A stretch of 32,922 nt of DNA from Sulfurimonas sp. CG01_land_8_20_14_3_00_36_23 (GTDB taxonomy: Bacteria; Campylobacterota; Campylobacteria; Campylobacterales; Sulfurimonadaceae): NCBI GenBank assembly GCA_002781365.1, contig PETN01000053.1, forward strand, positions 1-32,922, read 5' to 3'. The translations under genes were made by a program, and so were the position numbers. The notes beneath the pieces were generated by a model. The model was not told where the DNA came from. It saw only the letters and a list, made by a program, of their open reading frames with translations, and did not search any database. Below, piece after piece: positions 1 through 32,922 of the stretch; the first letter of the stretch is position 1; every line of letters begins with the position of its first letter.

Positions 1-80
1 TGAAAATAAACATAAATTTTAAAATTGATATTTAAATAAATCTAAATAAGTGCCTAAATAACTTGCAAGCATTATAAGAG

Positions 81-86
81 TATAAT
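81..86 (+). promoter_or_regulatory. -10 promoter element, possibly giving a leaderless mRNA
   Basis: A perfect TATAAT ends six bases before the ATG at 93, and no Shine-Dalgarno sequence lies between them. If this is the -10 box, transcription would start at or next to the start codon. Campylobacterota promoters usually have a clear -10 and a weak -35, which fits the AT-rich sequence upstream. The rest of 1-80 shows nothing else recognisable. Confidence 0.5.
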
Positions 87-92
87 CTCGTT

Positions 93-1445
93 ATGAATAT
101 AAAAACACTCAAAAATAAATCTATATTGGTATTTGGTAAAAGTAGAGCATTTAGCTCCGATGAGTTTGCATCTCAGATGCTTTTTCACAAGATTACTGTG
201 GTCAAAGAGTATAACGAAGATGTTGTTTTGATGGTAGATGGCAGGATGATGACTCCAGATGAACAGATATGCAGTGACAGACTCTATGAAGAGAAAAAAG
301 TGAAACTTCTTAGCATGGAAAAACTTGAAGAGGAACTTGCAAAGCATATAGATGCTGACACGCTCTTGATGAGTTTGAAACTCTCTCATGATAAAGAGAG
401 ACTCAAAGGCTTTTTGACAAACTCTATGATAAGTAATGCACTCTTCTTGCGTTTGTTGAAAATCTATGACTGGGGCAAAGAGAACTTTTTTGAGAATGAT
501 GACAACAGAGATGTGACCGCAGCACTCATTGTAAGGTTTTACAAAAACATTGAGAGAAATCATAACGTTCAGTATGCCACGCTTGGATTGATGCACCTTA
601 TCCTTCAGTGCAAAGATGAAGAGATCATTGAAGCAGTTGCTTCGCTTGAACCTCTTCAGAAAAATTTTGAACTTGACTCTTTAGATGCAAATTATAAAAT
701 TGTCACATCCATTGCTACACACTATATCACACCCCAACATGTGCTCGCTTCGCTTGTGAAAAACTCAAACAGCTATGTAAAAACTTTGATTGCTATGCGA
801 ATCGATTGCTCCCCAGAGTTACAAAACGCTCTCTATGAGAGTGGTGAGGAGGAGATTTTAGAAGCACTCTCTTATAACAATAACCTCGATATTAGACTTG
901 TTGAAAAGATGAGTAAAAATATAGTGTATGCAAAAAATATTGCGAAATATATATTTTTGAGTGAAGAGATATTTGATATGCTCAGTAAAAAATATAGAGC
1001 GGAGTTGGCTCTCAATGAATCTCTTACCACGCGAATGCAAAAGTTCCTGATTTCAAATCATGATACAGATACTACTTTAGCACTCTCATTAAACAAGCGA
1101 CTGGTGGATGAGGTTGTTACAGAGTTGTTTAAAGAGAGAAGTGAAGAGGTACAGCATAATCTCTATGCAAACAGCAATACACCTATTGAGAGACTCGAAG
1201 AGGCGTATGCAAATGAAGCCTATCATAAAGACCTCGCATCCAACAAAAACACACCTAGCGCCATCTTAGAAAAACTTGCAGACTCCAAAGATATGAAAGT
1301 TTTAGAGGCCTTAGCAAAAAACAGTGCGACACCTATAGAGATTTTATATCAACTTCAATTGGATGCACGTTTAGAGAGAATTGTAAAAGAGAATGCCTCT
1401 TTTGGCAAACATATACAAGAAAATAACATAGGCTGGGAAGTTTAA
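93..1445 (+). CDS. Repeat protein with possible N-terminal BRCT-like domain and C-terminal LRV-type repeats
   Basis: I do not recognise a named family for the whole 450-residue protein. Residues about 8-85 (from KSILVFGKSRAF) have an alternating strand/helix pattern reminiscent of a BRCT domain; this is a weak inference. The rest is alpha-helical repeats. The last 100 residues show repeated units with asparagine-x-x-threonine-proline followed by a leucine-rich helix (NSNTPIERLEE, NKNTPSAILEKLA, NSATPIEILYQL), typical of leucine-rich repeat variant (LRV) proteins. There is no signal peptide or membrane segment, so it is probably cytosolic. Its stop codon directly abuts the ATG of the MoxR-type ATPase, and a VWA protein follows. 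That suggests a scaffold or substrate adaptor for the ATPase pair. Function is otherwise unknown. Confidence 0.8.
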   Translation: MNIKTLKNKSILVFGKSRAFSSDEFASQMLFHKITVVKEYNEDVVLMVDGRMMTPDEQICSDRLYEEKKVKLLSMEKLEEELAKHIDADTLLMSLKLSHDKERLKGFLTNSMISNALFLRLLKIYDWGKENFFENDDNRDVTAALIVRFYKNIERNHNVQYATLGLMHLILQCKDEEIIEAVASLEPLQKNFELDSLDANYKIVTSIATHYITPQHVLASLVKNSNSYVKTLIAMRIDCSPELQNALYESGEEEILEALSYNNNLDIRLVEKMSKNIVYAKNIAKYIFLSEEIFDMLSKKYRAELALNESLTTRMQKFLISNHDTDTTLALSLNKRLVDEVVTELFKERSEEVQHNLYANSNTPIERLEEAYANEAYHKDLASNKNTPSAILEKLADSKDMKVLEALAKNSATPIEILYQLQLDARLERIVKENASFGKHIQENNIGWEV

Positions 1446-2441
1446 ATGATAGCGTCAAACCTAAGGATAAGTATCACTGCTTTGATAGAGCAAAAAGTGC
1501 CTACTTTTCTTTGGGGTGCGCCTGGGATTGGAAAATCCTCCATTGTCAAACAGATAGCAAAAGAGAAAAAGACAGGTTTTATCGATTTAAGATTGGCACT
1601 TATGGATCCTACAGATTTAAAGGGAATCCCTTTTTATGATAAAGAGTCGCACACCGCACTCTGGGCACCTCCTGCATTTCTGCCAAGTCAAGGGGAGGGG
1701 ATTCTCTTTTTAGATGAACTCAACTCCGCACCGCCAAGTGTTCAAGCCTCTGCGTATCAACTTATCTTAGACCGCAGAGTTGGAGAGTATGAACTCCCCT
1801 CAGGCTGGGCAATAGTTGCCGCTGGAAACAGAGAAGGAGATCGTGGTGTTACCTACCGAATGCCAAGTCCGCTTGCAAATAGATTTGTTCACTTTGAGAT
1901 GGAAGTGGATGTGGATGATTGGCGATTTTGGGCGTATGAAAAAGAGTTAGATACAAGAATCATCGCCTATATTAGTTATAAAAATGAGCACCTCTTTACC
2001 TTTGATGCAAAGAGTGATGTTAAAAGTTTTGCAACTCCAAGAAGTTGGGAGTATGTCGATAGTATTCTCAAGAGTTCTCTTAAAGAAGAACTCCTTTTAG
2101 ATTGTCTCTCAGGAGCTATTGGACGGGATGTCTCAGTAGGCTTTTTAAGCTTTTGCAAAGTGATGCATAAACTTCCCGATATACAAAATATCTTGGCATC
2201 TGGAAAGGGCGAGCAGAGTGATGAGGTCGATGTTCTTTATGCACTCAGTACAGGTCTTGTCAGCGCGCTTTTAAAAGAGTACACACTAGAGAGACTTGAA
2301 AATCTCCTCCTTTACACTTTAGAGATGCGAAGTGAATTTGCTGTGATGGTTGTTCAAGACCTCCAAAGAAATGGGGTGAACATGCAATCCTCCCAAGCCT
2401 TTAAAAAATGGGTAGAAAAGTTCGCCTACCTTTTGGCGTAA
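1446..2441 (+). CDS. MoxR-type AAA+ ATPase
   Basis: A 331-residue AAA+ ATPase of the MoxR/RavA-like group. Walker A is GAPGIGKS at residues 24-31 and Walker B is ILFLDE at 86-91. They are followed by a sensor-1 type AAGNREGD segment and an arginine-bearing MPSPLANRF stretch. MoxR ATPases usually act as chaperones that insert cofactors or remodel complexes together with a VWA-domain partner, and exactly such a gene follows seven bases downstream. Its ATG comes immediately after the stop codon of the upstream repeat protein, so translation is probably coupled. The client of this system cannot be read from the sequence. Confidence 0.9.
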   Translation: MIASNLRISITALIEQKVPTFLWGAPGIGKSSIVKQIAKEKKTGFIDLRLALMDPTDLKGIPFYDKESHTALWAPPAFLPSQGEGILFLDELNSAPPSVQASAYQLILDRRVGEYELPSGWAIVAAGNREGDRGVTYRMPSPLANRFVHFEMEVDVDDWRFWAYEKELDTRIIAYISYKNEHLFTFDAKSDVKSFATPRSWEYVDSILKSSLKEELLLDCLSGAIGRDVSVGFLSFCKVMHKLPDIQNILASGKGEQSDEVDVLYALSTGLVSALLKEYTLERLENLLLYTLEMRSEFAVMVVQDLQRNGVNMQSSQAFKKWVEKFAYLLA

Positions 2442-2451
2442 TTTCCACATG
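2442..2451. repeat. Degenerate copy of the repeated word
   Basis: TTTCCACATG followed by TGCC; it contains the palindrome CACATGTG, as if two facing copies overlapped. The annotated ATG of the VWA gene is inside it. Confidence 0.5.
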
Positions 2452-3648
2452 TGCCCGAACGAAGTGACAAATGCCCTTGGGGTGCCAAAGTTAGAGAACA
2501 AAATCTCTCAGGCAAAAGCCAAACTTTTAGTAGAGTACCCTTACTTTGGAACGATTGCGTCCAAGTTGGAGTTTGTTTTAAATGAGGATATCCAAGCCTT
2601 TAAAAGTGATGGCAAAACAGTAGAATATAGCAGTGACTTTTTGCAAAAAGTGGAACTTGGTGCGTTAGAGTTTGTTCTAGCAAATGGAGCGATGCACGCC
2701 TCTTTGGCACATGAAAACAGAAAAAATGGCAGAAGCGGTTGGCTTTGGCAGTTGGCCACAGACTATGCAGTCAATGATATGCTTGTTGAAAATGGGATGC
2801 AGAGACCTGATGAAGCAAGCTACTCAAAAAGATTTAGCGGTTTGTATGCCGAAGAGATTTATGCTGAGTTAAAAGAGGATATTCTTCGTGATGAGTTAGA
2901 GTATGAAGCGGAGGATGTGAATGATGTTCAAGAGAGTGAGCAAAAGAGTGAGCAAAAGAGTGAGCAAAAGAGTGATAACGCGAACTCTGAGCAGGAGCAA
3001 GGGGAGCGACTTTTAGAAGAGCAGCTTTTTGAAGAGTTCACGAAAAGCATTTTAGACGCAGAAGAGAAAAGAGGCGAACTTCCACATGCCATAGAACGTT
3101 TTTTTAAGCTGAAGAGGTCTGGAAAAATCGATTGGCGAGAAGAGCTAAAAGTTGCCCTAGATAAGTTTCATAAAGATGATTATCTGCTTATCCCACCCAA
3201 TAAAAAGTTTTTACATCTTGGAATCTACTTACCCTCTTGTGTGAGCAACAGATTTAAGTTGGTCATCGCTATTGACACTTCAGGTTCGGTGGATGAGAAA
3301 CTTCTTAATGCTTTTTTGGGTGAAATAAATTTTCTGATGAGCCTTATGGGAAACTATCAGATAGACCTACTTGTGTGCGATGAGAAGATACATACACACA
3401 GGACTTTTTACAGCGGAGATAGTTTAGAGTATAGAGTTGAAGGGGGTGGGGCTACTGACTTTAAACCTGTTTTTGAGTTTATAGACAAAGAGTTAGAAGA
3501 TACAAAACTTCTTCTCTACTTTACAGACCTCCAAGGAGCATTTCCACATGCCAATCCCTCGTATGATGTAAAGTGGGTAAGCCCCATAAAAGGGGATGTT
3601 CCTTTTGGGGAAATTATTCTTTTAGAAGAAGAGATAGCTAGTTGCTAA
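2449..3648 (+). CDS. VWA-like protein with degenerate metallopeptidase-like N-domain (DUF2201 type)
   Basis: A 399-residue partner of the MoxR ATPase. The N-terminal half resembles the putative metallopeptidase domain of DUF2201 proteins: MHASLAHE (residues 82-89) followed by WQLATDYAVND, without a full HExxH zinc motif. An acidic linker holds SEQK repeats encoded by three exact 12-bp units (2938-2973). The C-terminal domain is a von Willebrand A fold with the metal-binding motif DTSGSVD at residues 276-282. The start is uncertain. ATG 2449 lies inside a TTTCCACATG sequence with no visible Shine-Dalgarno; GTG 2482 is an alternative giving MPKLENKIS. The gene carries two exact copies of the window's repeated CCACATGC word and overlaps the convergent GGDEF gene by 11 bp. 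Confidence 0.85.
   Translation: MCPNEVTNALGVPKLENKISQAKAKLLVEYPYFGTIASKLEFVLNEDIQAFKSDGKTVEYSSDFLQKVELGALEFVLANGAMHASLAHENRKNGRSGWLWQLATDYAVNDMLVENGMQRPDEASYSKRFSGLYAEEIYAELKEDILRDELEYEAEDVNDVQESEQKSEQKSEQKSDNANSEQEQGERLLEEQLFEEFTKSILDAEEKRGELPHAIERFFKLKRSGKIDWREELKVALDKFHKDDYLLIPPNKKFLHLGIYLPSCVSNRFKLVIAIDTSGSVDEKLLNAFLGEINFLMSLMGNYQIDLLVCDEKIHTHRTFYSGDSLEYRVEGGGATDFKPVFEFIDKELEDTKLLLYFTDLQGAFPHANPSYDVKWVSPIKGDVPFGEIILLEEEIASC
2938..2973 (+). repeat. Three tandem copies of a 12-bp unit
   Basis: GAGCAAAAGAGT occurs three times head to tail, in frame, encoding EQKS units in the acidic linker of the VWA protein. Copy number could change by slippage without breaking the frame. Confidence 0.9.
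3080..3090 (+). repeat. CCACATGC word, coding
   Basis: TTCCACATGCC in the VWA gene, read in frame as LPHA. Confidence 0.9.
3542..3552 (+). repeat. CCACATGC word, coding
   Basis: TTCCACATGCC near the end of the VWA gene, read as FPHA. Confidence 0.9.
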
Positions 3649-4882
3649 TGAGTCTATTCTTCCCCTCTTGCTTAGCGTTATAGAGCATCATATCCGTTTG
3701 GTTGAGAGTCTCTTCAAATGAATTTTCATGATGAACAGATAAGCCGATAGAGATAGTAAACTTCATCTCTTCTCCTTTATCTGACAAGATAACGCTCTTT
3801 TGTGCTTTCTCTCTTAACATCTCTAAAGTGTTGATAGCGTCTGTCTGGGAAGCGTTTTTTAACAAAAGAGAAAACTCTTCCTCACCAAAACGCGAAATGA
3901 GATCATATTCACTACAATTTGCTCTTAAAATATCGGCGAGATAAATGACAATTTTGTCTCCATTTTCTTGACCATAGGTCTCATTGATGCTCTTTAAATC
4001 GTCTATGTTTATCATAGCTACACCAAAGCTTTCGCCCTCTGCTTGCGCGGTTGTAAAGTAAGGCTGGGCATTTTTGTAAAAATATTTGCGGTTATAAAGC
4101 CCTGTTAAAAAGTCTCTATTTGCATGTTTTGTGATGATGTGAATATTTTCCAATGCCTCTATGGAGTTGTTTACACGGCATGAAAACTCCTCTTTAGAGA
4201 AAGGCTTTTTGATGTAATCGTTTGCCCCCTGTTTGAGAAACAGTGCAGTGATTTGCTCATCTTCATTTCCAGAAACTGCGATGATGTTCATCTCACTTTT
4301 GCTATAGAGTTTTCGGATTTCATTTGTCAGTTGTAGACCATCCATGACTGGCATATTGTAGTCAGTAAGAACTAGACTTATATCAGGGTGGGTTTTTATC
4401 ATCCCGACTGCCTCTTCCCCATGGGCTACTGTGATGACATTGAAAAAGAGATTCTCTAACATGCTCTTCATCTGTTTTCGAATCACCATAGAGTCATCCA
4501 CAACCAAAACTTTGTGCTCCTGATTTTTTTGCAATCTTTTGATAGTGTGCACAATATAGTTAATATCATCCACGCCCCCTTTGGTGACATAGTCGATGAT
4601 ATTTTTTTTCATCACACTCTCGCGAAAGCTTTTGTCTATGTTTGCACTTAGTATAATAATGCGGCTCTCTTTCTTTAAAAGATAATCTACAATCTCGCCA
4701 TTTGGTGCATCGGGTAAATTAAGGTCTGTTAAAACAAGAAAATACTCAGACTTGTGCAAAAAGAGTTTTGCTTCTGAGAGTTGGTAGGCTACATCGACCT
4801 CTAATCCTAGCTCAGTTTGGATTTTTTTTGCAATTAATTTGGCTAATGTTTTGTTATCTTCAATCACTAAAATTTTTTTCAT
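3638..4882 (-). CDS. Response regulator with two receiver domains and a degenerate GGDEF domain
   Basis: A 414-residue cytosolic signalling protein. Receiver 1 (about residues 1-118) has the acidic pair ED at 8-9 and the expected phospho-acceptor Asp53 in LTDLNLPDA. Receiver 2 (about 124-240) has VVDDS, LTDYNMPVMDG and the switch lysine in IKKPF. The GGDEF domain (about 250-414) starts with DFLTGLYNRKYFY, a classic opening. Its active-site signature reads RFGEEEF (residues 331-337), so the second glycine of GG(D/E)EF is replaced by glutamate. The RxxD inhibitory site upstream is absent (SEYD). It may therefore be a weak or inactive cyclase, or a GTP/c-di-GMP-binding regulator. No kinase gene is adjacent. 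The last 11 bp overlap the convergent VWA gene. Confidence 0.88.
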   Translation of the reverse strand: MKKILVIEDNKTLAKLIAKKIQTELGLEVDVAYQLSEAKLFLHKSEYFLVLTDLNLPDAPNGEIVDYLLKKESRIIILSANIDKSFRESVMKKNIIDYVTKGGVDDINYIVHTIKRLQKNQEHKVLVVDDSMVIRKQMKSMLENLFFNVITVAHGEEAVGMIKTHPDISLVLTDYNMPVMDGLQLTNEIRKLYSKSEMNIIAVSGNEDEQITALFLKQGANDYIKKPFSKEEFSCRVNNSIEALENIHIITKHANRDFLTGLYNRKYFYKNAQPYFTTAQAEGESFGVAMINIDDLKSINETYGQENGDKIVIYLADILRANCSEYDLISRFGEEEFSLLLKNASQTDAINTLEMLREKAQKSVILSDKGEEMKFTISIGLSVHHENSFEETLNQTDMMLYNAKQEGKNRLISN

Positions 4883-4968
4883 ACGTCACGGTTCCTAAAT
4901 AGCTAATTCTTGAGTGGTAGTTTACTGTTTTTATCTTTATTTATAAATATTAAAGATACTATTTTTTT

Positions 4969-6237
4969 ATGAATTATATAAATAGCACGATAGAGAGATT
5001 AAAACAAAAACAGAACGTTTTTTTAACTGGCGGTGCTGGTGTTGGAAAAACGACCATTACAAAAGAGGTCATTAAAGCGTATGAAGAGGATGCAAAAAAA
5101 GTTGCAAAACTTGCTTCAACAGGAATGGCAGCTGCTCTGATTGGCGGGCAGACGATTCACAGTTTTTTAGATTTAGGCATAGCTTCCAACAGAGATGAGT
5201 TAGAGCGTAATGCAAAACTAGAGATCAGTAAAAAAGTCAAAAAAATTATCCATAGTATGGATTTAGTTGTTATAGATGAAATCTCTATGGTAAGTGACAC
5301 ACTCCTAGATATGATAAAACTCAGACTTCATCAGGCGGACTTTAAAGGCTCGCTGCTTTTTGTTGGTGATTTTTTACAACTTCCTCCTGTTGTACGCGGC
5401 TATGCTGAGGTAAACTTCGCTTTTGAGTCGCATGCATGGCAAGATTTTGCATTTGAGACGATAGAGTTAACACATATCTATAGAACAGATGATCAAGCAT
5501 TCATAGAGCTTATAAATAGTGTCCGTTTTGGTCATATAGATGAAGAGATTCATAACCATTTAAATAGATTTATCAAACCTCTTCCTAATGATTTTCGAGA
5601 GTTTACATTTCTCTTTGGAAAAAATGAGACTGCTTCAAGGCACAACAAGGCACAACTCGCTTTTATAGAGAATGAACTCTTCATCAAAGAGGCGCAAATT
5701 ATCAAGCACAATCAAAGTGCCAAAGATATTGAAATCCAAAGATTTATGAATGATGCAAGAATAGAGCGAGAGTTAGAGCTTAAAGTAGGTGTTCCTGTCC
5801 TTTTTTCGAGGAACTCTTGGAACTACTTTAACGGAGAGAGAGGTGTTGTTGTCAACTTAGATAGCAATTTTGTCTATGTTCAAAAGAGTGATGGTAAGGT
5901 TGTAAAACTCGAAGCGGTTGCCCAAAGTAAAAATATGTGGAAAGAGCAGACAATAGAGGGTAAAAAGGAGATGCTAGAAGAGTCTGTTTTTACTATTTAC
6001 CAGTTTCCGATTAAACTCGCTTTTGCAATTACGATTCATAAATCACAAGGGATGAGTATAGAGGATTTGATTATAGAGACAAATGAGATTTTTGCACCCT
6101 CTCAATTTTATGTGGCACTCTCACGTAGTTCAAATCCTACAAGATTGAATCTAATCGCACCAAAGCGTCAATGGTATGAGCTTGCATTTGTAAATAAAAA
6201 GGCTTTAGATTTTGTTCAAAGAGGTTCGCAGAGTTGA
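4969..6237 (+). CDS. Pif1/RecD-like superfamily 1 DNA helicase
   Basis: A 422-residue helicase. Motifs in order: Walker A GGAGVGKT (residues 21-28), a TGMAAALIGGQTIHSF segment typical of Pif1, motif II DEISM (from residue 103), motif III GDFLQLPPV (from 133), motif V IHKSQGMS and motif VI YVALSRS near the C terminus. Pif1/RecD2-like enzymes unwind DNA 5' to 3' and help with replication through structures and with recombination. It is short and lacks accessory domains. The start codon follows a run of T with no Shine-Dalgarno, and a GATACT sequence eight bases upstream could be a -10 box. A hairpin made from two inverted CCACATGC words follows the stop. Confidence 0.9.
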   Translation: MNYINSTIERLKQKQNVFLTGGAGVGKTTITKEVIKAYEEDAKKVAKLASTGMAAALIGGQTIHSFLDLGIASNRDELERNAKLEISKKVKKIIHSMDLVVIDEISMVSDTLLDMIKLRLHQADFKGSLLFVGDFLQLPPVVRGYAEVNFAFESHAWQDFAFETIELTHIYRTDDQAFIELINSVRFGHIDEEIHNHLNRFIKPLPNDFREFTFLFGKNETASRHNKAQLAFIENELFIKEAQIIKHNQSAKDIEIQRFMNDARIERELELKVGVPVLFSRNSWNYFNGERGVVVNLDSNFVYVQKSDGKVVKLEAVAQSKNMWKEQTIEGKKEMLEESVFTIYQFPIKLAFAITIHKSQGMSIEDLIIETNEIFAPSQFYVALSRSSNPTRLNLIAPKRQWYELAFVNKKALDFVQRGSQS

Positions 6238-6239
6238 GA

Positions 6240-6267
6240 TTTCCACATGCACCTTGGCATGTGGAAA
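6240..6267. terminator. Hairpin from an inverted pair of the repeated word, between convergent genes
   Basis: TTTCCACATGC (6240-6250) and GCATGTGGAAA (6257-6267) are perfect 11-bp inverted arms around a 6-base loop. The hairpin sits 2 bp after the helicase stop and 20 bp before the peroxiredoxin stop on the other strand, so it could end transcription both ways. There is no T-run after it. Each arm is a copy of the window-wide CCACATGC word. Confidence 0.6.
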
Positions 6268-6286
6268 AGAGTTTAAAAAGAGAGCG

Positions 6287-6883
6287 TTACAGTTCAGCCT
6301 CATGCGCAGCTAAATACTCAGCAACACCTTCAGTTGTAGCTTTCATACCTTCATCACCTTTTACCCAACCAGCAGGACATACTTCGCCATGCTCATCTGT
6401 AAATTGCATTGTATCTACCATTCTTAACATCTCATCAATGTTACGACCAAGTGGTAAATCATTTACAACTGCATGACGAACAGTTCCTTTTGCATCAATT
6501 AAAAATGAACCACGAAGTGCAACAGCACCACCAAAAAGTACATCGTAATCTTTAGAAATTTGTTTTGTAAGGTCCGCTACAAGAGGGTAACCAACACGAC
6601 CAATACCACCTTTATTGATAGGAGTTTCTCTCCAAGCAAAGTGAGAAAATTGGCTATCAACAGAGATACCGATAACATTTACTCCACGCTCTTTAAAGTC
6701 AGGAAGTCTGTGGTCGAAAGCGATAAGCTCTGATGGGCATACAAAAGTAAAATCTAATGGATAGAAGAAGATTACTGTACCTTTTTCACCAAAATTTTCT
6801 GATAATTTAAAATCTTCAACGATTGAACCGTCACCTAAAACTGCTGTTGCAATAAAATCTGGAGCTGGGTTTGTTACTAGCAT
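6287..6883 (-). CDS. Typical 2-Cys peroxiredoxin (Prx1/AhpC family)
   Basis: A 198-residue thiol peroxidase that reduces hydrogen peroxide and organic hydroperoxides in the cytosol. The peroxidatic cysteine is Cys49 in DFTFVCPSE, and the resolving cysteine is Cys169 in EVCPAGW. A GGIG loop and a C-terminal YL resemble the GGLG/YF pair of hyperoxidation-sensitive members. The start ATG has AAGGAA seven bases upstream. No AhpF or thioredoxin reductase gene is adjacent. The upstream region shared with metK holds an AT-rich palindrome that could be a Fur/PerR-type operator, which would fit an oxidative-stress gene. Length is normal for the family. Confidence 0.95.
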   Translation of the reverse strand: MLVTNPAPDFIATAVLGDGSIVEDFKLSENFGEKGTVIFFYPLDFTFVCPSELIAFDHRLPDFKERGVNVIGISVDSQFSHFAWRETPINKGGIGRVGYPLVADLTKQISKDYDVLFGGAVALRGSFLIDAKGTVRHAVVNDLPLGRNIDEMLRMVDTMQFTDEHGEVCPAGWVKGDEGMKATTEGVAEYLAAHEAEL

Positions 6884-6970
6884 TATTATTTCCTTGTGTT
6901 TTTATGGGAGTAGTTTAACTAAAAAATATTAATAAGACTTAGTTGATAATAAGTAATGAAATTATTTAAG

Positions 6971-6983
6971 GATAATTATTATC
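6971..6983. promoter_or_regulatory. Possible Fur/PerR-family operator between prx and metK
   Basis: GATAATTATTATC is a perfect palindrome, and another GATAAT stands 26 bases to the left (6945-6950). This resembles the repeated GATAAT units of Fur boxes and the AT-rich PerR box. It lies about 90 bp upstream of the peroxiredoxin start. The region is very AT-rich, so chance palindromes are a real risk. Confidence 0.35.
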
Positions 6984-7035
6984 TTTTAGTTCTTAATAGT
7001 TTCATAATTAAAAATAACTATTTAGCTTTCTTTGG

Positions 7036-7041
7036 TATAAT
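7036..7041 (+). promoter_or_regulatory. -10 element of the metK promoter
   Basis: TATAAT preceded by TTGG. Transcription from here would give a leader of roughly 40 bases to the metK ATG, with AAGGAAAA acting as ribosome binding site. No conserved -35 is evident, as is usual in this phylum. Confidence 0.6.
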
Positions 7042-7088
7042 TTCGTCGTTTTATGGAGCTTGACTCTATAACTCAATAAGGAAAATCG

Positions 7089-8246
7089 ATGACTAAAGAG
7101 TACATTTTTACTTCAGAGTCTGTAACAGAAGGGCACCCTGATAAGATGGCAGATCAAATCAGTGATGCAATTCTGGATTATATTATTGAAAATGATAAAA
7201 ATGCTAGAGTGGCATGTGAAACTCTAGTATCTAATGGTTTTTGTGTAATCGCAGGCGAACTGAAGACTACGGCGTATGCCCCAATGCAAGAGATTGCGAG
7301 AAAGGTTATTCAGGAGATAGGTTATACAGACGCAAACTATGGCTTTGACTATAGAGCAGCTGCTGTTTTAAATGGTATAGGGGAACAATCTCCTGATATT
7401 AATCAAGGTGTTGATCAAGCGGATGGAGAAATCGGTGCTGGAGATCAAGGTTTGATGTTTGGTTATGCTTGCCGTGAGACAGATGTTTTGATGCCACTTC
7501 CAATTTACTTGGCACATCGTTTAACGCATAGACTTGCAGTTGTCAGAAAAGAGGGAATTGTTCCATACCTTCGCCCAGATGGAAAAGCACAAATTAGTGT
7601 TAAGTATGTTGGAGATAAACCAGTTTCAGTTGAAACTGTAGTAATCTCAACACAGCATGCACCTGATGTTTCTCAAGAGCAGATTCATAAAGATATGATT
7701 AATGAAGTGATTAAACACGTAATTCCTGCAGAGATGATGAGTGAGAGTACAGTTTTTCACATCAATCCTACAGGTAAGTTTGTAATTGGCGGACCGCAAG
7801 GTGATGCAGGTTTGACAGGCAGAAAAATCATAGTAGATACTTACGGTGGTTCATGTCCTCACGGCGGTGGTGCATTCTCAGGAAAAGATCCAACCAAGGT
7901 GGATAGAAGTGCTGCGTATGCCGCTCGTTGGGTTGCTAAAAACCTTGTAGCTTCTGGCGCATGTGATAGAGCTACGATACAAGTTGCTTATGCAATTGGT
8001 GTCGTACAACCAGTATCTATTATGGTAGATACACATGGAACAGGTAAAGTAGAAGAGAGCAAGATAGAAGCATGTGTAAAAGAGCTTTTTGACCTCTCTC
8101 CTAAAGGGATTATAGAATCACTTGATTTACTCCGCCCTATTTATAGAAAAACAGCAGCTTATGGACACTTCGGTCGAGAAGATGAAGGGTTTGGCTGGGA
8201 AAAAACTGATAGAGTAGATGAGATTAAAAAATATCTAGCTCTTTAA
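7089..8246 (+). CDS. metK: S-adenosylmethionine synthetase
   Basis: A 385-residue methionine adenosyltransferase that makes S-adenosylmethionine from methionine and ATP in the cytosol. Seen directly: [20 protein letters not shown] at the N terminus with the ATP-binding histidine, [12 protein letters not shown] in the middle, and the glycine-rich [19 protein letters not shown] near the C-terminal third, all family hallmarks. Length is standard. The gene stands alone with its own promoter and a following hairpin terminator, so it is probably monocistronic. Confidence 0.98.
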
Positions 8247-8263
8247 GTTCTAATTCTCTCTAA

Positions 8264-8294
8264 AATATATGACGATTTTTCTTCGTCGTATATT
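8264..8294 (+). terminator. metK terminator hairpin
   Basis: Arms AATATATGACGA (8264-8275) and TCGTCGTATATT (8283-8294) pair over 12 bp with one G-U pair around a T-rich loop. The hairpin starts 18 bases after the metK stop. Confidence 0.65.
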
Positions 8295-8409
8295 TAAAAA
8301 ATCTTACCTTATTATAAAATTTACTTATAATCTTTTATCATAATGTTACTATCCTTCTATCTTTGTAATTTTAACAGAGATATTTTAGGTATCTTTAAAA
8401 TTCTTCTGT

Positions 8410-8415
8410 TATAGT
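8410..8415 (+). promoter_or_regulatory. -10 element of the ferredoxin promoter
   Basis: TATAGT lies about 30 bases upstream of the ferredoxin ATG, followed by TAGGAG as ribosome binding site. The stretch 8295-8409 is AT-rich and shows nothing else recognisable. Confidence 0.4.
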
Positions 8416-8446
8416 TACTCAAATAAAAAATATAGGAGATCGTAAA

Positions 8447-8806
8447 ATGGCAGTATTAATTAATGACACATGTATCAATTGTGGTGCATGTATAGAAGAG
8501 TGTCCAGTAGAAGCAATTGTAGATGAGGATGATAACCCAACGGGTACAGAGAGTTACTATGTATATCCAGATAAATGTGTAGAGTGTGTTGATCACCATG
8601 ATGAGCCTGCTTGTGCTACTGCATGTCCAACAGAGGGCTGTATAACTTGGGATATGCCATTTACTTCTGATTTTAAAGATCACTTTAATGGCGCTAACTA
8701 TATCGACGGTAAAAACTACGTAATGGATGATGCTGATGCTGAACAGCCATTCATTAGCAGTGTAAGCGATGATGCTCGTAAAAATCGCGAAAACGTTATC
8801 GACTAA
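8447..8806 (+). CDS. 2[4Fe-4S] ferredoxin (Alvin/extended type)
   Basis: A 119-residue ferredoxin. The first cluster motif is CINCGACIEECP. The second is CVECVDHHDEPACATACP, with an eight-residue insertion between its second and third cysteines, characteristic of Allochromatium-type ferredoxins. Such proteins carry low-potential electrons. In reductive-TCA bacteria the likely partners are pyruvate and 2-oxoglutarate ferredoxin oxidoreductases, which is an inference supported by aclBA elsewhere in the window. The C-terminal 45 residues, after WDMPF, form an extension without cysteines. The gene has its own promoter and a long following hairpin. Confidence 0.93.
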   Translation: MAVLINDTCINCGACIEECPVEAIVDEDDNPTGTESYYVYPDKCVECVDHHDEPACATACPTEGCITWDMPFTSDFKDHFNGANYIDGKNYVMDDADAEQPFISSVSDDARKNRENVID

Positions 8807-8820
8807 TTAAAAAATTATAT

Positions 8821-8851
8821 TCTTTTTGGGAATTTAAAATTCCTAAAAAGA
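8821..8851 (+). terminator. Ferredoxin terminator hairpin
   Basis: TCTTTTTGGGAATT (8821-8834) and AATTCCTAAAAAGA (8838-8851) pair over 14 bp with one G-U pair around a 3-base loop, 14 bases after the stop codon. Confidence 0.65.
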
Positions 8852-8924
8852 GAAAAACCTTCACAAAACCTTCAAAACAATCTCATTTTTTTTATCTTTA
8901 AACGCAAATCAAATATATTTTGGC

Positions 8925-8930
8925 TATAAT
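8925..8930 (+). promoter_or_regulatory. -10 element of the ndk promoter
   Basis: TATAAT in TGGCTATAATCCC, about 34 bases before the ndk ATG. The ribosome binding site AGGAG follows at 8954-8958. Confidence 0.6.
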
Positions 8931-8964
8931 CCCACTCTAATTTTTATATTTACTAGGAGACTCA

Positions 8965-9378
8965 ATGGAAAGAACACTATCGATAATCAAACCAGATGCT
9001 GTTGCTAAAGGTGTTATAGGTAAAATTTTAGATCGTTTTGAAAGTAACGGACTAAAAATCGCTGCAACTAAAAAACTTCAACTCTCTCGTAATGATGCAG
9101 AAGCTTTTTACGCAGTTCACGCTGAGAGACCTTTTTTCAACGACTTAGTTGATTTCATGATCAGTGGTCCAGTGGTTGTTACAGTTTTAGAAGGCGAAGA
9201 TGCGATGATGAAGAATCGTAACCTTATGGGCGCTACTAATCCTAAAGAAGCTGAAGCTGGAACTATCCGTGCTGATTTCGCTGAAAATATAGATGCAAAT
9301 GCTGTTCATGGAAGTGATTCTGTTGAAAATGCTGCTGTAGAAATTGCATTCTTTTTCTCAGAGAGAGAAATTTCTTAA
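8965..9378 (+). CDS. ndk: Nucleoside diphosphate kinase
   Basis: A 137-residue enzyme that balances nucleoside triphosphate pools by phosphate transfer through a histidine intermediate. The active site is His115 in NAVHGSDS, and the N terminus [12 protein letters not shown] is diagnostic, as is NLMGATNP. Length is standard. The gene opens a run (ndk, YceD-like, rpmF, plsX, fabH) on one strand; the next gene starts 9 bp after its stop. Confidence 0.98.
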
Positions 9379-9387
9379 TTTAACTTC

Positions 9388-9747
9388 ATGAAAGTAGTAT
9401 TAAGAAAAGTAACATCTACTCCATTAGATTTTGAAGTAAAGTCTAATGAAATAACATTTAAAGGTTATTTGCAGTATCATTCAGGCAAATTAATTTTGTT
9501 AAAAGCACGTCTCTATGGCTCTGTTGATACAGAGTGTGATGTATGTGCGAAAGAGATTAAGTTGCCTGTGGATGAAGAGATAGAATTCTTCATATCCGAT
9601 GGTGTTTATGACGATGAACAAGCAAGTGTAAATCTAGATGTTGTTGAATCTTTTGATTCAGAAGCAGACTTGGATGAACTCTTACATTCAGAGATAGAAC
9701 TAATTAAAAGTGACTATTATAGTTGCGAAGATTGTAAAGTTTCTTAA
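9388..9747 (+). CDS. YceD/DUF177 family protein
   Basis: A 119-residue protein of the DUF177 (YceD) family. Two cysteine pairs are visible, CDVC near residue 51 and CEDC near the C terminus, consistent with a metal site. An acidic middle region and the ending IELIKSDYYSCEDCK match the family layout. In many bacteria this gene sits directly before rpmF, as here. The Escherichia coli member is linked to 23S rRNA accumulation, but the molecular function is poorly defined. There is no clear Shine-Dalgarno before the ATG, so translation may be coupled to ndk 9 bp upstream. Confidence 0.88.
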   Translation: MKVVLRKVTSTPLDFEVKSNEITFKGYLQYHSGKLILLKARLYGSVDTECDVCAKEIKLPVDEEIEFFISDGVYDDEQASVNLDVVESFDSEADLDELLHSEIELIKSDYYSCEDCKVS

Positions 9748-9777
9748 ATTTTTAAGAGATAAAAGCGTTGTGTACCC

Positions 9778-9783
9778 TATAAG
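9778..9783 (+). promoter_or_regulatory. Possible internal promoter before rpmF
   Basis: TATAAG, in ACCCTATAAGG, could be a -10 box in the 98-bp gap before rpmF. That gap is unusually long for this tight operon, which suggests the ribosomal protein gene has an extra promoter or leader. Confidence 0.3.
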
Positions 9784-9845
9784 GTTCACATAAAAGTAGA
9801 ATGCGTCAGCTCCTCTACAGATAAATCAAACACAAAGGAAAAATC

Positions 9846-9995
9846 ATGGCAGTACCTAAGAGAAGAGTCTCTCACTCTCGTTCAGCAAAAAGAAGAACTC
9901 ACTATAAAATTACTTTAGCTAAACCAGTTAAAGATAAAGATGGAACATACAAACTTCCACACCACATCAACCCTACTACTGGTGAGTATAAATAG
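9846..9995 (+). CDS. rpmF: 50S ribosomal protein L32
   Basis: A 49-residue basic protein beginning [17 protein letters not shown], the invariant L32 N terminus, and ending [11 protein letters not shown]. It is a structural protein of the large ribosomal subunit. AAGGAAAA lies six bases before the ATG. It stands between the YceD-like gene and plsX, the usual bacterial order linking ribosome assembly with lipid synthesis; plsX starts 3 bp after its stop. This form lacks the CxxC zinc ribbon found in some L32 proteins. Confidence 0.97.
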
Positions 9996-9998
9996 TCA

Positions 9999-10997
9999 AT
10001 GATAAAGATTGCTATTGACGCAATGGGCGGGGACTTTGGTCCTGAGCCAATTGTTAGGGGTTGTATTCTTGCACTTAAGAGAAAAACGTTTCTACCTGTA
10101 TTAGTAGGAAATAAATCAGAAATTTTATCTCTGTTACCGAAACGTTATAGAGATAAGGTTTTAATTGTTGAGAGTGAAGATGTGATTTCAATGAGTGATC
10201 ATGCAACGGATGCTGTCAAAAGAAAAGAGAGCAGTATCTACAAGGCTGTTGAACTTGTGAAAAATGGCGAGGCAGATGGAGTTGTGTCTGCTGGTCATAG
10301 TGGTGCAACGATGACGCTTGCAACCCTGAGACTTGGTCGTTTAAAAGGTGTTTCACGCCCTGCGTTAGTTACACTTATGCCAACAAAGACAGGTCGTCGT
10401 TCTGTTGTTTTAGACGTAGGTGCAAATGTGGACTCTAAAGCTGAGCATCTTGTCGAATTTGCCATTATGGGCGGATGCTATGCAGAAGATGTGTTAAAAA
10501 TAGAGAGTCCTAGTATCGGTTTGCTAGCAAATGGTGAAGAGGACTCTAAAGGCAATGAAGTAACAAAGGCGGCCTTTAAAAAGCTCCAAGGATACAAAGG
10601 CTTCAAAGGAAATGTTGAGGGCGGAGACATCTTTAATGGCTCTTGTGACGTCATCACTTGTGATGGCTTTGTTGGAAATCTTGTTCTTAAAACGAGTGAG
10701 GGTGTTGCCTCTACAATCAGTCAACTTATAAAAGATTATATAAGAAAATCTCCTGTTGCGATTACGGGAGCACTTCTTATGCGAAAAGTATTTAAACTCC
10801 TCAAAAAGCAGATAGATTATGCTGAAATTGGTGGTGCTCCACTTATCGGAATTAAAGGTTGTGTTATTGTTGGTCATGGCAAAAGTAATCCTAAAGCTAT
10901 TGAAAATGCAATATATCAAGCTATAGCCTATGTTGACACTGGAGTAAATAAGCACATTGAATCGAGATTAGAAATTCTCAAACAAAAGGAAGTTTAA
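9999..10997 (+). CDS. plsX: Phosphate acyltransferase PlsX
   Basis: A 332-residue enzyme that converts acyl-ACP to acyl-phosphate, the first step of membrane phospholipid synthesis by the PlsX/PlsY route. The N terminus [16 protein letters not shown], the central SAGHSGATM and the segment [10 protein letters not shown] are family signatures. It is soluble but normally membrane-associated. Its stop codon overlaps the ATG of fabH by one base (TAATG), which indicates translational coupling. The two genes are partners in fatty acid and phospholipid synthesis. Confidence 0.98.
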
Positions 10998-11995
10998 TGG
11001 CTTATGCAGCTTTTCGCTCAATTGGAGCTTATGTTCCAGAGAAAATATTAACTAATGATGATTTAGCGAAAATGGTAGATACAACAGATGAGTGGATTAC
11101 TAAAAGAACAGGCATAAAAGAGAGAAGAATTTCTAAAAAAGAAGAGACTACAAGTGATATGGGGACTGCGGCTGCAAAAAAAGCGATAGAGCGAAGCGGG
11201 CTTGACATCAGCGAGATTGATATGCTGATTTGTGCAACTATCTCTCCTGATTACTTCTGTATGCCATCCACTGCTACTATCATATCAAACAAACTTGGAC
11301 TTGCTAATGTAACCTCTTTTGATATCTCTGCTGCATGTACAGGTTTTGTTTATATTCTCTCTATAGCAAAAGCATTTATTGAGTCAGGAATGAAAAAAAA
11401 TGTACTTATTGTAGGTGCTGAAAAATTATCTGCAATTACAGACTATACAGATAGAGGCACTTGTATCCTATTTGGTGATGGTGCAGGTGCTGCAATTATT
11501 TCTGCGACTGAGAACAAAGAAGAGGCAATTATTGACATCCATACGGGTGCCGATGGAACTTTTTCAGATTTACTGATGACTCCAAACGGGGGGAGTGGTT
11601 CTATCCATGATGCACTCGATCAAGAGGGTGCTGGCTGTTTTATGCAGATGAAGGGAAATGAAACTTTTAAAGTAGCTGTGCGTACACTTACAAAAGATGT
11701 CGTAGAGATTTTAGAAGATAATAACATAGAGAGTTCTGCTATAAAACACTTTATCCCACATCAAGCAAACCTTCGAATTATAAAAGCTGTAGGTGATGCA
11801 CTCAAGATGAAAGATGAACAAGTAGTGCTTACGGTTGCAAAATATGGAAACACATCTGGTGCTTCCATCCCAATGGCTATCAATGATATTTATGAGCAAG
11901 GAAAATTAAAAAAAGGCGAATTAATGCTTTTGGATGCTTTTGGTGGAGGGCTTACATGGGGAAGTGCATTAGTGCCTTTTTCTCCATTGAAATAA
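10997..11995 (+). CDS. fabH: 3-oxoacyl-ACP synthase III (FabH)
   Basis: A 332-residue condensing enzyme that starts fatty acid synthesis by joining acetyl-CoA and malonyl-ACP. The catalytic triad is visible: Cys114 in SAACTGF, His255 in PHQAN and the asparagine in YGNTSGAS. Length is typical. It follows plsX with a one-base overlap. The convergent HIT gene ends 19 bp after its stop with no clear terminator between them. Confidence 0.98.
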
Positions 11996-12014
11996 GCTGC
12001 CTCATTTCTTAGCT

Positions 12015-12389
12015 CTATTTTGCTCTACTACTTAGAGCATTAAAAACTCTTCTATGAAACTCCTCTTCATCACTAAAGTTTAACTTAGATTCTCTCATTT
12101 TCTCTCCCCACATAGGGTTTGGAAAATAACTATCATTCTCAAATCTAGCCATAACATGAATGTGTACACGCGGCAACATATTCGCGAAAGAAGCCATATT
12201 AATCTTCTTTGGAGTATAAAAGTGTTTCATCTCGTACTCTAAAATGTCATATATCTCCCAAAGCGTTACTCTTAACTCTTTAGGCATATCACCTAACTCT
12301 CTATAGGGCTCTTTTGTAAAGATTTTAAGCCAAGGAATCTCACTCTCTTCTTTTTCTATGTAAAATAAATTATCTTCATAAATAATCAT
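12015..12389 (-). CDS. HIT-family nucleotide-binding protein
   Basis: A 124-residue protein with the histidine-triad style segment PRVHIHVMARF, corresponding to the HxHxH hydrolase motif. The downstream part, FPNPMWGEKMRES, is shared by bacterial HIT-like proteins. Such proteins hydrolyse nucleoside phosphoramidates or dinucleotides; the exact substrate cannot be read. Only two histidines of the triad are evident in the core motif, so activity is uncertain. AAGGAG precedes the ATG and a TATAAT (12409-12414, minus strand) gives it its own promoter. Confidence 0.82.
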   Translation of the reverse strand: MIIYEDNLFYIEKEESEIPWLKIFTKEPYRELGDMPKELRVTLWEIYDILEYEMKHFYTPKKINMASFANMLPRVHIHVMARFENDSYFPNPMWGEKMRESKLNFSDEEEFHRRVFNALSSRAK

Positions 12390-12408
12390 GAAAACTCCTT
12401 TTTTAGCA

Positions 12409-12414
12409 ATTATA
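12409..12414 (-). promoter_or_regulatory. -10 element of the HIT gene promoter
   Basis: TATAAT on the minus strand, 19 bases upstream of the start codon, with AAAAGGAG in between as ribosome binding site. Confidence 0.5.
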
Positions 12415-12450
12415 ACGAATTATCTAGGAATGTTTTGAAGTTGAGGGATA

Positions 12451-12480
12451 TTGGCATGTGGAAAAGTTTCCACATGCCAA
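12451..12480. terminator. Perfect palindrome from an inverted pair of the repeated word
   Basis: TTGGCATGTGGAAA (12451-12464) and TTTCCACATGCCAA (12467-12480) are perfect 14-bp inverted arms separated by two bases. It lies 22 bp after the end of the DEAD-box helicase gene (minus strand) and before the HIT promoter, so a terminator role is likely. The two copies face the opposite way to those at 6240 and 17479, as if arm order does not matter. Confidence 0.65.
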
Positions 12481-12502
12481 AGAAGCGAGGGTAGGCTTTG
12501 TT

Positions 12503-14086
12503 TTAGTCTCTGTTACCTCTGTAGCCGCCACTGCTTCTTGTTGTACTTCTATCTCCGCCGCTGCGATTTCTATCACCACTACCACTGCGACTACGTTCAC
12601 CAGCTCCGCCAGAACTTGGCTTGTTGCCACGGTAACCACCGCCGCCACCACTTCTGCCACGAGAAGAACCGCCACGACCACGGTTTCCACCGCCACCGCC
12701 TCTTTGTGCTGCACGCGCTAAAATAGCATCCATTCTATCTGCAGGAATACCAATATTATTTGGTCCTTTAATCTCTTGTTGATCAAGTAACATAGAGATA
12801 AGTTTATAAGCCATTTGTTCTTCATCGATGTCTAAACGTAAAAGGTCTAAAACTTTATGCGCTTCATCATAGATGTGTTGTTCTTCAACTTGTTTAACCA
12901 GATTTGTAATTGTAGTGCTTCTTAAGTCGTTTTTACTAGGAACATAAGCATGCCCCATCGAAGTTCCAACTTTTTGTTTGATACGTTGAAGCTCTTTAAA
13001 CTCTAGTGGAGTTAAAAGTGTAATTGCTTTACCTTTTGTACCCGCACGACCTGTTCTACCAATACGGTGAACATAAGACTCAGGGTCAAATGGAATATGG
13101 TAGTTAAATACATGAGAGATATTATCTACATGTATACCACGTGCCGCAACGTCCGTTGCAACAAGTACTTTTACGCTATTGCTTTTGAAACCTTTGATAA
13201 CTGTTTCCCGTTGACGCTGCTCCATATCTCCATGAAGACCATTTGCGAGGTAACCTGCATTTGAAAGAACGTTTGCAAGTCTATCAACTTCACTTTTTGT
13301 TCTACAAAATACAACAGATTTTTTAGTAGTTTCTGAATCCATAAGACGAATAATTGCATCATCTCTTTCAGACTCTTCAATTACATAGTAAAGTTGTTCA
13401 ATATCAGTGTTTGTAGTCTCACCTTTAGTGATAGAGATAAACTCTGGATTATCAAGAATTCTAGAAGCTAGAGTTTTGATCGGTTGAGGCATCGTCGCAC
13501 TAAAGAGAAGTGTTTGACGGCTTGTTGGAAGATAAGAGAATATCTCATTAATATCATCCAAAAATCCCATGTCAAGCATCTCATCCGCTTCATCTAAAAT
13601 AACCATACTCGGTATAAAATCTTTAATCATATTTCTTTTTAAGATATCTAAAAGACGACCTGGAGTTGCAACAACAATGTTTGCTCCTCTGTTTATAAGG
13701 TCAAGTTGACGTGTATAAGAGCTACCGCCATAAACAGTTACAGTTTTAACTCCTAAGTTTCTACCATATTTGAAAAGCTCATCAGAAACCTGAGTAGCAA
13801 GTTCACGTGTAGGAGTAATAACTAGAACTTCAACACCACCTTTTAAGTGCATGTTTGAGATAGCAGGAAGACCAAAAGCAGCAGTTTTACCTGTACCTGT
13901 GTGTGCTTGACCAACGATATCTCGGCCTGCTAATACGAATGGTATTGCTTGAATTTGGATGGGGCTAGGAATAGTAAAACCAGCATATTTAACTGCTTGT
14001 AATACCTCTTTTTTTAGTTTTAAATCATCAAATGTGATTAGTGTCTCTTCTGCGGGTGTATTGTTTTGTGCATTTTCTTGCATCAT
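12503..14086 (-). CDS. DEAD-box ATP-dependent RNA helicase with RGG-rich tail
   Basis: A 527-residue RNA helicase. Motifs in order: Q-motif (GFTIPSPIQIQAIP), Walker A AHTGTGKT, PTRELATQ, DEAD at residues 165-168, SAT, and motif VI HRIGRTGRAG. A short family-specific middle domain follows the helicase core (to about 375). The last 75 residues are glycine/arginine/serine-rich with repeated RG and RGG, a nucleic-acid binding low-complexity tail. It most resembles the RhlE/CsdA (DeaD) group, which helps ribosome assembly and mRNA turnover, often in the cold. The ribosome binding site AAAGGAT directly precedes the ATG. The long leader has paired segments that may be regulatory. Confidence 0.95.
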   Translation of the reverse strand: MMQENAQNNTPAEETLITFDDLKLKKEVLQAVKYAGFTIPSPIQIQAIPFVLAGRDIVGQAHTGTGKTAAFGLPAISNMHLKGGVEVLVITPTRELATQVSDELFKYGRNLGVKTVTVYGGSSYTRQLDLINRGANIVVATPGRLLDILKRNMIKDFIPSMVILDEADEMLDMGFLDDINEIFSYLPTSRQTLLFSATMPQPIKTLASRILDNPEFISITKGETTNTDIEQLYYVIEESERDDAIIRLMDSETTKKSVVFCRTKSEVDRLANVLSNAGYLANGLHGDMEQRQRETVIKGFKSNSVKVLVATDVAARGIHVDNISHVFNYHIPFDPESYVHRIGRTGRAGTKGKAITLLTPLEFKELQRIKQKVGTSMGHAYVPSKNDLRSTTITNLVKQVEEQHIYDEAHKVLDLLRLDIDEEQMAYKLISMLLDQQEIKGPNNIGIPADRMDAILARAAQRGGGGGNRGRGGSSRGRSGGGGGYRGNKPSSGGAGERSRSGSGDRNRSGGDRSTTRSSGGYRGNRD

Positions 14087-14152
14087 TATCCTTTAAATCA
14101 AGGAGATGATACAAGCTAACCTATGGTTAAGGCACCTTCTCCGAGTTATATT
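14087..14152 (-). promoter_or_regulatory. Structured leader of the DEAD-box helicase mRNA
   Basis: Between the putative -10 (14159-14164) and the start codon the minus-strand RNA can form an inner stem TAACC/GGTTA and an outer stem GGAGA/TCTCC. The outer stem uses bases near the ribosome binding site. I could not match it to a known riboswitch; a temperature-sensing or autoregulatory leader is possible. Confidence 0.3.
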
Positions 14153-14158
14153 TGGCGA

Positions 14159-14164
14159 ATTATA
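14159..14164 (-). promoter_or_regulatory. -10 element of the DEAD-box helicase promoter
   Basis: TATAAT on the minus strand (read ATTATA on plus), about 73 bases before the start codon. The region 14165-14320 between the two divergent promoters is AT-rich with no further recognisable feature. Confidence 0.5.
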
Positions 14165-14321
14165 CCCAAAATAAGCTAACTGTACATTGAAATATTGTAT
14201 ATTTAAAATAATTTAAGTTTATAGTGAGTAGAAATAATCTTTAAATCTTATTTAAAAATCTTTACTTAGAACTATTGAATTGCAGTTTGCAATATTAAAT
14301 TAGGAAATAATTCTAATAGTG

Positions 14322-14327
14322 TATAAT
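14322..14327 (+). promoter_or_regulatory. -10 element of the rmuC promoter
   Basis: TATAAT in GTGTATAATCTGCG gives a leader of about 20 bases to the GTG start, containing GAGG as ribosome binding site. Confidence 0.6.
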
Positions 14328-14348
14328 CTGCGTAGAAAATATGAGGTT

Positions 14349-14359
14349 GGCATGTGGAA
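14349..14359 (-). repeat. CCACATGC word at the rmuC start
   Basis: GGCATGTGGAA on plus. The GTG start codon of rmuC lies inside it. Confidence 0.9.
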
Positions 14360-15613
14360 TTATATGTAGGAGCACTTCTCTTTGCTCTTTTTATTGTATT
14401 GGTACTCTTTTTTTTATTTTTGAAATACAAAGATTTATATCTACGCACACTTACGCAATATAGAGAGCTTTATGCCCAGTATGTGGAAATGGAAAAAGAG
14501 AACCATAACTTAGAGTTAAAACATGCTATAGTAAAGACACGTTATGAAGAGGAGATAAAATCCTCTGCTGAAAAACTCATCGTCATTCAAGAGGCAAAAG
14601 AGCAACTCTCTAAAGAGTTCTCTCTACTTGCAAATCAGATATTTGAAGATAAATCAAAACAGTTCAATCATGTACATAAAGAGCAGTTTGAAATGCTTTT
14701 AAAGCCATTTAGAGAGCAAATTACAAATTTCTCAACACAATCAAAAGAGCAATTTAATGTTGAATCCAAAGATAGACACCTTTTAAAAGATGAACTCTAT
14801 CGCTTAAAAGAGATGAATGCAAAACTATCCCAAGATGCACTCAATCTTACAAATGCACTTAAAGGTGAAAATAAAACGCAAGGAAACTGGGGCGAGATTA
14901 TTTTAGAGCGCATCCTCGAAGAGTCTGGTCTTCGAGCGGGGAGTGAGTATGAGACACAGGCGACACTGAAATCTGAAGAGGGAAAAATCTACCGTCCTGA
15001 TGTTATCATCCACATGCCACAGGAGAGAGATATTATTATAGACTCTAAAGTCTCTTTAGTGGCGTATGAGCGATTTATGAATGAAGAGAATCCACATGCC
15101 AAAACGCAAGCACTTAAAGAGCATCTCATAAGTGTCTCAGGGCATATAAAAAATTTAAGTGAGAAGAGATATGAGAAACTCCTTGGAGTCAATACACTTG
15201 ATTATGTGCTCCTCTTTATGCCGATTGAAGGCGCTTTTATGTTGGCACTTCAAGAAGATGGAGAGTTTTTCAAGCGTGCATATGAGAGTAATATTTTAGT
15301 TGTTTCTCCCTCTACACTGCTTGTAACTCTAAGAACAATTGAACATATTTGGAGAACGCAAAGACAGCAGGACCACGCAAATAAAATAGCCTATGAAGCC
15401 GAAGCGATGTATGATAAACTCGTTCTTTTTGTGGAGGAGTTGCAAAAGGTCGGCACGCACATGCAAAAAGCACAGGATTCCTATAATGCATCTATGAAAC
15501 GGCTCAATTCAGGAAACGGAAACATAATAAAAAGAGCGCAAAATATTGTTGAACTTGGCGTGCGTCCAAAAAAACTGCTATCTATTAAAACGGAGGAGGA
15601 GTCTTGCAATTAA
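14354..15613 (+). CDS. rmuC: RmuC family DNA recombination protein
   Basis: A 419-residue RmuC protein. It has an N-terminal membrane anchor (residues about 4-24), a coiled coil (about 35-165), then the conserved RmuC domain with GNWGEIILERILEESGL, YRPDVIIHMPQ and DSKVSL, features of the restriction-endonuclease-like fold. In E. coli RmuC limits recombination at inverted repeats; the biochemical activity is not settled. The start is GTG 14354, which is itself part of a copy of the repeated word (GGCATGTGGAA at 14349-14359) and has GAGG seven bases upstream. Two more exact copies lie inside the gene. The 3' end overlaps the kinase gene by 10 bp. Confidence 0.93.
   Translation: MELYVGALLFALFIVLVLFFLFLKYKDLYLRTLTQYRELYAQYVEMEKENHNLELKHAIVKTRYEEEIKSSAEKLIVIQEAKEQLSKEFSLLANQIFEDKSKQFNHVHKEQFEMLLKPFREQITNFSTQSKEQFNVESKDRHLLKDELYRLKEMNAKLSQDALNLTNALKGENKTQGNWGEIILERILEESGLRAGSEYETQATLKSEEGKIYRPDVIIHMPQERDIIIDSKVSLVAYERFMNEENPHAKTQALKEHLISVSGHIKNLSEKRYEKLLGVNTLDYVLLFMPIEGAFMLALQEDGEFFKRAYESNILVVSPSTLLVTLRTIEHIWRTQRQQDHANKIAYEAEAMYDKLVLFVEELQKVGTHMQKAQDSYNASMKRLNSGNGNIIKRAQNIVELGVRPKKLLSIKTEEESCN
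14479..14489 (-). repeat. One-mismatch copy of the word
   Basis: GTATGTGGAAA in rmuC, differing from GCATGTGGAAA at one base. Confidence 0.4.
15009..15018 (+). repeat. CCACATGC word, coding
   Basis: TCCACATGCC in rmuC, read in another frame as IHMP. Confidence 0.9.
15091..15100 (+). repeat. CCACATGC word, coding
   Basis: TCCACATGCC in rmuC, read as NPHA. Confidence 0.9.
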
Positions 15614-17472
15614 AAGCAACAAAGCTAATCCCTTATTTTATTGTAATTGCACCTATTATTCTCGTGCTTATTGCGAGTTTTACGATTACAAGTTTTTACC
15701 TTGATAAGATTTCTAACTATTTTCAAAATGCACAAGTAAACTCTATAAAAGAGCATGTGGAATCTAAAAAATATAAGAGTGAAATCTGGGTGAATCAACT
15801 CAATCTTCTCTTTGACAATAAAAATAAAATTCTTCAAGATGATATTCAAACAGAGTTACAAGCAAGAGTAGATGTCGCTTACTCGACGGCTCGATATATT
15901 GATGCGAAATATAGAGGGATAGAGAGTGCGAGTCAGGTAAAATCACGGATTGTAGACTCGCTTAGTAACATGCAGTGGAATGAGAATAAAAATGATATTG
16001 CAATATCAAATTTAAATGGCAATCCAATCGCCTTGAGTAACAGACCTCTCAAGCGAAGAAACTATGCAAATTATAGAGATTCAGATGGAAGAGCTATCGT
16101 TCTTGAAGAGGCGCATATGGCAAAGAAAAGAGGTTCTGGCTTTCTTCAGAGTCGTACTTTCTCCAAAAAAAACAAAGAGATTATCTTGGTGAAAAACCTT
16201 GGTATTTATAACTGGTTTATCTCTTCGAGCATACATTTGATTCAAAGAGAGGAGGGTCTTAAACGCTCTCTCTTGGAACTTCTCCAATCGATGCCTTTGG
16301 ATAAGTCAGATTTTATGGGTGTTTATGATGAAGGCAAGGCTATCTTTTTATCTTCAAAGATGAGAGAGATGCTAGGGAGTGAGTCGCTTGATGTCATCAG
16401 GACATCCCTCTCAAAAGAGTCAAAGTGGCATGAGCACAATATAGAGGGATACTACTATTACAGTACATACTATAAGCCATTAAACTGGCATATTATTTAT
16501 GGTTTTGACACCTCTGTTGTGAGTCAAAAAGAGGTGAAAAAACAAGAAGAGTTATCCAAACTTTTAGATGAGGAAGTTGATTTTATTATCAAATCATCTG
16601 CTTCAATCGTCTTTCTTATAATCTTTGTCTCTATCTTGCTCTCAAGAAAAATCAATTCTATTTTTAACACCTACCAAAAAGAGGTGCAAGGAAGAACACA
16701 TGAGTTACTTCAACTTAATGAGTCCCTCGAACAGAGAGTCTCAGAGGAAGTTGAAGCACATTTCCAAAAGCAAAAAATGTTAGTCCAACAGTCAAAAATG
16801 GCTGAGATGGGAGATATGCTAAGTATGATAGCACATCAGTGGAGACAGCCCTTAAATCAGATGTCCTACGTCTTGATGAATATAGATTCCGCTTATGAAT
16901 ATGATGAGCTAACTAAAGAGTATCTTCAAGATAAGATAACAGAGGGGAATAAACTTTTAGAATTTATGTCTGTGACCATTGATGATTTTAGAAACTATTT
17001 TAGACCTGACAAAGAGCAGGAGTTAGTTTTAGTAAGCGATGTAGTTGAGGCGAGTGTAGAACTCATCATAAACTCTTTAGATATGCATGAGATTGAGATA
17101 GAATTGATTGCAAATGGGAAAGAGTTGACAAATATTTATAGAAATGAATTTATTCAAGTTATTTTAAATCTTATCAAAAATGCAAAAGATGCTTTGGTTC
17201 ATAATAGTGTGGAAAATCCAAAAATTAGAATCACTTCCACATGCAACAAAGAGGGTGCAATTGTTGAAGTGTGTGATAATGGTGGTGGAATTGATGAGAC
17301 TATTCTAGATGAAATCTTTAAGCCCTATTTTTCGACAAAAGATAAGCAGAGTGGAACTGGCCTTGGTTTATATATGTCAAAAATGATTATAGAAGAGCAT
17401 CTTAATGGGAAACTGACTGTTTTCAATGTGGATGAGGGAGTATGTTTTAGAATTGAGGTTGACGCAAATTAA
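15604..17472 (+). CDS. Membrane sensor histidine kinase with extracytoplasmic cache-like domain
   Basis: A 622-residue kinase. A first membrane helix (residues about 8-30) and a second (about 333-352) enclose a roughly 300-residue periplasmic sensor region, probably a double cache domain; the ligand is unknown. A cytoplasmic coiled coil leads to the phospho-acceptor His411 in AHQWRQPLNQ, a form common in Campylobacterota. The ATPase domain has NLIKNAKDA, DNGGGIDE and GTGLGLYM. There is no response regulator gene next to it. The start is TTG 15604 with GGAGGAGG just upstream, overlapping the end of rmuC by 10 bp, so the two are cotranscribed. Confidence 0.92.
   Translation: MQLKATKLIPYFIVIAPIILVLIASFTITSFYLDKISNYFQNAQVNSIKEHVESKKYKSEIWVNQLNLLFDNKNKILQDDIQTELQARVDVAYSTARYIDAKYRGIESASQVKSRIVDSLSNMQWNENKNDIAISNLNGNPIALSNRPLKRRNYANYRDSDGRAIVLEEAHMAKKRGSGFLQSRTFSKKNKEIILVKNLGIYNWFISSSIHLIQREEGLKRSLLELLQSMPLDKSDFMGVYDEGKAIFLSSKMREMLGSESLDVIRTSLSKESKWHEHNIEGYYYYSTYYKPLNWHIIYGFDTSVVSQKEVKKQEELSKLLDEEVDFIIKSSASIVFLIIFVSILLSRKINSIFNTYQKEVQGRTHELLQLNESLEQRVSEEVEAHFQKQKMLVQQSKMAEMGDMLSMIAHQWRQPLNQMSYVLMNIDSAYEYDELTKEYLQDKITEGNKLLEFMSVTIDDFRNYFRPDKEQELVLVSDVVEASVELIINSLDMHEIEIELIANGKELTNIYRNEFIQVILNLIKNAKDALVHNSVENPKIRITSTCNKEGAIVEVCDNGGGIDETILDEIFKPYFSTKDKQSGTGLGLYMSKMIIEEHLNGKLTVFNVDEGVCFRIEVDAN
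15753..15762 (-). repeat. CCACATGC word, coding
   Basis: GCATGTGGAA on plus, in the kinase sensor region, read as EHVE. Confidence 0.85.
17235..17244 (+). repeat. CCACATGC word, coding
   Basis: TTCCACATGC in the kinase ATPase domain, read as TSTC. Confidence 0.85.
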
Positions 17473-17478
17473 ATTTTA

Positions 17479-17503
17479 TTTCCACATGCTTGGCATGTGG
17501 AAA
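17479..17503. terminator. Hairpin from an inverted pair of the repeated word, between kinase and dnaK
   Basis: TTTCCACATGC (17479-17489) and GCATGTGGAAA (17493-17503) form perfect 11-bp arms around a 3-base loop. It begins 6 bp after the kinase stop and ends 13 bp before the dnaK stop on the other strand, a natural place for a bidirectional terminator. Confidence 0.65.
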
Positions 17504-17516
17504 TGAGAGAGTAGAG

Positions 17517-19412
17517 TTACTCTATCTCTGCATCGATAACATCGTCATCATTTTTTTTCTTTTTCTTATCAGCTTCGCCCGTTTCACCAGCTTCGCCTGC
17601 TTCATCTTTTTTGTACATTTGTTCAGCCATTTTGTGGCTTACTTCTGTTAAAACTTTTACTTTCTCTTCAATTTGTGCTTTTGTAGCTGCACTATCTTTT
17701 AATACATCTTTTAAGTCAGTGATAGCAGCTTCAATTTTTGCTTTCTCTTCTGCTTCAATTTTATCTTCCATCTCTGTTAAAGATTTTTCAGTTTGAGCGA
17801 TAAGTGCATCTGCTTGGTTTTTCAACTCAACAAGTGCTTTTCTCTCTGAGTCGGCTGCTTTATGCTCTTCCGCATCTTGAACCATTTTGTTAATCTCTTC
17901 CTCACTTAGTCCTGACGAACCACTGATAGTGATAGATTGAGATTTACCTGTTCCTTTATCTGTTGAAGAAACCGTCAAGATACCATTCGCATCAATATCA
18001 AAAGTTACTTCAATTTGAGGTACACCTCTTGGAGCTGCTGGGATGTCACCTAACTCAAAAAGACCTAAAGATTTGTTATCTTTTGCAAACTCTCTCTCAC
18101 CTTGAGCAACCGAAATAGATACGGCAGGTTGATTATTTTCTGCAGTTGAGAAGATTTGAGATTTTTTTACAGGAATTGTTGTTCCTTTCTCAATGATTTT
18201 CGTCATAACTCCACCAAGCGTTTCAATTCCAAGTGATAATGGAGTAACATCTAAAAGAAGAACATCTTTTACATCTCCTCTTAAAACACCACCTTGGATA
18301 GCCGCACCTGCAGCAACAACTTCATCAGGATTTACACTTTTGTTTAGGTTTTTTCCACCAAAATATTTACTTACAGCTTCTTGTGCTGAAGGAACACGTG
18401 TCGAACCACCAACCATAATAATCTCTTTGATTTGACTGTTTTCTAAACCAGACTCTTTCATTGCAGTTTTAATATGGTCAATAGTCTCTTTGATTAAAGA
18501 CTCAATCATACCTTCAAACTTCGCACGCGTAAGTTTGATAACAAGATGTTGTGGTCCAGCTTCTGTCATAGTGATAAATGGTAAGTTGATTTCAGTTTCC
18601 GTTGCAGAACTTAACTCTTTTTTAGCATTTTCTGCAGAATCTTTTAGACGTTGAAGTGCCATCTTGTCATTTTTAAGATCAATACCATGAGAATTTTTAA
18701 ACTCGCTGTTTAGGTAATCAACAATTTTGTTATCAAAGTCATCTCCACCTAAGAATGCATTTCCATCCGTTGAGAGAACTTCAAAAGTACCATCAGATAT
18801 CTCTAATACTGTAACGTCAAATGTTCCACCACCAAGGTCATACACAAGTACATTCTCTTCAGACTTGCTCTCTAAACCATACGCAAGTGCAGAAGCAGTT
18901 GGCTCATTAATGATACGAAGAACGTTAAGACCTGCGATTGTACCTGCATCTTTTGTCGCTTTTCTTTGTGCATCATTGAAGTAAGCAGGAACTGTAATGA
19001 CAGCATCTGTTACAGTTGAACCAATATACGCTTCCGCATCTTCTTTTAGTTTTGTTAAAATTTTCGCTGAAATCTCTTGTGGAGTGTAAACTTTACCAGC
19101 TACATTTACAGCAGCCATTCCATCTTTATCTACGATATTGTAAGTTACTTTATCGTGCGCTGCTTTTGCGTTCTCTTCATTCATCATAAGACCCATAATT
19201 CTCTTAATAGAAGAGATAGTTTTATCTGGGTTTGTGATTGCTTGACGTTTTGCAGGATCTCCTACTAAAACCTCACCTTTATCTGTGAAAGCAACGACTG
19301 AAGGAGTTGTGTTTTTACCCTCTTTATTTGGGATAATTTTCGCTTCACCACCCTCATAAACTGCTACACATGAATTTGTTGTTCCTAAATCTATACCTAT
19401 TACTTTTGACAT
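17517..19412 (-). CDS. dnaK: Chaperone DnaK (Hsp70)
   Basis: A 631-residue Hsp70. The nucleotide-binding domain shows [17 protein letters not shown] at the start, [10 protein letters not shown] and [11 protein letters not shown]. The linker [13 protein letters not shown] leads into the substrate-binding domain. The C-terminal tail is lysine-rich and ends [10 protein letters not shown], close to the usual EEVD-like end. It folds proteins together with DnaJ and the exchange factor GrpE, whose gene lies upstream. No dnaJ is in the window. AAAGGAT precedes the ATG. The 163-bp gap from grpE is long and contains an unusual folded segment. Confidence 0.98.
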
Positions 19413-19443
19413 TTTAATATCCTTTAATTTTTTTCAAAAATTT

Positions 19444-19465
19444 AAGGGAACCATTTTATTCCCTT
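19444..19465 (-). promoter_or_regulatory. Leader hairpin just upstream of the dnaK ribosome binding site
   Basis: On the minus strand AAGGGAA and TTCCCTT (plus coordinates 19459-19465 and 19444-19450) pair over 7 bp around an 8-base loop. It could stabilise a processed dnaK mRNA or modulate its translation. Confidence 0.4.
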
Positions 19466-19467
19466 TT

Positions 19468-19539
19468 GTCACGATGTCGGAAGTAATTCCGCCATCTACG
19501 CTAACGCTGAGTTTCCTTCGGCAGGAAGCCCGCGACACC
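19468..19539 (-). other. GC-rich folded spacer element between grpE and dnaK
   Basis: This stretch is clearly richer in GC than its surroundings and can close a long-range 7-bp stem (GATGTCG at 19473-19479 with CGACACC at 19533-19539, one G-U pair). Inside it holds TTCCT/AGGAA (19513-19527) and CGGAA/TTCCG (19478-19491, competing with the closing stem). I could not fit it to a tRNA or a known riboswitch. It may be a dispersed repeat, an RNA-processing site, or an mRNA structure uncoupling dnaK from grpE. Confidence 0.4.
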
Positions 19540-19575
19540 TTGTCTCTTTTTTCTTATTTGTTTATTTTCTACGAA

Positions 19576-20121
19576 CTAATTCGCGACTATTACCATTGCC
19601 TCACGCAGTGGTCTCTCTTTATATTTATAACCAGTTTGAAAAGTTTGAACTATTTGCCCTGAAGCAACAGTGTCACTATCTACAGCTTGTACTGCATTGT
19701 GAATGTTAGGGTCAAATGGTGCATCGTGAGAAACCATTGTTACCCCATGTCTCTCTAACGCGGTAATGAACTGCTTATGAGTAAGCTCAATCCCCTCTTT
19801 TAACTTATCAAAAAGTTCAGCTTTATCAGCTTCCGTGTTTGCTGAGTTAATTGCACCTTGAAGTGAATCCATAACTGGAATCATATCTTTTGCAAATTTT
19901 TCATTTGCATATTCAAGTGCTGTGTACTTCTCACGTTCGAGTCTTTTTTTGATATTATCAAAATCAGCATGTACACGTGCATACTTATCTTTGAGTGCTA
20001 TGAGTTCTTCTTGTAGTAAATCAAACTCATTCTCAACAGCTTCTGCTTCTGCTTCCGCCTCATCTGTTGTAAGTTCTATATTTTCCTCTTGGCTTTGAGG
20101 TTCTGTTTCTTCTTTAGACAT
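19576..20121 (-). CDS. grpE: Nucleotide exchange factor GrpE
   Basis: A 181-residue co-chaperone that releases ADP from DnaK. The N-terminal part is acidic and glutamate-rich, followed by a long coiled coil (from about residue 30) with YARVHADFDNIKKRLERE and the conserved VMDSLQGAI. The beta domain ends with the signature region HGVTMV, FDPNIHNAV and GYKYKERPLREAMVIV. The gene heads a grpE-dnaK operon on the minus strand. Unlike many bacteria, no hrcA repressor gene lies in front; the next gene upstream is divergent and unrelated. The ribosome binding site AGGAG is about 13 bases from the ATG, rather far. Confidence 0.96.
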   Translation of the reverse strand: MSKEETEPQSQEENIELTTDEAEAEAEAVENEFDLLQEELIALKDKYARVHADFDNIKKRLEREKYTALEYANEKFAKDMIPVMDSLQGAINSANTEADKAELFDKLKEGIELTHKQFITALERHGVTMVSHDAPFDPNIHNAVQAVDSDTVASGQIVQTFQTGYKYKERPLREAMVIVAN

Positions 20122-20158
20122 AATAGTTTATTGACTCCTTTTTTAAAAAGATGGCAAT

Positions 20159-20187
20159 ATTATACATATTGAGTGTAACAATGTCAA
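20159..20187 (-). promoter_or_regulatory. Consensus sigma70 promoter of grpE-dnaK
   Basis: On the minus strand a perfect TTGACA (20182-20187) and a perfect TATAAT (20159-20164) are separated by exactly 17 bases. A perfect -35 is unusual for Campylobacterota promoters and implies strong expression that needs a repressor. Confidence 0.75.
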
Positions 20188-20188
20188 G
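20168..20188 (-). promoter_or_regulatory. HAIR-like operator (HspR binding site candidate)
   Basis: On the minus strand the sequence is CTTGACA, seven bases, ACTCAAT. The HAIR consensus bound by HspR repressors is CTTGAGT-N7-ACTCAAG, so 11 of 14 positions match with the correct spacing. It overlaps the -35 box and spacer of the grpE promoter. HspR controls dnaK operons in Campylobacter and Helicobacter. The hspR gene itself is not in the window. Confidence 0.5.
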
Positions 20189-20323
20189 TATTGCTTAAGT
20201 GCTTGTGCTTAACAAAGTTTAGTCTATCTGTATCAAGTATAGAAAAACCCTTTAAAATAGGGAGTGAAAATCTATTTAAAGATATTTTTAGTATGATTAC
20301 ATAATAAAAACGATGGAGTGATT

Positions 20324-22321
20324 ATGAAATATTTAGCTTGGTTTATTGGAATTTTAGTGAGTATTGTTGCTGCTGTTTATGTTGTTCTCTTTACTCCTTT
20401 TGGCAATTCACTGCTTCAACCTGTTATAGAAAAGAAAATTATTGAGCAAACAAAACTTGAGAGTAAACTTACCTCATTCGCATTAAATATGAGTAGTTTT
20501 GCAATAGTTTTGGAACTTGATAAAAACAATATTATCTATTTAAGTGGAAATTACTCTCTCTTTTCTCAAGCATTCAATGTGGCATACAGAGTAAAACTAG
20601 AGAAACTTGAGAGCCTAAAATCACTCACAAATGCGCCACTCCGAGGAAGTCTCTTCACGGAAGGAGTAGTTAAAGGGACGTTGGCTTTTATAGAAGTTGA
20701 CGGAAAAAGCAGTGTTGCAAAAAGTGATACTTCTTATCATGTTGAGCTAAAAGATTTTAACCCTACTTCTATTATTGCAAAAGTAAAAGAGGCTGATTTG
20801 GCGACACTCCTTTTTATGGGTGGCGAAAAAGCGTATGCACAGGCGACTCTCAATCTCACGCTCAACTTTAAAAATATAGTTCCACATGCTCTGGATGGAG
20901 ATGTTCTACTTGAGACAAAAAATGGCAAGATAGATACTAAACTTATGGCAAAAGAGTTCGCCCTGAAGATACCAAATACAGAGTTTAGTATGAAACTAGA
21001 TGCGAAGCTCAAAGGCGATGATGTAGATTATAGCTACTTACTTAGTTCAAACTTAGCAAAAATCACATCATCAGGAAAGATAATCCCTGAACCTTTAGAT
21101 ACAGATATAAAGTATAGTATCGATGTAAAAGAGTTGGCACTTTTCAAGCCAATGACAGGTGCAGATATACGAGGAGCTATGAAACTTAGCGGTAAAGTAA
21201 AAGGTGGGAAAAGTCAGATGCTAGTCGATGGCGTAACTGATTTTGCTGGATCTGATACTTCTTTTAAAATGACGCTTAAAGATTTCGCTCCACAGAAGAT
21301 GAACCTTAAGATGAAAGATTTACAGCTAGAGAACCTCCTCTATATGATAAATCAGCCGCATTATGCAGATGGAACTCTCTCTTTAGATGTTGACATAAGT
21401 GATGCAAAAGTTGGAAATCTTAAAGGAGTAGTCAAGGCAGGGATAGAGAACGGAGTTGTAGATTCTAAATATTTAACTGAAGCTTTTGAATTTAAAACGC
21501 CTATGCCTGGCACTTCATTTAAACTAGCAAGCTTTACAAAACTCAATGGAGACTTTGTAGATACGAAACTCAATCTTATCTCCTCTTTAGCAAATTTAGA
21601 TATTGAAAATGTAAGATTAAACATCAAAGAGGGAAGTATTCAGAGTGATTATGCAACTAAAATACATAACCTTGATAAGCTCTATTTTGTATCACAGCGC
21701 CATTTAAACGGAAGCCTATCTGTGGATGGGGTGTTGAAAAAGGCGAAAGATTTAGAGTTAAGCATGCACTCTAAAGTGGCTGGTGGAGTTGTAGAGGCTA
21801 AACTTCACAATGATGATTTTCATGCGGATATAAACTCTGTGCAGACAGTTCAAACACTTCGTATCTTGACCTATCCTGAGATATTTAAGGCATCTCTCAA
21901 TGCAACTTTGGATTATAATCTACAAAGTCAAAGTGGAAAACTCAAGGGTGATTTAGTAGAGGGTGCTTTTACGAAAAATCAAGCGCTTGACCTTATTAAA
22001 AAATATGCAAAGAGTGATCTCTATGTTGAGCGTTTCAAAGGTGGAGTCAATGCAGATATAGATAAAGAGATGATTGTCGCAAGTCTCGATTTGCAATCAA
22101 ATAAATCCTCCATAAAGTCCAAAGATGCAAAACTAAACTCTAAGACGAAAAAGATGGATGCAAGTGTAGAGATTGTAGCAAATGAGTATCCTATCAATGT
22201 AAATCTCAAAGGAGATGTCGCTTCACCTGCTGTAAATGTGGACTTGAAAAAGCTAATGGAGTCTAAAACGGGAGAGGTGATTCAAAAAGAGGTTACAAAC
22301 CTACTTAAGAATCTTTTTTAA
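20324..22321 (+). CDS. AsmA/TamB-like envelope protein
   Basis: A 665-residue protein from ATG 20324, chosen because GGAG lies five bases upstream; an in-frame GTG at 20318 is the only earlier option. An N-terminal membrane anchor (about residues 3-22) is followed by a large periplasmic region of repeated beta-strand units. Several blocks share the pattern aspartate-phenylalanine-x-proline then a helix-like segment (KDFNPTSIIAKVKEADLATLLF, KDFAPQKMNLKMKDLQLENLLY), suggesting internal duplication. This is typical of AsmA-like, bridge-type proteins thought to move lipids or affect outer-membrane assembly. Family membership is inferred from layout, not from a single motif. Its 3' end overlaps the convergent gene by 21 bp. 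Confidence 0.75.
   Translation: MKYLAWFIGILVSIVAAVYVVLFTPFGNSLLQPVIEKKIIEQTKLESKLTSFALNMSSFAIVLELDKNNIIYLSGNYSLFSQAFNVAYRVKLEKLESLKSLTNAPLRGSLFTEGVVKGTLAFIEVDGKSSVAKSDTSYHVELKDFNPTSIIAKVKEADLATLLFMGGEKAYAQATLNLTLNFKNIVPHALDGDVLLETKNGKIDTKLMAKEFALKIPNTEFSMKLDAKLKGDDVDYSYLLSSNLAKITSSGKIIPEPLDTDIKYSIDVKELALFKPMTGADIRGAMKLSGKVKGGKSQMLVDGVTDFAGSDTSFKMTLKDFAPQKMNLKMKDLQLENLLYMINQPHYADGTLSLDVDISDAKVGNLKGVVKAGIENGVVDSKYLTEAFEFKTPMPGTSFKLASFTKLNGDFVDTKLNLISSLANLDIENVRLNIKEGSIQSDYATKIHNLDKLYFVSQRHLNGSLSVDGVLKKAKDLELSMHSKVAGGVVEAKLHNDDFHADINSVQTVQTLRILTYPEIFKASLNATLDYNLQSQSGKLKGDLVEGAFTKNQALDLIKKYAKSDLYVERFKGGVNADIDKEMIVASLDLQSNKSSIKSKDAKLNSKTKKMDASVEIVANEYPINVNLKGDVASPAVNVDLKKLMESKTGEVIQKEVTNLLKNLF
20880..20889 (+). 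repeat. CCACATGC word, coding
   Basis: TTCCACATGC in the AsmA-like gene, read as VPHA. Confidence 0.85.
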
Positions 22322-22753
22322 ATCCTCTTGCGTTTGCGGATACTTTATCTGAGTGATTTTTCTATTTTTGAGATATAAAACTGTGAGACAATCCTCTTTG
22401 TAGGCAAGCGTTAAATTAAATGCTTCATCATAACTCATAAGGATAGGGTGTTTGTACTTTTGCATCTTTGGCAATACAAAAAGATTTAAAATCCCTGAGG
22501 GAACTTGAGAAGCATCCACTAAAAAGTTGACACCCTTTGGCATGTGGAATTTCTCAAAATATCTGTTTGCAACGCTTGTGCTCTCTTTGTCCCAAGAGAT
22601 AATCCACATGCCATCTTTTATGAGCTTATACTCTTGATTATGTTGCGAGTGGAGTGTGACTTGGGTTATCTCATCACCGACTTGAAGCATATTTGCATAG
22701 AGGAGGAAGGGGAAAAAGAGTGCTACTATTTTTTTCATGGGCAAAGATAACAC
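22301..22753 (-). CDS. Small exported protein, possibly thioredoxin-fold without active-site cysteines
   Basis: A 150-residue protein (145 if it starts at ATG 22738). MKKIVALFFPFLLYAN looks like a signal peptide, so it is probably periplasmic. The pattern VGDEITQVTLHSQHNQEYKL, then GMWIISWDKES, recalls the first half of TlpA/peroxiredoxin-like domains, but no CxxC is present and the only cysteine (EDCLTVLY) is late. I do not recognise a specific function. The GTG at 22753 has AGAGAG just upstream and the ATG at 22738 has no clear ribosome binding site, so the start is unsure. Two copies of the repeated word lie 64 bp apart inside it. It is the last gene of the prs-lepA-comF run. Confidence 0.65.
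   Translation of the reverse strand: MLSLPMKKIVALFFPFLLYANMLQVGDEITQVTLHSQHNQEYKLIKDGMWIISWDKESTSVANRYFEKFHMPKGVNFLVDASQVPSGILNLFVLPKMQKYKHPILMSYDEAFNLTLAYKEDCLTVLYLKNRKITQIKYPQTQEDLKKILK
22539..22549 (-). repeat. CCACATGC word, coding
   Basis: GGCATGTGGAA on plus; in the minus-strand exported protein it reads FHMP. Confidence 0.9.
22603..22612 (+). repeat. CCACATGC word, coding
   Basis: TCCACATGCC on plus; the minus-strand gene reads it as GMW. Confidence 0.9.
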
Positions 22754-22781
22754 AACTCTCTTTAAACTATTTTATAAAACT

Positions 22782-23357
22782 CTATTTTTGACTTACATCT
22801 GCTAAAGCGAGGCAAAAAAGAGTATTTTTATTATTTCTCTGCATTGTTTGAATAGCCTGTGTAAATGTTGCACCAGTTGTGATAATGTCATCGACTAAAA
22901 TCACATCCTCACCTTCGAAGAATTGAAGCTCAAACTCTCTTGGGTTGAGGAGTCTAAACTCTTTGCTTTTACCAGAGTAAGAGATACTGTTTTTGGCTCT
23001 TAATTTATTGTAGAGAGGTTTTATATTTTTACTTTTTAGAGATTTGTTGAGTATGGCTGTATGTGCGTAACCACTCTCTGTTTTGTCATCAATGGCTATA
23101 GAAGGTATGGCATGTGGAAACTCAAATTGTTGTGCAAATTTTTTTAAACTGTTTTGCGCGAGTATTTTGTAAATGTAGTAGCCTAAATCTGTATGTTTTG
23201 TATGAAGCAGTTTCTTTATATCTTGATATTTGTAAAAAGAGAGTACTTCTATGTTGTTAAGGATTTTTCGTTTATAGATGGAGGGTGTTAAAAAGCTTTC
23301 TTGGCACGCTTGACAGATGTGTGTGAAAGACAAACTCTCACACAACAGACATCGCAT
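22782..23357 (-). CDS. comF: ComF family phosphoribosyltransferase-like protein
   Basis: A 191-residue ComF/GntX family protein. Four cysteines in two pairs (Cys3, Cys6, Cys15, Cys18) form a likely zinc ribbon. The C-terminal phosphoribosyltransferase-like domain has the PRPP-loop motif VDDIITTGAT at 155-164. In naturally transformable bacteria ComF acts in the cytoplasm in DNA uptake, working with PriA and incoming single strands; outside competence the role is unclear. It lies after lepA on the same strand, separated by a segment that appears to have been inserted (see the 26-bp direct repeat). One exact copy of the repeated word encodes FPHA at residues 80-83. Confidence 0.85.
   Translation of the reverse strand: MRCLLCESLSFTHICQACQESFLTPSIYKRKILNNIEVLSFYKYQDIKKLLHTKHTDLGYYIYKILAQNSLKKFAQQFEFPHAIPSIAIDDKTESGYAHTAILNKSLKSKNIKPLYNKLRAKNSISYSGKSKEFRLLNPREFELQFFEGEDVILVDDIITTGATFTQAIQTMQRNNKNTLFCLALADVSQK
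23109..23119 (-). repeat. CCACATGC word, coding
   Basis: GGCATGTGGAA on plus; comF reads it as FPHA. Confidence 0.9.
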
Positions 23358-23368
23358 CGTCTCTCTCT

Positions 23369-23522
23369 TAGTCCATTTTAAGAACGGACATAAAGTCTAT
23401 TGTTTTTTCTTCTTGCTGTGGGAACAAGTACCCACAGCAATTCATCTCACTAAAGCTTTTGCTATCGCAAAGAGAAGCATTTATAAGTTTCATTTCTAGT
23501 CCATTTTAAGAACGGACATAAA
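23369..23522. repeat. 26-bp direct repeat duplicating the lepA 3' end around a 102-bp insert
   Basis: TAGTCC to ATAAA, 26 identical bases, occurs at 23369-23394 and 23497-23522. The right copy is the real end of lepA (MSVLKMD, stop). The left copy encodes the same last seven residues and a TAA stop, right before comF. Removing one copy plus the insert would put comF about 10 bases after lepA. The insert also carries AGAAGCATTTAT (23473-23484), an inverted copy of lepA bases 23518-23529, and a strong hairpin. Confidence 0.85.
23413..23440. terminator. Hairpin in the lepA-comF insert
   Basis: TTGCTGTGGG (23413-23422) and CCCACAGCAA (23431-23440) are perfect 10-bp arms around an 8-base loop. 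On the minus strand it follows lepA by 56 bases. There is no T-run in that direction, so termination or mRNA end protection is possible but unproven. Confidence 0.5.
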
Positions 23523-25286
23523 TGCTTCTTGAGGAAGCTGCACTTTTCCGATGGACTTCATTCTTTTTTTACCAGCTTTCTGTTTTTCTAGTAGTTTTCT
23601 TTTACGGGTAATATCTCCACCATAACATTTGGCAGTAACATTTTTCCCCATAGATTTTACAGTTTCACGCGCTATAACTTGTGAGCCTAAAGAGGCTTGC
23701 ACTGCAACTTCAAAAAGTTGACGTGGGATAAGCTCTTTCATGTTTTTAACTAAAACACGACCACGGGCAAGTGCTTGTGTTCGAGGAACAACTATGCTGA
23801 GTGCATCGACTGCTTCTCCTGCTACTTTTATGTCAAGTTTCACAAGGTCGCCAACTCTGAACTCTATGGGTTCATAGTCAAAAGAAGCATACCCTTTTGA
23901 GATGGACTTTAAAGTGTCGTAAAAGTCCATAACAATCTCATTCATAGGAATCTCATACTCAAGCATAACTCTATTCTCATTAAGATAGGTCATTTTTGTT
24001 TGGATTCCTCTTTTGTTAATGAGCAGAGTGATGATATTGCCAAGGTAATCACTCGGAGTAATTACAGTAGCTCTTACATAAGGCTCTTCAATACGGTCAA
24101 TTTTATTGACCTCTGGAAGCTGAGATGGATTTTGAACATCGATTTTATCACCATTGTTTAGATAGACTTGGTAGATAACCGAGGGCGCAGAAGCGATTAA
24201 ATCAAGGTTAAACTCGCGTTCAAGTCTCTCTTTGATAACTTCCATGTGAAGCATTCCCAAAAATCCAACACGAAAACCAAAACCTAGCGCCATAGAAGTC
24301 TCTGGTTCATACGATAAAGAGCTATCATTTAATCGTAGCTTATCAAGCGCATCGCGTAAGTTTTCAAACTCATCTGTATCTATTGGATAGATACCTGCAA
24401 AAACGAATGGCTTCGCAGGTTCATATCTTCCAACAGGTTCAAGCGCAGGATTTTTTGCATCTGTGATTGTGTCTCCAACATTGATGACACTTACCTCTTT
24501 GAGTCCAAGAACGACGATACCAATTTCACCACATCCTATTGTGTTCGTTTTTATACGTTTGAGTGGATGAGGGTACATCAAATCTAAAATCTGATGTTCT
24601 TCAAGATTGCTCATGAGTTGGATGTTCTGACCCTTTTTAATCTGACCGTCAAACACGCGAACAAGAGCAAGTGCACCTAGATACTGGTCAAACCAAGAGT
24701 CATAAATAATGGCTTTTGTCGTTGCCTCAGGATTCCCAACAGGGGCAGGGATTCTATCTACAATCGCATCGATAAGCTCACGAATGCCAACTCCTGTTTT
24801 TGCAGAGACTAAACAAGCATCAGTTGCATCAATACCAATACTTGTCTCAATCTCTTCTGCAACTTTGATTGGGTCTGCTGCTGGTAAATCTATTTTATTG
24901 ATAACAGGTATAAGTTCAAGATTGTTCTCCATTGCAAGATAAACATTCGCAATAGTTTGTGCTTCAACACCCTGCGCCGCATCTACAATTAGAAGAGCAC
25001 CATCACTTGAAGCGAGAGACTTACTCACTTCATAAGAGAAATCTACGTGGCCAGGAGTGTCGATAAGGTTGAGAATATAGTGCTGTCCATCTTTGACATA
25101 ATCAAGTCGGACACTTTGTGCTTTAATAGTGATTCCTCGCTCTTGCTCGATGTCCATAGTGTCCATCATCTGCTTTTTAAGCTCGCGTTCACTTACCGAA
25201 CCACACTCTTGTATGATTCTATCTGCAAGCGTACTTTTCCCATGATCAATATGGGCAATAATAGAGAAGTTTCTAATGTTTTTCAA
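23496..25286 (-). CDS. lepA: Elongation factor 4 (LepA)
   Basis: A 596-residue translational GTPase. The G domain has AHIDHGKST (residues 11-19), the switch [14 protein letters not shown] and the NKIDLP base-recognition motif. The C-terminal domain, with the [18 protein letters not shown] stretch, is unique to LepA. It acts on ribosomes, probably in initiation or assembly. Length is normal. The gene starts 14 bp after prs on the same strand. Its final 26 bp are duplicated 128 bp further on. Confidence 0.98.
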
Positions 25287-25300
25287 TAACTACCCTTAGA

Positions 25301-26227
25301 TTATGAGAAAAGTGAATTAACACTTTCGTTGTGATAAACTCTGCGTATAACTTCAGCAAAGAGAGGAGCAACAGTTAAAACTTTGATTTTTTTATGTGGT
25401 TTGGATTCGAGTGTATTTGTAACAATAAGTTCATCCAATTCACCAAGCTCTAGGTTTTCATACGCTTTTCCACTTAAAACAGCGTGCGTTGCACATGCCA
25501 TAACGGAAGTTGCACCACAGTTTTTGAGCGCAGTAGCAGCTTTGACCATAGTTCCAGCAGTATCAACCATATCATCAATCATGATAACATCTTTGCCATC
25601 AACATCACCGATGATATTCATAACTTCACTTTCGTTTGCTTTTTCACGACGCTTATCAACGATAACCATCTCTAAGCCCATTCTGTTTGCAAAGTAACGT
25701 GCACGAGCAACGCCTCCAATATCAGGAGAAGCAATCACAGGATTTTTAAGGTTTTTACTTTTGATATAGGTCTCAAATGTAAGAGAACCATAAAGATTAT
25801 CCACAGGAATATTGAAAAAACCTTGGATTTGTCCAGCATGTAAATCTATAGTTACTACTCTATTAATCCCCGCAGTTTCATACATATCTGCGACTAATCT
25901 TGCAGTAATAGGAACACGTGGTGCAGCTTTTCTATCTTGACGCGCATATCCGTAGTAAGGTACCACTGCTGTAATACTTGAAGCAGATGAACGACGAAGC
26001 GCATCTGTCATGATGAGTAACTCCATCAAGTTGTCATTTGAAGGCGCTCCTGTACTTTGAATGATAAAGACATCACGACCACGAACACTTTCAGCTATCT
26101 GAACTGAAATCTCACCATCACTGAACTTTTTGACATCAGCTTGCGCTAATGGAACATCTAATATTTGGCAAATCTCTTTTGCAAACTCACGACTTGAACT
26201 ACCAGCAAAAATCTTATAACCACGCAT
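25301..26227 (-). CDS. prs: Ribose-phosphate pyrophosphokinase
   Basis: A 308-residue enzyme that makes PRPP from ribose 5-phosphate and ATP for nucleotide, histidine and tryptophan synthesis. Signatures seen: FAGSSSREFA near the N terminus, VVTIDLHAGQIQGFF, and the PRPP loop MIDDMVDTAGTM. It is class I in length and motif content. An extended -10 (TGTATAAT) and AAGGAA stand before the ATG. It heads the minus-strand run prs, lepA, comF and the exported protein. Confidence 0.98.
   Translation of the reverse strand: MRGYKIFAGSSSREFAKEICQILDVPLAQADVKKFSDGEISVQIAESVRGRDVFIIQSTGAPSNDNLMELLIMTDALRRSSASSITAVVPYYGYARQDRKAAPRVPITARLVADMYETAGINRVVTIDLHAGQIQGFFNIPVDNLYGSLTFETYIKSKNLKNPVIASPDIGGVARARYFANRMGLEMVIVDKRREKANESEVMNIIGDVDGKDVIMIDDMVDTAGTMVKAATALKNCGATSVMACATHAVLSGKAYENLELGELDELIVTNTLESKPHKKIKVLTVAPLFAEVIRRVYHNESVNSLFS
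25489..25500 (+). repeat. One-mismatch copy of the word
   Basis: TTGCACATGCCA in prs, one base away from TTCCACATGCCA, in a stretch encoding the conserved CATHAV. Confidence 0.35.
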
Positions 26228-26256
26228 GGGGTTCCTTCTTGGAAAATTGATAAGGG

Positions 26257-26264
26257 ATTATACA
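26257..26264 (-). promoter_or_regulatory. Extended -10 promoter of prs
   Basis: TGTATAAT on the minus strand, about 30 bases before the prs start codon, with AAGAAGGAA as ribosome binding site in between. Confidence 0.6.
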
Positions 26265-26349
26265 AAAATAGTGCTGAGAGGTTATTAAAAAGAGGGGATT
26301 ATTTTGTAAGTTTGGAATATATTTGTAAAACTATAATGAAGTTTGATTT

Positions 26350-26360
26350 GGCATGTGGAA
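26350..26360 (-). repeat. CCACATGC word, intergenic
   Basis: GGCATGTGGAA on plus, single copy between the Fur-family gene and prs. Confidence 0.9.
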
Positions 26361-26370
26361 ATATTGCCAT

Positions 26371-26395
26371 AACTGCCAGTTTATTATTGGCAGTT
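26371..26395. terminator. Hairpin spanning the end of the Fur-family gene
   Basis: AACTGCCA (26371-26378) and TGGCAGTT (26388-26395) are perfect 8-bp arms. The stop codon of the Fur-family gene lies in the loop. A T-run follows on the plus strand, so as an intrinsic terminator it points against the gene and could block antisense transcription. Confidence 0.45.
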
Positions 26396-26785
26396 TTTAC
26401 ATAATCCTGAGAGAACTAAGTCTAATTTTTCTATTTTAAATTGACTTTTTTGCGAGGCACTACTGATTACACTATTTAAATCCACAGTAATATCAGTGAC
26501 TTCCCCACACTTTTGACATAGGAGATGAGAGTGTGCATCTTTTGTTAACTCATAGAGACTTTTGGCATGTGGAATCTTCACCTCTTGGATAAAAGAGTTC
26601 GCCACCATTAGATTTATATTTTTGTAAATGGTTGCAAGGGAGATAGAGCTGAATTTTTTGAGCATCACTTCATAAAGAGGTTCTATAGCTATATGCCCCT
26701 TTGTATGCAAAATGTCAGCAATAGCCAACCTTTGCGGAGTTGCTTTTAAGTTGTGTTCTCTAAGTGCATTTATATAGTTATTCAT
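26384..26785 (-). CDS. Fur/PerR-family transcriptional regulator
   Basis: A 133-residue regulator from ATG 26785; an in-frame GTG at 26803 would add six residues but falls across the likely -10. The winged helix has LKATPQRLAIADIL and ATIYKNINLM, standard for the family. Two cysteine pairs (CQKC and CKNC) form the structural zinc site, and HSH just before the first pair belongs to the regulatory metal site. Small size and similarity suggest PerR rather than Fur; this is an inference. PerR represses peroxide-defence genes, and a 2-Cys peroxiredoxin lies elsewhere in the window. One copy of the repeated word encodes IPHA. Confidence 0.85.
   Translation of the reverse strand: MNNYINALREHNLKATPQRLAIADILHTKGHIAIEPLYEVMLKKFSSISLATIYKNINLMVANSFIQEVKIPHAKSLYELTKDAHSHLLCQKCGEVTDITVDLNSVISSASQKSQFKIEKLDLVLSGLCKNCQ
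26574..26584 (-). repeat. CCACATGC word, coding
   Basis: GGCATGTGGAA on plus; the Fur-family gene reads it as IPHA. Confidence 0.9.
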
Positions 26786-26786
26786 A

Positions 26787-26800
26787 GTGTAATTATACAC
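26787..26800. promoter_or_regulatory. Palindrome containing the -10 of the Fur-family gene
   Basis: GTGTAATTATACAC has perfect 5-bp inverted arms around ATTA. On the minus strand it contains TATAAT ending six bases before ATG 26785, with no Shine-Dalgarno, so the mRNA could be leaderless. As an inverted repeat over the -10 it might also be an autoregulatory site. Confidence 0.4.
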
Positions 26801-26840
26801 CACTTCTATTTAAAGGCTAAAAGTTATATATTATTTTTAA

Positions 26841-26850
26841 TATAATTATA
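26841..26850. promoter_or_regulatory. Possible PerR/Fur-type box in the divergent region
   Basis: TATAATTATA is a perfect 10-bp palindrome resembling the centre of PerR boxes, about 56 bp upstream of the Fur-family start. The region is very AT-rich, so this is weak. Confidence 0.25.
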
Positions 26851-26927
26851 ATGAATCAAAAAGAGACAAGAACTATTTTTGTTAAATTGGAAATTGAACA
26901 TTAATAGATGATAAATTTGATTATAGG

Positions 26928-26933
26928 TATAAT
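26928..26933 (+). promoter_or_regulatory. -10 element of the pabA/trpG promoter
   Basis: TATAAT in GGTATAATACG, 38 bases before the ATG, with AGGAAAA as the ribosome binding site. Confidence 0.6.
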
Positions 26934-26971
26934 ACGAGCTAATTTACAAGCTATTTAGGAAAAAATACAAA

Positions 26972-27541
26972 ATGATTTTAATGATTGATAATTATGACAG
27001 CTTTACATACAATATCGTTCAATACTGTAGAGAGTTAGGCGCGGATTTAAAAATAGTAAGAAACGATGAGCTGAGTGTAAAAGAGATAGAAGCACTCCAT
27101 CCTGAAAAGATTATAATCTCTCCTGGTCCAGCCTCTCCAGATGAAGCAGGTATTACACTCGAACTTATAGAGTATTTTAAAGACACGGTTCCAATTCTTG
27201 GGATATGCCTTGGTCATCAGTGTATCGCTCAAGTTTTTGGAGCAGAAGTTGTTCGTGCAAAAAATATGATGCATGGCAAAACATCGAAAATGAAACGCGT
27301 TGGCGAGTCTCAAATATTTAAAAACCTGCCTCAGGAGTTTATAGCTACAAGATATCACTCTTTGATTGTAAAAAAAGATACATTGCCTCAAGCGGTAGAA
27401 GCTACAGCTTTTAGTGAAGATGACAATGAGATAATGGCCTTGAAAATTAAAGACCGAGATATCTATGGGGTACAATTTCATCCAGAGTCTATTATGAGTG
27501 AATATGGTCATGAAATAATAGATAACTTTCTAAAATTATGA
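26972..27541 (+). CDS. pabA: Glutamine amidotransferase subunit (PabA/TrpG)
   Basis: A 189-residue class I glutamine amidotransferase. The catalytic cysteine lies in GICLGHQCI, and the His-Glu pair in VQFHPES. The N terminus ILMIDNYDSFTYNIVQY and SPGPASPDEAG are typical of aminodeoxychorismate/anthranilate synthase component II. It supplies ammonia for folate or tryptophan synthesis. No trpE or pabB partner is adjacent, so pabA versus trpG cannot be settled and the gene may serve both. It overlaps the next gene by 4 bp (ATGA). Confidence 0.92.
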   Translation: MILMIDNYDSFTYNIVQYCRELGADLKIVRNDELSVKEIEALHPEKIIISPGPASPDEAGITLELIEYFKDTVPILGICLGHQCIAQVFGAEVVRAKNMMHGKTSKMKRVGESQIFKNLPQEFIATRYHSLIVKKDTLPQAVEATAFSEDDNEIMALKIKDRDIYGVQFHPESIMSEYGHEIIDNFLKL

Positions 27542-28731
27542 AATACAGACTCATCTTATCCCTTATAATTGGGATAGATGCTTTTATACTTTTTGTACAA
27601 ACTTCCGAACTCTCCATCTCATACCCTGAAGCAACGCTTCTTTATGATAACTTCTCTTTTTTACAATTAATTATAAAAGGCTCCCTCAGTATCTTTGGCT
27701 CTAACGACTTTGCTTTAAGAGTTCCGATGATTATTTTTCATCTTCTGAGTGTCATTTTATTATACACAATCTCAAAAAAATATATAGCGCGTGAAGAGAA
27801 TAGACTTTGGCTTATCCTTATTTTTGTTCTCTTGCCTGGCGTGATGAGTTCAGCCTTGGTTGTAAATGGTGCAGGTTTTGTAATCTTTGGCTTATTGCTC
27901 TTTGTATATGTCTATGAAAACTGCACGCAAAAATATATATATTCGCTCTTGATCTTTTTCGCGATTGTTGAGGGTGGTTTTATGTACCTCTTTTTTGCAC
28001 TTATTATGTATGCACTCTATAAAAAAGATAAAAACTTTTTTCTACTTAATACAATGCTCTTTAGTATATCCATGTACACCTATGGCATCAATACAGAAGG
28101 TCTTCCTAAGGGTCATTTTTTAGACTCACTGGCTGTGTATGCCGCAATCTTTACTCCAATCATCTTTATCTATATCTTCTATGTGCTTTACAGAAGGTAT
28201 TTAGCGAAAGATATGGATATTTTGTGGTTTATCTCTTCTATTGTACTTGTTGTTTCTCTGATTTTATCTTTTAGACAAAGAATATACTTAGAATACTTTG
28301 CTCCGTACTTGATTCTCTCATTACCCCTCGCAGCGCAAACATTTTACTCATCTTATAGAGTGAGATTAAAAATGTTTAGAACAAAATACAGAAGTATATT
28401 TATCATTTCATTGAGTTTCTTATTTTTAAATAGCTTAGTTGTGCTTTTCAATAAAGAGCTCTATCTACTTATAGATAATCCTGAAAAACATTTTGCTTAC
28501 AATATGCATATAGCAAAAGAGTTGGCAGTAGAACTTAAAAGTAGAGGAATAGATTGCATTAGTACTGAGGAGAAGATGTTAAAAAGATTGAGATTTTATG
28601 GAGTCTCTGAATGCGAGCAAAATCGTCTATCTGAAAACCAAAGTGAAGCAGCAGATGAAGAAGTTGTAACAATTAGTTACATAAATAAGCCACTCTATGT
28701 AGGATATGTTACAAAAATAAACAAAAAGTAG
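27538..28731 (+). CDS. GT39-like polytopic membrane glycosyltransferase
   Basis: A 397-residue membrane protein with about nine or ten hydrophobic helices. The N-terminal layout is a first helix, an extracytoplasmic loop with YPEATLLYDN, then FGSNDFALRVPMIIFHLLSV. This resembles ArnT/PMT-type (GT39) enzymes that move sugars from polyprenyl phosphate to protein or lipid A; the acidic residue in the first loop is the expected catalytic position. The substrate is unknown. A soluble tail (about residues 325-397) ends the protein. The start overlaps the stop of the amidotransferase by 4 bp, so the two are coupled although their functions look unrelated. Confidence 0.8.
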   Translation: MKYRLILSLIIGIDAFILFVQTSELSISYPEATLLYDNFSFLQLIIKGSLSIFGSNDFALRVPMIIFHLLSVILLYTISKKYIAREENRLWLILIFVLLPGVMSSALVVNGAGFVIFGLLLFVYVYENCTQKYIYSLLIFFAIVEGGFMYLFFALIMYALYKKDKNFFLLNTMLFSISMYTYGINTEGLPKGHFLDSLAVYAAIFTPIIFIYIFYVLYRRYLAKDMDILWFISSIVLVVSLILSFRQRIYLEYFAPYLILSLPLAAQTFYSSYRVRLKMFRTKYRSIFIISLSFLFLNSLVVLFNKELYLLIDNPEKHFAYNMHIAKELAVELKSRGIDCISTEEKMLKRLRFYGVSECEQNRLSENQSEAADEEVVTISYINKPLYVGYVTKINKK

Positions 28732-28817
28732 AACTATTTTCAAAGAACTATAAACTGAAGATATAAATGAAATAAGATATGTTAACATTAGCCACAAAAT
28801 TAAAGTAGGAAGTTTCA

Positions 28818-30149
28818 ATGGCTCAAAAAGCGATACGTGAATATGATGGTAAAGCATTATTTTCTAAGCAGTGGGAAAATTATTTTAGTGGATTTCATTA
28901 TGGATTTAAATCTGTTCTAGTGAGTAGCGGAGCAGAATTGTTGGAGATTGCCAACAAGCATGGTTTTGAATGGCTAAGACAAGAAGCACTCGTTGCTAAA
29001 CCAGATATGCTTTTTGGTAAAAGAGGTAAAAACGATTTAGTACTCTTTAAAGACAAAAAACCTGGTGATGTGACTTTGGCACAAGCTGCTAAGTGGATTG
29101 ATGAAAAATCTGCTCATAATACTACGCTATTATCAGGACAAACTGGAATTTTAACTCACTATATAGTAGAGCCGTTTACTCCACACTCTCAAGAACAAGA
29201 GTACTATATTTCTGCAACTACAGTTGGTGAAGATGATGTTCTTTACATGTCAGCTGAAGGTGGAATGGAAGTTGAAGAGGGGTGGGATGAAAAAGTTATT
29301 GAAGTAGCTGTTCCAATATCTATGAGTGATGCAGACATGGAGCATGCAGTACGTGCAAATATCCCATCAGATATTCCTGCTGCAAATAAAACAGCATTTG
29401 CTTCTTTTGCAATTCAATTCTTTAAATTTTATAGAGATATGAACTTTGCATATCTAGAAATCAATCCAATCGTAATGTTAGAAAATAACGATATGGCTAT
29501 CTTAGACCTCGTGGCAAGATTAGATGACACTGCAGGTTTTATGATGAAAGATACTTGGGGAGATATAGAATATCCAACAGCATTTGGTATGGAAGACCAA
29601 TCTCCTGAAGAGAAAGCTATTGCAGATGCAGATAGCAAATCAGGAGCTTCACTTAAGCTTACAGTATTGAACCCAATGGGAAGAATTTGGACTATGGTTG
29701 CTGGTGGTGGTGCTTCAGTTGTTTATGCTGATACGATTGCTGACTATGCCGAAGCGAATGGTGGAAGTATTAGTGATTTAGCAAACTATGGTGAATACTC
29801 TGGAGGTCCTACAACTGGAGAAACTAAATTTTATGCGGATACTGTTATAGACCTTATGACAAGACATAAAGACCCACATGGAAAAGATAAACTCTTAATT
29901 ATCGGTGGAGCGATCGCTAACTTTACTGACGTAGCAAAAACATTCACAGGTATTATTCAGTCTTTTGAAGAAAATGCTGAAAAAATGAAAGCACATAATA
30001 CTAAAATTTATGTTCGCCGTGGTGGACCAAACTATGAAAAAGGTCTAAAAGATATTAAAGAAGCAGCAGATAGACTTGGCCTTTATATTGAAGTTTATGG
30101 ACCAGAAACACACGTAACAGATATTGTGCGTATGGCACTAGAGAAGTAG
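28818..30149 (+). CDS. aclB: ATP citrate lyase, beta/small subunit (AclB)
   Basis: A 443-residue subunit of ATP citrate lyase, the enzyme that cleaves citrate to acetyl-CoA and oxaloacetate in the reductive TCA cycle. It contains an ATP-grasp-like N-terminal region and the succinyl-CoA synthetase beta-like part, with FAYLEINPIVMLENND, NPMGRIWTMVAGGGASVVYAD and GPTTGETKFYAD. The two-subunit form seen here is the bacterial/archaeal arrangement; in animals the parts are fused. TAGGAAG precedes the ATG. aclA follows 9 bp downstream. High expression is expected in an autotroph. The gene marks the organism as a likely rTCA carbon fixer. Confidence 0.96.
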   Translation: MAQKAIREYDGKALFSKQWENYFSGFHYGFKSVLVSSGAELLEIANKHGFEWLRQEALVAKPDMLFGKRGKNDLVLFKDKKPGDVTLAQAAKWIDEKSAHNTTLLSGQTGILTHYIVEPFTPHSQEQEYYISATTVGEDDVLYMSAEGGMEVEEGWDEKVIEVAVPISMSDADMEHAVRANIPSDIPAANKTAFASFAIQFFKFYRDMNFAYLEINPIVMLENNDMAILDLVARLDDTAGFMMKDTWGDIEYPTAFGMEDQSPEEKAIADADSKSGASLKLTVLNPMGRIWTMVAGGGASVVYADTIADYAEANGGSISDLANYGEYSGGPTTGETKFYADTVIDLMTRHKDPHGKDKLLIIGGAIANFTDVAKTFTGIIQSFEENAEKMKAHNTKIYVRRGGPNYEKGLKDIKEAADRLGLYIEVYGPETHVTDIVRMALEK

Positions 30150-30158
30150 GGGATAGAA

Positions 30159-31973
30159 ATGGATAAATTATATACTAAAGATACACAAGCAATTTTTTGG
30201 AATAACAATACAACTGCAATTCAGAGAATGTTGGATTATGATTATACAATCAAAAGAAAAACACCTTCGGTAGCTGCAATTGTAGCACCAACTAGTGGTA
30301 ATAAATTTGAGAAGTTTTTCTATGGACCGGATGAAATTATGATTCCTCTGTTTAAAACTACAGCTGCCGCAAAAGCTGCTCAGCCTCAAGCTGATGTACT
30401 TTTAAACTTTGCATCTTTTAGAACTGCTTATGATGTAACAATGGAAGCTTTAAACCTTGGTGGTTTCAGTTCAATTATGATTACAGCTGAGGGTATTCCT
30501 GAGAGATTAGCTCGTGGAATGAATGAATTTGCAAGAAATAAAAATGTTACAGTAATCGGACCAGCAACTGTTGGTGCAATCGCTCCTGGTGCATTTAAAA
30601 TAGCAAATATTGGTGGAACAATTGAAAACATTGTTCAATCAAAACTACATCGTACAGGTTCATGTGGACTTGTGACGCGTTCAGGTGGTCTCTTTAATGA
30701 ACTTTCTAACATAATCGCAATTAATGCTGATGGTATTGCTGAAGGTGTTGCTATTGGTGGAGATAGATTTGTTGGTTCGGTGTTTATTGACAATTTATTA
30801 AGAATGGAAAAAAATCCAGAAGTAAAATATATGATTTTACTAGGTGAAGTAGGTGGTACTGAAGAGTATAAAGTGATTGAAGCTATGAAAGATGGCAGAA
30901 TCACTAAACCGATTATTGCATGGTGTATCGGTACAATAGCTAAACACTTTAGTAGTGGTGTTCAGTTCGGTCATGCAGGTGCTTCAGCAAATGCAGATGC
31001 AGAAACAGCAGCATATAAAAATATTGCCATGGCCGAAGCTGGAATGCATGTTCCAGAGAGCTTTAATGCGCTTCCAAACAAGATTAAAGAAGTATATGAA
31101 AAATTAAAAGCAGATGGTGTTATCACTGAAATTGCTGAGCCAGATATGAATGTATGTCCTAAAGTTAGAAAATCTAAAGAGTTTATCTGTACGATTTCTG
31201 ATGATAGAGGCGATGAAGCTACATATGCAGGTTTCCCAATCTCTTCTCTTGCAACTCCAGATACAGGGAAAGGAATCGGTGATGTTGTCTCATTGCTATG
31301 GTTCAAAAAACAGTATCCAAAATGGGCAACTGATTTTATTGAAACTGTAATCAAAACTGTTGCAGACCATGGTCCTGCAGTTTCTGGTGCTCACAATGCA
31401 AAAGTAACAGCAAGAGCTGGAAAATCAGTTGTTGAGTCACTAGTAACTGGACTTTTAACAATCGGTCCAAGATTTGGTGGAGCTATTGACGGTGCGGCAC
31501 AGTACTTCAAATATGCTGATGACAACAAACTTTCTCCAGCAGATTTCTTAAATCATATGAAAAAAGAGGGTGTTCCAATTCCAGGTATCGGTCACCGTAT
31601 TAAATCTCTTAAAAATCCAGACTTAAGAGTTGAAGGTTTAAAAAAATATGCTAACGAGCATTTTCCATCGACTTCACTTCTTGACTATGCATTAACTGTT
31701 GAGCAATTAACAACATCTAAAAAAGAGAACCTAATTCTTAATGTAGATGGTACAATTGGTATCTTGATGGTAGATATGTGGAGAGCATTAGGCTACTCAG
31801 AAGAAGAGATTAATGAATTTATCTCTTCTGGAACTCTAAACGCATTCTTTATTGTAGGAAGAAGCATCGGATTTATCGGTCATGTACTTGATGAAAAACG
31901 CCTTGCAATGCCAATGTATCGACATCCAATGAGTGATATACTCTATGATGTGCAAGAAGCAGAGAAGATTTAA
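30159..31973 (+). CDS. aclA: ATP citrate lyase, alpha/large subunit (AclA)
   Basis: The 604-residue catalytic subunit. The first half is succinyl-CoA synthetase alpha-like and carries the phospho-acceptor His272 in QFGHAGASANADAETAA, matching the active histidine of other citrate lyases. The second half is citrate synthase-like with VPIPGIGHRIKSLKNPD. Together with AclB it forms the complex that makes acetyl-CoA for carbon fixation. GGGG lies before the ATG. The gene is followed by hairpins that probably end the aclBA transcript. Confidence 0.97.
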   Translation: MDKLYTKDTQAIFWNNNTTAIQRMLDYDYTIKRKTPSVAAIVAPTSGNKFEKFFYGPDEIMIPLFKTTAAAKAAQPQADVLLNFASFRTAYDVTMEALNLGGFSSIMITAEGIPERLARGMNEFARNKNVTVIGPATVGAIAPGAFKIANIGGTIENIVQSKLHRTGSCGLVTRSGGLFNELSNIIAINADGIAEGVAIGGDRFVGSVFIDNLLRMEKNPEVKYMILLGEVGGTEEYKVIEAMKDGRITKPIIAWCIGTIAKHFSSGVQFGHAGASANADAETAAYKNIAMAEAGMHVPESFNALPNKIKEVYEKLKADGVITEIAEPDMNVCPKVRKSKEFICTISDDRGDEATYAGFPISSLATPDTGKGIGDVVSLLWFKKQYPKWATDFIETVIKTVADHGPAVSGAHNAKVTARAGKSVVESLVTGLLTIGPRFGGAIDGAAQYFKYADDNKLSPADFLNHMKKEGVPIPGIGHRIKSLKNPDLRVEGLKKYANEHFPSTSLLDYALTVEQLTTSKKENLILNVDGTIGILMVDMWRALGYSEEEINEFISSGTLNAFFIVGRSIGFIGHVLDEKRLAMPMYRHPMSDILYDVQEAEKI

Positions 31974-31981
31974 TAATTACT

Positions 31982-32053
31982 ACCTAAAAAGCTAAATTTT
32001 GTAGGTGAAAATTTTAACTTACTTTTAATCTCAGAGGATTCAATTTCTCTGAG
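31982..32053 (+). terminator. aclBA terminator region with two hairpins
   Basis: A first weak stem pairs ACCTAAAAA-side bases with TTTTGTAGGT (31982-32006, one bulge). A second pairs CTCAGAG (32030-32036) with CTCTGAG (32047-32053) over 7 bp and is followed by a pyrimidine-rich stretch. The remaining sequence to 32135 is AT-rich and otherwise featureless. Confidence 0.5.
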
Positions 32054-32135
32054 TCTCCTCCTTTACTTCTTCTATTTTAAATTTTATTTTTTTTCGATAT
32101 ACTTGATATTATTATTGATTATAGAGGATACTCTT

Positions 32136-32795
32136 GTGAAAAAAGCATTTACACTATTAGAATTGGTCTTTGTTATAATAGTTATTGGTATTTTAGCGGC
32201 TGCTATTATTCCTAGTACAAGATCAAATCCCCTTCAAGAAGCAGCAACGCAACTCCTTTCTCATATACGATATACACAGCATTTATCAATGGTTAATGAT
32301 AAATTTGATGCTAATGATGCTAACTGGTATAAAAAAAGATGGCAAATTATATTTGGTTCTTCTAATGTAGCTAGTGATTTAGACACTGATGGAAAAATAG
32401 CATATAGTATATTTGCTGATGACAGTGCATTGAATGGAAATCCAAATTTATCTGAAATTGCGAAAGATTCAATGAATAGTGATCAATATCTTAGTGGTGG
32501 GTATTCTGGGACATTGTCAACTAAGGATAGTAGAGCGAACAAGAAAATGAATTTAGGGCTTAGCTATAATATAGATGATGTACAGTTATCTGGCGGGTGC
32601 ACAGGAGCTAATACAAAAAGGATTCTATTTGATCATTTAGGAAGACCAATTGAAGACTCAGTAAAAACTTATGTATCAAGTTATAAAAGCGGAAAGCTTT
32701 TAGAAAATGCTTGTATTATTACTTTAATTAGTACTAATGAAGGTAATATTAGTATATCCGTGGAACCTGAAACAGGGTATGCTCATATATTGTAG
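32136..32795 (+). CDS. Type IV pilin-like protein (pseudopilin)
   Basis: A 219-residue protein from GTG 32136, chosen because AGAGG lies just upstream and the product then begins MKKAFTLLELVFVIIVIGILAAAIIP, the class III prepilin signal. A prepilin peptidase would cut between Ala and Phe (KKA^FTLLE), with Glu5 of the mature protein present. The globular domain has two cysteines (GGCTGAN and ENACIIT) that could form a disulfide. Such proteins are subunits or minor tips of type IV pili, type II secretion or DNA-uptake pseudopili. No other pilus gene is visible, so the system cannot be assigned. Confidence 0.88.
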   Translation: MKKAFTLLELVFVIIVIGILAAAIIPSTRSNPLQEAATQLLSHIRYTQHLSMVNDKFDANDANWYKKRWQIIFGSSNVASDLDTDGKIAYSIFADDSALNGNPNLSEIAKDSMNSDQYLSGGYSGTLSTKDSRANKKMNLGLSYNIDDVQLSGGCTGANTKRILFDHLGRPIEDSVKTYVSSYKSGKLLENACIITLISTNEGNISISVEPETGYAHIL

Positions 32796-32883
32796 AAACA
32801 CTTAAAGATAACGAACAAAAACATCCAAAAAAGATTTAGACAAATTTGTAAATGTTTTAAGAATCTTCTAAGCAACCACTCCC

Positions 32884-32889
32884 TATAAT
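32884..32889 (+). promoter_or_regulatory. Strong -10 element near the window end, probable stable-RNA promoter
   Basis: TATAAT in CCCTATAATTCCC, with C-rich sequence on both sides, stands at the end of the window with no protein start after it. GC-rich bases just after the -10 are typical of stringently controlled rRNA or tRNA promoters. The gene it serves lies outside. Confidence 0.45.
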
Positions 32890-32922
32890 TCCCATCCACA
32901 AACAAAGAGACCTTGAAAAAGG

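Follow-up and report, generated by a model that had tools for sequence, protein, structure and literature searches.

The window analysed here, a stretch of 32,922 nucleotides from Sulfurimonas sp. CG01_land_8_20_14_3_00_36_23 (source genome of 2.43 Mb in 102 contigs), carries on its minus strand lepA and then a comF-like gene. Between the two genes lie an insert, which contains the structured core of an element referred to below as E, and a second copy of the lepA tail. The features of this junction are, in the order in which the genes are read:

23496..25286, minus strand: lepA, elongation factor 4 (TIGR01393, 951.8 bits against a cut-off of 533.9), with its stop codon TAG at 23496-23498
23497..23522, minus strand: lepA tail copy 1, the true lepA 3' end, in a 26-nt direct repeat
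23368..23493, minus strand: mini-ORF of 41 aa, beginning 2 nt past the lepA stop, a layout matched in 15 other lepA-site junctions
23473..23484, minus strand: 12 nt in the 5' flank of E that repeat lepA 23518-23529 in inverted orientation
23402..23479, minus strand: structured core of E (covariance model R1, 94.6 bits, the window copy being one of its 11 training sequences)
23472-23475 with 23445-23448, minus strand: helix P0 (82% of cells paired over 93 distinct copies)
23467-23471 with 23458-23462, minus strand: helix P1 (88% of cells paired over 93 distinct copies)
23431-23440 with 23413-23422, minus strand: helix P2, 10 bp, with a conserved 8-nt loop (10/10 pairs change on both sides; 97.4% of cells paired)
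23408..23414, minus strand: position of the Shine-Dalgarno-like AAGGAGA of the E family, which reads AAGAAGA in the window
23369..23394, minus strand: lepA tail copy 2, the last codons of the mini-ORF, in the 26-nt direct repeat
22782..23357, minus strand: comF-like gene (best NCBIfam match TIGR00201 ComF, E-value 1.8e-12, 47.6 bits, under the cut-off of 233.55)

The repeats that the original prediction had read in this junction are all there. The two 26-nt copies at 23369-23394 and 23497-23522 are identical, with an offset of 128 and a gap of 102 bp, and both encode MSVLKMD, followed by TAG in lepA and by TAA in the copy. The 10-bp hairpin has arms at 23413-23425 and 23428-23440 (13 nt, 92% complementary) whose outer 10 pairs are perfect, and the inverted copy linking 23473-23484 to 23518-23529 matches at 100% over 12 nt. 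Two features had been overlooked, namely that the insert and the second tail form, on the gene strand, a single ORF of 41 codons, and that the insert belongs to a repeat family. The folding energy of segment 23369-23525 is -45.1 kcal/mol, against a mean of -27.3 kcal/mol for shuffled sequences (z -5.1, with none of 200 shuffles as good). No intrinsic terminator was found at the E hairpin on either strand of the window junction, the sole terminator-like match of the junction lying in the lepA tail (23524-23538, minus strand). Searched with the window mini-ORF, Pfam and NCBIfam gave no matching family, and the four Rfam matches over positions 22700-24000 of the window were all far under gathering scores.

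The insert in the window belongs to a family of structured repeats, E, whose copies measure ~80-90 bp. Covariance model R1, built from the inserts of 11 lepA–comF junctions, that of the window among them, matched 71 of 120 genomes of the genus (Sulfurimonas) at an E-value ≤ 0.01, with up to 17 matches per genome, 35 of 121 genomes and 9 of 18 genera in a family sample, and 14 of 150 genomes in a phylum sample; the three samples overlap one another, R1 E-values are rough owing to a short calibration, and the stricter filters used in the many-genome searches lost weak matches. When the insert was compared with its own genome, a DNA search returned the insert alone; a motif search together with R1 brought out one further copy of the family. 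In an alignment of 93 distinct copies, which is fitted to the R1 structure and hence biased in its favour, 17 of the 19 pairs show changes on both sides and pairing holds in 91.6% of cells, versus at most 60.3% when partners are slid. In a gap-free alignment of the 11 training copies, 6 of the 10 pairs of P2 changed on both sides, with 99% pairing. Rfam 15 contains no gathering-level family for E itself in the 20 loci searched, the RNase P matches obtained there being those of the host gene, and no paper describing the family came up by title or opening of abstract in a literature search that most subscription papers lay outside. E is apparently an undescribed family, made up of small folded repeats that occupy gene starts in sulfur bacteria and in organisms related to them.

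The location of E was established at 95 unique non-lepA sites (96 listed, one duplicate removed); one further copy, that of L154, which precedes a start codon between a different pair of genes, was left out of this set. Note that the copies read are mostly the best-scoring ones rather than a random draw, and that sites common to related genomes are not independent. At 83 of the 95 sites a CDS starts on the same strand between -6 and +25 nt of the E 3' end, and at 76 of the 95 sites the start lies within -4 to +3 nt on the gene strand. E itself supplies an AGGAG motif at 70 of these 76 start-adjacent sites, in 64 of the 70 cases 6-10 nt before the start. The motif is rarer in lepA-site copies (11/18 versus 70/76, p 0.003), which is what one would expect of a motif that stays idle at lepA, no gene start lying in front of it; the copy in the window lacks it. 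At the remaining 12 of the 95 sites, such a start is missing, or no CDS of sufficient length follows within the sequence read. Among these 12 are copies in or beside RNA genes: within RNase P RNA, inside the RF00010 match (L206 1501-1575 and L225 1001-1075), in leaders immediately preceding 16S rRNA (L142, L149 and, in the source genome, L032 1479-1553, G000:C36) and before tRNA genes (L213). The two RNase P copies, found in two genomes from a different family within the order, are flanked by the hairpin arms CCATTA and TAATGG. E also forms tandem arrays of 2-4 units; their periods comprise multiples of three (78, 81 and 84 nt) and other values (74, 75, 77, 82, 89 and 92 nt), so that we do not take them as evidence.

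Strong covariation, a conserved loop and a Shine-Dalgarno motif at a set position are also what one would expect of a fixed, non-mobile cis-regulatory leader, similar to a riboswitch or a thermosensor, that acts on the downstream gene through this motif. However, the genes downstream of the 83 sites are unrelated and fall into 49 clusters, and such a leader sits poorly with the copies found within RNase P RNA and 16S leaders, with the tandem arrays, with the mini-ORFs described below and with the empty sites in near relatives. We consider this reading unlikely. As regards the flanks of E, of the repeats scored at 66 sites only those of 11 lepA-site copies and of L175 beat all 30 shuffles. In L175 (1001-1075), a perfect 15-nt repeat, AGGAGTCAAAAATGA, flanks the element and covers the Shine-Dalgarno motif and the start codon; it is the clearest case resembling a target duplication outside lepA.

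Many copies of E carry an open frame that links the neighbouring genes. Defining gene-adjacent sites as those where an upstream gene ends within 40 nt, we found a mini-ORF running from the stop of the upstream gene through E to the next start at 39 of 59 gene-adjacent sites, against 6 of 24 non-adjacent ones (Fisher p 0.001); counted by cluster of downstream genes, the figures are 22/36 and 2/13 (p 0.008). The other 20 of the 59 gene-adjacent copies have no mini-ORF. The spacing between the mini-ORF stop and the next start is a 4-nt overlap in 10 of the 39 cases and ranges from -16 to +16 in the others. The junctions upstream of lpxC illustrate both filled and empty states: of the 30 that we read, 19 are tight (3-24 nt), six hold E by motif, four more (L237, L240, L249 and L255) contain E-like sequence or a remnant of it by eye, and one (L254) has a long gap without E. 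In L252, what appears to be the native Shine-Dalgarno motif and ATG now opens the mini-ORF, with E ending directly before the lpxC start, while in L159 an array of four units before lpxC is read as a single open frame of 109 codons (109 aa). The mini-ORF of E probably keeps the downstream gene translated.

Turning to the lepA site, a survey of 100 genomes of the genus yielded 89 junctions, 11 genomes giving no usable lepA end; two more were set aside (L016, contig end; L086, no tail). Among the 87 readable junctions, 69 are tight (≤16 nt), nine contain E and a second tail and nine are of other kinds. The tight majority bears out the earlier proposal that collapsing the repeat restores a tight lepA–comF junction. 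Three more E junctions were found at lepA in the genus (G106, G190 and G195) and four in three other genera (G134, G136, G148 and G121, whose junction appears to be contig L150). It had been suggested that conservation of the segment in distant relatives would make it an old functional spacer: the segment is present in such relatives and absent from most of the genus members sampled. The lepA–E–tail structure is also seen in three single-contig genomes (G031, G055 and G190), which speaks against an assembly artefact. The number of units at lepA is 0, 1 or 2. In G078, two different lepA tails occur on two contigs (L018 and L045), one of them with a tandem pair of units and the other with a single unit; this assembly may be a strain mixture. 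Elsewhere (L030, L085 and L092), other, unrelated-looking repeats fill the lepA–comF junction, so that this spot seems to take insertions often. A second type of repeat was seen by eye after lepA in L017 and on the other side of lepA in L029; it reads hairpin, TAGCTTTAGT, hairpin, AAGCGTAGTAAAA-like, hairpin, and is possibly related to E.

These junctions bear on two ways in which the segment could have arisen without E. First, local tandem duplication or template switching at lepA–comF, with no mobile family involved, would account for the direct repeat and for the inverted lepA copy at 23473-23484, the more so as L007, L018, L045, L194, L195, L196 and L199 have inverted copies of 9-14 nt too and those of L196 and L199 fit their own lepA best among the 17 junctions compared. 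Yet the core has family members at unrelated sites elsewhere, and lepA-site copies are common to four genera. Such an origin is largely refuted for the E core and very improbable for the segment as a whole; what survives of the template switch originally envisaged is that it, or a long duplication, may have first doubled the tail. The inverted copy measures 12-14 nt in 7 of the 17 junctions, 9 nt in one more and ≤8 nt in the other nine; with only 8 of 17 junctions in the 9-14 nt range, we rejected it as a general rule of lepA-site E. Second, a gene 3' end doubled around an insert recalls the remnant of a site-specific integrative element that restored the lepA 3' end between att-like repeats. 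The length of the tail repeat is inconstant, however, varying from ~22 to 61 nt, no second lepA tail was found outside E junctions in the readable junctions, over at most ~1.5 kb downstream of lepA (a distance that longer inserts would escape), and neither phage records queried with the window segment nor viral contigs searched with the exact family pattern gave a match. We regard an integrative remnant as extremely unlikely.

The second tail, which we located by its peptide pattern, is present in every lepA junction that holds E. Over the last 21 nt, comparison of tail 2 with the lepA tail of the same junction (17 junctions, two of them from G078) gave 34 changes, of which 33 are synonymous; the only non-synonymous one occurs in L048, where the unusual state sits in the tail of lepA itself. 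For an unconstrained tail 2, 60-71% of the differences would be amino-acid changes. In the longer part of the L196 tail 2, a junction devoid of comF, there is one amino-acid change, from P to L. In addition, lineage-specific states are found in both tails of a genome, namely MSILKMD (L195), LSVLKMD (L054) and KMDS (L199), which makes exchange between the tails probable. Selection and recombination may thus both be at work in keeping tail 2 lepA-like, bearing in mind that the junctions are not independent. If recombinational overwriting acted alone, E could be MIRU-like (see below) and the lepA-site mini-ORF untranslated; the shared lineage-specific states fit this reading, but the 33 synonymous changes out of 34 and the position of the L048 exception in the tail of lepA itself do not, and it appears doubtful to us.

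The mini-ORF is open in 15 of the 17 lepA-site junctions as scored by script. L045 has two consecutive units, each with a mini-ORF that is open when read singly; in L196, it is absent, and a convergent gene takes the place of comF, none being found within 1 kb downstream. The mini-ORF thus bridges the lepA stop and comF in all 16 lepA-site junctions that have comF (the 15 and L045). This does not support the suggestion that the insert separates comF from lepA: coupling between the two genes is probably kept rather than cut. One may even speculate, with limited confidence, that the 41-aa mini-cistron is being preserved as a gene in which a mobile element has been combined with a C-terminus taken from LepA, with its last seven residues under protein-level selection and with a LepA-like ending, acting as a micro-protein or as a nascent peptide at the stop, needed to pass ribosomes on to comF.

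As to the history of the lepA-site copy, the nearest copy of E is another lepA-site copy for all 18 such copies (17 junctions, four genera). A tree of the E copies, itself poorly resolved, accommodates the lepA group with 5 changes, versus 17.0 with shuffled labels. By contrast, the 11 E carriers are scattered on the comF tree, where they need 10 changes versus a shuffled mean of 10.5; this tree contains 82 of the 87 comF-motif rows, those dropped being short ones and L018, the second G078 junction. A simple single origin at lepA is disfavoured by these 10 changes on the comF tree and 5 on the E-copy tree, and the conflict requires that the copy was lost many times, was transferred by recombination or was gained separately a few times. 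An old insertion with losses by tail recombination, spread of the allele by recombination and a few gains all fit. A recent target duplication at lepA is unlikely, the copies being mutually nearest in 18 of 18 cases and spread over four genera; the insertion with target duplication put forward in the original prediction therefore holds as regards a small inserted element and a direct target repeat, but not as a recent or one-off event.

Altogether, we consider it likely that the segment represents a family of small repeats of Campylobacterota, probably non-autonomous, which is found at gene starts and works like the mycobacterial interspersed repetitive units (MIRUs), reportedly described by Supply et al. 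in 1997. The basis for this model is the covarying fold, the position at start codons, the mini-ORF near upstream genes, the filled and empty sites and the tandem arrays; from these we infer that E is mobile and that its mini-ORF is translated. E would insert at or beside a start codon and appropriate the native ribosome site to translate its mini-ORF; from there, ribosomes would reach the displaced gene by way of the stop/start junction and the Shine-Dalgarno motif of E, so that insertion would do little harm. At lepA–comF, an old copy would carry a duplicated lepA 3' end, its mini-ORF running from just past the lepA stop through E and the doubled tail to end just before comF, so that both the upstream context and the coupling of comF would stay as they were originally; through recombination between the lepA tails, the unit would probably be lost or multiplied. 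Several observations count against the model: the copies in RNA contexts (RNase P RNA, 16S leaders, upstream of tRNA genes), for which a mini-ORF ought to be irrelevant, the 20 gene-adjacent copies that lack a mini-ORF and the six non-adjacent ones that have it, the lack of a clear target duplication at most of the sites scored and the scatter of the lepA-site carriers on the comF tree. As a candidate mobiliser we considered the IS200/IS605-type Y1 transposase, which was rejected: it is present in 41 of 71 genomes with E versus 20 of 49 without (p 0.09), has a copy number weakly correlated with that of E (rho 0.20, p 0.03) and is missing from 4 of 15 high-copy genomes. No mobilising enzyme for E was found in these 120 genomes, the Y1 transposase being the one tested.

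If the model is right, start-codon-seeking elements with a mini-ORF that softens insertion are no mycobacterial oddity but occur in a distant phylum, in a version that adds a conserved RNA fold and its own ribosome-binding site. E would then provide a natural many-site test of translational coupling, and there would probably be many unannotated mini-ORFs. The lepA copy is unusual in having captured a gene tail that stays lepA-like at the protein level.

Several known families share part of these properties. The bacterial MITEs ERIC, NEMIS and RUP are, in the passages of PMC2229807 that concern them, folded, dispersed and non-autonomous repeats of ~100-200 bp with terminal inverted repeats and a target duplication; E is likewise folded and dispersed, slightly shorter, and showed no flanking repeat at most of the sites scored. 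The Rickettsia palindromic elements (RPEs), according to the same article (PMC2229807), are short repeats with a fold that occur in a variety of settings, RNA genes among them, and are also fused in frame inside protein genes. Compared by description, E is also small, folded and present in several contexts including RNA genes, whereas the E copies that we read lie between genes or in RNA genes. The resemblance to MIRUs extends to more features. A 2025 review (PMC12548453) presents MIRUs as apparently mobile elements with start codons as their insertion sites and with an ORF of their own, coupled at a spacing of -4 nt to the gene; PMC3635867 mentions tandem copy-number variation. Similarly, E is a short dispersed repeat at start codons (83/95 sites, 76/95 within -4 to +3) and occurs as arrays of 2-4 units and as 0, 1 or 2 units at lepA. 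An internal ORF that may be coupled to the neighbouring genes is present at 39 of 59 adjacent sites and absent from the other 20. In contrast to MIRUs, the spacing in E is not fixed at -4 (10/39), and E belongs to another phylum, has a strongly covarying fold and its own Shine-Dalgarno-like end, is also found in RNA genes and, at lepA, is joined to a duplicated host gene tail. E thus resembles MIRUs, as they are described, in architecture; without a fixed spacing and with these other features, it would best be viewed as a MIRU-like variant rather than as a member of that family.
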